From: Thalassomonas actiniarum
Lineage (GTDB): Bacteria > Pseudomonadota > Gammaproteobacteria > Enterobacterales > Alteromonadaceae
NCBI RefSeq assembly: GCF_000948975.2
Contig: NZ_CP059735.1
Coordinates: 124,001-188,000 of the forward strand
Direction: 5' to 3'
DNA: 64,000 nucleotides
The position numbers were made by a program, and so were the translations under genes. Below, in pieces: positions 1 to 64,000 of the stretch (positions are counted from its first letter, which is position 1; every line of letters begins with the position of its first letter). The notes beneath the pieces were generated by a model. The model had not been told where the DNA came from. It was given only the letters and a program-made list of their open reading frames with translations, and ran no database searches.

Positions 1-320
1 AATAAACCTTCATGCTGGCCGACAAAGGTGCCGTATTCCGACAGCAAAGGCAGGCAGGACTCATAGGCTTCACGTAATTCATCGCTGCTGATCACTGAAT
101 TCATATGGGAGACCGGCGACCATAAGCGCCCAAGCAGATCATCTGCTTCATTGATCGGCGCCACCAGGTTGTCCCAACTGTAGCTGGTGTTCTCGCTTAA
201 TACCCGGCTTATTGTGTCCTTACATGTAGTAATGGCCTGCTCCAGGGCAGGTTTTACATGTTCAGGTTTGATTTTGGAAAATTCGGGAAGTCCTTTTAGT
301 GACAATAATGGATTGCTCAT
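1..320 (-). CDS. prlC: Oligopeptidase A, N-terminal part (runs off the window)
   Basis: Cytoplasmic M3-family zinc oligopeptidase that degrades peptides such as cleaved signal peptides. Only the first ~106 codons are present, starting at the ATG read on the minus strand at 320-318. The translation begins MSNPLLSLKGLPEFSKIKPE and continues through SPVSHMNSV, LREAYESCLPLLSEYGTFVG and QHEGL, which matches the start of enterobacterial PrlC closely and collinearly. The HEXXH zinc site lies outside the window, so catalytic integrity cannot be judged. It diverges from the GGDEF-EAL gene across a 428-bp spacer. Confidence 0.9.
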   Translation of the reverse strand, partial: MSNPLLSLKGLPEFSKIKPEHVKPALEQAITTCKDTISRVLSENTSYSWDNLVAPINEADDLLGRLWSPVSHMNSVISSDELREAYESCLPLLSEYGTFVGQHEGL

Positions 321-552
321 AATCTTCAGTTTTTAGCGAATGTTGTCTTAGATGTAATACCTCTTGCGGCGTTATTCAAGCTTTGTCTGTTATTTGCCGG
401 TTATTTACTGTTAATCGGGCTTTTTTTGGCAAAATTGCCAACCAGATCAAAAAAAATAGATGTTAATGCAAGGTAATATATTTTTTTTGTCTTAAATATT
501 GTTTGTAAATTTACAGTAAATAAGAGAAATTATTAACCTGAAAGATATATCC

Positions 553-682
553 GTGGCACAGGCCACGCCCGACTCTGTAAACGCTTATCAAAGCGCTTGG
601 ACCTGAGGGCTGCCTTATCCACCAGGTGTTATTCATGGATGAATCGGTAGATTTAACCTTTTGTCTTCGCCCGAAACCCGGG
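553..682 (+). promoter_or_regulatory. Hairpin-rich leader upstream of the GGDEF-EAL gene
   Basis: The 321-748 spacer has no gene. Its first half is AT-rich (possible divergent promoters); its second half has consecutive short inverted repeats: GTGGC/GCCAC (553-566), CGCTT/AAGCG (582-595), ACCTG/CAGGT (601-627), ATTCAT-GG-ATGAAT (631-644) and CCCG/CGGG (670-682). This looks like a structured 5' leader, but I cannot match it to a known riboswitch. It lacks the conserved core of the c-di-GMP-I (GEMM) aptamer. Confidence 0.35.
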
Positions 683-748
683 AGCGGCTTAGTTATTGAC
701 GACTACTGATATTTATCATCCTTTTGTCAGATAAATGTTAGATATAGT

Positions 749-3112
749 GTGAATATGAGCCAGCCAGTTGTCCCTAAAATATCGATCAAATATCGTCTGC
801 TTCAACTACTGAAGTTTGTTTGCTATTCCCTTGTGCTTGGCGGGGGGTATGGTTTTTTGGTGGTGGCACAAGATCAGCAGACGGGTATCGGCCAGCCGTT
901 AGGCGCCGGTTTAGGACAATTTAACAGCTTATCGGTTTATATTGTTTATACCCTGGTATTGCTGTTGTTGGTGGGGATATGGCATTACCGCAGCCAGAGG
1001 CAAAGGCAGCGGCTGCTGGAAGCCCATGAGCAGGTAAAATTTCGCGAACAAAGATTACAGCTGGCGCTTACGGGCAGCGACAGTGAAGTCTGGGATTGGC
1101 TGTCGGCGCAAAACCAGATGTTTGGCAAACGTTTCACCGCCGAGCTGCATTATAGCCAGGACAGCCCGTTTTATGCTTTTGACCAGCATATCGGTTTGAT
1201 CCATCCCGACGATAAAGACACCTTTTTAACCATGTGGCAGCTGTTTATCGATAACGGCGATCTCAATGCCACTTTTTCCTGTACCTATCGTTTGCAAAGT
1301 CGCGGCGGCCAGTGGCTCTGGTACAAAGATCTCGGCAAAATTGTCGCGGTCAATACCCTGGGGGAGCCCACCCGGATCACCGGCTCTTATACCAATATCA
1401 CCCAGTCGCGGGCAGATGAAGAGCGCGCCCAGTATTATGGCGATGCTTTTAAGCTCACCAAGGACTGGGTATTGATCATCGATGAAAACTTTAATCAGGT
1501 GACCGCCAACCAATCGCTGCGGGATGTGTTTGGCTGGGAAGCGGAAGAATTTGCCTTTGAACCCAATACCTTGGGCATTACCCCTAAACGGCTGGCATTT
1601 TACCGGGAATTGTTTTCCACCCTGCATGAAAATGATCACTGGCGCGGCGAAGAGCTGATCGCCACCAAAACCGGGCAGGAATATCATGTGATCATCAATA
1701 TCAGTGTCAGCCGCAACCGCACCAATAACCGATTGCACTATATTCTGGTGCTGACGGATATCAGCGCCCAGAAAAATGCCGAAAAAGAGCTGCGCTACCT
1801 GGCCAATTATGATCACCTGACCGAGCTGCCCAACCGGGCCTTGCTGCTGGATCGGATCAAACACGCCATCGATTATTCCATCCGCAAAAAAGATTCTATT
1901 GCCTTGTTTTTTATCGATTTGGACCGCTTTAAGCAGATTAATGATTCTTTGGGGCATGAATGCGGGGATTTATTGCTCAAGGAAATTTCCAACCGGCTGA
2001 CGGAGATTTTGCGCGGCGACGATACCGTGGCCCGCATCGGCGGCGATGAATTTGTGGTGTTGCTGGAGTCTTTTCGCAGCAACAGCCATTTGGGGCGGAT
2101 CGCGGAAAAAGTGATCCGCGAGGTGGAAAAGCCGATTTTGCTCAACAACAACGAGGTTTGCATCGGCGCCAGCATCGGTATTGCCCTGTATCCGGAAGAT
2201 GCCGGCAATTCCAGCGAGCTGCTGAGAAACGCCGATGTTGCCATGTATCACGCCAAGCAGATTGGCCGCAATACCTTCCAGTTTTTCACCCCGCGCATGA
2301 ATTTTGAAGCCAAAGAAAGGCTGAGGAAAGAATCGGAACTTAAGCTGGCGGTGGCCAATAACGAGCTGATCAACCATTACCAGCCGGTGGTGGATGCCTT
2401 TACCGGCAAGGCCATCGGCGTAGAACTGTTGATGCGCTGGCGCACCGATGAAGGCCTGGTGCCGCCGATGGATTTTATTCCCATTGCCGAAGAGCTGGGG
2501 CTGATCATCCCGATGACGGAAAGTGTGTTGTGCAAGGGGCTGGCGGATCTGAAACGCTGGCATGCGGTACGCCCGGGCATCTTTTTGTCGGTGAACCTGG
2601 CGCCGCAGCATTTTGCCCAGGATAATCTTTTGCCTTATGTGAAAAAGTTGTTGGAAGAATATGATTTGCCGCCGGGAGCGCTAAAGCTGGAAATTACCGA
2701 AAGCGCCTTTATTGCCGAGCCGCAAAAGGCGATCCGCACCATGAACGCCCTGTCTAAACTCGGGGTCAAGCTGGCGCTGGACGACTTTGGCACCGGCTAT
2801 TCTTCGCTGTCTTATTTAAAGCAGATGCCGCTGGATATCATTAAAATTGACGGCAGTTTTGTCTCCGGCATCGGCCGGGATAAAACCGATGAGGCCATAG
2901 TCGATGCCACCTTAGTGCTGGCAAAAAGCCTGAACATGTCCTGTATTGCCGAAGGGGTGGAAACCAAGGAGCAGATGCTTTACCTGGTGGATCGCCAGTG
3001 CCATTTTATCCAGGGTTATCTATACAGCAAGCCGGTCGAAGCGGATGAGTTAATGGAAATGCTGATGATCAACAATATTGAAGTGACCGCGCCGGAATTG
3101 GAGTTTGTCTAA
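749..3112 (+). CDS. Membrane PAS-GGDEF-EAL cyclic-di-GMP signalling protein
   Basis: Inner-membrane sensor that probably makes and/or degrades c-di-GMP. Two hydrophobic segments (about residues 20-40 and 60-80) flank a short periplasmic stretch. Two PAS-like domains follow (about 100-220 and 225-345), then GGDEF and EAL domains. The diguanylate cyclase signature GGDEF is intact at residues 431-435. The EAL motif reads ELL at 559-561 but keeps the ExLxR pattern, and the downstream EITES, LDDFGTGYSSL, DIIKIDGSF and EGVET motifs are present, so phosphodiesterase activity is plausible. The start is GTG at 749 or ATG at 755; neither has a clear ribosome-binding site. No partner gene is adjacent. 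Confidence 0.9.
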   Translation: MNMSQPVVPKISIKYRLLQLLKFVCYSLVLGGGYGFLVVAQDQQTGIGQPLGAGLGQFNSLSVYIVYTLVLLLLVGIWHYRSQRQRQRLLEAHEQVKFREQRLQLALTGSDSEVWDWLSAQNQMFGKRFTAELHYSQDSPFYAFDQHIGLIHPDDKDTFLTMWQLFIDNGDLNATFSCTYRLQSRGGQWLWYKDLGKIVAVNTLGEPTRITGSYTNITQSRADEERAQYYGDAFKLTKDWVLIIDENFNQVTANQSLRDVFGWEAEEFAFEPNTLGITPKRLAFYRELFSTLHENDHWRGEELIATKTGQEYHVIINISVSRNRTNNRLHYILVLTDISAQKNAEKELRYLANYDHLTELPNRALLLDRIKHAIDYSIRKKDSIALFFIDLDRFKQINDSLGHECGDLLLKEISNRLTEILRGDDTVARIGGDEFVVLLESFRSNSHLGRIAEKVIREVEKPILLNNNEVCIGASIGIALYPEDAGNSSELLRNADVAMYHAKQIGRNTFQFFTPRMNFEAKERLRKESELKLAVANNELINHYQPVVDAFTGKAIGVELLMRWRTDEGLVPPMDFIPIAEELGLIIPMTESVLCKGLADLKRWHAVRPGIFLSVNLAPQHFAQDNLLPYVKKLLEEYDLPPGALKLEITESAFIAEPQKAIRTMNALSKLGVKLALDDFGTGYSSLSYLKQMPLDIIKIDGSFVSGIGRDKTDEAIVDATLVLAKSLNMSCIAEGVETKEQMLYLVDRQCHFIQGYLYSKPVEADELMEMLMINNIEVTAPELEFV

Positions 3113-3297
3113 CGGCTGTCAAGGCATTGATACATATACCCACCGGGTTAAATTTTCTCGAACGCTTGAATCCTGACCCGGCTGCGCCCACATTATACCT
3201 TTAAAGCACAAGTGAAAGTGATATCTGCCTGAGGCGGTCTTTTCATTTTCTACTATTTCTCTAACCATAATATCCGATACATTTTAAGGGCACCAAG

Positions 3298-4677
3298 ATG
3301 ACACAACATTTTGATTATATCGCCATAGGCGGCGGCAGCGGCGGTATTGCCTCTGCCAACCGGGCGGCAAAACACGGTAAAAAAGCCGCGGTGATTGAAG
3401 CTAAATACATTGGCGGTACCTGCGTCAATGTCGGTTGTGTACCGAAAAAAGCCATGTGGTATGCCGGACAAATTGCCGATGCCATGCGTTACGCCCCTGA
3501 TTATGGTTTTGCCGGGTTCCTGGCAAAGGAAAGTACCGGGCAAAAAGCCCTTTTTGACTGGGGCCGTTTGGTGAAAAACCGCGAAGCCTATATCGAGCGC
3601 ATCCATGCCGCCTACCAGCGTGGTTTTGATAATAACGATGTGACCGTGATCAACGGGTTTGCCAAATTTGTCGATAAAAATACCGTGGAAGTGGACGGTA
3701 CCTTATATACCGCAGATCATATTACTATCGCCACCGGCGGCCGTCCGCAGATACCCGATATCGAAGGGGCGGAATACGGCATCGACTCGGACGGCTTTTT
3801 CGCCCTGACCGAACAGCCGGAGTCTGTGGCCGTGGTCGGCGCCGGTTATATTGCCGTTGAATTAGCCGGTGTGTTCCAGGGGCTGGGCAGTGAAACTCAC
3901 TTGCTGGTGCGTAAAGAAGGGCCGCTGCGTAATTTTGACCCGGTATTAAAAGACACTTTAGTGGAGCAGATGGCCAAACACGGGCCGACCCTGCATACCC
4001 ACAGCATTCCCGAGCGGGTGGAAAAATTAGCCGATGGTACTTTAGTGATCCACCTGGAAAACGGCAAAACGGTTGGCCCGGTACAGCAAGTGGTGTGGGC
4101 CATCGGCCGGGAGCCGGCCACAGACAATATCAACCTGGAAGCGGCCGGGGTCGAGGTGGATGCGCGCGGTTTTATCCCCACCGACAAATACCAGAATACC
4201 AATGTCGAAGGCATTTATGCCGTCGGCGACAATACCGGCCGGGCACAGTTAACCCCGGTAGCGGTGGCGGCAGGGCGCCGCTTATGTGAGCGTTTATTTA
4301 ACAATAAGCCCCATGAACACCTGGATTATGCCAATATTGCTACGGTGGTATTCAGCCACCCGGTGATCGGCACCGTAGGTTTGACCGAACCGGAAGCCAT
4401 TGCCGAATATGGCGAAGAGCAGGTAAAAGTGTATAACTCCCAGTTTACCGCCCTTTATCAGGCGATCACCGACGAATACCGGGATCCGACCCGGATGAAA
4501 CTGATTTGTGTCGGCAAGGAAGAGAAAATCGTCGGTATCCACAGCATAGGGTTTGGCAGCGATGAATTGCTGCAGGGCTTTGCCGTGGCGATGAAGATGG
4601 GGGCCACTAAAAGTGACTTTGATAATACCGTGGCTATTCATCCGACCTCGGCAGAAGAGTTCGTCACCCTGACATAA
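3298..4677 (+). CDS. gorA: Glutathione-disulfide reductase
   Basis: Cytoplasmic FAD/NADPH homodimer that reduces oxidised glutathione. It has the N-terminal FAD-binding GGGSGG loop, the redox disulfide CVNVGC at residues 42-47, an NADPH-binding [11 protein letters not shown] loop, the AVGD FAD motif, and the C-terminal HPTSAEE motif near residue 448 that supplies the catalytic His-Glu pair. The 459-residue length is normal for bacterial Gor (about 450). Lipoamide dehydrogenase and mercuric reductase are excluded by the overall sequence and by the lack of an extra metal-binding cysteine pair. It is monocistronic. Confidence 0.95.
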
Positions 4678-4700
4678 GAACCCGCCTGTTATGCTTTTAT

Positions 4701-4725
4701 CCCCCTGCCGTAAAGCGGCAGGGGG
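4701..4725. terminator. GC-rich hairpin between convergent gorA and the PD40 gene
   Basis: A perfect 10-bp stem, CCCCCTGCCG / CGGCAGGGGG, with a TAAAG loop lies between two convergent genes. Neither side has a real U-run, so it may block or protect transcripts from both directions rather than be a classical intrinsic terminator. Confidence 0.5.
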
Positions 4726-4747
4726 AATAAAAAGCTTAGTTGCTGTT

Positions 4748-5620
4748 TCAGGATGCCGGCTTAGATCTAAGCGTCTCTATTATCCGGGCATCTACCCAAT
4801 AGATATCCCCGTTTCCCTGGCTGTCGTAGCTGTTAAAGAACAGGTATTTTCCGTCCGGCGTGACATAGGGACTGGATTGCTCGCCATCGGTGTTGACCTT
4901 ATCCCCTAAGTTAATGGCGGCGCTCCATGAGCCATCCGGCTGCCTGAAACTGATATAAATATCATTACCGCCAAAGCCACCGTCTCTTTCACCATCCCAC
5001 ATGAGGTAGGACTCGTCCGGTGCAATGAAAGGGTGAGCATTCCACTTGCCGGTGTTGATTGCTTTGCCGAGGGGTTTTGGCTGTTCACGTTGGTCGCCGT
5101 TTAAACGTGAATAGCGAAGAACACCCTTGCCGTCCCTCGTGCCCTCGTCAAAAACATAGGTGCCTGTTAATGATGCGGTAAGGCGCATGATGCGGATATC
5201 CTCGTAAGGGGCGCCAAGGTTTTTTATTTCTGACCAGCCGGCAGGGTTGCGCTGCCGGTACTTTTTGCCCAAGTGCAGGGTTTTACCATCCGGCGAGATA
5301 AAAGGGCGGCCTACCCTGGGGACTACGGCAGATTTGCGCCACCGGTTATTTTCTAAGGTAAAAGTGATTAATGACCACTTTTTGCTGTTGTTCTCTTTCC
5401 TGGTGAAATAGAACGCTTGCATGTCGGGTGTGAAGAAAGCGCTCAGGTCACGATGAGCGGTTGAGACAACGCCGGGGGCGAACACTTCAGGGATTAATCC
5501 CGGCGGTTTTTGCCCGAGATAAGGGCCTTCAAGGGCGGGAAGTGGGTTATCTCCGTAGCTTTTGTTACCTAAGGTGAGAAAAGAAAGTAGCAGCAGCCAA
5601 AAGATATTAAGCGGTTTCAT
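4748..5620 (-). CDS. Periplasmic PD40 (WD40-like) beta-propeller protein
   Basis: A 290-residue exported protein with an N-terminal signal peptide (hydrophobic WLLLLSFLTLG). PD40/TolB-type propeller blades recur as F-x-S/T-PDG-K/M-x-L/F units: FTPDMQAFYF, ISPDGKTLHL, IAPDESYLMW and VTPDGKYLFF. Such domains mediate protein or ligand binding; no catalytic motif is seen. Its ATG overlaps the stop of the upstream hydrolase gene by 4 bp, so the two are translationally coupled. The divergent regulator at 6724 also ends in PD40-like blades, suggesting one functional unit. Confidence 0.75.
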   Translation of the reverse strand: MKPLNIFWLLLLSFLTLGNKSYGDNPLPALEGPYLGQKPPGLIPEVFAPGVVSTAHRDLSAFFTPDMQAFYFTRKENNSKKWSLITFTLENNRWRKSAVVPRVGRPFISPDGKTLHLGKKYRQRNPAGWSEIKNLGAPYEDIRIMRLTASLTGTYVFDEGTRDGKGVLRYSRLNGDQREQPKPLGKAINTGKWNAHPFIAPDESYLMWDGERDGGFGGNDIYISFRQPDGSWSAAINLGDKVNTDGEQSSPYVTPDGKYLFFNSYDSQGNGDIYWVDARIIETLRSKPAS

Positions 5621-6480
5621 GATTTAGCTCCTGCTTTGGTTAAGTTTGATAACCAGGTCATGCTGCGTACGCCGGTCAGAGGAAACGCTGTCTGGTGGCT
5701 ACCCTCAATCACCGGATGCTTTAAAGACAAACTGTTATCGTTTCTGCTTTTCAGCAGCTGAGTGAATTCCCTGATATGTTCGCCCAGTTCCTTCTCCAAG
5801 GTGCCGTATGAAATAAAAACGTTGGCATTTAGGCCCTTATGTTTTAAAGCTGCCTTAGCGCCAAGTTCAGAGAGCAGGGGAATATTTCTCCAAAGTGACG
5901 GGCTGCCAAGAATGTAGTTTTTAAAGGTATCGGGTTGTGCCATTAAGATATAAGTGCCAAATAAACCTCCGGCGGAATAACCAAAATAGCTGCGATTGTC
6001 AGGCTGGGTTCGGTAGTTTTTTTCTATATGTTTAATGACATCTTGACGAATAAATGCCAGATGATTACTTGCCTGGCCGAATTGATATTTAGCCTGGCGT
6101 TCCGGGTTGCTTGACTTGTTTATCGAATAATCCCGATAGCGACTGACATGTGCCCCAAGTTCTTTCTGTAAGTCTTCACTGATGTCCTTCTGCCAGGAAA
6201 TGCCAACCAGAATAACCTCTTCCAGCAGAAATTCAGTGGCAGCGGATAATAATTCGACATGCCAGATGGCGTCGGTAAAATAGAGCACAGGATAGCTCTT
6301 ATCTTTATGTTTTTCGTATTCCTCGGGCAGCTTGATATACAGCTCATACTGCCTGTTTTCCCGGGTGTCTTTGATAGGGACAACTTGTATTTTCGGTAAG
6401 GTGAAATCATTTGTTCCGCTTGCCTGGACTGTTAACAAAGGTAGTGAAAATAACAGCACCAGGATTAAACTCTTGGTCAT
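5617..6480 (-). CDS. Secreted alpha/beta hydrolase of the esterase D / enterochelin-esterase-like family
   Basis: A 287-residue protein with a cleavable signal peptide (LILVLLFSLPLLTVQASG). The nucleophile elbow GYSAGG lies near residue 165, preceded by DNRSYF. A late His (EGSHQTAF) probably completes the triad. The fold and order match COG2819-type predicted hydrolases (IroE/Fes-like). The substrate is unknown; no siderophore genes are nearby. It is first in a two-gene operon with the PD40 gene and diverges from the CadC-like regulator at 6724. Confidence 0.75.
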   Translation of the reverse strand: MTKSLILVLLFSLPLLTVQASGTNDFTLPKIQVVPIKDTRENRQYELYIKLPEEYEKHKDKSYPVLYFTDAIWHVELLSAATEFLLEEVILVGISWQKDISEDLQKELGAHVSRYRDYSINKSSNPERQAKYQFGQASNHLAFIRQDVIKHIEKNYRTQPDNRSYFGYSAGGLFGTYILMAQPDTFKNYILGSPSLWRNIPLLSELGAKAALKHKGLNANVFISYGTLEKELGEHIREFTQLLKSRNDNSLSLKHPVIEGSHQTAFPLTGVRSMTWLSNLTKAGAKS

Positions 6481-6723
6481 TTTTTTTCTCCGAATAAGCT
6501 TAGGTTCGTTTTTAAATCATGTAAGAGGGTTAAAGTTAACGAATCGAAATTAAAATACTTGAAGTTATGATGATTTTTCGCTGACGTCTTGCTGATAAGG
6601 TAAAAGGTGCTTGTTATCAGATGGTTACCTTGTTGTCTTTAGTTGGCCTCTGGCTTGTGCTAAGGTGTTTCACTTTATTTAGATTCACTTTTAGCACCGG
6701 TTTTCATCCTGAATAGAGGTTAC

Positions 6724-8877
6724 ATGGCAGAGCAATATTGGATTGGTGGTTTTTTTATTGATTTATCCAGAAATCAAATCACGCAAAATAAACAATCTCA
6801 AATCATTGCCCCGAAAGCTTTGGCGGTGCTCACCTACCTGGCTGAAAACCAGGGAAAGGTGGTGAGCCAGGACACACTGTTGACGAATGTCTGGCCGGAT
6901 ACTGTGGTCTCACCCAATACCTTGCAAAGAAGCATCGCCCAGTTAAGAAAAGCACTGGGTGACGATAGCAAGGTTCAAATCTATATTAAGACCCATGCCA
7001 AACAGGGCTATAGTCTGGAGTGCGATGTCAGGTGGCATGATAAAGCCAGTTCGAGCAAGGCTGATCCGGCAGATATCGACTGCGCCGGGGACGAGGCAGT
7101 GGAAGCGAGCCTTGTTAATGGAGCCGATTACGAAACAAATACAACAGCGAAGCCGGAATCTTCACAACCCGGCTTGGGCCTGATGGCCATTGTACTTGGT
7201 ATTGTTTTTCTGGCTGTAATGGGCGCCAGTTACCTGATACCCGAACAAACGTCGAAACTGTCCTTTGGGGAATTACGCTCGCTGACCGCCACAGACAACA
7301 AAGAGCTCGCCGGTATTTATTCACCCGACGGGCAATATGTGGTGTTCCTCCGTTATTCGGGCGAATTTTGCCAAAATAATATTTGGGCAAAGAACATTGA
7401 CACTCAAGAGGAAAGCCGGCTCACCGAAAACTTGGGGTCATACGGCAGCCATAGCTTTTCCAGAGACGGCAAGCAACTGGTTTTTATCGAGTCTGCAGAT
7501 TGCAATAAGCCGATCACCCAGAAGCAATGTTATAAATTAATGAGTTTTGACTTTCATAAGGCACTTGAGACGCCTCAATCTCCGAGCCTGTTGATGGAGT
7601 GCAAAAATTCAAAAATCATCAAACCCAAGTGGCTAAACAATAGTAACGTTGCTTTGTTGCAGGAGTTTTCTAATCGCTGGAAGTTAGCCAGCTATTCGAT
7701 TGCGGATAACAAAAGCACTGTGATATACGAGCGGCAAGATGGCAATATTATTGACTATGACTATTCGGTCGCGGACGATTTGATTGCACTGACCAGTATT
7801 CATCATGACGGCCATTATTATATTGAAGTGCTCAAACCGGATGGCCAGGTTTTATCAAGTCACCGGATAAAATATCCAAAAGAAATCGCGAACTTCAAGT
7901 TGATATACCCCAATTTTTCTCCTGTAGAAAATCAACTCGTTTTCAGCACGGGCAGGCAGTTGTTTACCCTGTCTTATGACGGCCAGGTAAGCAATATCAG
8001 CTTGCCGCTTGATGAACCCATGGGATCGCCGGTATTTCATCCTGGCGGCAAGCGCATGCTGGTCATTAAAGGGCACTATGACAGCGATATAGTGTCGGTG
8101 CCCCTTTCACGGATAAAACAGGCGCAAAGCCAAAACCTCTCCGTACTGGAACGCTCGATACTCGGTGAAGACAGCGCCATATTGCAACCTGACGGCGAGT
8201 TAATCGCTTATGAATCGGAACGTTCGGGAGATGAACAGCTTTGGATAACCGGCGGCAAAGGTTCACGGCAACTCAGTCGCTTTCCTATGGATACTGATAT
8301 AAATGGCATGGAGTGGGCGGCAGACGGTACAAGCCTTTTAGTTAATGCCAATTATGCGTTAACCCGGGTATACCTGGATGCAAGGCAGCAATCTTTTCCG
8401 TTGGCATATCCTGTTGCCGAACTGTTCCAATGGGACAGTAACAATAACAGCGCTTTATTGCTTGTGCGTATCAAAGGGGTGTTAACATTGGCCGAGCTCA
8501 ATTTAGCCAGCTTAGAGCTTCGCATTATTAACGACAAGAAAGTTAACTGGGCGGATAAAAGTGAGAGCGGCGACTTAGTCTATATCGATGATATGGACAG
8601 GTTTTGGCAGTCGGGACCGGCTGAAGATCTGCATATTGAAGCGCTGGATGGCCAGGGAAGATCTGAGCGGCGGTTTTTGGTAAAAGACAATGTTATTTAT
8701 GGTGTCAATGATGATTTTCAACTGTGGTCGTATGCACTTAACGGCGATAGATTTGAGCTCATCGGAGAGTTGCCAGACAATGTAGATTATTTAACCGACA
8801 TTGATCAGACGCAGCTTTTGATGACAGTCCGGGTTTCCGCAAAAAAAGAAGTGGCCGAACTCTCTTTAAGCGAATAG
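6724..8877 (+). CDS. CadC/ToxR-type membrane regulator with periplasmic PD40 propeller
   Basis: One-component inner-membrane transcription regulator. Residues 1-100 form an OmpR/PhoB-type winged helix (APKALAVLTYLAENQGKVVS, then TLQRSIAQLRKALGDD). One transmembrane helix is at about 150-172. Residues 180-717 form a periplasmic TolB/PD40-like propeller (YSPDGQYVVF, FSRDGKQLVF, FHPGGKRMLV, LQPDGELIAY). The propeller presumably senses a ligand or partner and the winged helix binds DNA. The 243-bp divergent spacer with the hydrolase/PD40 operon makes that operon the obvious target (inference). The ATG at 6724 has an AGAGGT ribosome site. Confidence 0.85.
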   Translation: MAEQYWIGGFFIDLSRNQITQNKQSQIIAPKALAVLTYLAENQGKVVSQDTLLTNVWPDTVVSPNTLQRSIAQLRKALGDDSKVQIYIKTHAKQGYSLECDVRWHDKASSSKADPADIDCAGDEAVEASLVNGADYETNTTAKPESSQPGLGLMAIVLGIVFLAVMGASYLIPEQTSKLSFGELRSLTATDNKELAGIYSPDGQYVVFLRYSGEFCQNNIWAKNIDTQEESRLTENLGSYGSHSFSRDGKQLVFIESADCNKPITQKQCYKLMSFDFHKALETPQSPSLLMECKNSKIIKPKWLNNSNVALLQEFSNRWKLASYSIADNKSTVIYERQDGNIIDYDYSVADDLIALTSIHHDGHYYIEVLKPDGQVLSSHRIKYPKEIANFKLIYPNFSPVENQLVFSTGRQLFTLSYDGQVSNISLPLDEPMGSPVFHPGGKRMLVIKGHYDSDIVSVPLSRIKQAQSQNLSVLERSILGEDSAILQPDGELIAYESERSGDEQLWITGGKGSRQLSRFPMDTDINGMEWAADGTSLLVNANYALTRVYLDARQQSFPLAYPVAELFQWDSNNNSALLLVRIKGVLTLAELNLASLELRIINDKKVNWADKSESGDLVYIDDMDRFWQSGPAEDLHIEALDGQGRSERRFLVKDNVIYGVNDDFQLWSYALNGDRFELIGELPDNVDYLTDIDQTQLLMTVRVSAKKEVAELSLSE

Positions 8878-8953
8878 CGTCATGCGGAAAAATTGGCTGT
8901 CGATTGTCGGCTAAAAGCAGTAAGGGCATGCTCCGACGTTAACCGCTTTGGTT

Positions 8954-8982
8954 ATGCCCGTGGCGCTTTTCGGGACGGGCAT
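8954..8982. terminator. Hairpin between convergent regulator and rhodanese genes
   Basis: An ATGCCCGT / ACGGGCAT stem lies in the 115-bp gap between the regulator ending at 8877 and the minus-strand gene ending at 8993. An alternative pairing with GGGCAT near 8924 is possible. There is no strong U-tract. Confidence 0.35.
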
Positions 8983-8992
8983 TTATAGTTGT

Positions 8993-9364
8993 TTAAACTG
9001 TCTGCTGCCAGGCGTTAAAACCTCCGCCCAGGGAATAAACCCGCTCAAAGCCCATTTGTTGTAAAGACAAGGCCGCCAGTGCCGAACGCGCCCCCGACTG
9101 GCAATAGAGGTAAATGTCCTGCTGCGCCAGCTTAGCTAGCGGCTCAGCTTCGCCGGCGACCATAGGATGAGTGGCTATTTGCATTTCCAGCACCCCCCGT
9201 GGAATATGTACTGCGCCGGGAATTGTGCCCGATTCCAGTTCTGTGCTTTCGCGGATATCAATGATGACGGCAGTCTGCGTTAACTGGCTGACAAGTTGTT
9301 GGCAGCTGATTTCTTTGATGTGTTTTCTGGCTGTTTGCGCCAGGGCTTTACCATTGATGATCAT
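8993..9364 (-). CDS. Single-domain rhodanese (sulfurtransferase)
   Basis: A 123-residue single rhodanese domain with no signal peptide, so cytoplasmic. Family landmarks are IDIRESTELESG, IPGAVHIPRG and the active loop CQSGAR around residue 90, whose cysteine carries the persulfide. It has a good GAGGA ribosome site. It diverges from the YeeE/YedE transporter genes across an inverted repeat, which fits sulfide/polysulfide handling. The family transfers sulfane sulfur to thiol acceptors or cyanide; the exact acceptor is unknown. Confidence 0.88.
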   Translation of the reverse strand: MIINGKALAQTARKHIKEISCQQLVSQLTQTAVIIDIRESTELESGTIPGAVHIPRGVLEMQIATHPMVAGEAEPLAKLAQQDIYLYCQSGARSALAALSLQQMGFERVYSLGGGFNAWQQTV

Positions 9365-9414
9365 ATTTCCTCACTTATCGGTTTGGTTTCTTTAGTTGAA
9401 ATTTATATCGTTAA

Positions 9415-9437
9415 ATCGTATATTGTAAATATACGAT
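9415..9437. promoter_or_regulatory. Inverted-repeat operator for the sulfur-responsive ArsR regulator
   Basis: A perfect 9-bp inverted repeat, ATCGTATAT / ATATACGAT, with a 5-nt spacer (TGTAA) lies in the 130-bp divergent spacer between the rhodanese and YeeE/YedE genes. ArsR-family dimers bind AT-rich dyads of this form. The BigR/YgaV-like protein encoded at 10447 is the likely ligand (inference from position). Confidence 0.7.
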
Positions 9438-9494
9438 ATTTAGGGTGCCGCTAACAAGAAAAACTTGTTGCTGCCCAAAGAGGCTGGAGTAAAA

Positions 9495-9923
9495 ATGACG
9501 GAGTTTACACCTTATAGCGCTATTTTCGGGGGCGCACTTTTGGGGCTGTCGGCCCTGCTGCTGCTGGTACTTAATGGCCGGATAGCTGGTATTTCCGGCA
9601 TTATCCGCACAGTGTTGACTACAGGCGATAGCGCGGGAAGCTGGCGTTGGTTTTTTTTGCTGGGCCTGGTGCTGGCGCCTTTATTCGCGCCTTATCATGC
9701 CGGGTTACCTGAAAGTCTCCGGGTCAGCTGGTGGTTGATTTTACCGGCGGGATTCCTGGTGGGGCTGGGCAGTGCTTTGGGAGCCGGCTGTACCAGCGGT
9801 CATGGTATTTGCGGTATAGGGCGCTTGTCAGGGCGCTCTGTGACGGCGACCTTCACTTTTATAGCAACGGCTATGGTGGTGGTGTATTTGCTCAGGCAAC
9901 TGATGTCTGTACTGACAGTTTAA
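9495..9923 (+). CDS. YeeE/YedE-type sulfur transporter, first half
   Basis: A 142-residue membrane protein with about four hydrophobic helices. The conserved GAGCTSGHGICG segment contains the cysteines implicated in passing sulfur compounds such as thiosulfate in TsuA/YeeE proteins. I place the start at ATG 9495, preceded by CTGGAGT, rather than the in-frame TTG at 9465, which lacks a ribosome site and would add charged residues. It pairs with the gene at 9937 to make a two-subunit (PmpA/PmpB-like) transporter. Confidence 0.85.
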   Translation: MTEFTPYSAIFGGALLGLSALLLLVLNGRIAGISGIIRTVLTTGDSAGSWRWFFLLGLVLAPLFAPYHAGLPESLRVSWWLILPAGFLVGLGSALGAGCTSGHGICGIGRLSGRSVTATFTFIATAMVVVYLLRQLMSVLTV

Positions 9924-9936
9924 GGGAGAGGTTAAT

Positions 9937-10356
9937 ATGCAATTATTGATTGCCTTGTTTTGTGGGGTGCTTTTTGGGGTGGGGTTACTGGTTTCGCAAA
10001 TGGCCAACCCGGATAAGGTGCTGAGCTTTTTGGATATCAGCGGCCATTGGGATCCCAGTTTACTGTTGGTGATGGCCAGCGCCTTGCTCGTCTATGTTCC
10101 CGGCTATTTATTGCTGGTCAGGCGGCGGGAAAAACCGCTTGTGGCGGAGGATTTTTCTTTGCCTCAAAAGCGGCAGATCGACAAACCTTTGCTGTTGGGG
10201 GCGGTTGTTTTTGGTACGGGCTGGGGACTGGCCGGGATCTGTCCCGGTCCGGCGGTGGTGAATTTATCCGGCGGTGATGTTAAAATTTTTGCCTTTATTG
10301 CATTCATGCTGGCGGGAATGTGGTGTTCCGGATTGATTTCCCGCTGGAAACCTTGA
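9937..10356 (+). CDS. YeeE/YedE-type sulfur transporter, second half
   Basis: A 139-residue membrane protein with four hydrophobic segments and the family motif GWGLAGICPGPAVV, whose cysteine corresponds to the second half of full-length YeeE. It lies 13 bp after the first-half gene with an AAGGGAGAGG ribosome site, so the two are co-expressed. The split arrangement is common in marine gammaproteobacteria and in BigR operons. Confidence 0.85.
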   Translation: MQLLIALFCGVLFGVGLLVSQMANPDKVLSFLDISGHWDPSLLLVMASALLVYVPGYLLLVRRREKPLVAEDFSLPQKRQIDKPLLLGAVVFGTGWGLAGICPGPAVVNLSGGDVKIFAFIAFMLAGMWCSGLISRWKP

Positions 10357-10446
10357 GTTTTATGCCCGGTTGAGAGGCTGGCATAAGACGCAAGGTAAGC
10401 GCTTAAGCTGATCCGGGGCTTGCAACGATAGCATCTGGAGGTAAGT

Positions 10447-10746
10447 GTGCGGGATTATAGTCAGCTGGAAGCCAGCGCCGGGCAGGCGGTCGCCCTGTTA
10501 AAAGCCATGGGCAACCAGCACCGGCTGATGATTTTGTGCGCCTTGCAGGAAGGAGAGTTATCGGTATCCGAGCTTAATGCCCTGTTTCCCATACCCCAGT
10601 CTTCGCTGTCGCAACACCTGGCCTGGCTGCGCAATCAGGGTTATGTTAAAACCCGGCGTCAGGCACAAACCATTTTTTATGCTTTGGACAGTGAGGAAGT
10701 GGTGGAGGTGATCGCCGTGCTGCACCGGCTTTATTGCAGCGAATAG
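10447..10746 (+). CDS. ArsR-family repressor of the BigR/YgaV/SqrR type
   Basis: A 99-residue winged-helix repressor. It has the ArsR core (MGNQHRLMILCALQEGELSV, then IPQSSLSQHLAWLRNQGYVKTRR) and lacks the metal-binding ELCVCDL box. Cysteines at residues 31 and 97 match the pair that forms a disulfide or polysulfide bridge in BigR/YgaV/SqrR, so it probably senses sulfane sulfur and releases DNA. It starts at GTG 10447 behind ATCTGGAGG. It is downstream of the transporter genes and probably controls both them and the divergent rhodanese through the 9415 operator. Confidence 0.85.
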   Translation: MRDYSQLEASAGQAVALLKAMGNQHRLMILCALQEGELSVSELNALFPIPQSSLSQHLAWLRNQGYVKTRRQAQTIFYALDSEEVVEVIAVLHRLYCSE

Positions 10747-10987
10747 TTCCCTTACGGTTTCGTTGGTTATTTTTCTGACCGGTAAGTTGCCGCTGGCCGG
10801 AATTTTACTGTTCTTTTCACGCTATTTTACCCTTAATCTGCTTTTTCTCCGATCCGGCTAATTCCCGGTTGCTTATCCCCTTGGTTATGGTAGATATAAT
10901 AAGGTAGAGAGGATAAGTGGATAGGAGCAGGTCGAGTGGATATGGCCGCTTGCATGAAGTCGGTTTTTAACAAGGAAAGTTAAAGCT

Positions 10988-12058
10988 ATGTACAATAAAA
11001 TAAAAAATGTACTGATCAATAGCAAAAGCAATGACCTGCACTCGGATGTGGTGACTAAGGTTTTAACCGAAATGGATTGCCGGGTTACCTTATACCAGAG
11101 TGAAAAGCTGGCGATAAACTCAGCCGTTAATTTTAGCCTTAACGGGCAAACCCCCCACCTGGAATATCACTGGGCTGATCAGCTCACCGACTTGTCTGAC
11201 ATTGAGGTTGTTTGGCATCGTCGGCCGCAAACCCCTCTGGTGCCGGGTTATATCGTACCCGAAGATAAAATGTTTGTGCAACAGGAGCTGTGCAGCAGCA
11301 ACCTGGCGTGCCTGGCCTTGCTTGAGCATGCATTCTGGCTGAATCCGCAGGCGGCCGCCATCCGGGCGAATGTAAAACCGTTACAGCTGACTCTTGCCGA
11401 AAAAGTAGGGCTTACTATCCCACAAACCCTGATCAGCAATGATCCTAAGGGCATTAAGGCATTTATCAACTCAGGGCAAGACACCCTCTATAAACCTCTT
11501 AATGCCTTGACCTGGCATGAACAAGGAAGAAATTATGCCACCTATAGTGCCCGGGTAACGGCTGAGCATTTGCCTAATGATACCTTGCTCAGTGCATCTC
11601 CCGGGATATATCAGCGCCTGGTGGACAAGCAATATGAGGTGCGGGCGCAGTTTTTTGGCCGTAGCTATTTTGCCGTCAGCATAGACTCCAACCGCTTGCA
11701 GTACGGGGAGCTCGATTGGCGGTTGCATCAGCATCAGGGCACTTTGTCGGACCCGGTGGAGTTGCCGGATGAAATATACCGGGCGGCCTGCGCCTTGATG
11801 GATGAACTGGATCTGGTGTGCGGCGCTTTTGATTTTATTGTCACCCGGGATAATGACTGGGTATTTTTGGAGGTAAATGAATCGGGACAGTTTTTGTTTC
11901 TTGAACAATGGTGTCCGGAACTGCCACTGCTGGATGCGTTTTGCAAATGTTTGGTCGCTAAGGATAAAGACTTCGCTTATAAACGGGTTCTCCAGCCGAG
12001 AAAGCTTGCCGATGTTCTGGATGATTATCAGTTTGATTTGCAGCTTTATACCGTCTGA
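10988..12058 (+). CDS. MvdC/MvdD-like ATP-grasp ligase (RimK fold), orphan
   Basis: A 356-residue cytoplasmic ATP-grasp enzyme. The N-terminal domain contains VVWHRRP, typical of graspetide-ligase pre-grasp domains. The centre has the ATP-binding lysine in LYKPLN, and the C-terminal part has FDFIVTRDNDWVFLEVNESGQF with the Mg-binding E-x-N. Relatives form ester or amide crosslinks in ribosomally made peptides or add amino acids to proteins. No convincing precursor peptide or second grasp gene flanks it. A 15-codon GTG-initiated open frame (10936-10983) ends 4 bp before the ATG, but it is probably a leader or chance. Function is unassigned beyond the family. Confidence 0.7.
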   Translation: MYNKIKNVLINSKSNDLHSDVVTKVLTEMDCRVTLYQSEKLAINSAVNFSLNGQTPHLEYHWADQLTDLSDIEVVWHRRPQTPLVPGYIVPEDKMFVQQELCSSNLACLALLEHAFWLNPQAAAIRANVKPLQLTLAEKVGLTIPQTLISNDPKGIKAFINSGQDTLYKPLNALTWHEQGRNYATYSARVTAEHLPNDTLLSASPGIYQRLVDKQYEVRAQFFGRSYFAVSIDSNRLQYGELDWRLHQHQGTLSDPVELPDEIYRAACALMDELDLVCGAFDFIVTRDNDWVFLEVNESGQFLFLEQWCPELPLLDAFCKCLVAKDKDFAYKRVLQPRKLADVLDDYQFDLQLYTV

Positions 12059-12256
12059 GTGAGGTTTTATCGCGCAGTTGGCAGCGCCATTTTTATGATT
12101 TGCTTTGATTTAAAGCAGGTTTGTGCCGGTTTGATTTGTTTGCCTGTATCGCTTTTTTGATAAAATTGACGTATTATCCACCATTGATGAACTTCATTGG
12201 TTCATTGTTTTGGGGTTTTAAACCCGGCTTAATCAATATTCAGGAAACGTTTTTTA

Positions 12257-12646
12257 ATGTTACGAGTTTGGATGTCTTATCTGTTTGCTACCTTGATTGC
12301 CTTGCAGTCTGTGCTTGCGATCGCCGATAGTCATCAGGAGCACCAACAACAAAGCGTACATCTTGAATTAAGCCAAGCCCCTGACTCTTCTTTACATCAG
12401 CATGCTGGTGGACTTTCACACCAGGACTCGTTCTCCTTTTCTGGCCAACACCAGGATCATGGGCAAGAGAATGAAGCGGCGCACCCGGATTGCCATCATG
12501 GCCATTGCCACCATCCGGTTCAGGTATTTTTAGCGTTACAAACGGACAAACTTAAACTTGCTGTGACTTCACAACAACTGGCAGAAACCACTTCAAGTTA
12601 CCTTTCAGCCTTGCTGCCACAAGATCAACGACCTCCGATAGCTTAA
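12257..12646 (+). CDS. Small exported His-rich metal-binding protein heading the efflux operon
   Basis: A 129-residue protein with a signal peptide (YLFATLIALQSVLAIA) and many histidines (HQEHQQ, HQHAGG, HPDCHHGHCHHP), suited to binding divalent metals in the periplasm. It precedes the czcC-like gene by about 100 bp, the place occupied by CzcI-type proteins in other czc operons. A buffering or sensing role in heavy-metal resistance is inferred from composition and context only. Confidence 0.6.
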   Translation: MLRVWMSYLFATLIALQSVLAIADSHQEHQQQSVHLELSQAPDSSLHQHAGGLSHQDSFSFSGQHQDHGQENEAAHPDCHHGHCHHPVQVFLALQTDKLKLAVTSQQLAETTSSYLSALLPQDQRPPIA

Positions 12647-12749
12647 TCCTCTTTCCGGGATTTTTTTTTTCCGGATTAAAAATAATTAGTTACCGGGTTA
12701 AATCTCTAGATTCAACCTGCATTATTTTGATTTTTGAGGATGAAATTCG

Positions 12750-14045
12750 ATGAAATTTCACAAAAAGACGACGTTAGCTTTGTTGCTGGCGGGTGCCTTG
12801 GTTCCTGCGTATGGCACAGCTTCGGCTTCAGCACTGGACAGCCGCACAGCACAGGCATTTAGCTCAGCCGAAAAAGGCGGGCAATCCCAGGTATCCTGGG
12901 GATTATGGTTACAACAACAGATTGAGCAACATCCGGATATTATTGCCGCCCAAGCAGCGGTAAACGCCCGGTTGTCAATGGCCGACGGTAAAGATAAAAG
13001 GTTATATAACCCTGAGCTGGCCACGGAATTTGAACAGGAAGGGGCCAATGATAATTTTACTTTGGCTATCAATCAAACCATAGACTGGTGGGATAAGCGC
13101 AGCGTGCGCATGAAGCAGGGGGATTATGACCGCCTGGCGGCCGGGCAGGAATATAAGCAGCTGCTGCAGGAAAAAACCGCCGAGGTGCTGCATAGCCTGG
13201 TGAAATGGCAGTCGGTGAATGCACTGGCGGAGCTGGCCCGCTCCCAGGAAAACCAGCTCAATACCTTGCTCAATCTGGTGGAGCAGCGGCAGGAGTCCGG
13301 TGATTTAAGCCAGGTGGACGCCGAACTTGCTTACCTTAGCCTGTCGCAAAAGCTGAATACCACGGCACAGGCACAGGCTCAGCTGCAGCGGGTAGAAGCC
13401 GGTTTACGTCAGTTATTACCCGGCTGGAACGCCGCCAGTGGCCAAATTCCCGAGCGCTTTTGGTCTTTGGGTGATGTTAATAATCCGGTGAATTTGGATA
13501 ACCACCCGGGGATTTTAGCGGCCAAGGCCAGGTGGCAGGCCTTAAAACAGCAGGCTGTTATCGCCCGGCTGGAAACCAAGGCCGATCCTACCTTTGGTCT
13601 CAGTGCCGGTAAGTCCGGCGGTGATGATGTGGTGGCGTTAAGTTTTTCCATGCCGCTTAATATCAATAATGACTTTAGCAATGAGGCCCGCGCCGCCAAT
13701 CAAGAGGCGGCTTCTGTGGAAGCCTTATATCGCAGTGTTATTCGTAAACAACAATTTTCTTTACAGGCATCACAGGCGGTTTTTCTTGAATACCAAAAGA
13801 AATACCAGCGCTGGTTAGACGTGATGCAGGGGCGCGCCGAGCGCACCAGCCGCTTATTGGCGGCGCAATGGCAAAGTGGTGATATCAGTACCTCGGAATA
13901 TTTACTGGCGTTGCAGCAACGCAGTGAAGGTTTACAGGCGGGTATTGAATTACGTACCGCCTATCAGGGGGCGAAAATCGACTGGTTATTACAAACCGGA
14001 GAAATCGATCTTGTTATCAAACAGCTCTCTGCTGATTCCCTATAA
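12750..14045 (+). CDS. czcC: Outer-membrane factor of the heavy-metal RND efflux pump (CzcC-like)
   Basis: A 431-residue TolC-family protein with a signal peptide (LLLAGALVPAYGTASA) and two long helical repeats rich in Ala/Gln/Leu. It forms the outer-membrane channel for tripartite export. It lies 24 bp upstream of the adaptor gene, the standard CBA order. It is related to CzcC rather than multidrug TolC by operon context. Confidence 0.85.
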   Translation: MKFHKKTTLALLLAGALVPAYGTASASALDSRTAQAFSSAEKGGQSQVSWGLWLQQQIEQHPDIIAAQAAVNARLSMADGKDKRLYNPELATEFEQEGANDNFTLAINQTIDWWDKRSVRMKQGDYDRLAAGQEYKQLLQEKTAEVLHSLVKWQSVNALAELARSQENQLNTLLNLVEQRQESGDLSQVDAELAYLSLSQKLNTTAQAQAQLQRVEAGLRQLLPGWNAASGQIPERFWSLGDVNNPVNLDNHPGILAAKARWQALKQQAVIARLETKADPTFGLSAGKSGGDDVVALSFSMPLNINNDFSNEARAANQEAASVEALYRSVIRKQQFSLQASQAVFLEYQKKYQRWLDVMQGRAERTSRLLAAQWQSGDISTSEYLLALQQRSEGLQAGIELRTAYQGAKIDWLLQTGEIDLVIKQLSADSL

Positions 14046-14069
14046 ATAAAGAATTTTGGATTATTAATC

Positions 14070-15383
14070 ATGAAGATAAAACTAATTACCCTGATCCCGT
14101 TAGTGGCCTTATTCATTTTGACTGCGGGAGCTAATGTTTCTGCTCAGGAACATGATCACCAGCACGGCAAAAGCGAGCCCGGCAAGCAGGTTGCCAGGGA
14201 AAAAGATAACCATGACGGGCATGAGGCTGATAAAGAAAACGGCCATGATCAAGAACATGCAGATCATGATGAAGGCCATGACGGTGAGCATGATGATCAT
14301 GGAGCCGCGGGCGCTGATGATCACGGGGAAGAAGACGGCCACGGCCATGGAGAAGAAGGTGAAGGCAGTGAAGTCAGCCTTTCCGGGCAGCAAATTAAAT
14401 TAGCCGGTATCGAGGTGGAAACTGCTAACGCCGCTATCATGGACTACCAGTTATATGCCCCGGGTGAAGTGAAAGCCAACGGTTATACCAGTTATCTTGT
14501 CTCGCCGCGGGTGGATTCCGTGGTGCTGCGCCGCCATGTCGGGCTTGGCGCTCATGTCGAAAAAGGCCAGCCTTTGGTGACCCTGTTCAGCGAAACCGTG
14601 GCAGAAGCCCAGGCGAGTTTCCGCGTTGCCAGTTCAGAATGGCAACGTATTCAAAAATTAGGCAAGAAATCTGTTGGCGATAAGCGTTATATCAGCGGCC
14701 AGTCGGCTTATGATGCCGCCCTTGGCCGTTTGCAGGCCTATGGTTTATCCAAAGCGGCTATCGCTTCGCTGGCGAAAAGCGCCCAGCCGTTGGGAGAATA
14801 TACCTTGTCCGCCATCAGTGACGGGGCGATTTTATCGGATGATTTCCAGCAGGGGCAAAGGGTGGAACCCGGCGAATCCCTGATGGTGGTTGCCGATGAG
14901 CATACCTTGTGGATTGAAGCCCGCCTGGCCCCCAATACCCAGCTGGACTTACCGGTTGGTACCCTGGCGAAAGTGAAAGTCGGCGATAACTATTTTACCG
15001 CTAAGGTGACCCAGGAAGCCCATACCATAGATTTGCTCACCCGTACCCGTATCGTGCGCCTGGAAGTCGCCAATGATAACCACCTGTTGCATTCCGGCAT
15101 GTTTGCCGATGTCTATTTTTCCTTAAAAAGCCGTGAGCCGGTAGTGGCCGTGCCTGAAACCGCGCTGATGCGCAGCAGTGACGGCGACTGGGTGGTGTTT
15201 ATTGAAGATGAGCCGAAATCATTTCTGATGCAGGAAGTGGTGCTGGGACGCTCTTTTAATAATGTTGCCGGTCAGTGGCGTGAAATTAAGGGGGTAGCGG
15301 CCAATAGCCGTATTGTCACCAAAGGGGCGTTTTTTATTGCATCACAACTGGCGAAAGGCGGTTTCGACCCGCATAACCACTAA
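14070..15383 (+). CDS. czcB: Periplasmic adaptor of the heavy-metal RND pump (CzcB-like), His/Asp-rich N-terminus
   Basis: A 437-residue membrane-fusion protein. After a signal peptide (TLIPLVALFILTAGANVSA) comes a disordered stretch at about residues 27-95, packed with His, Asp and Glu (HDHQHGK, HDGEHDDHG, GHGHGEEG), that should bind metal ions. The barrel-sandwich and beta-barrel domains follow (SPRVDSVVLRRHVGLGAHVE, then EPGESLMVVADEHTLWIEARL). It hands metal to the RND subunit. It is co-transcribed with its neighbours (24-bp gaps). Confidence 0.88.
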   Translation: MKIKLITLIPLVALFILTAGANVSAQEHDHQHGKSEPGKQVAREKDNHDGHEADKENGHDQEHADHDEGHDGEHDDHGAAGADDHGEEDGHGHGEEGEGSEVSLSGQQIKLAGIEVETANAAIMDYQLYAPGEVKANGYTSYLVSPRVDSVVLRRHVGLGAHVEKGQPLVTLFSETVAEAQASFRVASSEWQRIQKLGKKSVGDKRYISGQSAYDAALGRLQAYGLSKAAIASLAKSAQPLGEYTLSAISDGAILSDDFQQGQRVEPGESLMVVADEHTLWIEARLAPNTQLDLPVGTLAKVKVGDNYFTAKVTQEAHTIDLLTRTRIVRLEVANDNHLLHSGMFADVYFSLKSREPVVAVPETALMRSSDGDWVVFIEDEPKSFLMQEVVLGRSFNNVAGQWREIKGVAANSRIVTKGAFFIASQLAKGGFDPHNH

Positions 15384-15406
15384 GTTTTAACCTAAGGAGA
15401 CGGCTA

Positions 15407-18400
15407 ATGTTGAATCGTTTGATCGACTGGGCGGTCACCAACCGGTTATTGGTGGTGATTGCTTTACTGACACTTATTGTGAGCAGTGTTTTTATTATTC
15501 CAAAATTAAACCTGGATGCCTTTCCGGATGTGACCAACGTTCAGGTGGCGATAAATACCGAAGCGCCGGGGCTGGCGGCGGAGGAAGTGGAGCAGTTGAT
15601 CACTTTCCCGATCGAGTCGGTGATGTACGCCTTGCCGGATGTGGAAGAGGTACGTTCTATTTCCAAAACCGGCTTGTCCGGCATTACCGTGGTCTTTCGG
15701 GAAGGCACAGATATTTATTTTGCCCGCCAGCTGGTGTTCGAGCGCTTGCAGGCGGCAAAAGAGCTGATCCCGCAAGGGGTAGGTACGCCGGAAATCGGCC
15801 CCAATACCTCGGGGCTGGGGCAGGTATACCAGTATCTGCTGCTGGCAGACCCGGAGTCGGGTTATGACGCTATGGCGCTGCGCAGCCTTAACGACTGGGT
15901 GGTGAAACTGCTGCTGATGCCGGTAGACGGTGTTACCGATGTCTTGTCTTTTGGCGGCGATGTTAAGCAATACCAGGTGAATGTTAACCCGGCCCGTATG
16001 CTGGCCTATCAGCTGACCCAGGAAGATGTCGTTGCGGCACTGGAGCAGAATAACCAGAATGCCGGCGGCTGGTATATGAACCGCGGCCAGGAGCAACTGG
16101 TGATCCGTGGTATGGGCTGGTTAAGCCCGCAGCAGGAGGGGCTGGCGCAAATTCGCCAGATACCGTTAAAAACCGTGGACGGTGTTGTGGTGACCGTTAA
16201 TGATGTTGCCCATGTCACCCTGGGCAGTGAAATTCGCCAGGGGGCAGTGACTATGACCCGGCGCGAGGTAGATGGCAAGGTATCTGCTTTAGGAGAGGTG
16301 GTTTCCGGTATCGTATTAAAACGTATGGGGGCCAATACCAAGTCGACCATAGACGGCATCAATGCCAGGGAAACCCTGATCAACCAGGCCCTGCCTGAAG
16401 GCGTGCGCTTTGAAGTTTTTTATGACCAGGCGGACTTGATCACCCAGGCGGTGGATACGGTCGTCAATGCCCTGTTGCTGGCCTTTGTCTTTATTATTGT
16501 TGTGCTGGCACTGTTTTTAATGAACCTGCGCGCCACCTTTTTGGTGCTGATTTCCATCCCGATTTCCATCGGTATCGCCTTGATGACCATGGCCTGGAGC
16601 GGTTTGTCGGCAAACCTGATGTCCCTTGGTGGTATCGCGGTAGCCATAGGTATGCTGGTGGACGGCTCTGTGGTGATGGTGGAAAACATGTTTAAACACC
16701 TGACCCGGGAGGAAAATGCTTTACACAGCAATAACGCCATGGGTTTGCGTTTAAAGGCTGCCGGACAGGAAGTGGTGCGGCCGATCTTTTTTGCCGCCGC
16801 TATTATCCTGGTGGTCTTTATGCCGTTATTCAGCTTTGAAGGGGTTGAAGCCAAGTTATTCCAGCCGATGGCCGTCAGCATCATGCTGGCGATAGTGGCG
16901 GCGGTAGTGGTTGCCCTGATAGTGGTGCCGGCCCTGGCCACTTACCTGTTCAAAAATGGCGTCACCCAGCGGGAAAGCCTGTTGTTAAACCCTCTGGATA
17001 AGCTGTACAGGAAGACATTGGTTTTAGCCTTGAGCAAAACCGGGGTAGTGGTCGGTTTTGCTGTGGTGCTCTTGGTGTCGGCTTTAGCTGTGGTGCCCAG
17101 GTTGGGCACGGAATTTGTGCCTGAACTGGAAGAGGGCACCATTAACTTAAGGGTGACGCTGGCACCGTCTTCGAGCCTGGAAACCGCCTTATCGGTGGCG
17201 CCGGAGCTGGAGAAAATGTTGCTGGAATTCCCGGAAGTCAATTATGCCCTGAGCCGGATTGGCCGGGCGGAAATTGGCGGCGATCCCGAGCCGGTCAATA
17301 ATATCGAGATTTATCTTGGTCTTAAACCTGTAGGTGAATGGACCAGCGCCGAAGACCGCTACCAGCTGCAGGCCTTGATGGAAATGAAGCTGGAACAATA
17401 TCCCGGCTTATTGCTGAATTTTTCCCAGCCGATAGCCACCCGGGTGGATGAGTTATTATCCGGGGTTAAGGCACAGCTGGCGATCAAGCTATTTGGCTCA
17501 GATCTTAAGGTGCTGGCGGCCAAAGGGCAGGAAATTGAGCAGGCGGTGAAAACCGTGACCGGCGCTAAAGATGTTGCCATGGAGCAGATTGCCGGTGAAG
17601 CCCAGCTAGTGATCAAACCTAAACGCCAGCAGCTGTCCCGCTACGGCTTATCCGTGGGCGATGTCATGGAAGTGGTCAGTGACGGTTTGGGGGGCCGGGA
17701 AGCCGGGCAGATCATCAATGCCAATGAGAGATATGATATTTATGTGCGCCTGCAGGAGAGCTTCAGGAAAGATCAGCAGGCGATATCTGAGCTCAGGTTA
17801 CAATCGCCTACCGGCGCCTGGGTGCGCCTGGCGGATGTTGCCGAGGTCAGCATAGAGGCGGGACCGCCGCAGGTGCGCCGCGATGATGTCCAGCGCCGGG
17901 TTGTGGTGCAGGCCAATGTCCAGGGCCGTGATATGGGCAGCGTAGTGGCGGATATTCGTCAGGCCATCGCTGCCCAGGTGCAGCTGCCGCCGGGTTATTC
18001 GGTGGATATCGGCGGCCAGTTTGAAAGCCAGCAGAGGGCGCAGAAGCGCCTGTCGCTGGTGGTGCCGGTGTCGCTGGCGTTGATTGCCTTGCTGCTGTAT
18101 TTTGCCTTCAGCTCTTTTGGCCAGGCGATGCTGATCCTGGTGAATGTGCCGTTGGCGGTGATCGGCGGTATTTTCTCTTTATATGTTTCCGGTCAGTATC
18201 TGTCGGTGCCCAGCTCGGTTGGTTTTATCACCTTGTTCGGTGTTGCCGTGCTGAACGGTGTGGTGATGGTGGAGAGCATCAATCAAAGGGTCAAAGACGG
18301 CCTGGCAGTCAAAGATGCGGTATTTGACGGCGCCAGCTCACGGCTGCGTCCGGTATTGATGACGGCGATCACTTCCGCCTTAGGTTTAATTCCTATGTTG

Positions 18401-18547
18401 TTATCCGACGGGGTCGGTGCGGAAATACAAAAACCCCTGGCCACGGTTATTGTCGGCGGTCTGGTAACCGCCACCCTGTTAACCCTGTTCGTCTTGCCGG
18501 TATTGTATAGCTGGTTTTCCAAAGGTAAGTTAGCGGATATGCGTTAA
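15407..18547 (+). CDS. czcA: Heavy-metal efflux RND transporter (CzcA/HME family)
   Basis: A 1046-residue inner-membrane proton-driven metal exporter with 12 predicted helices and two large periplasmic loops. It begins MLNRLIDWAVTNRLLVV and has the RND motif around residues 409-425 (AVAIGMLVDGSVVMVEN). In Co/Zn/Cd pumps this reads DFGxxxDGAVVxxEN. Here the first Asp is Ala, while the second Asp and the Glu remain, so metal specificity should not be copied from CzcA. CusA-like pumps also begin this motif with Ala, but have DAA where this has DGS. It is the last gene of the operon, followed by a strong terminator. Confidence 0.88.
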   Translation: MLNRLIDWAVTNRLLVVIALLTLIVSSVFIIPKLNLDAFPDVTNVQVAINTEAPGLAAEEVEQLITFPIESVMYALPDVEEVRSISKTGLSGITVVFREGTDIYFARQLVFERLQAAKELIPQGVGTPEIGPNTSGLGQVYQYLLLADPESGYDAMALRSLNDWVVKLLLMPVDGVTDVLSFGGDVKQYQVNVNPARMLAYQLTQEDVVAALEQNNQNAGGWYMNRGQEQLVIRGMGWLSPQQEGLAQIRQIPLKTVDGVVVTVNDVAHVTLGSEIRQGAVTMTRREVDGKVSALGEVVSGIVLKRMGANTKSTIDGINARETLINQALPEGVRFEVFYDQADLITQAVDTVVNALLLAFVFIIVVLALFLMNLRATFLVLISIPISIGIALMTMAWSGLSANLMSLGGIAVAIGMLVDGSVVMVENMFKHLTREENALHSNNAMGLRLKAAGQEVVRPIFFAAAIILVVFMPLFSFEGVEAKLFQPMAVSIMLAIVAAVVVALIVVPALATYLFKNGVTQRESLLLNPLDKLYRKTLVLALSKTGVVVGFAVVLLVSALAVVPRLGTEFVPELEEGTINLRVTLAPSSSLETALSVAPELEKMLLEFPEVNYALSRIGRAEIGGDPEPVNNIEIYLGLKPVGEWTSAEDRYQLQALMEMKLEQYPGLLLNFSQPIATRVDELLSGVKAQLAIKLFGSDLKVLAAKGQEIEQAVKTVTGAKDVAMEQIAGEAQLVIKPKRQQLSRYGLSVGDVMEVVSDGLGGREAGQIINANERYDIYVRLQESFRKDQQAISELRLQSPTGAWVRLADVAEVSIEAGPPQVRRDDVQRRVVVQANVQGRDMGSVVADIRQAIAAQVQLPPGYSVDIGGQFESQQRAQKRLSLVVPVSLALIALLLYFAFSSFGQAMLILVNVPLAVIGGIFSLYVSGQYLSVPSSVGFITLFGVAVLNGVVMVESINQRVKDGLAVKDAVFDGASSRLRPVLMTAITSALGLIPMLLSDGVGAEIQKPLATVIVGGLVTATLLTLFVLPVLYSWFSKGKLADMR

Positions 18548-18579
18548 CCTGACAGATCAGTTTTAACTAACTTCTTGTA

Positions 18580-18620
18580 AACTCCCCTTTAATGGTTAAT
18601 TAAAGGGGAGTTTTTATTTC
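18580..18620 (+). terminator. Intrinsic terminator of the metal efflux operon
   Basis: A long AACTCCCCTTTAAT / ATTAAAGGGGAGTT stem with a 5-nt loop is followed by TTTATTT, 30 bp after the czcA-like stop. Confidence 0.88.
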
Positions 18621-18724
18621 AACTGCTGGTTTTATAAAAAAGTGTAACCGATTACACTGAAGAATTTCTGCGCCTTGCCGACATATAAGCATTCAATAAG
18701 AGTTTTTGCCTTATCCGGTATTTA

Positions 18725-19579
18725 ATGAAAAATTATAATGACAGGGTAGTTTTTGCCCATGTGGCGCAATCGGGCAGTTTTACCGCCGCCGCCAAAGCGC
18801 TTAATCTCACCAAATCCAATGTTAGCCAGCGTATCAGCCGTTTAGAGCAGGAAATAGGTGTCAGGTTGCTGGAGCGCACCACTCGCAGCATTTCTCTCAC
18901 CGAAGCGGGCCGCTTATATTTTGAATATTGCCAGCAAATTATTCACCAGCTGGCACAAGGGGAAAATAAGATCCTGCAAATGCTGGAAAAGCCCATGGGG
19001 GAGTTGAAAATTACCACTAGCCTTACCCTGGGAGAGCAATTGCTGCGGCCAATTTTGGCTGAGTTTATTTTCAAATTTCCCGAGGTTAAATTAAACATGT
19101 TTTATGATAACCAAAGGCTGGATTTGATCCGTGAGGGCTTTGATGCCGGGATCCGTATAGGTCCCCTTGATGATTCTTCCCTGGTGGCGAAAAAGCTGGG
19201 TATTGCCAGGATTGCGGCTTATGCCTCACCCGAATATATTTCGGCGCATCCCGGGCGCATGGACTTATTGGTGATGGAGGCAAACCGGGAGCGGGTTTAC
19301 CAGGCCTATGGCCATAACAAGAATACCGTGATTAAGGCCAGTGCCAATGAATTGTCTACCATATATGAGTGGACCCTGGCGGGGTTAGGCATAGGGGTAT
19401 TGCCCCATTATATGATCCGGGAAAGTGTCAAAAGCGGTCGTTTGCTCAGGGTATTAACGAACTTCCCCTTGATGGACGGTGAAATTAACCTGGTTTATCC
19501 GAGCCGGGTCGGGGCGACCCCAAAACTCCATGCCTTTATTGATTTTATCCAGCCACGCCTGTCCCAACAGTTATTGTGA
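18725..19579 (+). CDS. LysR-family transcriptional regulator
   Basis: A 284-residue regulator with an N-terminal winged helix (FAHVAQSGSFTAAAKALNLT, SNVSQRISRLEQEIGVRLLERTTRSISLTEAG) and a LysR substrate-binding domain from about residue 90. It is the CrgA/DsdC-like small subtype with a conserved GLGIGVLPHYM C-terminal segment. It has no divergent partner, so the target is not obvious. The neighbouring RCC1-like gene is collinear 144 bp downstream. Confidence 0.88.
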   Translation: MKNYNDRVVFAHVAQSGSFTAAAKALNLTKSNVSQRISRLEQEIGVRLLERTTRSISLTEAGRLYFEYCQQIIHQLAQGENKILQMLEKPMGELKITTSLTLGEQLLRPILAEFIFKFPEVKLNMFYDNQRLDLIREGFDAGIRIGPLDDSSLVAKKLGIARIAAYASPEYISAHPGRMDLLVMEANRERVYQAYGHNKNTVIKASANELSTIYEWTLAGLGIGVLPHYMIRESVKSGRLLRVLTNFPLMDGEINLVYPSRVGATPKLHAFIDFIQPRLSQQLL

Positions 19580-19723
19580 TGATTGCCGATTGTTAACGAG
19601 CATAAACTATGTGTTCACATCTTAGTTATCCAGTTTTTTTCCCGGTGACCGCTATTTAACAAGGTCGGGCCGTTTTTATGAACTTGGCTTTGACGGATAA
19701 CTTTTAAACAAGGATAAAATAAG

Positions 19724-21022
19724 ATGAAGTATAAATCTGGTTTCATGGGAATGGGCGCTAAGGCATTGGCGCTGGTATTACTGGTTGGTGTCGGTAATAG
19801 TGTACTCGCCGCCAATAAGGTCGTGGCCTGGGGAAACAGCCGTTATGGCGGTGATAATAATGCGGTGCAAAATGTGACGGATGTCGAGCACATCTATCAT
19901 ACAGAACTGGCATTTATGGCACTGAAAACCGACGGTACTGTCGTGACCTGGGGCCATGAAAATAATGGCGGAGACTCCAGTGCTGTTGCAGATCAGCTGA
20001 AGAACGTCAAGAGCATTACCACATCTATGGGGGCTGCGGCGGCACTTAAAGCGGACGGCACTGTAGTGACCTGGGGGCCACAATGGTATGGCGGCGACAG
20101 TTCAGCCGTGCAGGAAAAACTCACCGGCGTGAAAAAAATTATCTCCTGTGGCTATGCCTTTGCGGCATTAAAAAGCGACGGCACTGTGGTGACCTGGGGG
20201 ATGGATGACAGTGCGGTGGCAGCGCAGCTCACCAATGTCAGGGAAGTATATGCCTCTGGCGGTGCTTTTGCGGCATTAAAAGCCAACGGCACTGTGGTCA
20301 CCTGGGGGGATAGTAATTATGGCGGCGACAGCAGCGCTGTGAGTGGTGAGTTGAAGTTTATCAAGCATATCTACAGCAACCACCGTACTTTTGCCGCAGA
20401 AAAATATGACGGCAGCCTGGTGACCTGGGGACTGGATTATTACCTGGGGGATACCTCTGGATTGGCTGGCCTTACCAATATCAAACAGGTGGTGGCTAAT
20501 GAAGATGCTTTTGCGGCGCTGACCAGTGATAGTAAGGTGGTGACCTGGGGGTTGGCCCCCAAGGGAGGGGATTTTAGTCAGGTGTCCGGCTATCAGCAAC
20601 ATGTCCGGGCTATTTATCCGTTAACCGGTGGTTTTGCCGGTATTGAACATTACGGCAGCGTCTTCGCCTGGGGCACGGTAACCACGGGTGACTACAGGGA
20701 AAAGAACTTTGTACCTTCGAGTTCGTCGGCGATTGCCGTTAATGTTAATAGCAAGGCGTTTGCCCTGCTGGAAGCCGGTGGCACAGTAAAATCGATGGCA
20801 AAGGCCAATGGCGGCGCCATTACCGAGTTTGATAATGTCATCAGTCTTTCGGCAACCTCTTCAGCATTTGCGGCCATAAAAGCCGATGGCAGTGTTCACA
20901 CCTGGGGTTCCAGCTTTACCGGCGGGGACAGCAGCAGTATTGCCGCGCAGCTGGTGAATGTTAAAACCATAGTGGGCAATAACATGGCCTTTGCTGCCAT
21001 AGTGCTGGATGAGGCTAACTAG
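19724..21022 (+). CDS. Exported protein built from ten RCC1-like ~41-residue repeats
   Basis: A 432-residue protein with an Ala-rich signal peptide (ALALVLLVGVGNSVLA). The rest is about ten tandem units of ~41 residues with consensus FAALKADGTVVTWGxxxYGGDSSAVxxxLxNVKxI. The DGTVVTWG core is strongest in units 2-7. Units 8 and 9 are degenerate (SVFAWG, TVKSMA) and unit 10 recovers (SVHTWG). The pattern resembles RCC1/BLIP-II blades, so a secreted or periplasmic beta-propeller is likely. No enzymatic motif is seen. Shorter period than canonical RCC1 (about 51). Monocistronic with its own terminator. Confidence 0.75.
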   Translation: MKYKSGFMGMGAKALALVLLVGVGNSVLAANKVVAWGNSRYGGDNNAVQNVTDVEHIYHTELAFMALKTDGTVVTWGHENNGGDSSAVADQLKNVKSITTSMGAAAALKADGTVVTWGPQWYGGDSSAVQEKLTGVKKIISCGYAFAALKSDGTVVTWGMDDSAVAAQLTNVREVYASGGAFAALKANGTVVTWGDSNYGGDSSAVSGELKFIKHIYSNHRTFAAEKYDGSLVTWGLDYYLGDTSGLAGLTNIKQVVANEDAFAALTSDSKVVTWGLAPKGGDFSQVSGYQQHVRAIYPLTGGFAGIEHYGSVFAWGTVTTGDYREKNFVPSSSSAIAVNVNSKAFALLEAGGTVKSMAKANGGAITEFDNVISLSATSSAFAAIKADGSVHTWGSSFTGGDSSSIAAQLVNVKTIVGNNMAFAAIVLDEAN

Positions 21023-21068
21023 ACAGTTATCAGCCAGGGAAGAAGGCAATCTTTTCGATAAAGAGTAC

Positions 21069-21101
21069 AGCGGCAGGTGTTGGTATTTGCCGCTTTTTTT
21101 G
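21069..21101 (+). terminator. Intrinsic terminator of the RCC1-like gene
   Basis: AGCGGCA / TGCCGCT stem, 12-nt loop, then a run of seven T, 47 bp after the stop codon. Confidence 0.8.
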
Positions 21102-21164
21102 TTGACCGTTTAGTGAATTTATTATGATTGAAATCAAGTCTTAATTATCTGTTTACGGTGAAAA

Positions 21165-21590
21165 TAATCCACAGGATAAAATATTTATCTGTGTATATTG
21201 TATGCTAATAATGAAGAAATAATCACTATTTACTTAACCAACTGGTCAAACAGTTATGTAAGCCCGTAACGGCTGACTTATGTTTTTTTGTTATTTCAGA
21301 AACGGATTTATTGCTAAAAAATAATTTAATAATTTGCTGGTAATAACAGCGTTATCTGGTAATCTTTAGCTCGCCCGAACTCACTTTGAATGTTTTTTAT
21401 ACAGCTCGGGGCTGAAGCAAATCGGAAGCATTAAGTTTTTATCCACATACAATAAAGAATAATAATTGTGCGGTAAAAGGCTGAACAAACCACCTTTTAT
21501 CAACAAAATCATGCCTTTAATTTATAAATAAACATATCAGTTTTTAATTGATGTGGATTCGCCTGCATCTTTTCAACAAAGTTATCCACA
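21165..21590. promoter_or_regulatory. AT-rich polA upstream spacer with DnaA-box-like sites
   Basis: The 590-bp gap before polA contains no gene. It holds two perfect TTATCCACA DnaA boxes (21439-21447, 21582-21590) and two one-mismatch sites (TAATCCACA at 21165-21173, TTATCAACA at 21497-21505), all on the plus strand. It could be a DnaA-titration or DnaA-regulated polA promoter region. I do not see the 13-mer array expected of oriC. Confidence 0.5.
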
Positions 21591-21691
21591 GATGCCACCT
21601 AGAATATTGAGCTAATTCCCTGCTGCCGGTAGAGACAAGTTCCGGAATATGGCATGCTAGCGTCACTTTTATTTTCAACCGTAAAAAAATC

Positions 21692-24430
21692 ATGACAACG
21701 TCTTCATTATCTCCGCTTATTCTCGTCGATGGCTCCTCGTATTTATTCCGTGCTTATCATGTTCCTTACCTTCAGGCACTGTCGACTGCCGATGGTCAGC
21801 CTACCGGGGCGATTACCGGGGTGCTGAATATGATCAACAGCCTGAAAAAAGACTACCCTCAGGGTAATGTCGTGGTGGTTTTTGATGCCAAAGGAAAAAC
21901 TTTCCGTAATGATCTTTATCCGGAATATAAAGCCAACCGTCCGCCGATGCCGGAAGATTTGCGCTGCCAGATAGCGCCTATCCACGAGATTATCGGCGCC
22001 ATGGGATTGCCTTTATTGGTCATTGAAGGGGTAGAAGCCGATGATGTTATTGGCACCCTGGCGCGCCAGGCCTGTGATCTGGGCATAGAAACGGTGATCT
22101 CCACCGGTGATAAGGATATGGCCCAGCTGGTAAGCCCGAATGTCAGGCTGATCAATACCATGACCAATGTAGAGATGGATGAAGCCGGGGTTGTGGAAAA
22201 ATTCGGGGTGAAACCGGACCGGATCATAGATTATCTGGCGCTGATGGGGGATAAGGTCGATAACATCCCCGGGGTGGAAAAATGCGGCCCGAAAACTGCG
22301 GTTAAGTGGCTGACTGCCTACGACAGTTTAGACGGGGTCATTGCCAATGCCGACCAGGTAAAAGGCAAGGTAGGGGAAAACCTGCGGGCGGCACTGACCC
22401 AGCTGCCGTTATCCTATGAACTGGCCACCATCAAGCTCGATGTCGAGCTGGAGCAGGGGGTTAGCGAGTTACAGCCGAAAGAGGCGGATGTTGAAGCCCT
22501 GACGTCTCTTTATCAAAAATTTGAATTACGCCGTTTGCTTGCGGACCTGACTTCCGGCAAGGGAGCGGGTGACAAAGGTGACGAAGGTGAAGCCGAGGAA
22601 AAAGCCGAACAGCAAGTTGAGGCTGATTACGACATTATTTACGAGCAGGCAGCTTTTGAAGCCTGGCTGAAAGAATTAACGGCAGCGGATTATTTTGCCT
22701 TTGATACCGAAACCACCAGTGTCGATTATATGAAAGCCGAACTGGTTGGTTTGTCTTTTGCGTGTCAGCCGGGTAAAGCTGCCTATGTGCCGTTAAAACA
22801 TGATTATGAAGATGCCCCCGAGCAACTGGATATCGACTATGTGCTCGGTAAATTAAAGCCTTTGCTGGAAGATAAGAATAAAGCCAAACTTGGCCAAAAC
22901 CTGAAATACGATGCCAATGTGCTTTCCCATTATGATATTGAGCTCCAGGGTGTGGCATTTGATACCATGATAGAATCCTATTGTTTAAACAGTGTCGCCA
23001 CCCGCCACAATATGGATGCATTGGCAGAAAAGTACCTGGGTTATAAAACCGTACATTTTGAAGATATTGCCGGTAAAGGGGCCAAGCAGCTGACGTTTAA
23101 CCAGATAGAAATCGAAAAAGCGGGTTTTTATGCCGCCGAAGATGCTGATATTACCTTGCGGTTGCACCAGGCTATTTACCCGCAGTTGGAAAAATCTGCC
23201 AATCAGTTAAGTGTTTATAATGACATTGAATTGCCGCTGATGCCGGTGCTGGCGAAAATGGAGCAGCACGGGGTCTTGATCGATTGTGATCTGCTGGATC
23301 AGCAAAGCCAGAGCTTAGGCAAACGACTGGAAGAGCTGGAAGTGGAAGCCCATAACCTGGCAGGAAAATCCTTTAACCTCGGCTCGCCTAAGCAGTTGCA
23401 GCAAATTTTATTTGAAGAGCTGAAAATCCCGGTGATCAAGAAAACTCCCAAGGGGGCACCTTCTACCGCAGAAGAAGTGTTACAGGAGCTGGCGCTGGAT
23501 TATCCGTTGCCGAAACTTATCCTGGAAAACCGCGGCCTGAGTAAGCTTAAATCTACCTATACCGATAAGTTGCCGTTAATGGTTGCCGGGAAAACCAACC
23601 GGGTGCATACCTCCTATCATCAGGCGGTAGCGGCCACCGGACGTTTGTCTTCCACCGATCCTAACCTGCAGAATATTCCGATCCGCAGTGAAGAAGGGCG
23701 TAAGATCCGCGAGGCCTTTATCGCCCCGCAAGACCATAAAATTGTCGCCATCGATTACTCGCAAATTGAATTGCGTATTATGGCGCACCTGTCCGGTGAT
23801 GCCGGTTTAGTGAGTGCCTTTGCCCAGGGACGTGATGTTCACCGGGCGACGGCGGCAGAAATTTTTGCCGTAGACCTGGATCAGGTTACCGGCGATCAGC
23901 GCCGCAGCGCCAAGGCCATTAACTTTGGTTTGATTTACGGTATGTCGGCATTTGGCTTGTCCAAACAGCTGGATATCGGCCGCCACCAGGCGCAGCAATA
24001 TATGGATAAGTACTTTGAACGTTATCCGGGCGTATTGACCTATATGGAAGATACCCGGGCACAGGCTACCGAGCAGGGTTATGTTGAAACCCTGTTTGGC
24101 CGTCGCTTGTATCTGCCTGATATCAAATCGAAAAATCAGATGCGCAAAAAAGGCGCCGAGCGCGCCGCTATCAATGCTCCTATGCAGGGCACGGCGGCAG
24201 ATATTATCAAGAAAGCGATGTTGGCGGTAGACAGCTGGATCACAGAGCAAAACGATCCGCGCATTAAAATGACGATGCAGGTACACGATGAACTGATTTT
24301 TGAAATTCATCAGGATATCGTTGAAGAAACCACGGCTAAACTGGTGGAGATCATGAATAATGCCGTTGATCTGGATGTACCGTTAATTGCCGAAGCCGGT
24401 ATCGGCGATAACTGGCATCAGGCCCATTAA
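21692..24430 (+). CDS. polA: DNA polymerase I
   Basis: A 912-residue repair and Okazaki-maturation polymerase. The N-terminal 5'-3' exonuclease includes GVEADDVIGTLA and STGDKDMAQLV. An acidic linker is at about 290-310. The 3'-5' exonuclease has the FDTETTS metal site near residue 336, so proofreading should be active. The polymerase domain carries DYSQIELRIMAHLSGD near 687, the RRSAKAINFGLIYGMS O-helix, and VHDELIF near 865. Length matches E. coli Pol I (928). It is followed by its own terminator and then by a small-RNA gene. Confidence 0.97.
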   Translation: MTTSSLSPLILVDGSSYLFRAYHVPYLQALSTADGQPTGAITGVLNMINSLKKDYPQGNVVVVFDAKGKTFRNDLYPEYKANRPPMPEDLRCQIAPIHEIIGAMGLPLLVIEGVEADDVIGTLARQACDLGIETVISTGDKDMAQLVSPNVRLINTMTNVEMDEAGVVEKFGVKPDRIIDYLALMGDKVDNIPGVEKCGPKTAVKWLTAYDSLDGVIANADQVKGKVGENLRAALTQLPLSYELATIKLDVELEQGVSELQPKEADVEALTSLYQKFELRRLLADLTSGKGAGDKGDEGEAEEKAEQQVEADYDIIYEQAAFEAWLKELTAADYFAFDTETTSVDYMKAELVGLSFACQPGKAAYVPLKHDYEDAPEQLDIDYVLGKLKPLLEDKNKAKLGQNLKYDANVLSHYDIELQGVAFDTMIESYCLNSVATRHNMDALAEKYLGYKTVHFEDIAGKGAKQLTFNQIEIEKAGFYAAEDADITLRLHQAIYPQLEKSANQLSVYNDIELPLMPVLAKMEQHGVLIDCDLLDQQSQSLGKRLEELEVEAHNLAGKSFNLGSPKQLQQILFEELKIPVIKKTPKGAPSTAEEVLQELALDYPLPKLILENRGLSKLKSTYTDKLPLMVAGKTNRVHTSYHQAVAATGRLSSTDPNLQNIPIRSEEGRKIREAFIAPQDHKIVAIDYSQIELRIMAHLSGDAGLVSAFAQGRDVHRATAAEIFAVDLDQVTGDQRRSAKAINFGLIYGMSAFGLSKQLDIGRHQAQQYMDKYFERYPGVLTYMEDTRAQATEQGYVETLFGRRLYLPDIKSKNQMRKKGAERAAINAPMQGTAADIIKKAMLAVDSWITEQNDPRIKMTMQVHDELIFEIHQDIVEETTAKLVEIMNNAVDLDVPLIAEAGIGDNWHQAH

Positions 24431-24574
24431 GTTATCGTTTACTTTCACAGGCAGGCTGGGATTGGAGGCTGTGGATTTCATCGGGACATAAAATATTTTA
24501 TTTTATGTGAAATTATCTTAACAGCTAACGGTTCTTATTAAGTGAACTACCTTTGATCTCTGAAAGTATTTTAC

Positions 24575-24599
24575 AAGCCCCTTTTTGGGGCTTTTTTTA
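24575..24599 (+). terminator. Intrinsic terminator of polA
   Basis: AAGCCCC-TTTTT-GGGGCTT hairpin followed by a T-run, 145 bp beyond the polA stop and upstream of the small-RNA promoter. Confidence 0.85.
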
Positions 24600-24765
24600 T
24601 GCCCAAAATGACGGGGCAGGGCTCTGGCTCCGGACAAATCTTCATTGCTATCACCTGCTTTGGTTGTTTTCTTACAAAAAACATCTCTAAAATCATAGTG
24701 AAGCCCCTGTTTTTCCTGTGTTTGTAATAAAAACACAGAAACTGTAAAAAAATTACATTTTTTGC

Positions 24766-24795
24766 TTTACTTCCTTAGAGTGGTTACTCTATAAT
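24766..24795 (+). promoter_or_regulatory. Promoter and operator-like repeat of small-RNA copy 1
   Basis: -35 TTTACT (24766-24771, or TTACTT one base on), then 17-18 bp, then a perfect -10 TATAAT (24790-24795). An inverted repeat TAGAG-N6-CTCTA (24776-24791) fills the spacer and overlaps the -10. The same layout occurs in copy 2. Confidence 0.75.
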
Positions 24796-24801
24796 GAACT
24801 T

Positions 24802-24891
24802 GTTCCTAACGCGAACGCTTGTTGTAATTTTTTGTATATTCTAGCTTTCCTCATAGCTATAGGCCGATAGTCAGACTGTCGGCTTTTTTTT
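24802..24891 (+). ncRNA. Small RNA copy 1 at the Spot 42/ErsA position downstream of polA
   Basis: Predicted ~90-nt RNA starting 7 nt after a TATAAT box. Elements in order: a GTTC/GAAC hairpin at the 5' end (24802-24816); a conserved unpaired stretch containing TGTTGTAAT and TTTGTATATTC; a TAGCT/AGCTA hairpin (24842-24859) with the pyrimidine-rich loop TTCCTCAT; and a terminator GCCGATAGT/ACTGTCGGC (one T-G pair) with eight T. A homologous copy lies at 33791. Spot 42 and ErsA occupy this locus in other gammaproteobacteria, but the sequence is not recognisably Spot 42. The loop could pair with Shine-Dalgarno regions (inference). Confidence 0.72.
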
Positions 24892-25059
24892 GCCTGAAAT
24901 TTAGCAGAATGTCGTTTAAATGAAAGTTGATGTTTTATTACGAATATTTGGCCGGGTAGGAAAAAGCAGCAATATCAACGCTCTATTGCTGCAATCAATG
25001 GCTTAATAGCGATTGCCGGAAGGGAAGCTTCTTCTGATTTTTCTTTAGTTTTCTTTTGG

Positions 25060-25995
25060 TTATACCTGGTTGTTATTTTGCTCTATTTCTTTTTGTTGTA
25101 GCCATTGCAGCACCCGGGGAAAATGATCATCAACCGCTTCCGCGGCGGTGAGCATATTCAGGTGATCGTAATCGAGTTTATTGCCCGCTTTTTTACTGAG
25201 CAGCTGGTAGCTGGCGTGTTTCAGGCAAGATTCAGACATAAATAATTTAACATCGCTGCGGTGTCCCAGGCTGAAATCGCGGATGGCGGCGAAATAGTGG
25301 ATCGGCGGCAGCACCTGATTTTTAGCGGCCTGGGCGTAATCGAAATTATCGTCGCTGTCACGCCAGTGGTCGTTTTTGACCCAGGAGACACATTGCCTGT
25401 GGGTTTTTAACGTTTCGTTATCGGCGCCGAATTTGAGCTTTTTGGCCGGCAGATAACCAAAAGATTTACTGAGCAGCGGGCTAAAGCGGTTCCAGAAAAA
25501 CTCTATTTTCAACAGGCGTTCGAAATTTTTAACCCGCACCCGGCGTTTACTGCCAAAATAAACGCCGCTGATCACTTTGTCACCCAGATGGGGAAAGCGT
25601 AATAGCATGGCATTGAGGTAAACCCCGCCCCAGGAATGGGCCGCCAGATGTAGCTTAGGTTGCTGGCTGTGTTCAAGGATAAAATCTATGATCGCCGGCA
25701 AGTCATGACAAATGGTCTCGCTCTGGCCATGTAAACTGTGTTTGCCTATTTTAGGCGTGCTTTTGCCTATGCCGCGCAGGTCTGCTACGTATACCTGGTA
25801 ACCCTGTTTGGCCAGATAGCTGCCGAGTCCTTTGCCGCTGGGATGATAAAAGATGCGACCGTCTTCCACCATGCCGTGTACCATCAATACCGGCAGGCCT
25901 TTTTTATCTTGATCTCCGGCGTGGGCTTTATTGATGGACATCAGGTGTAACCGGCTGCCGCAGGGCAGGGGCAGATAAAGAGATTGATATAACAT
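25060..25995 (-). CDS. Alpha/beta-hydrolase fold protein
   Basis: A 311-residue hydrolase with the oxyanion segment LMVHGMVEDG, a nucleophile elbow AHSWGG near residue 145, and a late YDHLNML histidine near residue 278. It has no clear cleavable signal. It resembles lysophospholipase/acylglycerol-lipase-like enzymes, but the substrate cannot be assigned. It lies immediately inside the block flanked by the two small-RNA copies, transcribed toward polA. Confidence 0.78.
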   Translation of the reverse strand: MLYQSLYLPLPCGSRLHLMSINKAHAGDQDKKGLPVLMVHGMVEDGRIFYHPSGKGLGSYLAKQGYQVYVADLRGIGKSTPKIGKHSLHGQSETICHDLPAIIDFILEHSQQPKLHLAAHSWGGVYLNAMLLRFPHLGDKVISGVYFGSKRRVRVKNFERLLKIEFFWNRFSPLLSKSFGYLPAKKLKFGADNETLKTHRQCVSWVKNDHWRDSDDNFDYAQAAKNQVLPPIHYFAAIRDFSLGHRSDVKLFMSESCLKHASYQLLSKKAGNKLDYDHLNMLTAAEAVDDHFPRVLQWLQQKEIEQNNNQV

Positions 25996-26110
25996 AACCG
26001 CGCTTAACAGGATAAAAGTGATGGCATTCTTGGTGCTGTGCTCATGAACAGAACACCAAAGAACAGGTACTACCAGTTACTATACTAATTGCCGTTAAAA
26101 AGCACAATCA

Positions 26111-26142
26111 CCCCTATGCAGGCATTTTGCTCCTGATAGGGG
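26111..26142 (-). terminator. Hairpin after the acidic hypothetical gene
   Basis: On the minus strand CCCCTAT-CAGG pairs with CCTG-C-ATAGGGG. It lies just downstream of the stop at 26170 and is followed only by a weak, delayed T stretch. Confidence 0.5.
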
Positions 26143-26169
26143 CGGCAAGCTTATATCAGCAGGCACCTT

Positions 26170-26625
26170 TTACTTTACCTGCCAGCGTAAATTGTCATTG
26201 AGGAAAACAGTGACCTGGTGATCGCTATTGTCTTCCAGATCTTCCTGGTCGTCATCCCAGCCGTGATAGCTGTGGTTGTTAATGGCGGTCAGGTTGTAGA
26301 CCTGGCTGTCGTAAGGGAAGGTTTCCCCCGGGGCGGCATTTTCTATCATCACGTATTCGTCGTTGTCGTCAAAGTATTCTTTTACTGCGGTCAGCAGATC
26401 CTGCTCTGTGTTGATCTGTTCCAGATTGAGTTCTGTGATGCAGATTTTATCCTTATCCCTGACTTTTATATGTAAGCCCCGGTTATGGGGGCTGTTGAGG
26501 GGGTAGCTGACATCCCGGTTGATATTCACCAGCAGTTCAACATCCTGCGCCTTTATTCGAGTGGGGATAATTGTGGTGGCGTGCACCTTATGGCCGCTAT
26601 CATCAATTTTGTAACCTAGTTCCAT
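26170..26625 (-). CDS. Acidic conserved-looking hypothetical protein
   Basis: A 151-residue soluble protein without signal peptide or membrane segment. It is Asp/Glu/Asn-rich, especially near the C-terminus (GWDDDQEDLEDNSD). I do not recognise a family. It begins 26 bp after the stop of the chemoreceptor gene on the same strand, so the two are probably co-transcribed and it may work with or follow the chemotaxis protein. Confidence 0.6.
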   Translation of the reverse strand: MELGYKIDDSGHKVHATTIIPTRIKAQDVELLVNINRDVSYPLNSPHNRGLHIKVRDKDKICITELNLEQINTEQDLLTAVKEYFDDNDEYVMIENAAPGETFPYDSQVYNLTAINNHSYHGWDDDQEDLEDNSDHQVTVFLNDNLRWQVK

Positions 26626-26651
26626 GGTTGAGCTCCTTTTTAGTATACTGC

Positions 26652-28628
26652 TTATACTTTAAAGGCTCCTGTAACATCCTGCAACGTGGTAGCCAGTTGC
26701 GCCTGTTCTATTGCCGTGGCGGCAATCTGGCTGGCGCCAGTGGTGGAGGCCATAGATTTTTGCTCAATATTGACAATACTTTTCGCCACATCCTGGCTGA
26801 CGGTTGCCTGTTCTTCAACTGAAAAGGCAATTTGGTTGATCATTTTAAAAATACCGCTGACAGACTGGCTGATTTCCTTCAGGCTTTGTTCAACTTTCAT
26901 TGAACCTTCAACGGCTTGACTGGCTTTTTCTTTACTGGATTCAATGACACTGAAAGCAGAATCGACATCGGTTTGCAATGAGCCGATAAAGCTTTCTATT
27001 TCTGTGGTGGATTCCTGGGTGCGTTGTGCCAGGGTTCTGACTTCATCGGCAACCACAGCAAAACCACGGCCCTGCTCCCCGGCCCTGGCAGCTTCAATGG
27101 CGGCATTCAGGGCGAGCAGATTGGTTTGTTCTGCCACGGACTTGATTACATCAACCACTTGGGTGATATTAGCGCTGCTTTGATGTAATTGCGTCATTCT
27201 CTCGGTTAAGTGATTGATTTCATTGGCAAGGCTTTCAATTGCCTGGTAAGACTCCTGCACAACTTTGACCCCTTGCTGTGCCTGTTCATTGCTGGCTTTG
27301 GCCGAGTCTGCGGCAAGCTGGGTATTTGAGGCCATTTCATTTGCATTTGAGGATAGTTCTTCGATGGCGGTAGAGATAACCCCGAGTTCGTCTTGCTGCT
27401 CGGCCATGGCGTTTGAATTATGCTCACAGGTGGTCGAGGTTTGTTGTGCGGTGGCGGCCAGGGAGGATGTTGAGGATGAAATTTCTCTGATGGCGGCGGT
27501 AAATTTTCCCAGAGTGAGGTTAAGGTTTGACGATATTTGCCCCAATTCGCTCTTATTAGACAGTTTTGCCTGTACCGTCAGGTCATTGTTGTTCCTGACC
27601 TGGGTCATCACTGATGTCAGGTCAATGACACCAGCGCTTAATTCTTTGATGATGTAGATGCTTATGCCGCCTGCCGATACGAGCAATATGGTGCTGAGTA
27701 AAATATTTAGCAGCATGGATTGTTTGGCGTCATCCTTGACGGTCATGGTTAATGATTTCAGTGAATCGCTGAGCTGAGTTTCAATTTTTTTCAGTTGGCC
27801 GATGCGATTGGTGGACTGGGTAAACCAGTGTTTGGCATCGACATTAAAGGGAGGTGTATTATGTTCGGCAATGGCTCTTAAACGGATAACTTCTTTAACC
27901 GAGGTGTTATCCAATTGTTGTTGGTAAAAGTGTTGATTTTCCGGGTTGGTAAAAGTATTAAAATTATCGAAGTAATTGTTTTGCTCCGAAACCAGGGTAA
28001 TAAACCTTGTTAGCAGGCCGTCAGCAAAGTGGCCACGGGAAAAAGTATTGCTCAGTACCGCACGTTCGACACCGGCCCTTTCTTTTCCTTCTAAAAAGTT
28101 ATAATAAGCAATGGTTTCCCGGGTTACTTCAGGATGAGAGCTGATTTTTGCAATCAGGGGGGAAACACTGATCAAGGTTTTGTTTAAGTTACCAAAAAAA
28201 GCCAGTGTCTCTGAAATCTGAACGGATTGATTATCTATTTTGCGCCTGAGACTGAGCAGCTGCTCAAGCTGATTGGTTATATCTTTGTTTAGCAGGTTAA
28301 CTTGTTTTTGGAATTGGTTGTCTTGCCAATAATTGCTGTGTTGACTCATTTTGGAGTCTGTAACTTTTCTTTGTTGCTTGAGCTCAGTGGCGAAGCGCTT
28401 TCCCTGTGAACCGAGAAAGACTGCAGACATACCGCGTTCTTTTTGCAGTTCATGCACCAGTTCACTGTAAACCACGGAAAGTTGTGTCAGCCGGGTCAGT
28501 TGTGAAGCTTCATTTGTGGTGGCGGCGCTTTGGATGATGGAGGAAAGGCTAAACCATAAAAAACCCAGTAAAGGTAAGGTTAGCAACATGATAATTTTGA
28601 GCTTAAAAGAAATGTCGGAAAACTTCAT
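26652..28628 (-). CDS. Methyl-accepting chemotaxis protein with NIT sensor domain
   Basis: A 658-residue inner-membrane chemoreceptor. TM1 is at about 12-31 and TM2 at about 305-328. Between them is a helical NIT (nitrate/nitrite-sensing) domain with the typical [19 protein letters not shown] opening. HAMP follows TM2, and the methyl-accepting coiled coil contains the CheA/CheW-binding hairpin ([20 protein letters not shown], then [10 protein letters not shown]). The ligand is inferred to be a nitrogen oxyanion or related small molecule from the NIT family; this is not certain. Confidence 0.9.
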
Positions 28629-28911
28629 ATTGAATCCCTTCTATTTGTTGGTGTCGTCGTTACCTCTTGGCTACATGAGTCGAAAGCCTATCTGATCCAT
28701 GGTAAAGGCAAGTTTAGTTGCTATTTGGCATTTGAGGAAATGAGTTAGCTTGTTCTGATATTCGCTTTATTATGGTTTTTGTTTAACCTACTGAATTTAT
28801 TTGATTTAAGTAGGTGTTAAAAATTTTTATAAAAAAGTTAAAATTATTTAACCCCATTTGCCCCGGCCGTGCGTTTAACTCATAAGCAGGCATAACAACC
28901 GGGGGCCTGCC

Positions 28912-28923
28912 GTGTGATCACAC
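28912..28923. promoter_or_regulatory. 12-bp palindrome in the receptor/TonB divergent spacer
   Basis: GTGTGATCACAC is a perfect dyad 70 bp before the tonB-like start. It contains the CRP half-site TGTGA but with no 6-bp spacer, so it is not a standard CRP site. The remaining 28629-28992 spacer is AT-rich with no further gene. Confidence 0.35.
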
Positions 28924-28992
28924 CTCGCTTGATGCTTAAAGGAAATAAGTGTCATGAGCTAATCAAATTTATAAGATTTACGAGGAAGCAAC

Positions 28993-29592
28993 ATGAAAAG
29001 AACAATCGCTTTAATGCCGTTAGCGGGCATGATTACTTTTGGCTTATTTGCCTTTATGGCTTTTTTAATTCGCAATGACCAGCTTACTCCTATTGTCGGG
29101 GAGCCTATGCCGGTGATAGAAGTGGCGCAAACCCCGGAAGATTCTGAGGTGGAAACGAAACCGAAAACGCTATTGCAGCCGCCGGTGCCGCCCGCTCCTA
29201 TGCCAAAAAGTAATATGATGCCGACCCAGGAAGGTATGGACACCAGTTTTGTTTATCAGCCGGCGACGGTGGATTTAGGCAGCAGCGTCAGCACAGGTAT
29301 TTTTGACGGTGCGGCCGATACCGATGCCAGACCGATAGTGCAGATCCCGCCTAAATATCCAATGGAGGCTCTGAGTAGCGGCATTGAGGGCTGGGTATTA
29401 CTGGCTTTTGATATCGATCCTTTAGGCGGGGTGGAAAATGTCAAAGTATTGGAGGCAAATCCTAAGCGGATTTTCAACAAAGCAGCGAAGCAGGCGTTAA
29501 GAAAGTGGAAGTATCGTGCTAAATTAGTTGACGGCACGGCAGTGGCGCAGAAGAACCTGACGGTGCAATTAGATTTTAATATGGAAACCTGA
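28993..29592 (+). CDS. TonB-family energy transducer 1
   Basis: A 199-residue protein with an N-terminal membrane anchor (about residues 8-28), a short Pro-rich periplasmic region (PPVPPAPMP) and a C-terminal TonB domain (IPPKYPMEALSSGIEGWVLL, then KQALRKWKYRAKL). It couples proton-motive force to outer-membrane receptors. It is the first gene of a TonB-sigma-TonB operon; the sigma gene starts 1 bp after its stop. No ExbB/ExbD or receptor is in the window. Confidence 0.85.
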   Translation: MKRTIALMPLAGMITFGLFAFMAFLIRNDQLTPIVGEPMPVIEVAQTPEDSEVETKPKTLLQPPVPPAPMPKSNMMPTQEGMDTSFVYQPATVDLGSSVSTGIFDGAADTDARPIVQIPPKYPMEALSSGIEGWVLLAFDIDPLGGVENVKVLEANPKRIFNKAAKQALRKWKYRAKLVDGTAVAQKNLTVQLDFNMET

Positions 29593-29593
29593 T

Positions 29594-30160
29594 TTGAAGT
29601 TACCTGCAAAAATAAGGGGTTGGTTTAATCCAAAAGCCAACCCTGAAAAATTACTGGCGAATTATATTGCCACCAATAACAAGCAGGCGCTGGCGTTATT
29701 GGTGGAGCAATTTAACCTGCCGCTTTATCACTACTTAGTGAGCCAGTCGGATAAAGAGCTGGCACAAGACGTATTGCAAACGAGCTGGCTAAAGGTTATG
29801 AAGGTAAAAGAAAGCAGCAAAGCGCACACCAATGTTAAAAGTTGGTTGTTTACCATCGTCCGTAATACCCTGAACGATGAACTTCGCCGCCAGCAAAGGT
29901 GGCAATGGCAGGACGTTGAGCAGCCGTTGTTGACGGGGGAGCCACTGGAAAAAACATGTGAACTGAGCGATAAGCTGGCTAAATTTAACCGGGTGGTTAA
30001 CCAGCTGCCATTTTTTCAGCGGGAGGTGTTTATTCTCCAGCAGGAAGGTTTTTCCCTGCTGGAAATTTGTCAGCTGACCGATGAAAGCTTTGAAACGGTG
30101 AAAAGCCGTTTACGTTATGCCCGGACCAATATCAAAAAACTAATGGGGCCTGAGCTATGA
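29594..30160 (+). CDS. ECF-type RNA polymerase sigma factor
   Basis: A 188-residue extracytoplasmic-function sigma factor. Region 2 runs LYHYLVSQSDKELAQDVLQT to WLFTIVRNTLNDELRRQQRW, and region 4 is QREVFILQQEGFSLLEICQL with SFETVKSRLRYARTNIKKLM. The only start consistent with full region 2 is TTG at 29594, one base after the tonB stop, implying translational coupling. The next gene overlaps by ATGA. No classical anti-sigma (zinc-binding or FecR-like) gene is adjacent. Confidence 0.87.
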   Translation: MKLPAKIRGWFNPKANPEKLLANYIATNNKQALALLVEQFNLPLYHYLVSQSDKELAQDVLQTSWLKVMKVKESSKAHTNVKSWLFTIVRNTLNDELRRQQRWQWQDVEQPLLTGEPLEKTCELSDKLAKFNRVVNQLPFFQREVFILQQEGFSLLEICQLTDESFETVKSRLRYARTNIKKLMGPEL

Positions 30161-30936
30161 GGCAGGCACAGCACAATATTGCCAACGGCAAAGGTAAAGA
30201 CATGAACAAAAACGCTGAAGCACAGGATCTGGCTTTTGAGCAGGAAATACATGCCCTATATCAGCAGAGAAAAAACCAGCTGCAGCCTCCCGAAATCAAA
30301 TTATCAGGACAGGGGATGGCCGGCAGCAGTTACCTGGCCTGGATGCGCCCCTTGTTGTTTTTGTTTGGCGGCGGTGTTGTCTCATTTGGTTTGATGGCGC
30401 TGGTGAGCCACTTTGCCGGTTACCAGCAGCAAACTCAGGCTGTGCCTGAACCGGAGCAAAGGTTTATCCATCTGGCACCCGAACCTGAGCCAGAGGAGCA
30501 GCAAGCGGTAATTGCCGTTATCCCCCCTCTGCCGCCAAAAGTGGTACCTCAGCCGCCTGAAGTTTCGCCGGTATTGACGGCGGATCGCCATCAGCAAGTG
30601 GGTAATAGCGGCGAATTTAACTGGCAGGTGAATACCTCTCAAGAAACGGCCTTTCCTGAGCTTAAACAGCCGGGGTTAGCATTAACTCCCACATATAAAG
30701 TTATGCCGGAATATTCGGTAAAAGCACGGCAAAAAGGACAACAAGGGGAGGTAAAACTTGGTTATAAAATCAATCAAGCCGGGCAGGTGACCGATATTCA
30801 GGTGATTGATGCCAGTGTCGGCCGTGAACTGCAAAAATTATCCCGCCAGGCGCTGGCCAAATGGCGTTATCAGCCTGGTACCGCCGCAGGGCAGCAACAT
30901 CAGGTGGTCTTTGAGTTTAGCCTCAATGGCGGCTGA
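30157..30936 (+). CDS. TonB-domain protein in the anti-sigma position
   Basis: A 259-residue single-pass protein. It has a cytoplasmic N-terminus of about 65 residues, a TM helix (LLFLFGGGVVSFGLMALVSHF), a Pro/Glu-rich spacer (PEPEQRF, PLPPKVVPQPPEVSP) and a C-terminal TonB fold (VMPEYSVKARQKGQQGEVKL, then RQALAKWRYQPG). It overlaps the sigma gene by 4 bp; an internal ATG at 30202 with AAAGGT is an alternative start. Topology and position match an anti-sigma factor, but the periplasmic part is TonB. A double role is inference. Confidence 0.75.
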   Translation: MRQAQHNIANGKGKDMNKNAEAQDLAFEQEIHALYQQRKNQLQPPEIKLSGQGMAGSSYLAWMRPLLFLFGGGVVSFGLMALVSHFAGYQQQTQAVPEPEQRFIHLAPEPEPEEQQAVIAVIPPLPPKVVPQPPEVSPVLTADRHQQVGNSGEFNWQVNTSQETAFPELKQPGLALTPTYKVMPEYSVKARQKGQQGEVKLGYKINQAGQVTDIQVIDASVGRELQKLSRQALAKWRYQPGTAAGQQHQVVFEFSLNGG

Positions 30937-31019
30937 ATATAAGCAAGCCGTTAACGTTCGATAACATACAGATAAATATTAAATTATTGAAAATAAAATT
31001 AATTAGTAAGGATTACATT

Positions 31020-31721
31020 ATGCGTATATTAGTAGGTTTATGTCTGGCTATTTTCAGCTTTTCATCTTTGGCAGCAGCGATCCCGGACTCGCCCCATGTG
31101 TATGTTAAAGGCCGGGGCAAAATTTCAGTGTTGCCGGATTTGGCGGAGATCTCTTTTTCTGTGATCCGCCGTCACAGCGATTTAATCCAGGCAAAAAAAG
31201 AAGCCGATACCTTATCCGCCAACATCATTAAAATTGCCGAAGAGTATGAGATTGCCAAAGAAGATATTTCCGCGTCAGAGCTGTTTATCCAGCAAGAAAT
31301 GCAATACGACCGGGAAGCGGGCAAGCAGGTGATCACCGGCTTTAAGGTGAGCCGAAATATCCAGTTTTATCTTAAGAAAATTGATCTGTATTCACGTTTG
31401 ATGCAAAGCCTGGTGAATGCCGGCATCACCCAGATAAACGGCATCCGGATGATGGCGTCCAATGCCGAAGACCTGCAAAAACAAGCACAGAAACTGGCTA
31501 TTGCCGATGCCAGGGCGGCAGCGGAAGAGCTGGCAGACGGTTTTGAAGTAAAAATAGCCAGGCTTTACCGTGCAGCCAAAGAGCCGATCCGCGGGGAGCA
31601 GCCTTATGCCACCATGGAGAGCATGAGGGATTCGGCCCCCGCCAATATTGTTGAAGGGGCTTTTGAACCCGGCTCTATTACCATAGAGCAAGTGCTGTAT
31701 GCGGTATATCTGATCGAATAA
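31020..31721 (+). CDS. Periplasmic SIMPL-domain protein (YggE-like)
   Basis: A 233-residue exported protein with a signal peptide (ILVGLCLAIFSFSSLAAA) and a SIMPL/DUF541 domain (VKGRGKISVLPDLAEISFSV, then QAQKLAIADARAAAEELADG). E. coli YggE is linked to oxidative stress, but the biochemical role is unclear. I use ATG 31020, preceded by TAAGGAT, instead of the in-frame TTG at 30987. It follows the TonB operon by ~80 bp and may be co-transcribed. Confidence 0.85.
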   Translation: MRILVGLCLAIFSFSSLAAAIPDSPHVYVKGRGKISVLPDLAEISFSVIRRHSDLIQAKKEADTLSANIIKIAEEYEIAKEDISASELFIQQEMQYDREAGKQVITGFKVSRNIQFYLKKIDLYSRLMQSLVNAGITQINGIRMMASNAEDLQKQAQKLAIADARAAAEELADGFEVKIARLYRAAKEPIRGEQPYATMESMRDSAPANIVEGAFEPGSITIEQVLYAVYLIE

Positions 31722-31929
31722 GGGCTAAGACGGCTGGGGGGGAAATTGTTTTAGCGGCTCCAGATGTAAGCTGTAGTCATGTATGCTAAGTCGCTATTGC
31801 CCCATTAAATTAACACTTTGCACCGAATAAAAGCTAGGCAAGTAAATTTTTTGTAAGTGTAAGTATTCTTTACAGTTATTTGTTTTTTGTTTTGTGCTTA
31901 ATATCTAGTTCTTTGTTTTTTATCTGATT

Positions 31930-31997
31930 TTGTTAGTTGGCGTTAAAGTTGCTATAATGTAAGGAAAATGAAACTAAAATGCTGCTAGTTTTAGTTT
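31930..31997 (+). promoter_or_regulatory. Strong promoter and 5'-UTR hairpin of the PEP-CTERM gene
   Basis: In the 309-bp gap 31722-32030: -35 TTGTTA (31930-31935), a 17-bp spacer, and -10 TATAAT (31953-31958). The predicted leader holds a 9-bp stem, AAACTAAAA / TTTTAGTTT (31971-31997), which may stabilise the mRNA. Confidence 0.65.
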
Positions 31998-32030
31998 GCT
32001 GTCAATTTTATAAAAATAAAGGAACGTCCA

Positions 32031-32723
32031 GTGAAAAAATTACTTACCTTAGTTGCCGTATTAGGTTTGAGTACTCAAGTTTATGCTACCCCGATTGATC
32101 TGAGTAACTGGACCGAAACCCCGGGGGGAGACTGGTTACTGGCCGCCGACGGTTCCGGTGTCTTTCAGGCAGACAATGGCCAGGCAACTTTTTTTCTGAG
32201 TGAAGATAATTATATTAACAGAGAATTCAGCGGTACTTTTGGCGTTGAAACCAGCAGCGATGATGATTTTATCGGTTTTGTCTTTGGTTATAACAACAGC
32301 AATGACTATTTGCTGTTCGACTGGAAGCAAGGTTGGCACAGCTCGGCCGAATCAGGTTTTACTTTGTCCCAGATCAGCGGAACTAATGTGGATTTATGGG
32401 GCCATAGCGGTAGCGACCTTACCGTACTTGCATCCGACTATACCACCAGAGACAGCTTCAAAGGCTGGTTAGATAATACCAGCTACAATTTCACTTTGGG
32501 TTTTACCGATAGCAATATTCGTATTGATATTGACGGTAACACCATTTTTGATGTTGACGGTTCATTCAATGAGGGTAAGTTTGGTTTCTATAATTATTCA
32601 CAATCACATGTCCGTTATAGCGGTTTTGAAGAAACCTTAAGCGAAACCGTGCCGGAACCTTCTACTTTGGCTATTTTCGCTTTAGGTGTTATGGGGTTAG
32701 CTGCACGCCGTTTTAAAAAATAA
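32031..32723 (+). CDS. PEP-CTERM secreted protein with thrombospondin-C-like lectin fold
   Basis: A 230-residue exported protein with a signal peptide (LLTLVAVLGLSTQVYA). The C-terminus VPEPSTLAIFALGVMGLAAR followed by RFKK is a textbook PEP-CTERM sorting signal, processed by an exosortase encoded elsewhere. The body contains DDDFIGFVFGYNNSNDYLLF and DWKQGW, which resembles the C-terminal lectin-like domain of animal thrombospondins (DDFAGFVFGYQSSSRFYVVM, WKQ). It is therefore likely a Ca-binding beta-sandwich at the cell surface. The start is GTG behind AAGGA. Confidence 0.78.
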   Translation: MKKLLTLVAVLGLSTQVYATPIDLSNWTETPGGDWLLAADGSGVFQADNGQATFFLSEDNYINREFSGTFGVETSSDDDFIGFVFGYNNSNDYLLFDWKQGWHSSAESGFTLSQISGTNVDLWGHSGSDLTVLASDYTTRDSFKGWLDNTSYNFTLGFTDSNIRIDIDGNTIFDVDGSFNEGKFGFYNYSQSHVRYSGFEETLSETVPEPSTLAIFALGVMGLAARRFKK

Positions 32724-32761
32724 GCAGGTTTATTTATCTCGGGCTGATTGCCGAACAGTAT

Positions 32762-32792
32762 AAAAAAGCACCATGATTTTGGTGCTTTTTTA
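32762..32792 (+). terminator. Intrinsic terminator of the PEP-CTERM gene
   Basis: AAAAAAGCACC / GGTGCTTTTTT stem with an 8-nt loop and terminal T-run, 39 bp after the stop. Confidence 0.85.
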
Positions 32793-32987
32793 CAGGTGGA
32801 ACTATATCCAGCATGCTTAAAGATGATTTATAAAAGGCCGTATAATCAAAGCTGCTGTTTACTTGATAAAGAGCGCTATAACTTATCCGCTATTTTTATG
32901 ACAGTTTTTGTGATTTAGTGCGATATTCACCGTTATTACTTTTTAGTCTATGCCTGTCAAAGCTGGCAGGCAGGAAGAAAGTCACAG

Positions 32988-33644
32988 ATGACTAATCCCG
33001 AAAACGTTATTTTACTCCATGGACTGGCTCGTAGCGCCAGTTCGATGCAACGCATGGAGCAATGCTTAATTGCCCAAGGTTATGCGGTGATCAATGTTGA
33101 CTATCCATCGCGTCATTATCCGATAGAAGTTCTGGCAGAAAAAGTGATCCCGCAAGCTTTGCAACAATGTGGTGATGGTGAAATCAGTTTTGTGACCCAC
33201 TCCATGGGGGGGATCTTAGTCCGGCAGTATTTAAGTCAGCATAAAATAGCCCGACTGAATAAAGTGGTGATGCTTGGACCTCCCAACAAAGGCAGTGAAG
33301 TCGTGGATAAGCTTGGTAAGTTTCCCGGCTTTCATCTGCTAAACGGTGATGCAGGCATGCAGCTTGGTACGGGAAAATTAAGTGTTCCCAATCAATTGGG
33401 ACAGGCTGATTTTAATCTCGGAATTATTGCAGGCACCCAAAGTATTAATTGGCTGCTATCGTTGTTAATACCGGGGAAAAATGATGGCAAAGTGTCTGTG
33501 GAACGAACCCGGCTTGAAGGTATGAGGGAACATCTGGAAATGAATACCACTCATCCTTTTATGATGAAAAACGACAAGGTTATTGAACAGGTTATCCATT
33601 ATTTGCAAACGGGAAAATTCCGTTCTTATCAACTTAAAAAGTAA
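32988..33644 (+). CDS. Lipase-like alpha/beta hydrolase
   Basis: A 218-residue compact hydrolase: LLHGLARSASSM oxyanion loop, THSMGG nucleophile elbow near residue 71, MLGPPNKGSEVVD, and a late NTTHPFMM histidine near residue 187. It resembles small bacterial triacylglycerol lipases/esterases (EstA/LipA type) and has no signal peptide. It is the last gene of the block lying between the two small-RNA copies. Confidence 0.8.
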   Translation: MTNPENVILLHGLARSASSMQRMEQCLIAQGYAVINVDYPSRHYPIEVLAEKVIPQALQQCGDGEISFVTHSMGGILVRQYLSQHKIARLNKVVMLGPPNKGSEVVDKLGKFPGFHLLNGDAGMQLGTGKLSVPNQLGQADFNLGIIAGTQSINWLLSLLIPGKNDGKVSVERTRLEGMREHLEMNTTHPFMMKNDKVIEQVIHYLQTGKFRSYQLKK

Positions 33645-33754
33645 TGAGTACTTATATAACAGTTGCTTGTGTGATTGTTGTTGGCGGCTACGGAATACCG
33701 GCAGAGCTTTTTTCGGCTAGAATTGATTAATTATTAAAAAATTAGAGCAACTAC

Positions 33755-33784
33755 TTTACTTTTGTAGAGTAACAGCTCTATAAT
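33755..33784 (+). promoter_or_regulatory. Promoter and operator-like repeat of small-RNA copy 2
   Basis: -35 TTTACT (33755-33760), 18-bp spacer, -10 TATAAT (33779-33784). The spacer holds TAGAG-N6-CTCTA (33765-33780), at the same position relative to -10 as in copy 1, although the six central bases differ. Confidence 0.75.
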
Positions 33785-33790
33785 GATCCT

Positions 33791-33879
33791 GTTCCGAAAA
33801 GAACGCCTGTTGTAATAATTTGTATATTCTAGCTTTCCCCATAGCTAATACGCCGGTGATAGTTGTCACCGGTTTTTTT
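33791..33879 (+). ncRNA. Small RNA copy 2 at the engB end of the interval
   Basis: Predicted ~89-nt RNA homologous to 24802-24891. The 5' GTTC/GAAC hairpin (33791-33804), the TGTTGTAAT...TTTGTATATTC stretch, and the TAGCT/AGCTA hairpin (33830-33847, loop TTCCCCAT) are conserved. The terminator stem is different in sequence (CCGGTGA/TCACCGG) but keeps its fold and T-run, which argues for selection on structure. In many gammaproteobacteria one such RNA sits between polA and engB; here two copies bracket nine genes. Confidence 0.72.
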
Positions 33880-34018
33880 ATGCCTGCGAAAAAGTGGCTT
33901 TTGATAATTTATTTTATGGTGAAAAAATCTGACAGGGCAGGAGTTTTACTGTTTTTGGGGGGCAGTGAGGTCGCCGCCTGCGTTGTTTTCAGGCGGCAAA
34001 AAAGTATGGTTTTTGCTG

Positions 34019-34675
34019 TTATGCTTCTATTTCGCCTTCACTTTCATCTTCGGTAATATCATCCTCGAACCACTGGCAAATGACATTGTTGGCCTGTTCG
34101 ACCCCGGTGCGTTTCAGGGAGGAGAAAGCCATGACCTGGATATCGGCATCTAAGGCGGCAAGGGTTTTTCTTACCTGCAATACTTCACTGTTACGTTTGC
34201 CCTGTTTCAATTTATCGGCTTTGGTTAATAGCGCCAGCACCGGTAACCCGCTGTCGGCAGCCCATTGGATCAAATCCATGTCCAGGTCTTTTAACGGATG
34301 ACGGATATCCATTAATACCACCAGCCCCTTAAGGCTCTCGCGTTTTTGCAGGTACTCTCCCAGCGCTTTTTGCCATTTCTTTTTCATTTCCAGCGGTACT
34401 TTGGCAAAACCGTAACCGGGTAAATCCACCAGGCGCTTGTTTTCGGCGATTTCAAAGACGTTGATCAGCTGGGTGCGCCCGGGGGTTTTACTGGTTCTGG
34501 CCAGGCTTTTTTGCCGGGTTAGGGTATTGAGGGCGCTGGATTTTCCGGCGTTTGATCGGCCAGCAAAGGCTACTTCGATGCCGCCTTCAGCGGGTAAACT
34601 GCGAATATCGGGTGCGCTGATGGTAAACGTGGCTTTTTGTAGATTAATGGCTGACGATGACAAGGGATTATCCAA
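34019..34675 (-). CDS. engB: Ribosome-biogenesis GTPase EngB (YihA/YsxC)
   Basis: A 218-residue TRAFAC GTPase needed for late 50S assembly. The G1 loop [10 protein letters not shown]2 TPGRTQ, G3 DLPGYG, G4 TKADKL and G5 FSSLK are all present. The start appears to be TTG at 34675, since no in-frame ATG precedes the conserved INLQKATF segment; no good ribosome site is seen. It diverges from the cytochrome c4 genes. The C-terminus carries a short acidic tail ([15 protein letters not shown]). Confidence 0.94.
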
Positions 34676-34766
34676 TTACAATTGCAAAAAAGGCTATTAT
34701 ATCTTTTTTTTGCCGGTAAATAATGCAATTCCCTTAGAAATACTGTGAGTTTTTTTTCTACTGCCG

Positions 34767-34794
34767 TTACACGCGGGAGATATTCGTGTAAAAT
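34767..34794 (+). promoter_or_regulatory. Promoter of the tetraheme cytochrome gene
   Basis: -35 TTACAC, 16-bp spacer, -10 TAAAAT, within a dyad TTACAC-N13-GTGTAA. The block from TTACAC through GTGTAAAATGCTG and CACTTTTT recurs at the diheme gene (36506-36533). Confidence 0.65.
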
Positions 34795-34876
34795 GCTGCC
34801 ACTTTTTTATCATATATTTATCAAAATCCGGAAAATAGCCCGGGTATTTGATCAACCGGAAGCAGAGAGCCAGTTA

Positions 34877-36112
34877 ATGAAAAAGATTATTTTTTCGCTA
34901 TTGTTCGGGTTAAGCCTGATAAATGTTGCATCAGCAGCAGGTAATGCGGAAGCGGGCAAAACAAAGTCAGCCATGTGTGCCGCTTGCCATGGTCCCACGG
35001 GGATTGGCGCCGCTCCTAACTATCCTAACCTTGCCGGCCAGCACGCCGATTATATCGTTAAGCAGCTGAAAGCTTTTAAAGACGGCAGCAGGAAAGATCC
35101 GGTTATGGCGCCTATGGCCGCCGGTTTATCTGAAGCGGATATGGCGGATCTGGGTGCCTATTTTGCTGCACAAAGCCGCAGCGGGGGAGCAACGGATACC
35201 GCTGCCGCCGGCACCGGCGCAGCACCGGCAGCGCCTGCCGCTCCGGCTTTTGTTCCTGATCCCCTGGTAGGTAAAGGCTTGTATGAATTCGGTGATAATT
35301 CCCGCACTATCGTGGCCTGTATCAACTGTCACGGTAAAGACGGTAACAGTGACGTTTTAGTGAACCCTAACTTGTCGAAGCAGCATTCCCAGTATATCGA
35401 GAAGCAGCTGAAAAATTTCAGAGCTAAAGATCGTGTTAACCTGGCCATGAATACCTTCACCGAGAATATGACGGATGAAGACATTGCCAATATCGGCGCT
35501 TATTTTGCCGATACCAAGGCAGTTGCCCATCAGCAGGGCAGAAAACCGGTTGCACCTTTAGCCCTGGCCGCCGATGTTGCTGCCGGTAAAGCCAAAGCGG
35601 CAACTTGTACCGCCTGTCACGGCGCCGACGGTAATGCCATGGTGCCTATGTATCCTAAGCTGGCGGGACAAAGTGCCACTTATATCGCCAAGCAGCTGGC
35701 GGACTTTAAAGCGGGCGGCACCAGTGGTCGTAACGACCCGGTAATGGCGCCTATGGCAGCTGCTTTATCTGAGCAGGATATGCAGGAATTAGCCAGTTAC
35801 TTCTCGGCGCAAAAAGTGAGCCCGGGTAACGGCAAGGCGGATCAGGCCGGTAAAAAATTATACTTAGGCGGTGACGTTGAGCGTGAAATTACCGCTTGTG
35901 TTGCCTGTCACGGCATTCAAGGTGAAGGCATGACTTATGCCGGTTTCCCTGCGATCGGCGGACAAAGTGTTGAGTACCTGACCAGCCAGCTGGAGAAATT
36001 CCGTACCGGTGAGCGCGCCAACGATAAGAACGGTATGATGCGTAATATCGCCATGAACCTGTCTAAGAAAGATATTGCGGCATTAACTCAATATATGTCG
36101 TCACTAAAATAA
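34877..36112 (+). CDS. Tetraheme c-type cytochrome made of two fused cytochrome c4 units
   Basis: A 411-residue periplasmic electron carrier. The true start is ATG 34877 with a signal peptide (KKIIFSLLFGLSLINVASA); a longer open frame upstream runs through the promoter. Four haem sites occur in order: CAACH, CINCH, CTACH and CVACH. An Ala/Pro-rich linker in the first half (AAAGTGAAPAAPAAPAF) and a second linker near residue 220 separate the domains. The C-terminal half is very similar to the diheme c4 encoded next (e.g. KITACVACHG versus EITACVACHG). It probably passes electrons from the bc1 complex to terminal oxidases. Confidence 0.88.
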   Translation: MKKIIFSLLFGLSLINVASAAGNAEAGKTKSAMCAACHGPTGIGAAPNYPNLAGQHADYIVKQLKAFKDGSRKDPVMAPMAAGLSEADMADLGAYFAAQSRSGGATDTAAAGTGAAPAAPAAPAFVPDPLVGKGLYEFGDNSRTIVACINCHGKDGNSDVLVNPNLSKQHSQYIEKQLKNFRAKDRVNLAMNTFTENMTDEDIANIGAYFADTKAVAHQQGRKPVAPLALAADVAAGKAKAATCTACHGADGNAMVPMYPKLAGQSATYIAKQLADFKAGGTSGRNDPVMAPMAAALSEQDMQELASYFSAQKVSPGNGKADQAGKKLYLGGDVEREITACVACHGIQGEGMTYAGFPAIGGQSVEYLTSQLEKFRTGERANDKNGMMRNIAMNLSKKDIAALTQYMSSLK

Positions 36113-36138
36113 GCTTTCTGCTGTAAAGTGAGTTTTTG

Positions 36139-36172
36139 AAAAGCCGGTTGCCGCAAGCAACCGGCTTTTTTA
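36139..36172 (+). terminator. Intrinsic terminator of the tetraheme cytochrome gene
   Basis: AAGCCGGTTGC / GCAACCGGCTT stem with a 5-nt loop and T-run, just before the repeat tract. Confidence 0.85.
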
Positions 36173-36178
36173 ATACAT

Positions 36179-36385
36179 GGAAGTATATATCCAGCGGGTT
36201 CAGGGATGAGCAGGAGCCGGGTTTATACAGGAAGTATGTATCCAGCGGGCTCAGGGATGAGCAGGAGCCGGGTTTATACAGGAAGTATGTCAACTTATAG
36301 GCTCCCGGCATAAGTTAAGTACTTACGTCCTGTAAGTAATCCAGCGCTTACCTGATAAAAAACGGATGAGCAGGAGCCGGGTTTA
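36179..36385. repeat. 51-bp tandem repeats downstream of the tetraheme cytochrome
   Basis: Two nearly identical 51-bp units (36179-36229 and 36230-36280), starting GGAAGTAT and containing GGATGAGCAGGAGCCGGG, are followed by a partial third start (36281-36290). A detached fragment, GGATGAGCAGGAGCCGGG plus TTTA, lies at 36364-36385. A 23-bp segment at 36300-36322 (GGCTCCCGGCATAAGTTAAG plus TAC) recurs exactly at 37349-37371. The rest of the 36113-36633 gap holds only the terminator and the next promoter. Confidence 0.8.
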
Positions 36386-36505
36386 GTGCCGGGAATTACG
36401 ATATATAGCTGTTGCCAGTTTACAGTCCCGAAGGTATCCGGCGTTTAAATTTTCACTGATTTCACCAATATCTGCTGGTTTTAAAGGATTTTTCCCTTTC
36501 TGTTC

Positions 36506-36533
36506 TTACACCGGGGCCGGAATCGTGTAAAAT
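36506..36533 (+). promoter_or_regulatory. Promoter of the diheme cytochrome c4 gene
   Basis: -35 TTACAC (36506-36511), 16-bp spacer, -10 TAAAAT (36528-36533), with the same TTACAC-N13-GTGTAA dyad and downstream TGCTG-x-CACTTTTT as the tetraheme gene promoter. Confidence 0.65.
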
Positions 36534-36633
36534 GCTGTCACTTTTTCATCATTTCCGTCAGTTAACGATATTGCTACAGGCAAACGGCCGAAGGCAGACA
36601 AGTAACTGCTGACAACAAGCAGAGAGCAACATA

Positions 36634-37254
36634 ATGAAAAAAATGATCTTTTCACTTCTGTTAGGCTTAGGTCTAGTCAATAGCGCTTTAGCCCTTGAAG
36701 GCAATGCCGAAGCCGGTAAAGCCAAATCCGCAATGTGTGCCGCCTGTCACGGCGCCGACGGTAACAGCCCGGTACCTATTTATCCTAACCTGGCGGGACA
36801 AAGCGGTGCTTATATCGCCAAGCAACTGGCGGATTTTAAAACCGGCTCAGCCACCGGCGGCAAGCAAGGGCGAAACGATCCTGTGATGGCGGGTATGGTT
36901 GCGGCGTTATCCGAGCAGGATATGGCGGATTTAGGTGCTTTCTTTGCTGCGCAAACACCGGCTCCCGGCAAGGGCGCTGCCAATGCAGCGGGTAAGAAGT
37001 TGTATTTCGGCGGTCAGGCCAAACGCAAGATCACTGCCTGTGTTGCCTGCCACGGCGCTGACGGTAAAGGTATGGCAAGTGCAGGCTTCCCTGCCGTTGC
37101 CGGTCAGAACCTGGATTACCTGAAAGCTCAGTTGGTTAAGTTCCGCGAAGGTACCCGCGGCAACGATAATAACAGTGTGATGCGTAATATCGCCATGAGA
37201 CTTTCTGATGATGATATTGCGGCGATTTCCGAACATATGGCATCGCTTAAATAA
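36634..37254 (+). CDS. Diheme cytochrome c4
   Basis: A 206-residue periplasmic diheme cytochrome with a signal peptide (MIFSLLLGLGLVNSALA) and haem sites CAACH and CVACH. Distal methionine ligands are likely in the PVMAGM and SVMRNIAM segments. The length is normal for cytochrome c4 (about 190-210). It is the closest relative of the C-terminal half of the tetraheme protein just upstream. Cytochrome c4 genes beside engB/polA are a known arrangement in gammaproteobacteria. Confidence 0.93.
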   Translation: MKKMIFSLLLGLGLVNSALALEGNAEAGKAKSAMCAACHGADGNSPVPIYPNLAGQSGAYIAKQLADFKTGSATGGKQGRNDPVMAGMVAALSEQDMADLGAFFAAQTPAPGKGAANAAGKKLYFGGQAKRKITACVACHGADGKGMASAGFPAVAGQNLDYLKAQLVKFREGTRGNDNNSVMRNIAMRLSDDDIAAISEHMASLK

Positions 37255-37277
37255 GCTCATTTATCAAAGCAGATAAT

Positions 37278-37309
37278 AAAAACCAGCTAAGGTCTTAGCT
37301 GGTTTTTTT
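37278..37309 (+). terminator. Intrinsic terminator of cytochrome c4
   Basis: AAACCAGCTAAG / CTTAGCTGGTTT stem with a 2-nt GT centre, followed by T-run. Confidence 0.85.
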
Positions 37310-37311
37310 AT

Positions 37312-37436
37312 ACATGGAAGTATGTCGACCTGATCTTCAGATGGAGAGGGCTCCCGGCATAAGTTAAGTACCTACATCCTGCAGGCAATTCAGCGTGCTT
37401 GAGGATGAGCCGGAGCTGGATTTATATAAGGAAGCA
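37312..37436. repeat. Second copy of the cytochrome-downstream repeat
   Basis: This segment begins ACATGGAAGTATGT directly after the terminator, as at 36176. It contains the exact 23-bp match (37349-37371) to 36300-36322 and diverged versions of the GGATGAGCAGGAGCC module (37403 onward). It indicates that the 3' flank was duplicated along with the cytochrome gene. Confidence 0.65.
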
Positions 37437-37544
37437 ACGGAACGGTAGTATTAGGTTTCATCTTTTCTCAAGAAATTTTTGCCATTGGCATCAAGGGCTT
37501 CTTATCGTAAACTCAAGATAAAATCTTTTGCGGTAATATCCTGA

Positions 37545-38174
37545 ATGTCTGCCGAGCCAGTGAATTATGATCAGATGATCGCCTGCCCCCAATGTGACGG
37601 CTTGTCAACCAAGCCGTTATTAAAGGAAGGACAAAAGGCGGTTTGTAAAAGGTGTGGCGGTAAGGTGCTGGAACGAAAACGGGATCCCATCCGCAGAACC
37701 CTGGCGGTGGCGCTGGCGGGCTTGCTGTTACTGATCCCGGCAATGATTTTACCCTTGATCGGCGTCAGTGCCGTTGGCCTGTTTAACCAGGCGTCTTTAC
37801 TCGATTGTATTGCGATTCTGATCGCCAATGACTATTACCTGATTGCCATCAGTTTGACTATTTTTACCCTGGCGGTGCCGGTTATCCGCTTGTTGGCGGC
37901 GCTTTATATTTCCTGGTGCATCCGGATGAAGCGTATCACCCCGGCGCTGGTGCATTTTTTCCGCTCTTACCACCAGCTCGACAGCTGGACCATGTTGCAT
38001 GTGTTTTTATTGGGCATCATGGTGTCTATGTATAAGTTGGTGGCGCTGGCGGAATTATCCATCGGCCTGGGGCTGGTGGCTTTTATCCTGCTACTGATTT
38101 GCTCTACTTTGGTTTCTGTCACTTTAGATAAGCATTATATCTGGGAGCAGCTGGAGGCCGGTTGTGAATACTGA
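37545..38174 (+). CDS. PqiA/LetA-family inner-membrane protein, first module
   Basis: A 209-residue membrane protein corresponding to the N-terminal half of E. coli PqiA/LetA. It has a zinc ribbon (CPQC at residues 14-17, CKRC further on) and four hydrophobic helices. With the next gene it would make the inner-membrane partner of an MCE tunnel for phospholipid transport between membranes. Its stop overlaps the next GTG start by 11 bp, so it is coupled. Confidence 0.85.
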   Translation: MSAEPVNYDQMIACPQCDGLSTKPLLKEGQKAVCKRCGGKVLERKRDPIRRTLAVALAGLLLLIPAMILPLIGVSAVGLFNQASLLDCIAILIANDYYLIAISLTIFTLAVPVIRLLAALYISWCIRMKRITPALVHFFRSYHQLDSWTMLHVFLLGIMVSMYKLVALAELSIGLGLVAFILLLICSTLVSVTLDKHYIWEQLEAGCEY

Positions 38175-38793
38175 CGGCCCGGTAAAAACCGCCAGACAGG
38201 CGGGGCTGGGACAATGCCTGAAATGCCATAAGCTCAATGTGATCACCCATAAAAACCAGCGTTGCAGCTGCTGCCAGGCCAAGGTCTCGCTGCGTAAATA
38301 CCGGAGTCTGGAATATACGCTGGCCTGGACGATTGCCGCTATCATTGCTTTTTTTCCCGCCAACCTGTATCCGATCATGATTTTTACCTCCCTGGGCAGT
38401 CCAGAGGCGTCGACGATTTTATCGGGTATAGAAACTTTTATTCAGCTCGGCATGTATCCGGTGGCGCTGGTGGTGTTCATCGCCAGTTTTATTGTGCCCC
38501 TGGGCAAGATGCTGGGTTTGATCATCTTGATCATTACCGTGAAAAGCGGTTCCAAGGTCGATCCGAAACACAGGACCCAGCTTTATCATTTGGTGGAATT
38601 TCTTGGCCCCTGGTCGATGCTGGATGTCTTTGTGGTGGCCTTGATGGCGGCGGTGGTGAATTTAGGTTTTATTACCTCGATAGAGGCGGGGCCGGGCATC
38701 AGCTATTTTGCCCTGATGGTGATCTTTACTATGTTTGCCGCGGAGAGTTTTGACCCCCGGCTATTATGGGATAATCTCGATAATGACGACTGA
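38164..38793 (+). CDS. PqiA/LetA-family inner-membrane protein, second module
   Basis: A 209-residue protein matching the C-terminal half of PqiA/LetA, with its own zinc ribbon (CLKC and CSCC) and four helices. It starts at GTG 38164 inside the preceding gene and overlaps the MCE gene by 11 bp. The two PqiA modules are one polypeptide in E. coli but separate here. Both have full domains, so this is a genuine split rather than a frameshift artefact. Confidence 0.85.
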   Translation: MNTDGPVKTARQAGLGQCLKCHKLNVITHKNQRCSCCQAKVSLRKYRSLEYTLAWTIAAIIAFFPANLYPIMIFTSLGSPEASTILSGIETFIQLGMYPVALVVFIASFIVPLGKMLGLIILIITVKSGSKVDPKHRTQLYHLVEFLGPWSMLDVFVVALMAAVVNLGFITSIEAGPGISYFALMVIFTMFAAESFDPRLLWDNLDNDD

Positions 38794-41700
38794 ACAACAG
38801 CAAGAATCCAGTTTTGAAGTAAAGGAAAGAGAACGTATTTCCGCGGTCTGGCTGGTGCCGCTGATCGCCCTGATTTTCGGCGCCTGGTTATTGTTTAAGG
38901 CGATCTCCGAACGCGGCGTGTTTATTACGGTGCAGTTCGACAGCGCCATGGGCATAGTGGCGGGGAAAACCGAGGTGCGCTATAAGGGGCTTACTGCCGG
39001 TTTGGTAACGGGCATAGATGTTTCTGAAGACCTGCAAAGTGTCATAGTGGAAATTGAAATGATCAACAAATCCGCCCGCTCCCTGACCGACAAGGCCCTG
39101 TTCTGGTACGTCACCGCCGATGTTTCTGTACAGCGGGTCAGCGGCCTGGACACCCTGTTTTCCGGCAGTTATATTAATTTCCAGCCGGATATTAAAGAAG
39201 AAGGCAAAGAGCAGCGCCACTTTATCGGCCTGGATCAGCCGCCGGCCCAGAACCTGGCGGTGCCGGGTTTGCATATTACCCTGCAAACCGATTCCCTGGG
39301 TTCCCTGGCCCGGGACTCTTCGGTGACCTTCAGACAAATCAAGGTCGGTTATATTACCGGTTTTGATTATGATGACAGCAGCCAGCTGATAAACGTCAAT
39401 GCCTTTATCGAGCCTGAATATGCCCACCTGGTGAAGCAAAATTCACGTTTCTGGAATGCCAGCGGCATAGAAGCCAGTGCCTCGTTATCATCCGGGGTCA
39501 AGCTCAGAACCCAGTCGCTGGCCTCGATTATTTCCGGCGGGGTGGCGTTTGACGATCCCGCCCATGAAGCGCTTTTGTCTGAGGCAAAAAATGGCGATGA
39601 ATTTCCCCTGTACGCCAGTTTTCAATCGGCGGAACTGGCCCATGAAATTGAGCTGATCCTTAACTGGGACTCCGGCATAGATGTCGGCGCCGCTATCATG
39701 TACCAGGGCATTAACTTAGGAGTAGTGGACTCGGTTACCGACATAGATACCGAGCAAAGAAAGATCACCGCCAAGGCAAAAGTTGACCCCAGGATGGTCC
39801 CCTATCTGAAAGAACAAACGGCCCTGTATGTAGTCTCGCCGGAAGTGGACTTTAAAGGGGTCACCAATATTCAGACCGTGTTGCTGGGGCCGCATATCGG
39901 CATCCGTCCTTCTACCGAGGGCGAGCCGCGTTCGAGTTTTACCGTGTATAACCGCAAACCCGCCTATAACTACAGCGAGCCGGGACTACATCTGGTGTTG
40001 TCCGCCACTAATGTTGCCTCTATCCACGCCGGTACCGGCATCTTTTATAAGAAAAACCATGTCGGCAGTGTCCAGGGGGTCGAAGCCCTGGGGCCGGATG
40101 AATTTTTAGTGCATATTTTTATCAAGCCCGAATATCAGCATTATGTTGCCGCCGACAGTCGCTTCTGGAATGCCAGCGGCATGAAGATCAGCGGCGGTTT
40201 GCAGAAATTTGAAGTGAAAGCCCATTCGCTGCAAACCATGCTGGCGGGAGGCATCACCTTCGATAAGGGGCTGGGGAAAAACCAACAGCGGGTGAAAAAC
40301 GGCGATTTGTTTGCGTTATTTGCCGATGATGAAATCGCCAAACAAAGAGTGCTGTTTGAACTCAGCACGGCGCCGGTCAATGGCCTGAAAGCGCAAACCC
40401 GGATCATGTACCGGGGACAACAAATCGGCTCGGTACATGCTATCAACAGCCACCGGCAAGAGAGTATTCTTGAGGCGGGAATCTTGCCGGAATTCGAGTT
40501 TCTCTTACGGCAACACAGTCAATTCTGGCTGGCCAAACCCAGATTGAGCCTATCCGGGCTGACAGATACCGATGCCTTGTTTGGCGGTGCCTATATCAGT
40601 GTCAACCTGGGGCAGGGGGAGGAAAAAAGACACTTTACCCTGCTCGATAACCCACCGGAAAAACATGCCAGCCATACAGGTTTACAGTTAACCCTGACGG
40701 CGGATAATGCCCAGGTTGCCATGCCCGGCAGCCAGATCAGTTACTTGGGGATCACCGTCGGCCAGGTGGATAATGTCGCCTTGTCCGGGGATGAAAAAAG
40801 TGTCGACCTCCATATTTCCATTGATGAAGCGTATCGTCACCTGATCCGCGCCGACAGCCGCTTTTATAATGCCAGCGGTATTACCGTCAGCGGCAATCTC
40901 GGCAATTTTATCGTCAAAACCGAATCCATGGACAGTTTGTTAACCGGCGGTATCAGCTTTTATAACCCGCAAAGCCAAGTGACCAGCTTGCCCGTGGCGG
41001 AAGGGGATAATTTCACCCTGTATCATAATATCGAACATGCCAGATCTGCCGGCAGCACTATTGTTTTGCACTTTGACGATGTCAGTGCCTTAAAGGCGAA
41101 TATGAAGATCAAATATCATGATCAGCAGGTGGGGCTGACGGAGCGGGTGATTTTCGATAAAAACGGTTATGGCGCCAAAGTGATCGCGTTTTTAAATGAT
41201 GATGCCGCCAAGTTTACCCGTATTGGTGCCAAGTTCTGGCTCAGCAAACCTGAGCTTGGCCTGGTGGGGACCAAGCACCTGGATGCGATACTCGAGGGGG
41301 GCTTTATCAGTGCCTTGCCCGGGGATATCAATAAGGCGGTGAAAAACGAATTTACCGCGGAGCAAATGCCGCCTGTGGTTAAAGCTTTGCCTTATGGTTT
41401 AAATGTTGAGTTATCGGCCAGCCGTTTAGGTTCGGTCAGGGTGGGGGATCCCGTATTATACCGCCAGGTGAAAGTGGGCAAAGTGATCGGGGTTGATCTG
41501 GCTGCCAGCGGCGACAAGGTCAGTATCTTTATCAATATCCCGCAGCGTTACGCGCCGCTGGTCACGGCGCAAAGCAAATTCTGGAATGCCAGCGGCATCA
41601 CCTTGGAAGGCGGTGTTTTCTCCGGTGTCGATATTCGTTCAGAGTCTCTGGAAACCCTGCTTGCCGGCGGTATCGCTTTTGCTACGCCTGAGCCGGGAAG

Positions 41701-41821
41701 TAACGGCGGGGCAGAGGCCGTTGATAGCGGAAAAATCGGTGTTTTTACCTTATATGATAAAGTCCGGGATGAATGGCTTGAGTGGCGACCAAAACTCTTT
41801 TTACAGGAACTCAGCGAATAA
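38783..41821 (+). CDS. MCE-repeat tunnel protein (PqiB/LetB-like) with eight MCE domains
   Basis: A 1012-residue protein with one N-terminal TM helix (SAVWLVPLIALIFGAWLLF) and eight consecutive MCE domains (approximate residues 48-136, 160-258, 286-375, 400-498, 521-609, 632-730, 758-846 and 871-970). Even-numbered repeats open with GLxxxL and contain FWNASG/FYNASG. Odd ones lack this and end with a shorter pore-lining segment. E. coli LetB has seven MCE domains. Hexameric stacked rings form a periplasm-spanning lipid conduit. I use ATG 38783; the open frame extends 16 codons upstream into the PqiA gene. Confidence 0.9.
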   Translation: MTTEQQQESSFEVKERERISAVWLVPLIALIFGAWLLFKAISERGVFITVQFDSAMGIVAGKTEVRYKGLTAGLVTGIDVSEDLQSVIVEIEMINKSARSLTDKALFWYVTADVSVQRVSGLDTLFSGSYINFQPDIKEEGKEQRHFIGLDQPPAQNLAVPGLHITLQTDSLGSLARDSSVTFRQIKVGYITGFDYDDSSQLINVNAFIEPEYAHLVKQNSRFWNASGIEASASLSSGVKLRTQSLASIISGGVAFDDPAHEALLSEAKNGDEFPLYASFQSAELAHEIELILNWDSGIDVGAAIMYQGINLGVVDSVTDIDTEQRKITAKAKVDPRMVPYLKEQTALYVVSPEVDFKGVTNIQTVLLGPHIGIRPSTEGEPRSSFTVYNRKPAYNYSEPGLHLVLSATNVASIHAGTGIFYKKNHVGSVQGVEALGPDEFLVHIFIKPEYQHYVAADSRFWNASGMKISGGLQKFEVKAHSLQTMLAGGITFDKGLGKNQQRVKNGDLFALFADDEIAKQRVLFELSTAPVNGLKAQTRIMYRGQQIGSVHAINSHRQESILEAGILPEFEFLLRQHSQFWLAKPRLSLSGLTDTDALFGGAYISVNLGQGEEKRHFTLLDNPPEKHASHTGLQLTLTADNAQVAMPGSQISYLGITVGQVDNVALSGDEKSVDLHISIDEAYRHLIRADSRFYNASGITVSGNLGNFIVKTESMDSLLTGGISFYNPQSQVTSLPVAEGDNFTLYHNIEHARSAGSTIVLHFDDVSALKANMKIKYHDQQVGLTERVIFDKNGYGAKVIAFLNDDAAKFTRIGAKFWLSKPELGLVGTKHLDAILEGGFISALPGDINKAVKNEFTAEQMPPVVKALPYGLNVELSASRLGSVRVGDPVLYRQVKVGKVIGVDLAASGDKVSIFINIPQRYAPLVTAQSKFWNASGITLEGGVFSGVDIRSESLETLLAGGIAFATPEPGSNGGAEAVDSGKIGVFTLYDKVRDEWLEWRPKLFLQELSE

Positions 41822-41863
41822 TCCCTGATTAATATTTTAAAGGGGATTATTCGCTGAGGCAGG

Positions 41864-43393
41864 TTAACCCGCCATCAACTGCCGGAAACGGTTAACGGCC
41901 TGCTCCGGCTCGGCCGCCAGGGTGATGGCGGTAACTACGGCCATAGAGTCGACGCCGGTTTGCCAGACCTTGGCGGCCCGTTCCAGGTTGATGCCGCCGA
42001 TCGCCACCACGGGGATATCCGTGGCCAGGGCCAGTAACCGGGATAAATTATCCAACCCTTGTATCTGGCCGGTCATATCTTTGGTTTGGGTGGCAAAAAT
42101 GGCGCCTATTGCCAGATAAGAAGGCTTCAGCTGTTGTGCCCGTAAAAATTCATAACAGCCGTGGGTACTGATGCCCAGACGTAATCCCGATTCTTGTATT
42201 TGCGCCAGGTTGGCGCTGTGCAAGTCTTCCTGACCCAGATGCACACCATAAGCCCCGTGTTTAATGGCCAGTTGCCAGTGGTCATTGATAAACAGCCGGG
42301 TATTGTAGGACCTGGCCAGTTTGACCGCATCTATGATGATTTGCTCCAGCGTTGCCGGATCGGTATTTTTAATCCTGAGCTGAATGATTTCTAACCCCAG
42401 GGGCAGCAAGCGTTCGAGCCAGGCCAGGGAATCGATAACCGGGTAGAGACCGAGCTTTTTGTCGTCTTGCCGCCCTGTGCCTAAGGAGGCAAAAGGTGCT
42501 GTTAACTTTGTTTCTGCATCTGGGATAACCTTGGGAAAATATTCGGCTTCACGGGGCCAGCCCTGCTGTTCAAAAGCGCCGTAATAACTTTCTTCTCCCT
42601 GATAAACGCTTAACCCCTGGTTGATAAAGGCTTTAGTCAGGGTAAAGGCATCGCGTAGCAGGTAACCCTGGCTGATAAAGGCACCGAGGGCGCTGGCAAA
42701 GCTGCAGCCGCCGCCGTGGGAGTGGCTGGTGTGATAGCGATGGGAGCTTAACCGGTAGCTGATACTGTGCTCTGTTGCTTGCGGGATATAGTGAAACCCG
42801 GTATCCAGGCAATAATCATCACAAGTATGCTTCTGGCTGTGGCCCCCTTTAATAATGCAGGCCTTGGCGCCCAGCTGGCAAATAGCTGTCGCCAGCGCTT
42901 GCTCTGACGCCTGGCTGCTTAGACCCGTTAACGTCCGGGCTTCCTGCAAATTCGGGGTAATGATATCTACCAGGGTTAATAACGACAGTAACTCGGCCCG
43001 GGTGAGGGAAGATAAATAGCCGCCGACACTGGCCTGGCCCACGGGATCATAAATCACCGTCAGATCCGCTACCTGCTGTTTCAATTTGATCAGGGTCAGG
43101 CTCAACCAGTTCAGCTGATAGCTGTTGGCTACCTGGCCGATTTTAATGACATTAGGCGGTTTATCCGGCAGCAAGGCATCGACTTGTTGTTGTAAAACAT
43201 CAATATTGACCGGGTTGATGCTGAGCACTTGCTGTGAGTTCTGTACCGTATTGGCGGTAATTAAAGTGCAGACCTCCACTGCCAGGCTAAAGCCGGTTTT
43301 AATATCGGCGGCGATACCGGCGCCGCCGGAGCAGTCAGAGCCGGATATGGTCCACAGGACAGGTTTTTTCTTTGAAGTTGGCATTCGATTCAT
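41864..43393 (-). CDS. thiDE: Fused HMP-phosphate kinase / thiamine-phosphate synthase (ThiDE)
   Basis: A bifunctional thiamine enzyme. The N-terminal ThiD domain (TISGSDCSGGAGIAADIKTG; catalytic loop GGGCSFASALGAF) phosphorylates hydroxymethylpyrimidine phosphate. The C-terminal ThiE domain (LGLEIIQLRIKN, INDHWQLAIKHGAYGVHLGQ, VAIGGI) joins it to thiazole phosphate. I place the start at ATG 43393, preceded by GGGGG; an in-frame ATG at 43438 would add 15 residues. It is the last gene of the thiCOSG operon, 50-95 bp after thiG depending on the start. Confidence 0.92.
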   Translation of the reverse strand: MNRMPTSKKKPVLWTISGSDCSGGAGIAADIKTGFSLAVEVCTLITANTVQNSQQVLSINPVNIDVLQQQVDALLPDKPPNVIKIGQVANSYQLNWLSLTLIKLKQQVADLTVIYDPVGQASVGGYLSSLTRAELLSLLTLVDIITPNLQEARTLTGLSSQASEQALATAICQLGAKACIIKGGHSQKHTCDDYCLDTGFHYIPQATEHSISYRLSSHRYHTSHSHGGGCSFASALGAFISQGYLLRDAFTLTKAFINQGLSVYQGEESYYGAFEQQGWPREAEYFPKVIPDAETKLTAPFASLGTGRQDDKKLGLYPVIDSLAWLERLLPLGLEIIQLRIKNTDPATLEQIIIDAVKLARSYNTRLFINDHWQLAIKHGAYGVHLGQEDLHSANLAQIQESGLRLGISTHGCYEFLRAQQLKPSYLAIGAIFATQTKDMTGQIQGLDNLSRLLALATDIPVVAIGGINLERAAKVWQTGVDSMAVVTAITLAAEPEQAVNRFRQLMAG

Positions 43394-43488
43394 GTTATCG
43401 GGCCCCCGGAGTTGATTGCGCCGGAAGTGGCTGGCCATATGGGGAGCTTGTTGGTGGCCGGGAGTGCTTTGGAAAATATATCGTCATA

Positions 43489-44292
43489 TCACTGTCCTCC
43501 CGGCTGGTGCCAGAAGGGGGTATCTAAGGTCGGGGTACTCGGATGTGCGGTTTGCCTGGGTTGCATGATACCGGCGACATAAGCCTGGCTGCCGGCCTCT
43601 ATGCCCTGGGCAAAGGCCCGGGCCATTTGCACCGGGTTATCCGCCAGGGCGACGGCACTGTTGAGCAGGATAGCGTCATAACCCATTTCCATGGCTAAAC
43701 AGGCATCGGAGGGTTTGCCGATACCGGCATCTAAAATTAAGGTGGCATCCGGCAACCTTAAACGTATGGTTTCCAGGTTATAGGGATTCATTAAACCTTT
43801 GCCTGTGCCTATGGGGGAGGCCCAGGGCATGATCACCTGGCAGCCGAGGTCGTAAAGACGCTGGCATAATACCAGGTCGTCGGTGCAATAAGGCAGCACT
43901 TTAAAACCGTCCTGAAGTAAGGTTTCGGCGGCGCTTAGTAATTCAAACGGATCCGGCTGCAGGTTATAGTCGTCGCCAATTACTTCCAGTTTTATCCAGT
44001 CGGTGGCAAAAATTTCCCGGCTCATTTTTGCCAGAGTAACGGCTTCTTTGGCGGTTTTGCAACCGGCGGTATTGGGCAATAAAAAGCCCTTTGTCCGGGC
44101 AACGCATTCCCGGATATAACGCCAGATGGTTTCTCCCGCCAGCGCCGCCGGGTTTTGGCGTTTCAGTGACAGGGTAACCACCTGGGCACCGCTGGCGATA
44201 ATTGCCTGCTTCATCACCTCAGGCGAGGGATACAGGGCGCTGCCGATCAATAACCGGCTATTCAGTGGCTGATCATAAATAGTTAAAGACAT
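43489..44292 (-). CDS. thiG: Thiazole synthase ThiG
   Basis: A 267-residue TIM-barrel enzyme forming the thiazole ring from deoxyxylulose phosphate, dehydroglycine and ThiS-thiocarboxylate. It has the Schiff-base lysine in WIKLEVIGD, the phosphate loop [11 protein letters not shown] and [10 protein letters not shown]. It lies 23 bp after thiS. ThiO, encoded upstream, supplies the imine by oxidising glycine, as in aerobic bacteria. Confidence 0.95.
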
Positions 44293-44315
44293 ATCTTGCT
44301 CGCTATTAAAATGGT

Positions 44316-44528
44316 TTATCCGCCCTGGATGGGAAATAACACATCAAGCCCGTCCCGGTGGCTTAATGTGGTGACCGGGTAATTTTCCCGGGCAAGGAAC
44401 TCGCCGTTTAAGGCGACGGCGAAAGAGGTTTTTTGCTGCTGTGGCGTTAAAAACAGTGCCAGGGCAGCTGTGACGCTGTGATCCTGTTCAAGTTCGAACA
44501 TCTGGCCGTTAATGGTGATTTTCATCAT
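44316..44528 (-). CDS. thiS: Sulfur-carrier protein ThiS
   Basis: A 70-residue ubiquitin-fold protein ending in the required Gly-Gly (FPIQGG), whose C-terminus becomes a thiocarboxylate. Start MMKITINGQ; the second Met may be used. It overlaps the 3' end of thiO by about 20 bp. No thiF adenylyltransferase is in this operon, so activation must come from a gene elsewhere. Confidence 0.93.
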
Positions 44529-45702
44529 AAACTCCTGTTGGCAGTAAATGTGAATAGGGAAGCTGACAGTCGGTGATAACCTGTTCTAACAGCTGTTGTG
44601 AAAAGCGGTTTTTTTTCGACAGGTTTGGTGTCAGGGCTGATACCAGCTCGTTAATTTGCTGCAAGACTACGGGGGCGATTAAAAAGCCGTGACGATATAA
44701 ACCGTTGACCTGCAATAACCTGGGGCGCAGCAGGATCTTCGGCTGGTTATCGGCAAAGGCGGGTCTGTGCCGGCTGATATGTTGCCGGATATTGGCTTCG
44801 GCAAAACCTGGGTGTACGCTGTAGGCGGCGCTGAGTAATTCCAGCGCCGAGCGCACCGTCATCGGCGAGTGATCTTCGCTTTCGATTTCGGTAGCGCCGA
44901 CCACATAATAGCCTTTGTTTTTTGGCGCGATATAGAGCTGATACCTGGGGTGCATTAATCTTACCGGACGGGAAATATTGACCTCGGGGGCGAACAGCTG
45001 GAACAGCTCGCCGCGCACGCCGCGTAAACTTTTGAGATCTGCGCCGCTGCTTTTGCCGGTTTTTTTCGCGCCAAAACCGCGGCAGTCGATCACCAAATCA
45101 TAACTTTGTCGCCGTTTTTCACCCGATTGCCGATATTCCAGGCCGGTACTGGCTTCCCCCGGGTATATGCCGGTGACTTCGCAGTTGCTGAGCCAGTTGA
45201 CCTGTTCGATTTCCAGTTGATGGCTTAAGGCCCTTAGCAAGCGGCGATTGCCGATTTGCCCTTCCTGCGGCAAATATAAGCCCTGGTGAAAACTTCTGCC
45301 CAGCTCAGGCTCCAATGCCGACAGGGCGCTGCGGTCCAGGCTTTGTAGCGGATGTTTGGGATAATGTTGCTGCAAATAACGTTTGAACCTGAGGTAATCC
45401 CCCTGATCTTGTGTATGGCTGACCAGCAAGGCCCCGGTTTGCTGAAAAAAAACCGGCTCGGCCAGGGTGTTGATAATACCCGGCCACAGTTTCAATGAGG
45501 TCAGGCCCATAGCGACGATATTGGCTTCACAGCCGATGGCCTCTCCCAAAGGCGTTAACAGGCCCGCCGCCGCATAGGCGGCGCTGTTATGGCCGGCTTT
45601 ATCGTCTTTATCAAACAGGCTGATCCGGTAACCCTGGCGCTGCAGGGTTAAAGCGGTTAACCGGCCGATAAGGCCGGCGCCGACTATGGCAATATTTGCC
45701 AT
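44509..45702 (-). CDS. thiO: Glycine oxidase ThiO
   Basis: A 397-residue FAD-dependent amine oxidase. N-terminal Rossmann motif IAIVGAGLIGRLTALTLQRQ, FDKDDKAG, and a C-terminal GLYRHGFLIAP that closes the FAD site. It oxidises glycine to iminoglyoxylate for ThiG, replacing the radical-SAM enzyme ThiH. It starts 9 bp after thiC. Confidence 0.92.
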   Translation of the reverse strand: MANIAIVGAGLIGRLTALTLQRQGYRISLFDKDDKAGHNSAAYAAAGLLTPLGEAIGCEANIVAMGLTSLKLWPGIINTLAEPVFFQQTGALLVSHTQDQGDYLRFKRYLQQHYPKHPLQSLDRSALSALEPELGRSFHQGLYLPQEGQIGNRRLLRALSHQLEIEQVNWLSNCEVTGIYPGEASTGLEYRQSGEKRRQSYDLVIDCRGFGAKKTGKSSGADLKSLRGVRGELFQLFAPEVNISRPVRLMHPRYQLYIAPKNKGYYVVGATEIESEDHSPMTVRSALELLSAAYSVHPGFAEANIRQHISRHRPAFADNQPKILLRPRLLQVNGLYRHGFLIAPVVLQQINELVSALTPNLSKKNRFSQQLLEQVITDCQLPYSHLLPTGVYDENHH

Positions 45703-45711
45703 GTCTTTCTC

Positions 45712-47661
<1,950 letters not shown>

Positions 47662-47787
47662 TCACCTGTTTAATAAAATTAAAAAACTGGCGGAGCTTTA
47701 AGGTGTGGAAAACAGCAACAGGCCAGATCTCTGGTGTTTGCTGTCAACGAGGAGCCGGTTTGCATTTTTGTTTTGGCAAACCACTCT

Positions 47788-47870
47788 CTTGTTCCCTTCG
47801 CAGATACTAATCTGATCAGGTTCTACGGATCCCGCTTATGCGATCTCAGCCCTTTTGGCACTCCGACAAG
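47788..47870 (-). promoter_or_regulatory. TPP riboswitch (THI element)
   Basis: On the minus strand the aptamer reads GGAGTGCC...GGGCTGAGATC...ACCTGATCAGATTAGTATCTG and GCGAAGGGAACAAG, with the P1 helix formed by ACAAG/CTTGT on the plus strand at its ends. The CTGAGA and CCTGATC cores that bind thiamine pyrophosphate are conserved. Downstream, GGTTTGC/GCAAACC (about 47758-47782) is a candidate expression-platform hairpin. It represses thiC-thiDE when TPP is abundant. Confidence 0.95.
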
Positions 47871-48033
47871 TCATCAGGTTAACGGTATTATCGTCAACCT
47901 GATTGAATTCTAACGTGAAGTTTAAAGGCTTGGCAAGTCCTGATATTTACCCTGTGGTCGTAAATGTCGCGCTTGGCTATTAAATGCCGGGCTGGTAACA
48001 TCTGAGGCGGAATTTTGATATTTTGTTGATAAT

Positions 48034-49704
48034 ATGAAGAATATATTACCCGGCCTGGCACTTATTACCCTGGCCGTTTTATTTAGCCCGCTTTTGGCGG
48101 CAAAAGATGTCTTTAAACAGGGGCAAGACATCAGTCATCAGGATGTCTTGCGCGGTTCGGTAACACCGGAGCGCGCCTGGTGGGATCTGAGCCATTACCA
48201 TCTGGACATTGCCGTCGATCCAAAAAGACAATTTATCTCGGGCACCAATACCATGAGCTACCGGGTATTATCCCCCGGACAGCGCTTGCAGATTGAGCTG
48301 CAGCCCCCGATGGAACTGGAAAAGGTGACCCAGGACGGCGAAGCCTTAAAAGTTGAACGGGACGGGTATTCTTATTTTATAACCCCGAACCGGGAGCAGG
48401 AAAAAGGCGAAGAATACCAGCTGGTGATGGCTTTTAGCGGCCAGCCGCTGGTGGCAGAAAAACCTCCCTGGGATGGCGGCATTACCTGGCAAAAGGATGA
48501 TAACGGCATTGATTTTATCGCTTCTGCGGTGCAGGGGGTCGGGGCCAGTGTCTGGTGGCCGAATAAGGATCACGCCTATGATGAACCCGATAACGGCGCC
48601 TTGATCAGTGTCGAAGTGCCCGAGCACCTGATGGATGTGTCTAACGGCCGGTTAATTAAAGTGGAAGAAAATCCGCAGCGAAAAACCAAAACCTACCACT
48701 GGCAAGTGGTCAATCCCATCAGTAATTACGGCATCAATATCAATATCGGTGATTATGTGCATTTCGGGGACGTCTACCAGGGAGAGTTGGGGCCGCTGGA
48801 TCTGGATTATTATGTGCTGCGGGATAATTTAACCAGGGCGAAAAAACATTTTCAGGATGCCCGCCGTACCCTTGAGGCCTTTGAATATTGGTTTGGTCCC
48901 TATCCCTTTTACGAGGACGGTTTTAAACTGGTGGAAGCACCTTATCTGGGCATGGAGCACCAGAGTTCTGTGACCTATGGCAATGGTTTTCAAAACGGTT
49001 ATAAAGGCCGGGATCGCAGCGGTACCGGCTGGGGCATGGAGTTTGACTTTATTATTGTCCATGAAGCCGGCCATGAATGGTTTGCCAATAATATCACCCA
49101 CAGGGATATTGCCGATATGTGGATCCATGAAAGTTTTACCAATTATTCCGAAAACCTGTTTGTGGAATACTTCTATGGCAAACAGGCCGGCAGCGAATAT
49201 TCCCGGGGCACCCGGCAAAATGTGTTAAACGATAAGCCGATTATCGGGACTTATAATGCCAACCGGGAAGGATCTTTTGATATGTATCCCAAAGGCGGCA
49301 ATATGCTGCACACCATACGGCAAGTGATAGATAATGATATCCTCTGGCGCAAGATCTTACGTGGCCTGAATAAGGACTTTTATCATAAAACCGTAACCGG
49401 TCGGCAGGTGGAGCAGTATATCAGCAGGCATTCGGGTAAAGATTTAAGCAAAATTTTCGAGCAGTACCTGCGGGATGTGCGGGTGCCGGTACTGGAATAT
49501 TTTGTTAAAGGCAAGCTGATGAAGTTTCGTTGGAGCAACACCGTGGAAGGTTTTGATATGCCGGTCAAGGTCAGTATTGGCGGCGAATGGCTGTGGCTGA
49601 CACCGGGTAACGGCTGGAGTGAATTTCAGTTGAAAACCCCGGATGCCAAGGTGGAAATTGACAGCAACTTTTATATCAGTGTATTGAATATCTTGGGAAA
49701 TTAG
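48034..49704 (+). CDS. Exported M1-family metallopeptidase
   Basis: A 556-residue zinc aminopeptidase-like protein with a signal peptide (LPGLALITLAVLFSPLLA). The zinc site is HEAGHEWF (His343, Glu344, His347) with Glu366 in WIHES, an exact HEXXH-X18-E. The substrate-anchoring motif reads LGMEHQSS where most members have GAMEN. It lacks the long C-terminal HEAT-like region of PepN, as in short secreted M1 enzymes. It probably trims peptides in the periplasm or outside. Monocistronic. Confidence 0.9.
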   Translation: MKNILPGLALITLAVLFSPLLAAKDVFKQGQDISHQDVLRGSVTPERAWWDLSHYHLDIAVDPKRQFISGTNTMSYRVLSPGQRLQIELQPPMELEKVTQDGEALKVERDGYSYFITPNREQEKGEEYQLVMAFSGQPLVAEKPPWDGGITWQKDDNGIDFIASAVQGVGASVWWPNKDHAYDEPDNGALISVEVPEHLMDVSNGRLIKVEENPQRKTKTYHWQVVNPISNYGININIGDYVHFGDVYQGELGPLDLDYYVLRDNLTRAKKHFQDARRTLEAFEYWFGPYPFYEDGFKLVEAPYLGMEHQSSVTYGNGFQNGYKGRDRSGTGWGMEFDFIIVHEAGHEWFANNITHRDIADMWIHESFTNYSENLFVEYFYGKQAGSEYSRGTRQNVLNDKPIIGTYNANREGSFDMYPKGGNMLHTIRQVIDNDILWRKILRGLNKDFYHKTVTGRQVEQYISRHSGKDLSKIFEQYLRDVRVPVLEYFVKGKLMKFRWSNTVEGFDMPVKVSIGGEWLWLTPGNGWSEFQLKTPDAKVEIDSNFYISVLNILGN

Positions 49705-49718
49705 CTCAGCTGAGACAT

Positions 49719-50492
49719 TTACCAGGACAAATGAAATTCATCCAGCAGTCGGGTTATGGTGCCATCCTGCTCCATGGCAATCAGGGTTTGTTTCACCCTG
49801 GTAACCGTTTGCTGTGAGCTGTTTTTGCTTAACGCGATATAAAGCTCTTTTTGATAAGGAAAAGGCAGTTTGAAAATAGCTTTCGGGCGTTTTTCCATCG
49901 GGGTTTGCTGGTGCCGGTTAAAGTAGCGAATTAACCGGCTGGGGGCGACGATCAGGTCTAAGCGTTTCAGCTGATGCATCTGGTAGAGGTGCAGATAAGA
50001 AATATTGGTGGTGACATGCTGTTCATCCCGGTGGAAATGTTGCCTGATATAACTTTCATGGGGGCTCGAGCGCATGATGCCGATGCTTTGCTGCTGAACT
50101 TGTGCCAACTGCTTTATTTTTCCCCGGTAACTGGCGGGTAAGGTATAAACATTGATATCCAGGGAGAAAAAGGATGTCAGCCAATGAAACTTATCCTCCC
50201 GGATCGGGACTTTCACCATCGAATAAATCAAGGTGTTCGGCTGTTCGAGGGCGATTTTATAAGCCCTGGCCCAGGGTAATACTTCTATGTTTTGTTTGCC
50301 CTCTAACCGTTTTAATAACTCCTGTACAATATGATTCATCACGCCGGCGAGTTCGCCTTTATCGGTTTGATAATTATAAGGAGGAAAGTTCTCCGTCACG
50401 ACTCGTAATGATAATGGCGGGGATTGAGCAGCCAGGCAAGAGCAGCTCCATAGCCAGCAAAGCAGTAATATTCTAACTTTCCGATAAGTCAC
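49719..50492 (-). CDS. Periplasmic solute-binding protein, family 3
   Basis: A 257-residue exported protein with a signal peptide (ILLLCWLWSCSCLAA) and an SBP_bac_3-type two-lobe fold (SLRVVTENFPPYNYQTDKGE at the start, SIGIMRSSPHESYIRQHF at the hinge). No ABC permease or ATPase is adjacent, so it may act as an orphan receptor rather than a transporter subunit. The ligand is not predictable. It is 11 bp after the DUF1326 gene on the same strand. Confidence 0.8.
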   Translation of the reverse strand: MTYRKVRILLLCWLWSCSCLAAQSPPLSLRVVTENFPPYNYQTDKGELAGVMNHIVQELLKRLEGKQNIEVLPWARAYKIALEQPNTLIYSMVKVPIREDKFHWLTSFFSLDINVYTLPASYRGKIKQLAQVQQQSIGIMRSSPHESYIRQHFHRDEQHVTTNISYLHLYQMHQLKRLDLIVAPSRLIRYFNRHQQTPMEKRPKAIFKLPFPYQKELYIALSKNSSQQTVTRVKQTLIAMEQDGTITRLLDEFHLSW

Positions 50493-50503
50493 GGCATCGG
50501 CCT

Positions 50504-51142
50504 TTAATTGCCCCAGCTGACAATCGTTTTTGCCGCAAAACAGTTGTCGTGTTTAAAATTGAGGCGGCCATAATTGATGGACATCAGCCGGGTGTTTGCC
50601 AGTTTGGTCTTGTGTACCATCAGGGGAGTGTCAGGATAACTCATATATATGTTTTGCTCTACACCCGTCAGCGGGCTGACTAAAGGGGTTTGCTGGGCCT
50701 GCACCATATCCCGGATAGAAAAAGACGCATACTTTTCATCAATGTTGATATCAATATCTTGTAACACCGGCCCTTCTAGCGCTGAAAAAGTGCCGGATAA
50801 CAGTGCAAAAGGCTGTCCGCCTGCCTGCCCCGACATTATGGTGGCGATAGCTGTTACTTGCTCCTGGCTGATCGTCGCCTGATCGACAAAGAATACGCCG
50901 ATACCGTCTCCCTGATAGATGGCCTTGGGCCACATGGCGGCATAAATAATATTAAGTCCGCTTAAATCCAGATGATTAAATCTGCCTTCAATCACAGAAA
51001 AGCCAATGAGCAGTTCGCAACGGTTGTCGATACATTCAGGAAATCCGGCAAACTGCCCGGCATAACCATAGCTGCTATTAGAGCATTCTATTTGGTGCAT
51101 CTTTAAAAACCATTTATTCGCATTTATCATCCTGATCACCAA
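50504..51142 (-). CDS. DUF1326-family protein
   Basis: A 212-residue cytoplasmic protein. Segments CSNSSYGYAGQFAGFPEC, EGRFNHLDLSGLNIIYAAMW, DQATISQEQVTAIATIMSGQ followed by AGGQPFALL, and YGRLNFKH follow the DUF1326 pattern. The family's N-terminal cysteine cluster is partly kept. Function of the family is unknown. It may be co-transcribed with the solute-binding protein. Confidence 0.72.
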   Translation of the reverse strand: MVIRMINANKWFLKMHQIECSNSSYGYAGQFAGFPECIDNRCELLIGFSVIEGRFNHLDLSGLNIIYAAMWPKAIYQGDGIGVFFVDQATISQEQVTAIATIMSGQAGGQPFALLSGTFSALEGPVLQDIDINIDEKYASFSIRDMVQAQQTPLVSPLTGVEQNIYMSYPDTPLMVHKTKLANTRLMSINYGRLNFKHDNCFAAKTIVSWGN

Positions 51143-51303
51143 TATAGTAAGGGTTCGTTGAGCAAGAAGAGAAAGTTATCCCGCCTGTTGGCGGCATCGT
51201 TATCATTTTTATAGCAAACTCCATTTAATTTACCAGCAAAGCTATTGTCGGTCATCATCTGGTTATATACTGGATATCCGTTTTCTGTCAGAGTTCATAT
51301 ATT

Positions 51304-51888
51304 TTGATCAATATTATTCCCCCGTCCCGCTTCAAAAGCATTCCCTGGAAAAATGGCAAAGGTACTACTACCGAACTGGCAATAAATGAAGGGGGCACAC
51401 TCGCAGATTTTGACTGGCGGTTAAGTATTGCCTCTGTGGTAGAAGATGGTGACTTTTCAGATTTTTCCGGTTATTTACGCAATCTGATTTTAATTTCGGG
51501 GCAGGGAATAGAGCTCAGCCATACATTGGCAGGGCAGATCAATATCGATAATCTCAATCGCTTATTAACTTTTTCGACCTTTGATGGCGCCAGTCAGACG
51601 CGGGGACGTTTGCTCGACGGCGGTATTACCGATTTTAACCTGATGACCAAAACCGGCAAATACCGGGTGGATGTCCGGACTTATCTTAAGCCGGGGCAAG
51701 TGGATGTTCCGGCTTGCGACCTTTGCTTTGTCTACGCCCTTCAAGGTGAGATAAATTTGACCCAGCAGGATATAGGTTTAGAGCAGGTGATTGCGGAAAA
51801 TCATTTGCTGCAGATAATACCTTTGGAGCAGCAGGTCACTTTAAGCGGACAACAGCTGATAGTGATCCGGTTAACGAATAAAATTTAA
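51304..51888 (+). CDS. HutD/Ves-family cupin-like protein
   Basis: A 194-residue bicupin-like protein beginning IIPPSRFKSIPWKNGKGTTT and continuing DFDWRLSIASVVEDGDFSDF, both diagnostic of HutD/Ves. HutD is linked to histidine utilisation, but no hut genes are here. The open frame starts with TTG at 51304 and no better start precedes the conserved N-terminus; the ribosome site is weak. Confidence 0.82.
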   Translation: MINIIPPSRFKSIPWKNGKGTTTELAINEGGTLADFDWRLSIASVVEDGDFSDFSGYLRNLILISGQGIELSHTLAGQINIDNLNRLLTFSTFDGASQTRGRLLDGGITDFNLMTKTGKYRVDVRTYLKPGQVDVPACDLCFVYALQGEINLTQQDIGLEQVIAENHLLQIIPLEQQVTLSGQQLIVIRLTNKI

Positions 51889-52120
51889 TATCTGGAGTCA
51901 AATAGTTGTCAGTTAACCTGGTTTCGGCTTTGGCGCCGGTATGTAAAGTTTGCCTGTGATTTCCTTGTCTGCCTTGATTTAACTGACTTACAGGCTGTTT
52001 ATTAGGTAAGGAAATAGCAGCGTCAGGCTGTTAGCATGATATTTGCTTTACAGATAACAGATAAGGTAAAACAAGCATAGCTTGTTAAAATTTAAGATAA
52101 ATAACGCAGCGAGTGTCGAT

Positions 52121-52864
52121 ATGGTAGCGTCTTTTCAGCATGTTTCTTTTTTTAAATACCGGACTATGCCAGTTCGCCCTCTGGCGGGATTGCTGGGCTG
52201 TTCCCTGTTATTTTCTTGTGCGACTAATCCGGAAGCTAAGCAGCAAGAGGCAGCAATAACCAAAGAAGCCATACATGAACAGTTAAACAGTCATATTGAT
52301 GTTTGGGCGCCGCTGGCGCCGGAAATAGAAAGGTTATTGGCGTTAGAGTCCGATATGCAGCTGTTGGTGGCTGAACTTGGCAAAGCGGCAAACCTGGGCA
52401 GTGCCCCGCTGGAGCAGTTAGCCAAACAACAGGAATCTGCACAGGCCAGAGAGGCGAGAAAGCAGGCCGATTTGGCTGTACAAGCTGACAATGCTGCCGA
52501 TGCAAGTGTCGCTGAAGCAGCGGAGGCAAAGAAAGAGTCGACCCGGCCCGGTTGTGCCGCCGCCAGCACTTTTAGCATGTCAAAAACAAGTCATTGCAAA
52601 GTTCAGGTGGGTATACATCTGGCAGCATTCAAAAACGAGGCCAATGCCAAACTGGGCTGGAGGTATTTTAAACAAAAGTACGGTTCGATGCTGTTAAACA
52701 AAGATCCTTTGCTGGAGCAAATTGTCAGGGAAGAGGGGACTTTTCAGAGTTTAAGGGTCGGGCCTTATTCTTCGGCAACCAAGGCGCACCAAATTTGTAA
52801 ACGCCTTAAGCAGCAGAATCAATATTGTGCTGTGATTAAATACTCAGGTATACCTGTGGGTTAA
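52121..52864 (+). CDS. SPOR-domain lipoprotein A, upstream of the pilus locus
   Basis: A ~247-residue lipoprotein. The lipobox region reads LAGLLGCSLLFSCATNP. A helical segment follows (HIDVWAPLAPEIERLLALES), then an Ala/Gln-rich linker and a C-terminal SPOR-like domain (VQVGIHLAAFKNEANAKLGW, SLRVGPYSSATKAHQICKRL). The start could also be ATG 52166; the in-frame TTG at 52082 lies inside a hairpin and is unlikely. It is paralogous in architecture and sequence to the lipoprotein at 58785 on the other side of the pilus genes. Confidence 0.7.
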   Translation: MVASFQHVSFFKYRTMPVRPLAGLLGCSLLFSCATNPEAKQQEAAITKEAIHEQLNSHIDVWAPLAPEIERLLALESDMQLLVAELGKAANLGSAPLEQLAKQQESAQAREARKQADLAVQADNAADASVAEAAEAKKESTRPGCAAASTFSMSKTSHCKVQVGIHLAAFKNEANAKLGWRYFKQKYGSMLLNKDPLLEQIVREEGTFQSLRVGPYSSATKAHQICKRLKQQNQYCAVIKYSGIPVG

Positions 52865-52986
52865 CTTCGCACAGGCTCCCGGACAAGCGGGAGCCGGCTA
52901 TCTATATGCTTCCATTTAATAACTCTTTTGTAACCCTTGTTTGAAATCCGTTTTGGTTATTGATGTGTCCACTGTTACAGATTAAG

Positions 52987-53043
52987 GATCCAAAGGGATC
53001 TTTTTGCTTGTTTATTGGATCCTGAAACGATCCTGGCAGGATC
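52987..53043. promoter_or_regulatory. Phased GATC cluster upstream of the pilus genes
   Basis: Five GATC sites occur at 52987, 52997, 53018, 53029 and 53040, mostly as GGATC direct repeats. Spacings of 10, 21, 11 and 11 bp place them on one face of the helix. Four more GATC sites lie further down (53111, 53252, 53289, 53480). The rest of the 813-bp gap 52865-53677 is AT-rich promoter DNA without a gene. A hairpin GGCTCCCG/CGGGAGCC at 52874-52895 may end the lipoprotein transcript. Confidence 0.5.
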
Positions 53044-53065
53044 TTTTGCCGCCCGGGCGGCAAAA
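53044..53065. promoter_or_regulatory. 22-bp perfect palindrome next to the GATC cluster
   Basis: The sequence is TTTTGCCG + CCCGGG + CGGCAAAA, with no mismatch and no central loop. It directly abuts the last GATC. It may be a protein-binding dyad or cruciform; it lacks a 3' U-run on either strand, so it is not a standard terminator. Confidence 0.5.
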
Positions 53066-53677
53066 AAATACCCCCGGGGCAACTAACCGGGTAATTTATT
53101 GCCTCTTTATGATCTTTATATTGCAGGTTATTTGTCCGGATTTGACTAAACTTAGGGATAAACAGGAAGTTTAAACTTTATTAGCATTTATTTTTGTTTG
53201 TTAAGTAAATGAATTGCATGAAATAAAACCAAACTGAGGATGTTAGTTTTAGATCATTTGTTCTTTTTGGCACGGCACCTGCTTTAATGATCTTGCTATG
53301 AAAAGTTGATGATATTAGGTTTTACTTTATTTTTTAAGTGTCTAAGTTGTAATCTTGAAGATTAGGGAAATCGAGCAATATTATGAATATAACTTTAATG
53401 GAATGTGATGGAGCTTAAGGATATTTGTTATTCAAAAGTTACATAATGCTCAGATAGTAATATGCGTACTCAATGTGCTGATCTAATTAACACATTGAAC
53501 TACAAATATTTATGTCCGACGACTATGCTTAAATACCAATGTAAGTAAAAAAAAATATTAAAGGTTTTTTTATTACTGTCGATACAAATTTTGCGTCACA
53601 AAAAAAAGAGTTGCTTATGCCTCTGTATTTTAGTGTCACATTACTATCGATTTTACAGATGAACAACGGAGATTTTT

Positions 53678-54283
53678 ATGCTTAATTTAAATCACAATCG
53701 GATAACAAAGGTATTAACAGCTACTTTTTTAACCGCAATGTCTGCACAGCCATTTGCTGCAACCTTATCTGATGCGACTATTTCAGTGACGGTACAAAAT
53801 GCATTTGACTTAGTGGAAGATACTGAGCTTAGTTTCGGTACCATTCGTGCGACAGCCGATCCTGCCGGTACCAATGTGGCTACCCTGGCAATCGCAGCTG
53901 ACGGTTCGGTGACTGCGACTCCGGACAATAACGCAACCATTACCCAATTAACGGCGGGTTCGGTTGGTCAGTTTACCGTATCTAATGCGGCAACTTTCAC
54001 TGATTTAACTATCACTTTCCCTGGTGCGGCGACTACGCTGGATAATGCCATTGCACCACCAACCTCACCGGATTTTACCGTTGATACCTGGGTTGCAATC
54101 GTACGTGGCGGTGCCAATGACGGTATTGCATACAATGCCGGTGCGCCTAACCTGCAAACGGATAATACCGGTACGGTAAGTTTTGATGTCGGTGCAACCT
54201 TGTCTACCGATGCCAATGTGACAACATCAGCTTATATCGATGATGTATATGACGGTGATTATACCATTACGGTTGATTATTAA
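53678..54283 (+). CDS. Putative major pilin, DUF4402-like
   Basis: A 201-residue exported beta-rich protein with a signal peptide (VLTATFLTAMSAQPFAA). The mature part is Thr/Ala/Asn-rich, low in charge, and ends YDGDYTITVDY, like a donated strand plus terminal Tyr of chaperone-usher pilins. LSFGTI and VDVGATLST-type strands (FDVGATLST here) match DUF4402 proteins. It contains two N-x-S/T sequons (NAT, NVT) that the nearby glycosyltransferase could use. A hairpin directly after it should limit read-through. Confidence 0.72.
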   Translation: MLNLNHNRITKVLTATFLTAMSAQPFAATLSDATISVTVQNAFDLVEDTELSFGTIRATADPAGTNVATLAIAADGSVTATPDNNATITQLTAGSVGQFTVSNAATFTDLTITFPGAATTLDNAIAPPTSPDFTVDTWVAIVRGGANDGIAYNAGAPNLQTDNTGTVSFDVGATLSTDANVTTSAYIDDVYDGDYTITVDY

Positions 54284-54307
54284 TTATTCATTGAATAATT
54301 GCTGATA

Positions 54308-54354
54308 ACTAATATAATCAGGAGGCCACCCCCCTGATTATATTAGTTTTATTT
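54308..54354 (+). terminator. Intercistronic attenuating hairpin after the major pilin
   Basis: A perfect 15-bp stem, ACTAATATAATCAGG / CCTGATTATATTAGT, with a 10-nt loop is followed by TTTTATTT, and the next gene starts at 54355. It probably lets the pilin mRNA accumulate while passing fewer transcripts to the chaperone and usher genes. Confidence 0.8.
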
Positions 54355-54831
54355 ATGTTTTTAACCTTTTGCCAAAAATTAATTTTCTGGGTATCGATAC
54401 TCTTTTTTACCCTTCCTGCCCAGGCTACGGTCACCCTCATTGAAGACTTATCATTTGGTACTATTGTGGTATCGGATAACTCTGTGGTCAGCGATATTAT
54501 TATCAGTCGTGCCGGACAAACAAGTATCGTCAATCATATCAGGGTTATTGAACCCGGACATCCGGCAGAATTTGCTCTCACAGACTTACCCGGCAATCTG
54601 GAAGTTTTCACTTCGGCGGTAATTACACAAGCGACAACCAGCAACCCCCCTCCAGCTCCGGCGACCGAACAGTTTACTATTAGTAGCCCGGATATTGTTG
54701 CCTCAGTTACTACAAATGGCTCAGGATTTGCATTGGTCAGAGTCGGGGCAACCTTGAGTACTTCCGGCAACGGCGGTAATTATGTTGACGTACAGTATCA
54801 GGGCACCTTGCAAGTAACGTTTAACTATTAG
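54355..54831 (+). CDS. Putative minor pilin or tip protein, DUF4402-like
   Basis: A 158-residue exported protein with a signal peptide (KLIFWVSILFFTLPAQA). Mature sequence TVTLIEDLSFGTIVVSDNSV and the ending VDVQYQGTLQVTFNY parallel the major pilin (shared LSFGTI, VGATLST, YxV-x-Y end). It has no cysteines in the mature part. It is likely a second subunit of the same fibre; which end it occupies is unknown. Confidence 0.65.
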   Translation: MFLTFCQKLIFWVSILFFTLPAQATVTLIEDLSFGTIVVSDNSVVSDIIISRAGQTSIVNHIRVIEPGHPAEFALTDLPGNLEVFTSAVITQATTSNPPPAPATEQFTISSPDIVASVTTNGSGFALVRVGATLSTSGNGGNYVDVQYQGTLQVTFNY

Positions 54832-54874
54832 TGCTAGATGTATTTATTTAAGTGCTTAACAACAGAGAAAAGCC

Positions 54875-55723
54875 ATGAAATTTTCGCTAATTAAATTAAC
54901 CCAGTTATTTATTATTTTACTTGTTGTGCAAGCGTTTAGCTCACAGGCGAGTTTGTTGATTTCTCCTATGCGGGTCGCGCTGGATGAACGCAACCGTTCA
55001 GATAAAGTCGTGTTGATGAATACCGGCAATGAGACCCGCACCTATAGGGTTGAATGGGTGCAAAAAGCTGCTTTGCCCTTGGGGGGCTATAAGAACTTGA
55101 CGGACGAGGAGGCTAAAGACTTTCCTATTGCCAGTAATATGTTCAGGCTCAGCCCCAGGCAAGTCACGCTAGCGCCAAACGAAAGACAAATCGTCAAAAT
55201 TGCCGCCCGCCGCCCGAAGAACTTACAGGACGGTGAATACCGCTCACACTTATTATTTACCGCTTTGCCGCGTGAAGGGGATAGAAATAAGGCGAACTCA
55301 GGGGCCGGTATCACCCTTAAATTGTCACTCAGTTATAGTATTCCTGTTGTTTTTAGGCAGGGAGGTCTGGATTATCAAGTGGGCGTCGAAGATTTGACGC
55401 TGATACACGATGCTGAGAAAAAGCAGGCGACCGTGAGAGTTCAATTATCGCGTTCCGGTGCAACCAGTACCACAGGCAGTATTGTTGCTTACTGGACACC
55501 CAAAGGAAGTACGCAAGAAAAACAGGTAGCTATATTAAATTCGGTTAATTTTTATCCTGAATTGACTTATCGGGTCTATAACTTGCAGTGGTTTGATTAC
55601 CGCCCGGGGGCGGGCACGTTAAGATTAGCTTATGAGGGCAGAGAAGAAATGCGCAATACCCTGATCACAGAAAAAAACTTCAATGTTAGTTTAAGTGATA
55701 TTGTCACTAGGCCGAAAAAGTAA
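54875..55723 (+). CDS. PapD-like periplasmic pilus chaperone
   Basis: A 282-residue exported immunoglobulin-fold chaperone with a signal peptide (LFIILLVVQAFSSQA). Domain 1 shows LLISPMRVALDERNRSDKVV, FRLSPRQVTLAPNERQIVKI and DGEYRSHLLF; domain 2 follows from about residue 150. It is longer than classical FimC/PapD (about 210-230 mature). It should cap pilin subunits by donor-strand complementation and deliver them to the usher-like protein 15 bp downstream. Confidence 0.8.
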   Translation: MKFSLIKLTQLFIILLVVQAFSSQASLLISPMRVALDERNRSDKVVLMNTGNETRTYRVEWVQKAALPLGGYKNLTDEEAKDFPIASNMFRLSPRQVTLAPNERQIVKIAARRPKNLQDGEYRSHLLFTALPREGDRNKANSGAGITLKLSLSYSIPVVFRQGGLDYQVGVEDLTLIHDAEKKQATVRVQLSRSGATSTTGSIVAYWTPKGSTQEKQVAILNSVNFYPELTYRVYNLQWFDYRPGAGTLRLAYEGREEMRNTLITEKNFNVSLSDIVTRPKK

Positions 55724-55738
55724 CCGGGTGTAGAGACT

Positions 55739-58700
55739 ATGGCGCGACTGTTATTTATCTGCTTAGTCTGTTTGTCCCCTTTGTGCTTAAGTGTGCAGGC
55801 GGCAGATAACAGTGCGTTAAAAAACAGTCGCTTTATTCAACTGATTAAACAGATAAAAAATATCCAGTTATCGCTGCCGGACAGTGAAGCCGGAGATACC
55901 AAGATTGCCGTTTCCCCTCTTTCAGCTGCACCAGAAGAGCTGGATGTCGGTATCCCGGAAGGGGAAGAGTTGCTGCTGGCCATTCATGTGGGTAAGTATT
56001 TCCTGGCAGATGTTTTTGCCTATAAAAGCCAGGCAAATGCCATGATAGGTCTGGGGAATTTATTTGAGGTTTTAGACTTTCCCATCATCATAGATTTGGG
56101 AAAATCTACCGCCTCTGGCTGGTTTATGAATGAAGCCAATACCTTTGAGCTGAATTTCTCCGAACAACAAATTGCTAAAGCTAAGGTCAACGGACAAGAG
56201 TTCATTCTGAATAAGGAAAATTACCGGGTAGAAGAAGATGATCTCTATGTTGATGCCGATGTGATCAATACCTGGTTTGGTACCCGTATGGCGTTTGACT
56301 TCTCAGCGCTTTCGGTCAAGCTCAGCTCAAGCTCTCCTTTGCCGATCGAACAAAGGCTGGCCAGGGAAAATAAAGCTATATATAGCCAGCAAAGAAGTAC
56401 CCCGGTTTTGCCCTGGAAAGAAAACCAATATCGGGCATTTTCAACGCCGGTCTTTGATGTTCAGCTTAACAGCAGGGTGACAGAAGAGAATACTTTTTAC
56501 GGCTATTCGGCATTAGGCAGCCATGATCTTGCCTACCTCAACAGCCAGTATTTCATTGGCGGGATCAAGGACGACAATATCAGTGATTTACGCTGGCGGT
56601 TATCTAAGGAGTCTGCTGATGGCGGTTTATTAGGACCCCTTAATCTTAGCAGTTATGAGTTTGGTGATATTAACCCGATCCGTTCTGGGATTGATTACAA
56701 TGCCAATATTAGCCGGGGTTTTGCCCTTTCCAGTCGTGCCTTGGGTCAAGTTAACGATAATAAGATTAATATCAATGGCGATATTCAACCGGGCTGGGAT
56801 GTTGAGCTTTATCGCAATGGTATTTTAATTGATAAGCAATTAAGTTTGCAGGATGGTCGTTACGAATTTAACGATGTTGATCTGATTTTTGGCCAGAATA
56901 CCTTTGAAATGATCCTTTATGGTCCTCAGGGGCAAGTGGAGAAAAGCATCCGGGAAGTACTGGTTAGCCAAAACAGTGTTAAACGTGATGACAGTTCGTT
57001 TGCAATGTCTTTGACTCAAACGGGAAAGTCTCTATTTGGTATCACCCAGGGGTCCGCCGGGGATAATGAGGGGTGGTTATTTGCCGGGAGTTATGAGCAG
57101 GGGGTGACCGACTGGTTTTCTGTTTCTTTAGGGCAATCGACCTTATTTAGTAGAGAAGGCAGTAATAAACTTAATTACAACATAGGCGCAAACCTTACCC
57201 TGTTTGAGCGTCTGTTAATTGACAGTGATTTTTCTTTTGATAATAACGATAACCAGAGCATGCAACTCTCGGCAAAAACAGGCTTTGGCAAACATTCTTT
57301 TGATTATCGTTACCGTATAGACAAGAGCGGCAATGGCGGAGACAGAACGGAGCATTTACTCCGAATGTCGGGACAGGCTTTCAGAGGGCTTGCTTTACCC
57401 TTAAATTACCAGAATCAATATGATTTTATCGAAACGGCAAACGGACAAAAAATACAAAACCTAACCAATCAGATAAGTGTGAATGTCGGAAAAACCTCAA
57501 TAGCAAATGATATCTTCTGGCAGGATACAGACAATGTTACCGGTACTGACAGTTATTCTTTGGCGGGCTCCAGCCGGATTCAGCGTTCTTTTGGTAAATA
57601 TTTTACCCGTTTTGAAATGGACTACACCTTAGAGCCTAAAGCTGAAATTACCCGGGTTAATTCTAAAATGAGCTGGGCGATGACCAGTGATTTACAATCT
57701 GAAGTTGCATTAAATTACAATACCGTCGATGACAAGTATCAAAGTGAATGGAAATTAAACTGGCGTCATGAGAATTTTAATTTAAGCGGTAACCTGGATT
57801 ATGATCAGGGAGGTGACTGGGCGCTAGGTTTGTTTTTCCGCTTTAGTCTAGGTTATGAGACAGATAAGAATAATTATTTTCTCAGTAATAAACCCTTAAC
57901 TTCCAGCGGTGCATTAAAAGTCAGGGTTTTTGAAGATTTGAATGCCAATGGCCAATTTGATGTCGGTGAACCTCTCATTAAAGGGGCAAAAATTAAGGGG
58001 GCGCAAAATTACCGTCAGGCGGTCAGTGATGAGCAGGGGATCGCCCTGCTGCAGAATATGCCCAACAATGTCACCACAGATATTGAATTAAAAGAAGGCA
58101 GTTTAGGGGATCCGTTCTTAATTCCGGGGTTTGAAGGGGTATCGATAACTCCGCGCCGGGGCTTTGTCGATCGTCTTGATTTTCCTGTGGTGACCTCCAG
58201 CGAAGTAGAAGGCACGGTTTATTTGCGTAATAAAGAAGGCGAAGAAACACCTGCCCCTTATGTCACGGTGAATTTGCTTGACGAACAGGGACATATTGTC
58301 GCCAGTGAAGATACTGCATTTGACGGTTATTATCTGTTTACCGATTTACGTCCCGGGAATTATCGTGCCTCTATTGATTCTGACTATTTAGAGCGGAAAA
58401 AATTACATAAAACCGATGACCTGATCCTCGATTTATCGGCGCAGGGGGATATTCTTAACGGCTCTGACTTTACCCTGGAGCAGCTGGAGTTTACTTCCGG
58501 TTATGTTGTCAGTGTTGGCTCCTTCTCTTCCCTGAATATTTTAAAAACCTACTGGTATTTGTTGCAAAAACGCTATCGCCGGCGTTTGAATCAACCGGCA
58601 TTTTTTCTCTACGATGAAGGCAATGGCAAATACCAGTTAAACCTGGCGTTTTATCAGGAAAATGAGCAAGCAATAAAAGCGTGTGAAGAAATCAGCAAAT

Positions 58701-58744
58701 TAGATATTAATTGCTCGGTTGAAGCTTATGAGTTTAGCTTTTAA
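55739..58744 (+). CDS. Usher-like outer-membrane protein with CNA-B/SdrD-like repeats and a C-terminal SPOR-like domain
   Basis: A 1001-residue exported protein. After the signal peptide comes a stalk-like domain (about 78-205). An usher-like plug segment, QPGWDVELYRNGILIDKQLS, lies near 350-410. A long alternating-strand region (about 430-720) would form a beta-barrel. An SdrD_B-like motif, VFEDLNANGQFDVGEPLIKG, is near 730, and a carboxypeptidase-regulatory-like domain, DGYYLFTDLRPGNYRASI, is near 860. The last ~80 residues (GYVVSVGSFSSLNILKTYWY onward) look SPOR-like, unusual for an usher. It probably exports the pilins. Confidence 0.7.
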   Translation: MARLLFICLVCLSPLCLSVQAADNSALKNSRFIQLIKQIKNIQLSLPDSEAGDTKIAVSPLSAAPEELDVGIPEGEELLLAIHVGKYFLADVFAYKSQANAMIGLGNLFEVLDFPIIIDLGKSTASGWFMNEANTFELNFSEQQIAKAKVNGQEFILNKENYRVEEDDLYVDADVINTWFGTRMAFDFSALSVKLSSSSPLPIEQRLARENKAIYSQQRSTPVLPWKENQYRAFSTPVFDVQLNSRVTEENTFYGYSALGSHDLAYLNSQYFIGGIKDDNISDLRWRLSKESADGGLLGPLNLSSYEFGDINPIRSGIDYNANISRGFALSSRALGQVNDNKININGDIQPGWDVELYRNGILIDKQLSLQDGRYEFNDVDLIFGQNTFEMILYGPQGQVEKSIREVLVSQNSVKRDDSSFAMSLTQTGKSLFGITQGSAGDNEGWLFAGSYEQGVTDWFSVSLGQSTLFSREGSNKLNYNIGANLTLFERLLIDSDFSFDNNDNQSMQLSAKTGFGKHSFDYRYRIDKSGNGGDRTEHLLRMSGQAFRGLALPLNYQNQYDFIETANGQKIQNLTNQISVNVGKTSIANDIFWQDTDNVTGTDSYSLAGSSRIQRSFGKYFTRFEMDYTLEPKAEITRVNSKMSWAMTSDLQSEVALNYNTVDDKYQSEWKLNWRHENFNLSGNLDYDQGGDWALGLFFRFSLGYETDKNNYFLSNKPLTSSGALKVRVFEDLNANGQFDVGEPLIKGAKIKGAQNYRQAVSDEQGIALLQNMPNNVTTDIELKEGSLGDPFLIPGFEGVSITPRRGFVDRLDFPVVTSSEVEGTVYLRNKEGEETPAPYVTVNLLDEQGHIVASEDTAFDGYYLFTDLRPGNYRASIDSDYLERKKLHKTDDLILDLSAQGDILNGSDFTLEQLEFTSGYVVSVGSFSSLNILKTYWYLLQKRYRRRLNQPAFFLYDEGNGKYQLNLAFYQENEQAIKACEEISKLDINCSVEAYEFSF

Positions 58745-58784
58745 CCGTCAGGATGATAACAACGATTAAAATGGTAATAATCAA

Positions 58785-59519
58785 ATGAGCAAAAATGTAT
58801 TGGTAACTTTTTTTATTTGTTGCAGCCTGTTAACTGGTCTCTCAGGGTGCTCTATGATGCAGGATGAACCTGAGTTGGCCGCCAGGGGGGAGCCGGCAAC
58901 AAACCAGCCGTCGCCGGAAGCAACCATTCCCAAATTTGAAGAACACTTGCATGAGTGGCAAGACATTAAACCGGGATTAAAACGCCTGGTTGCCATTGAA
59001 GGCGAGTTAACCGAATTAATTGAGCAACTGAATGAAATTGTGCAGGATAATGAAAATGCGGCACAAGCAATGGCAGCACAGCAAAGCGCGAGCCAGAGTC
59101 AGCCCAAGACAGCACCGGCGCCGAAACCCGCCCAATTGCCTGCTGTGACTGCAAAAGCGGATATTGAGCCGACGGCAGTGAAACAAACAGTAACTCAACA
59201 GCAGAAAACTCCTGCCCAGGGGGTGGAGAAGAAAGGAGCGCTTTATTACTCCCTGCAGTTATATTCCCTGTCAAATCATAAACAAGTCAGGTCAACCTGG
59301 TACCGGTTACAGCATAAACATCCGGCGTTATTGGGAAAGCTGGAAGCTGTTTATGAAAAAATAAACGTGAACAATAATTTATATTACCGGGTGAAAGCCG
59401 GTAAATTTACTGCCAGTGCGAAAGCGGATGAAATTTGCAGTCAGCTTAAAGCCCTGGGCACCCAGTGCATTCCAACCGAATTTAAGGGCAAGCCGTTGTC
59501 GGATTTGAACGGCAGCTAA
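58785..59519 (+). CDS. SPOR-domain lipoprotein B, downstream of the usher
   Basis: A 244-residue lipoprotein with lipobox LLTGLSGC. A helical segment (HLHEWQDIKPGLKRLVAIEG) closely parallels lipoprotein A (HIDVWAPLAPEIERLLALES). A Gln/Ala/Pro-rich linker and a C-terminal SPOR-like domain (YSLQLYSLSNHKQVRSTWYR, YYRVKAGKFTASAKADEICS) follow. SPOR domains usually bind denuded peptidoglycan glycan, so it may anchor the export machine to the cell wall. It is 40 bp after the usher gene, in the same operon. Confidence 0.72.
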   Translation: MSKNVLVTFFICCSLLTGLSGCSMMQDEPELAARGEPATNQPSPEATIPKFEEHLHEWQDIKPGLKRLVAIEGELTELIEQLNEIVQDNENAAQAMAAQQSASQSQPKTAPAPKPAQLPAVTAKADIEPTAVKQTVTQQQKTPAQGVEKKGALYYSLQLYSLSNHKQVRSTWYRLQHKHPALLGKLEAVYEKINVNNNLYYRVKAGKFTASAKADEICSQLKALGTQCIPTEFKGKPLSDLNGS

Positions 59520-59612
59520 TTGTTGGCCGTTAATCAAAGCAGGTAGTGTCCCGGTTATGTTTTAAATCACCGGCAATAACCCTTACTCTCAGATAATGAT
59601 GAATGAAACTAT

Positions 59613-61493
59613 ATGAATTTTAATATCCAGAGCATAGCGCAAAATATCAGAACGAAAAATTTCCATGCGGCGGAGCAGGACATCATAATGTTCATCGAAG
59701 AAGCTATGATGACAGATCATGGTTTAATGGTGCAGGGAGAGGTTAATTCTTTGTTACCCCAAGCGGGACCGGATAAAGAAGAGTTGATGTATACCTTTTG
59801 TAATAAGTTTGCCACCTTAATTACTGAGCTATTCAGTGCACCGGGTTATAAACCCTCTCCTAAGGCGGTGAACAGCTTTATCATCTACAAGATGAGCATT
59901 GACTGGATTTTTTCTGCCAGTATCTGGAACAGTACCGATGGCTTAATTGATCATTTAGGTTTGTATAAACCTGATAAATTTGGTCAGATCAAGTTTAATG
60001 AAAAGCAACTAACCTTGTTGCTGATGCTGATTGGTTTATCAAGTAAAATCCGCTTGCCCTGGAAAGATGTTTTTAAGGCGGCGCCGGCACTGGCGTTAAC
60101 AACCTATATTGGTTTAATCACCCAGCCGATCCCTGCGCTGACTAATGATACCAATAAAGGTTTTAATTATCTGTTGGAGTCGGCTAAATATTTACCCATG
60201 TTAGATTTACCTGTGATTGCTGATTTAGGTAAATTAACTTACTGCTATTTTGCTTGTAGTTATGCGACTTCAAGTCAAAAATATGAATTTAAAAAATGGC
60301 TGACGGCATTGATCCGGCATAACTTACCGCTATGGCTATCTGATGAGGTCAAGCAATATATTGCCGCCGTACCGGCATTTGCGGTTAAACCTAAAATGAA
60401 AATTGCCGTGATCCTGGAGTCTTATTCCGAAATCCATGCCATGTTCCGCTCTTATAATCGTTTCCTGACAGAGCTCTCCCAACATTATGAATTAATTGCT
60501 TATATCGAGCCGCCACAAGTAGAGGATAATGCCCTTAGGGTGTTTTCTAAGGTGATTGAAATCAAGGATGTTAATGATGTTGATGGCAATGCGGCAGCTG
60601 TTGCTGCTGAGTCGCCGGATATTGTCCTATATCCGTCAATCGGTATGCGGTTATGGGCAATTTGTCTAAGTCAGCTGCGTCTGGCGCCGAAACAATTGAT
60701 GATGGGGGGCCATCCCTCCAGTAGTTATAGTCCGGAAATTGATGCTATGTTAATCCCGGGTAATACCTTTAAATGTGAGGATATTCAGCCTTATTTCGAA
60801 GAAAAGGTGGTGATGACAGATATTGCCAGTAAAGACATGATTTTTCACACCATACATCCGGACCTGACGGATGGATTTATCAATGACCATAATCACTTTT
60901 TGCCCGACAGCGATGAAATAATAATTGCCGTCAATGGTGTGATGACAAAAGTTACCTATCCGGTGATTGATATCTGTAAGCAAATCGAAAGGAAAACCAA
61001 GAAAAAAGTGACCTTTATTTTCTTCTCCGGCCATAAGGGGAATCATCTTGCTTATTTATCCACGAAAAAGCAGCTGGGGAAAATGCTCAAATCGTTTGAG
61101 CTGGTAAATTTCAGTAATTATTTGGATTATATGAAAGTGATCAGCAAGGCCCATTTATTATTGCCGACCTTGCCTTTTGGCGGTTCAAACAGTAATACCG
61201 ATGCCATCGTTTTAAATAAGCCTAAGCTCTTTATCAAGGGTACACAGCACTTCTATACCCGTACCGATACTTGTATCTGGGATAAGCTGGATATGCTGGA
61301 TGAGTTGGGTTGTGATTCGGTGGCTGAACTGGTCAGTAAAGCCGTATCATTGGTGGATGATGAAGCCCAGAGGAAGAGGTTGTATGATCTTATGCTGGAA
61401 AAGCAGTGTTTCTACCACATCTTTAATACGGATGTTGATAAATACGCCACTTCGATGAAGCAATTGTTTGAAAAGGCACTCGTTGAGGCGTAG
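59613..61493 (+). CDS. HMW1C-like (GT41) cytoplasmic protein glycosyltransferase
   Basis: A 626-residue soluble protein with an N-terminal alpha-helical region (to about 260) and a C-terminal GT-B part. Segments QLRLAPKQLMMGGHPSSSYS, LLPTLPFGGSNSNTDAIVLN and the closing QRKRLYDLMLEKQCFYHIF align in order with HMW1C/ApNGT N-glycosyltransferases, which put hexose on Asn of adhesins before export. No signal peptide. Its position 93 bp after the pilus operon suggests a surface-protein target, possibly the pilins (inference). Confidence 0.68.
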   Translation: MNFNIQSIAQNIRTKNFHAAEQDIIMFIEEAMMTDHGLMVQGEVNSLLPQAGPDKEELMYTFCNKFATLITELFSAPGYKPSPKAVNSFIIYKMSIDWIFSASIWNSTDGLIDHLGLYKPDKFGQIKFNEKQLTLLLMLIGLSSKIRLPWKDVFKAAPALALTTYIGLITQPIPALTNDTNKGFNYLLESAKYLPMLDLPVIADLGKLTYCYFACSYATSSQKYEFKKWLTALIRHNLPLWLSDEVKQYIAAVPAFAVKPKMKIAVILESYSEIHAMFRSYNRFLTELSQHYELIAYIEPPQVEDNALRVFSKVIEIKDVNDVDGNAAAVAAESPDIVLYPSIGMRLWAICLSQLRLAPKQLMMGGHPSSSYSPEIDAMLIPGNTFKCEDIQPYFEEKVVMTDIASKDMIFHTIHPDLTDGFINDHNHFLPDSDEIIIAVNGVMTKVTYPVIDICKQIERKTKKKVTFIFFSGHKGNHLAYLSTKKQLGKMLKSFELVNFSNYLDYMKVISKAHLLLPTLPFGGSNSNTDAIVLNKPKLFIKGTQHFYTRTDTCIWDKLDMLDELGCDSVAELVSKAVSLVDDEAQRKRLYDLMLEKQCFYHIFNTDVDKYATSMKQLFEKALVEA

Positions 61494-61523
61494 CGCTAAG
61501 CGTTTATGGGCTTGATTAAAGCG

Positions 61524-62549
61524 TTAGGAACCGGTATCAGGGAATACATTCTGCCATAGCTGCTGGTAATCTGTATTTAGGTTACCGGCTAATAGCGCTT
61601 TATCTTCAGGGTACAACCGGTTGATAAAATCAGTTAACCGGGCAGAGCACCGCAGGTTTTCTTTTGCGGCGACATGCTCTGCTTTTTGATTGTTTTTTTT
61701 CTGCTGGCGCAGCTTGCCCCAAATATGCTGATCGAATATTTGTTGTTGCTCTTTTTTGAGGTGCCAAAGAGCCCTGTGGTTTTCAATCAAGCCGGTACTG
61801 CTGAGTGCCGAATGGCTTTGGGCATTGCTTAGTCTTCTTGATTCGCTGGTGCCAGACTTTTCTTGAGAGCTGTTAATGTTTTTTAACGGCTCAAGCTCAG
61901 CTCCTGGCTGCAAGCTGCTTAAAAAGGCGTGCAACTTAGTGCTACTGAGTTTAGGGTCATTATCAAGGAAGTGATATCTTAGCTGGTTTGAACCGGTTAA
62001 TTCCTGCTGTAAGCTGGTAATTAAATGCCCGGGAAACAGGGAATAGAGGAAGTTAGCCTGGCGGTATAAATAAGTTTCATCGGTAAAATAGTCGAAGCTT
62101 TTACAGTAGCCCATTTTTGTGAATTCCGAGTATAAAGATCTCAGGCTGGCCCAGATATTCCTGAAGATAACGACAAAGGTAATGCCGTCAGGTAAAACTT
62201 TTTGCAGCCGGGCGATTTTTTCCTGGGGATCTATTTCTTCCATGATGGCGCGCATCGAGAGGTTTTCACTGGAAAGCCAAATATCTTTATTTTGCGCTTT
62301 GGCTTGTGCGGTAAGCTTGTTGAAATAAGCCTGATAGTCGGGACATTTTTGCTGAAAATGAAATTTACCGGTATAGCGCAGATCAAAATTAAGTAATTCG
62401 GAAATTAGCGGATTATCGTACCAGTTGGCTTTGTCTTTTGACGGGCGAAAACCTATATAGTGGAATTGACCCTGTTCAGACTCTGCCAGCATGGTCTGGA
62501 TAGAGGTAGAATAGGCCTTGGGGTTACCCAAGTGGCAGATAATCTTCAT
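61524..62549 (-). CDS. Sulfotransferase-like P-loop protein
   Basis: A 341-residue cytoplasmic protein. The N-terminal HLGNPKAYSTSIQTML resembles the 5'-phosphosulfate loop of PAPS sulfotransferases. VVIFRNIWASLRSLYSEF resembles the 3'-phosphate site (R...S). WLSSENLS is also typical. The substrate is unknown; location among glycan and pilus genes suggests surface carbohydrate. It is convergent with the glycosyltransferase gene. Confidence 0.62.
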   Translation of the reverse strand: MKIICHLGNPKAYSTSIQTMLAESEQGQFHYIGFRPSKDKANWYDNPLISELLNFDLRYTGKFHFQQKCPDYQAYFNKLTAQAKAQNKDIWLSSENLSMRAIMEEIDPQEKIARLQKVLPDGITFVVIFRNIWASLRSLYSEFTKMGYCKSFDYFTDETYLYRQANFLYSLFPGHLITSLQQELTGSNQLRYHFLDNDPKLSSTKLHAFLSSLQPGAELEPLKNINSSQEKSGTSESRRLSNAQSHSALSSTGLIENHRALWHLKKEQQQIFDQHIWGKLRQQKKNNQKAEHVAAKENLRCSARLTDFINRLYPEDKALLAGNLNTDYQQLWQNVFPDTGS

Positions 62550-62713
62550 CTTTTTCCTATCGCTTTTTTGAATATGCGAGCTTGTAATAACCTGTGTCTC
62601 TTTGATTTCATCATAACAGCGCTTGCTTTGCCACTATTTTAGCGATAGCTATTGTTTAAGCTGTTAAAACTTATATGATTAGTGCTGATAAGCCTATTTT
62701 CGGAGTCAAATAG

Positions 62714-63466
62714 ATGAGTGATTTCACTCTTAAGCACCACCTGAACAATAACGAAGTATCTGTGTATCAGGACCTGGTTAAACACCTGCATAACACCCCA
62801 ATCCCTGACAATGAAATTCTTGCCAATTTAGGGCTGTTTTTATCTCGGAGTTCACTGGGGCGTATCCTGTTTATGGCTGAGCTTTACCAAAAGATGATCC
62901 CGACTCACGGAGTGGTGATAGAGTTAGGGGTTCGTTGGGGGCAAAACCTGGCATTATTATCTGCCCTGCGATCCTTGTATGAGCCCTATAATATCAGCCG
63001 CAAAATTATAGGTTTTGATACCTTTGCCGGTTTTCCCCATACCAGTGAAAAAGATGGTAGCGGTGCTAAAGTGGCGGACGGGGCTTATGCCGTTTCCGAT
63101 CACTATGAAACTATCCTGGCGGATATCCTTAGTCTGAACGAGCAGCTGAACCCAAAAAGTAATGAGAAAAAGTTTGAGCTGGTTAAAGGCGATGTGCTGC
63201 AAACCCTGCCAAAATACCTGGCGGATCATCCGGAAACCTTAATCAGCATGATTTATTTTGATTTTGATCTTTATGAACCGACAAAATTTGCCCTGCAGGA
63301 GTTGCTGCCTTATTGCTCTAAAAACACCATTTTTGCCTTTGATGAGTTGTGTTACCAGGACTTTCCCGGTGAAACCGTCGCCTTTCGCGAGGTGATGGCA
63401 GGCAGAGAATTTGAGGTGATCCGCAGCCCCATCAGTCCGCTGCAGAGCTATGTCAAATTATGCTAG
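62714..63466 (+). CDS. TylF/MycF-type SAM-dependent methyltransferase
   Basis: A 250-residue class I methyltransferase. The SAM site VIELGVRWGQN is followed by IIGFDTFAGFP, IYFDFDLYEPTKFALQELLP and FAFDELCYQDFPGE, the order found in macrocin O-methyltransferase (TylF) relatives that methylate sugar hydroxyls with metal help. Likely part of surface-sugar modification with its neighbours. Confidence 0.8.
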   Translation: MSDFTLKHHLNNNEVSVYQDLVKHLHNTPIPDNEILANLGLFLSRSSLGRILFMAELYQKMIPTHGVVIELGVRWGQNLALLSALRSLYEPYNISRKIIGFDTFAGFPHTSEKDGSGAKVADGAYAVSDHYETILADILSLNEQLNPKSNEKKFELVKGDVLQTLPKYLADHPETLISMIYFDFDLYEPTKFALQELLPYCSKNTIFAFDELCYQDFPGETVAFREVMAGREFEVIRSPISPLQSYVKLC

Positions 63467-63516
63467 TGATGAAGGTATAAAAGCTGAGATCTCAGCCTGA
63501 GTAGTTGGAGTGAATG

Positions 63517-64000
63517 ATGAACAGAGCCCATGATAAATCAGTAGAATCGGCCTTAAGGCAATTGTCGGAAAAAGGCTGGGTATTGATTCCCGGTGTTTAC
63601 CCTGAGGGTTTGATGAAAGAAGTGATCAGTGAGTTTAATGACTTTGAACAAACCTTTATTGATATCCAGAAAAAAAAGGGCATAGCCGACAAGGTTATCG
63701 ATGCCACCCATCATACCCCGGTGATTTGCCGTAAGATGCTGAAGCTATTGGAGCATAATAAATTACATCCGATTCTTGAGGCCTTTTTTGACGGTAAATA
63801 TATTTTAAATACCATGGGCTTATCCAAAATCAGGCCCGGGGGTGAAGTTTATACCCAAAATATCCACCGGGATGTGCGCTCCTTTCACGGTGCGGAGAAA
63901 TTATGGATCAATACCCTGATCATGCTGGATGATTCCACCACAGAAAACGGTGCAACCTGGGTGCTGGAAGGCTCTGAACATAGTCCGGAGAAACCGGATG
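63517..64000 (+). CDS. PhyH-type Fe(II)/2-oxoglutarate dioxygenase, 3' end outside window
   Basis: An open frame of at least 161 codons continuing past the window edge, starting at ATG 63517 (GGAG six bases upstream; an adjacent ATG at 63514 is possible). The translation has GWVLIPGVYPEGLMKEVISE, GLSKIRPGGEVYTQNIHRDV and WINTLIMLDDSTTENGATWV followed by LEGSEH. This is the phytanoyl-CoA dioxygenase-like pattern, with HRD as the first two metal ligands. It lies about 50 bp after the methyltransferase gene. Confidence 0.8.
   Translation, partial: MNRAHDKSVESALRQLSEKGWVLIPGVYPEGLMKEVISEFNDFEQTFIDIQKKKGIADKVIDATHHTPVICRKMLKLLEHNKLHPILEAFFDGKYILNTMGLSKIRPGGEVYTQNIHRDVRSFHGAEKLWINTLIMLDDSTTENGATWVLEGSEHSPEKPD

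Follow-up and report, generated by a model that had tools for sequence, protein, structure and literature searches.

Spot 42 is a textbook carbon-status small RNA (sRNA) controlled by cAMP-CRP, and its gene (spf, Rfam RF00021) lies downstream of polA, before engB. ErsA (Pseudomon-1, RF01719) also lies between polA and engB and is under sigma-22 control, with a sigma-E/sigma-22-type promoter of the form GAACTT-N16-TCTGA. ErsA is described as having three stem-loops and a U-rich unstructured domain (PMC8575079), and in the Vibrionaceae VSsrna24, an RNA of about 60 nt with a C-rich stretch, is described between Spot 42 and engB (PMC3295665). Sibling sRNAs are described elsewhere: AbcR1 and AbcR2 of the alpha-rhizobia as homologous, neighbouring, Hfq-binding sRNAs under different transcriptional control (PMC8844928), and NgncR_162/163 of Neisseria as siblings of 78% identity with three stem-loops, in which a loop and a linker base-pair with metabolic mRNAs at their ribosome-binding sites (PMC9973317).

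Here we analyse a window (the whole stretch of DNA under study, 64 kb of the Thalassomonas actiniarum genome) in which two copies of an sRNA gene lie between polA and engB, as the Spot 42 gene does. From features of the sequence, we consider it likely that these copies, A and B, encode sibling sRNAs that act in trans by base pairing through anti-Shine-Dalgarno loops, that the two differ in both control and seed, and that copy A occupies Spot 42's place. The initial annotation found the sequence not obviously that of Spot 42 or ErsA, and a covariance search bears this out, with no gathering-score match to either and no Rfam 15 family matched. More specifically, neither copy matches RF00021 (gathering score 80 bits) even at E ≤5; the Spot 42 5' end, GTAGGGTACAGAGG, is missing here and the hairpins differ. 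Against RF01719, copy A scores 16.9 bits (gathering score 50) and copy B is unlisted, and among 16 relatives none is above the cut-off, with weak matches in five. The copies resemble ErsA in location and in the described stem-loops and U-rich domain; unlike ErsA, they have a sigma-70-type promoter, TTTACT-18-TATAAT, and by eye GAACTT-N16-TCTGA is absent from the promoter place of both. VSsrna24 is similar in its C-rich stretch and its location near engB, and was rejected as the same RNA after inspection by eye (G600 and G609), having no 5' hairpin, TAGC/GCTA hairpin or AGAGTAA element. AbcR1/AbcR2 and NgncR_162/163 are likened to the copies by their published descriptions: the location of the former is unrelated, and the latter are adjacent whereas copies A and B are split between the anchor genes. 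None of the literature matches listed gives an account of this RNA, in a search whose coverage took in few subscription papers.

Two related loci between polA and engB

The upstream anchor gene, polA (21692-24430, + strand; NF004397, 1207 bits), is followed by copy A (24802-24891, +), and copy B (33791-33879, +) faces the convergent engB/ysxC (34019-34675, - strand; TIGR03598, 246 bits). Both loci were delimited by BLASTN and fold, their starts being predicted. With copy A as query, BLASTN finds copy B in the window at E 7.6e-21 (next best match 0.92) and genome-wide at E 9.9e-19, with 81% identity over query positions 6-107; no third such locus is found in the 7.5-Mb genome, where the next best match has E 0.87. 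The two loci of about 90 nt in the initial annotation are thus present, and so are the parts they were said to have in common, i.e., promoter, 5' hairpin, single-stranded core, hairpin with C-rich loop and terminator. The genes that separate them (9 kb) are probably incidental.

The promoter-like TTTACT-18-TATAAT sites lie at 24766-24795 (+) for copy A, where the alignment shows conservation, and at 33755-33784 (+) for copy B. A palindrome, TAGAGT-N4-ACTCTA, spans spacer and -10 of copy A (24776-24791, +; alignment and palindrome search), and a second palindrome of copy B, TAGAGTAACAGCTCTA, is seen in sequence and alignment at 33765-33780 (+). Terminator stems with T tails close the copies at 24861-24891 (+) and 33852-33879 (+). 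The promoter scan returned one site per locus against 0.5 and 0.8 in shuffled sequence, which is near chance taken alone; the terminator scan, also with one site per locus, is less so (0.1 and 0.3).

The hairpins of copy A (24802-24816 and 24842-24859) and of copy B (33791-33804 and 33830-33847) fold as first described. The eight loop bases, TTCCTCAT in copy A (24847-24854, +; the A-type seed) and TTCCCCAT in copy B (33835-33842, +; the B-type seed), were placed by alignment and fold and are predicted to be unpaired at 0.94 or above, and most of the core is likewise predicted unpaired in both copies. An alignment of copies, A2, was used with a structure set by hand. Among 50 distinct copies, 97.2% of base-pair cells are standard (87.4% when shuffled) and in 13 of the 18 pairs both partners change (6.0 after shuffling), a count biased towards this structure because the alignment had been fitted to it. 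These changes are mostly in the terminator (7/9 pairs); hairpin 1 has them in 2/4 pairs and hairpin 2 in 4/5, each via one to three sequences only, and the RNAalifold consensus of A2 consists of the terminator alone. The initial argument for structural selection, drawn from the terminator stems, is weak by itself, since any terminator behaves so; the weight is carried by the nearly invariant core and loop, both more strongly conserved than the stem of the terminator, and by paralogue-specific promoters. Similarity is not limited to promoter and terminator, the core being among the best conserved parts.

Two types of copy and their upstream elements

In the same GTDB family, 65 of 196 genomes match at E ≤0.01; leaving out two weak single matches gives 63 carriers in 18 genera, 42 with exactly two matches and 19 with one. 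In 47 carriers a copy follows polA within 1.5 kb and in the same orientation (none lies within 1.5 kb of polA in the other 16), and a convergent copy lies within 10 kb of engB in 44, a few compact one-copy genomes being counted on both sides. The distance between the anchors reaches 342 kb. The doubling proposed for the window, one copy per anchor gene, is upheld, with the refinement that it is not a local event: it is old and common to many genera. An order-wide R1 search matched 46 of 394 genomes at E ≤0.05, with nothing above 41.3 bits outside the family. Among 20 weak R1 loci examined (L114-L133), polA and engB matches occur only in L116 and L129, and the others look like chance; three more weak matches (in G309, in G269 and the third one in G001) have polA within 0.5 kb.

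The copies fall into two types that differ by one loop base. A CCUC loop defines the A-type, found in most polA-side copies and in 14 genera, whose members group together, and CCCC the B-type, found in every scored engB-side copy. With sides labelled by the nearest anchor, 17/20 scored polA-side copies are A-type and 20/20 engB-side copies are B-type; the three B-type copies on the polA side are L047, L075 and L077. In a tree of 50 copies, the 21 A-type copies form a group that also takes in one divergent polA-side copy (support 89/97, drawn open), and the A label needs 2 changes, where shuffled labels need 16.1 on average; the tree rests on few columns and has 26 of its 47 inner branches open. 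A and B appear to descend from one old duplication, and, judging by the loop and the upstream element that are shared (see below), we infer that the B-type is the older form.

Upstream regions could be scored for 20 A-type and 26 B-type copies (2/48 copies were unscorable). Copy A has a candidate HexR-type box, TGTAAAAAAATTACA (24743-24757, +), which differs from TGTAATTWAATTACA at two positions and whose end lies 44 nt ahead of the predicted start; the published HexR consensus is TGTAATTAAATTACA (PMC11906056). At up to two mismatches, the box is present in 17/20 A-type and 1/26 B-type copies (Fisher 1e-8). It ends exactly 44 nt before the start in 13 of these 17 A-type copies and sits 54-63 nt before it in three; three of the 20 have no good box, and a partial box occurs at the same position in B promoters of some genomes. 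Copy B has instead an operator-like palindrome, TAGAGCAACTACTTTA (33743-33758, +; comparative scoring and genome search), found at up to two mismatches in 23/26 B-type and 0/20 A-type copies (Fisher 6e-10). A genome-wide palindrome search showed no enrichment of this element (6 places, 8+4 for the reversed control) and found no regulator for it.

The window genome encodes HexR (NF008451, 520.7 bits), divergent from zwf, with two HexR-type boxes between hexR and zwf; three places in the genome match the box at up to one mismatch, copy A not among them. A single RpiR-class match (104-107 bits) occurs in every one of 13 window-clade genomes, and all 13 of these loci have the box at up to two mismatches (shuffled mean 0.5/13). 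Relatives have 52 loci whose 5' end resembles that of Spot 42; at up to two mismatches, the box is found in 20 of these Spot 42-like loci and is absent from 32, and in 19 of the 20 it ends 41-45 nt before the start, as in copy A. The box of copy A may have been inherited from a Spot 42 promoter or may have arisen in place. In genus g18 (L176, L187), the RNA otherwise found next to Spot 42 lies directly after polA, with no box and no listed Spot 42 match.

It is unlikely that A and B are redundant dosage siblings with the same targets: their 81% identity and common core are as expected of such siblings, but the CCUC and CCCC loops and the distinct promoter elements have been kept apart, with A-type copies seen in 14 genera.

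Proposed function

As sibling base-pairing sRNAs, the copies would each expose a U-rich core beginning YUGUUGUA and the C-rich loop of a hairpin, which reads UUCCUCAU in A and UUCCCCAU in B. The loop would pair with Shine-Dalgarno-type GAGG or GGGG stretches, Hfq would probably bind the terminator U tail, and pairing would reduce translation or stability of the target mRNAs. Copy A would be tuned to sugar (KDPG) status through HexR and copy B by another regulator, so that one scaffold could serve two inputs and partly different targets. Such a pair would be a natural test of the division of labour between sibling sRNAs, with the scaffold kept, one seed base and the promoter changed, and this difference preserved across many genera. 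If under HexR, copy A would be an sRNA tied to the Entner-Doudoroff signal KDPG, which would suggest that regulation of this slot can persist after the RNA it once served is gone. The strict conservation of the hairpin loop could also reflect protein binding, as in a sponge or protein-titrating RNA that does not pair with mRNA; this we regard as improbable, given that the paralogues differ in a loop base and that the CsrA-type motif, GGA in the loop, is absent from both copies by eye.

Kinship with the RNA between Spot 42 and engB

A covariance model, R2, was built with no window-clade sequence, from an unannotated RNA that two other families have in the interval from Spot 42 to engB. In the 64 kb, R2 ranks the two window copies first and second (E 4.2e-7 and 1.6e-6; next 0.0023), and over 41 loci the first 42 of 57 matches are copies. 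What it finds in both window copies is the 3' half of the Spot 42-adjacent RNA, i.e., YTGTTG, the hairpin TAGC-C-rich loop-GCTA and the terminator. An upstream element, TAGAGYAANNACTTYA, is present at up to two mismatches in 17/19 picked loci of other lineages (shuffled rate 0.5%), a count biased because 16 of the 19 had been picked with upstream AGAG; its close variant TAGAGTAANNACTTTAC is in 23/26 B-type and 0/20 A-type copies. Judged from sequence, both copies are related to the RNA between Spot 42 and engB of other families, a kinship that rests on the 3' half, the upstream element and YTGTTG, itself a short motif, the 5' hairpins differing between families. The family would therefore be wider than the Colwelliaceae-like bacteria. 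A joint alignment with the other-lineage RNA was set aside, as MAFFT misaligned the 5' hairpin.

An alternative is that copy A descends from Spot 42 itself, as a highly divergent spf orthologue, with copy B as its duplicate. Copy A does lie directly after polA, its box distance equals that at 19 Spot 42-like loci of relatives, and Spot 42 is not found at E ≤0.001 (strict filters) in 62 of the 63 carriers. We nevertheless hold such descent to be very improbable: neither copy matches RF00021 at E ≤5, both match the Spot 42-adjacent RNA, and in L083-L089 Spot 42 and that RNA coexist as separate genes. The Spot 42 5'-end motif occurs in 19/19 Spot 42-type loci, and the same search gives three matches in 44 window-clade loci, which is chance level, in surroundings unlike Spot 42. 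Also very improbable is that, rather than trans-acting RNAs, the loci represent attenuators of transcription or elements linked to the terminators of polA and engB. Most copies do lie downstream of an anchor gene and a terminator closes both window copies, but the copies have their own conserved promoters and operator-like palindromes, A-type copies also occur away from polA (L048, L061, L101), and the terminator stem is less conserved than core and loop.

For two sibling sRNAs of the Spot 42-adjacent kind, we tentatively put forward one possible history. Spot 42 may have been displaced, in the Colwellia-like clade, by a duplicate of the sRNA next to it, which would have taken over Spot 42's place after polA together with its HexR-type input, acquired a different seed loop and been kept in at least 14 genera; this would be a non-orthologous replacement by a new anti-Shine-Dalgarno family spanning several families of the order. 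A new sRNA family would stand at one of the best-studied gamma-proteobacterial sRNA loci.

At VSsrna24 loci, R2 matches fall outside VSsrna24 itself. A scan of genome contigs for a VSsrna24 18-mer found it in only two contigs, both from MAGs that belong to other groups. In the family of G215, where 177 genomes were searched, one further match with one mismatch has no polA or engB nearby, and the 18-mer is exact in two genomes, both times between polA and engB.

Two predicted small-RNA loci between polA and engB and their spread in the family

The two putative small-RNA loci proposed by the initial annotation lie as stated between polA and engB, at 24802..24891 (copy A, polA side) and 33791..33879 (copy B, engB side), both on the plus strand. 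Their proposed origin as a duplication also holds: searching copy A against the window returned copy B with an E-value of 7.6e-21 (next match 0.92), and copy B was the sole strong match across the 7.5-Mb genome (E 9.9e-19; next 0.87). Each copy has, as had been claimed, a promoter of the same form (TTTACT-18-TATAAT) and an intrinsic terminator. Comparison of the whole window with Rfam 15 gave no match above cut-off at either copy, and under permissive settings the two copies gave weak matches only. The sole match above cut-off was a TPP riboswitch at 47776-47875 on the minus strand (70.6 bits). The genes separating the copies, which include those for two alpha/beta hydrolases, a chemotaxis receptor, two TonB-type proteins, an ECF-type sigma factor and a SIMPL protein, are probably incidental, gene content being known here from the window alone. 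The same interval encodes, at 32031-32723, a PEP-CTERM protein that bears a thrombospondin C-terminal-like domain.

Copy A was matched in 65/196 genomes of the same GTDB family, representing 20/52 genera (E up to 0.01). Genomes G032 (E 0.007) and G072 (E 0.004), each matched only once and weakly, were dropped, leaving 63 carriers in 18 genera, with exactly two matches in 42 genomes, one in 19 and three in 2. polA lies at most 1.5 kb upstream of a copy on the same strand in 47/63 carriers and engB lies within 10 kb, convergent, in 44/63; four single-copy compact genomes with the copy between the anchors (G008, G052, G087 and G158) were counted for both. Where one contig holds both anchors, the shortest gap between them is 359 bases and the longest 342 kb. 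With this spread, the copy pair is an old feature.

Two paralogue types with distinct upstream elements

Loop type and upstream element were scored in 46 of 48 copies (two were skipped), and the loop was CCTC in 20 and CCCC in 26. Assigned by nearest anchor, 17/20 scored polA-side copies were CCTC, the remaining three (loci L047, L075 and L077) being CCCC, and all 20 scored engB-side copies were CCCC. A HexR-type palindrome (two mismatches at most) was found upstream of 17/20 CCTC versus 1/26 CCCC copies, ending exactly 44 nt before the predicted start in 13 of those 17, while TAGAGTAANNACTTTAC at the same tolerance preceded 23/26 CCCC versus 0/20 CCTC copies. The corresponding Fisher p-values, 1e-8 and 6e-10, are too small because related genomes are not independent. 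In a tree of 50 copies, built on a short alignment with 26/47 inner branches open and a root for drawing only, the 21 CCTC copies and one divergent polA-side copy cluster with support 89/97. CCTC copies occur in at least 14 genera. In the five genomes fetched from genus g52 all copies are CCCC; L075 holds a tandem pair of them between polA and engB, and L076 a run of three.

The window genome encodes HexR (NF008451, 520.7 bits; cut-off 296), divergent from zwf, with two HexR-type boxes in the hexR-zwf gap and a gene that by eye is pyruvate kinase-like next after hexR. Each of 13 window-clade genomes tested has one RpiR-class match at 104-107 bits, of which the family search named only the window genome's own as HexR; a box with at most two mismatches occurs at 13/13 of these loci (shuffled mean 0.5 of 13). 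The box consensus was taken from PMC11906056, which views an upstream HexR box as activating. We infer that low KDPG may activate copy A. Against this, its own box has two mismatches to the consensus; a scan of the window genome at one mismatch or fewer gave 3 places, copy A's box not among them.

Spot 42 and its neighbour RNA

Under strict filters, Spot 42 (RF00021) is matched with an E-value of at most 0.001 in 40/196 family genomes, of which one passes the cut-off, and G109 is the sole carrier of the copy pair among the 40 (30.8 bits, far from polA). Nineteen loci were fetched around these matches and a twentieth, L101, around the copy of G109. In all 19, polA is followed by a Spot 42-like 5' end, and in seven (L083-L089) this has a second RNA after it, which is preceded by TAGAGYAANNACTT and comprises a 5' hairpin, CCTGTTGAT, a TAGC-CTCCCC-GCTA hairpin and a terminator. 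By eye, among the matches listed, similar RNAs lie downstream of Spot 42 in families f6 and f15 and genus g71, and genus g18 has this type without Spot 42; its genomes G018 and G064 are absent from the 40 with an RF00021 match. At L176 and L187 (g18), this RNA directly follows polA. A picked set of 19 loci from other lineages that hold the Spot 42-adjacent RNA is a selection rather than a measure of prevalence; the upstream element is within 2 mismatches in 17/19, a count favoured by picking 16 with AGAG upstream. For 16/19, comparison with Rfam gave no gathering-score match at that RNA. At L156 and L157 (family f10), TTAGAGTAATTACTTTAA recurs downstream of Spot 42 ahead of a different short RNA-like stretch.

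A covariance model, R2, was trained on eight Spot 42-adjacent RNAs from f6 and f15 only, excluding any window-clade sequence. Over the 64-kb window it ranks copies A and B first and second. In 41 window-clade loci it gave 57 matches: the first 42 are copies without exception, 8/57 are not copies, and every locus has a copy among its matches. In 61 other sources, the five best matches are the Spot 42-adjacent RNAs of L145, L137, L086, L083 and L084, followed by matches elsewhere in L152 and L144 (the latter inside its Spot 42 gene), then the adjacent RNAs of L089, L176, L187 and L085 at 22.7-24.5 bits; those of L087 and L088 score 19-20 bits, amid other weak matches.

Spot 42-like 5'-end loci have a HexR-type box (two mismatches at most) in 20/52 cases and lack one in 32/52, and 19 of the 20 boxes end 41-45 nt before the start. 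Replacement of Spot 42 by copy A, which both place and box position fit, is a tentative reading that we hold to be somewhat improbable. Spot 42 may instead have been lost earlier, and the box of copy A could have arisen in place.

Predicted RNA structure, proposed mode of action and a possible third sRNA

Of the base-pair cells in the model-fitted alignment, 97.2% pair, and 13/18 pairs have double changes, most of them in the terminator. When run on the unfitted alignment, RNAalifold predicted no element but the terminator. In hairpin 1, seven sequences carry a double change from GC to AU. Almost no variation among copies is seen in the single-stranded TGTTGTA or in the loop TCC-C-CA. The eight loop bases have a predicted unpaired probability of at least 0.94, and four bases (UAUA) of the copy B core are predicted mostly paired. 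A conserved unpaired C-rich loop, a U-rich linker and a U tail are traits of base-pairing sRNAs acting on ribosome-binding sites, and it is fairly probable that both copies would block such sites in mRNAs. Neisseria sibling sRNAs act by blocking ribosome-binding sites (PMC9973317), and AbcR1/2 are neighbouring homologous sRNAs under different transcriptional control (PMC8844928).

RF01719 (ErsA/Pseudomon-1) gave no match above cut-off in 16 genomes of relatives. The pattern TGAACTT-N16-GTCTG/A, which we take to be a sigma-E-type promoter, occurs in the polA-engB region of 27/79 relatives (shuffled mean 2.2), and these loci are perhaps an ErsA-like third sRNA. It lies after Spot 42 at L090, L092, L094-L097, L099, L100, L135, L136, L138, L142, L143, L175, L177-L180 and L190, before Spot 42 at L082, L085-L089 and L138, and at L174 and L185 no Spot 42 5' end was seen. 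The pattern often precedes a terminator, with a short U/G-rich stretch in between.
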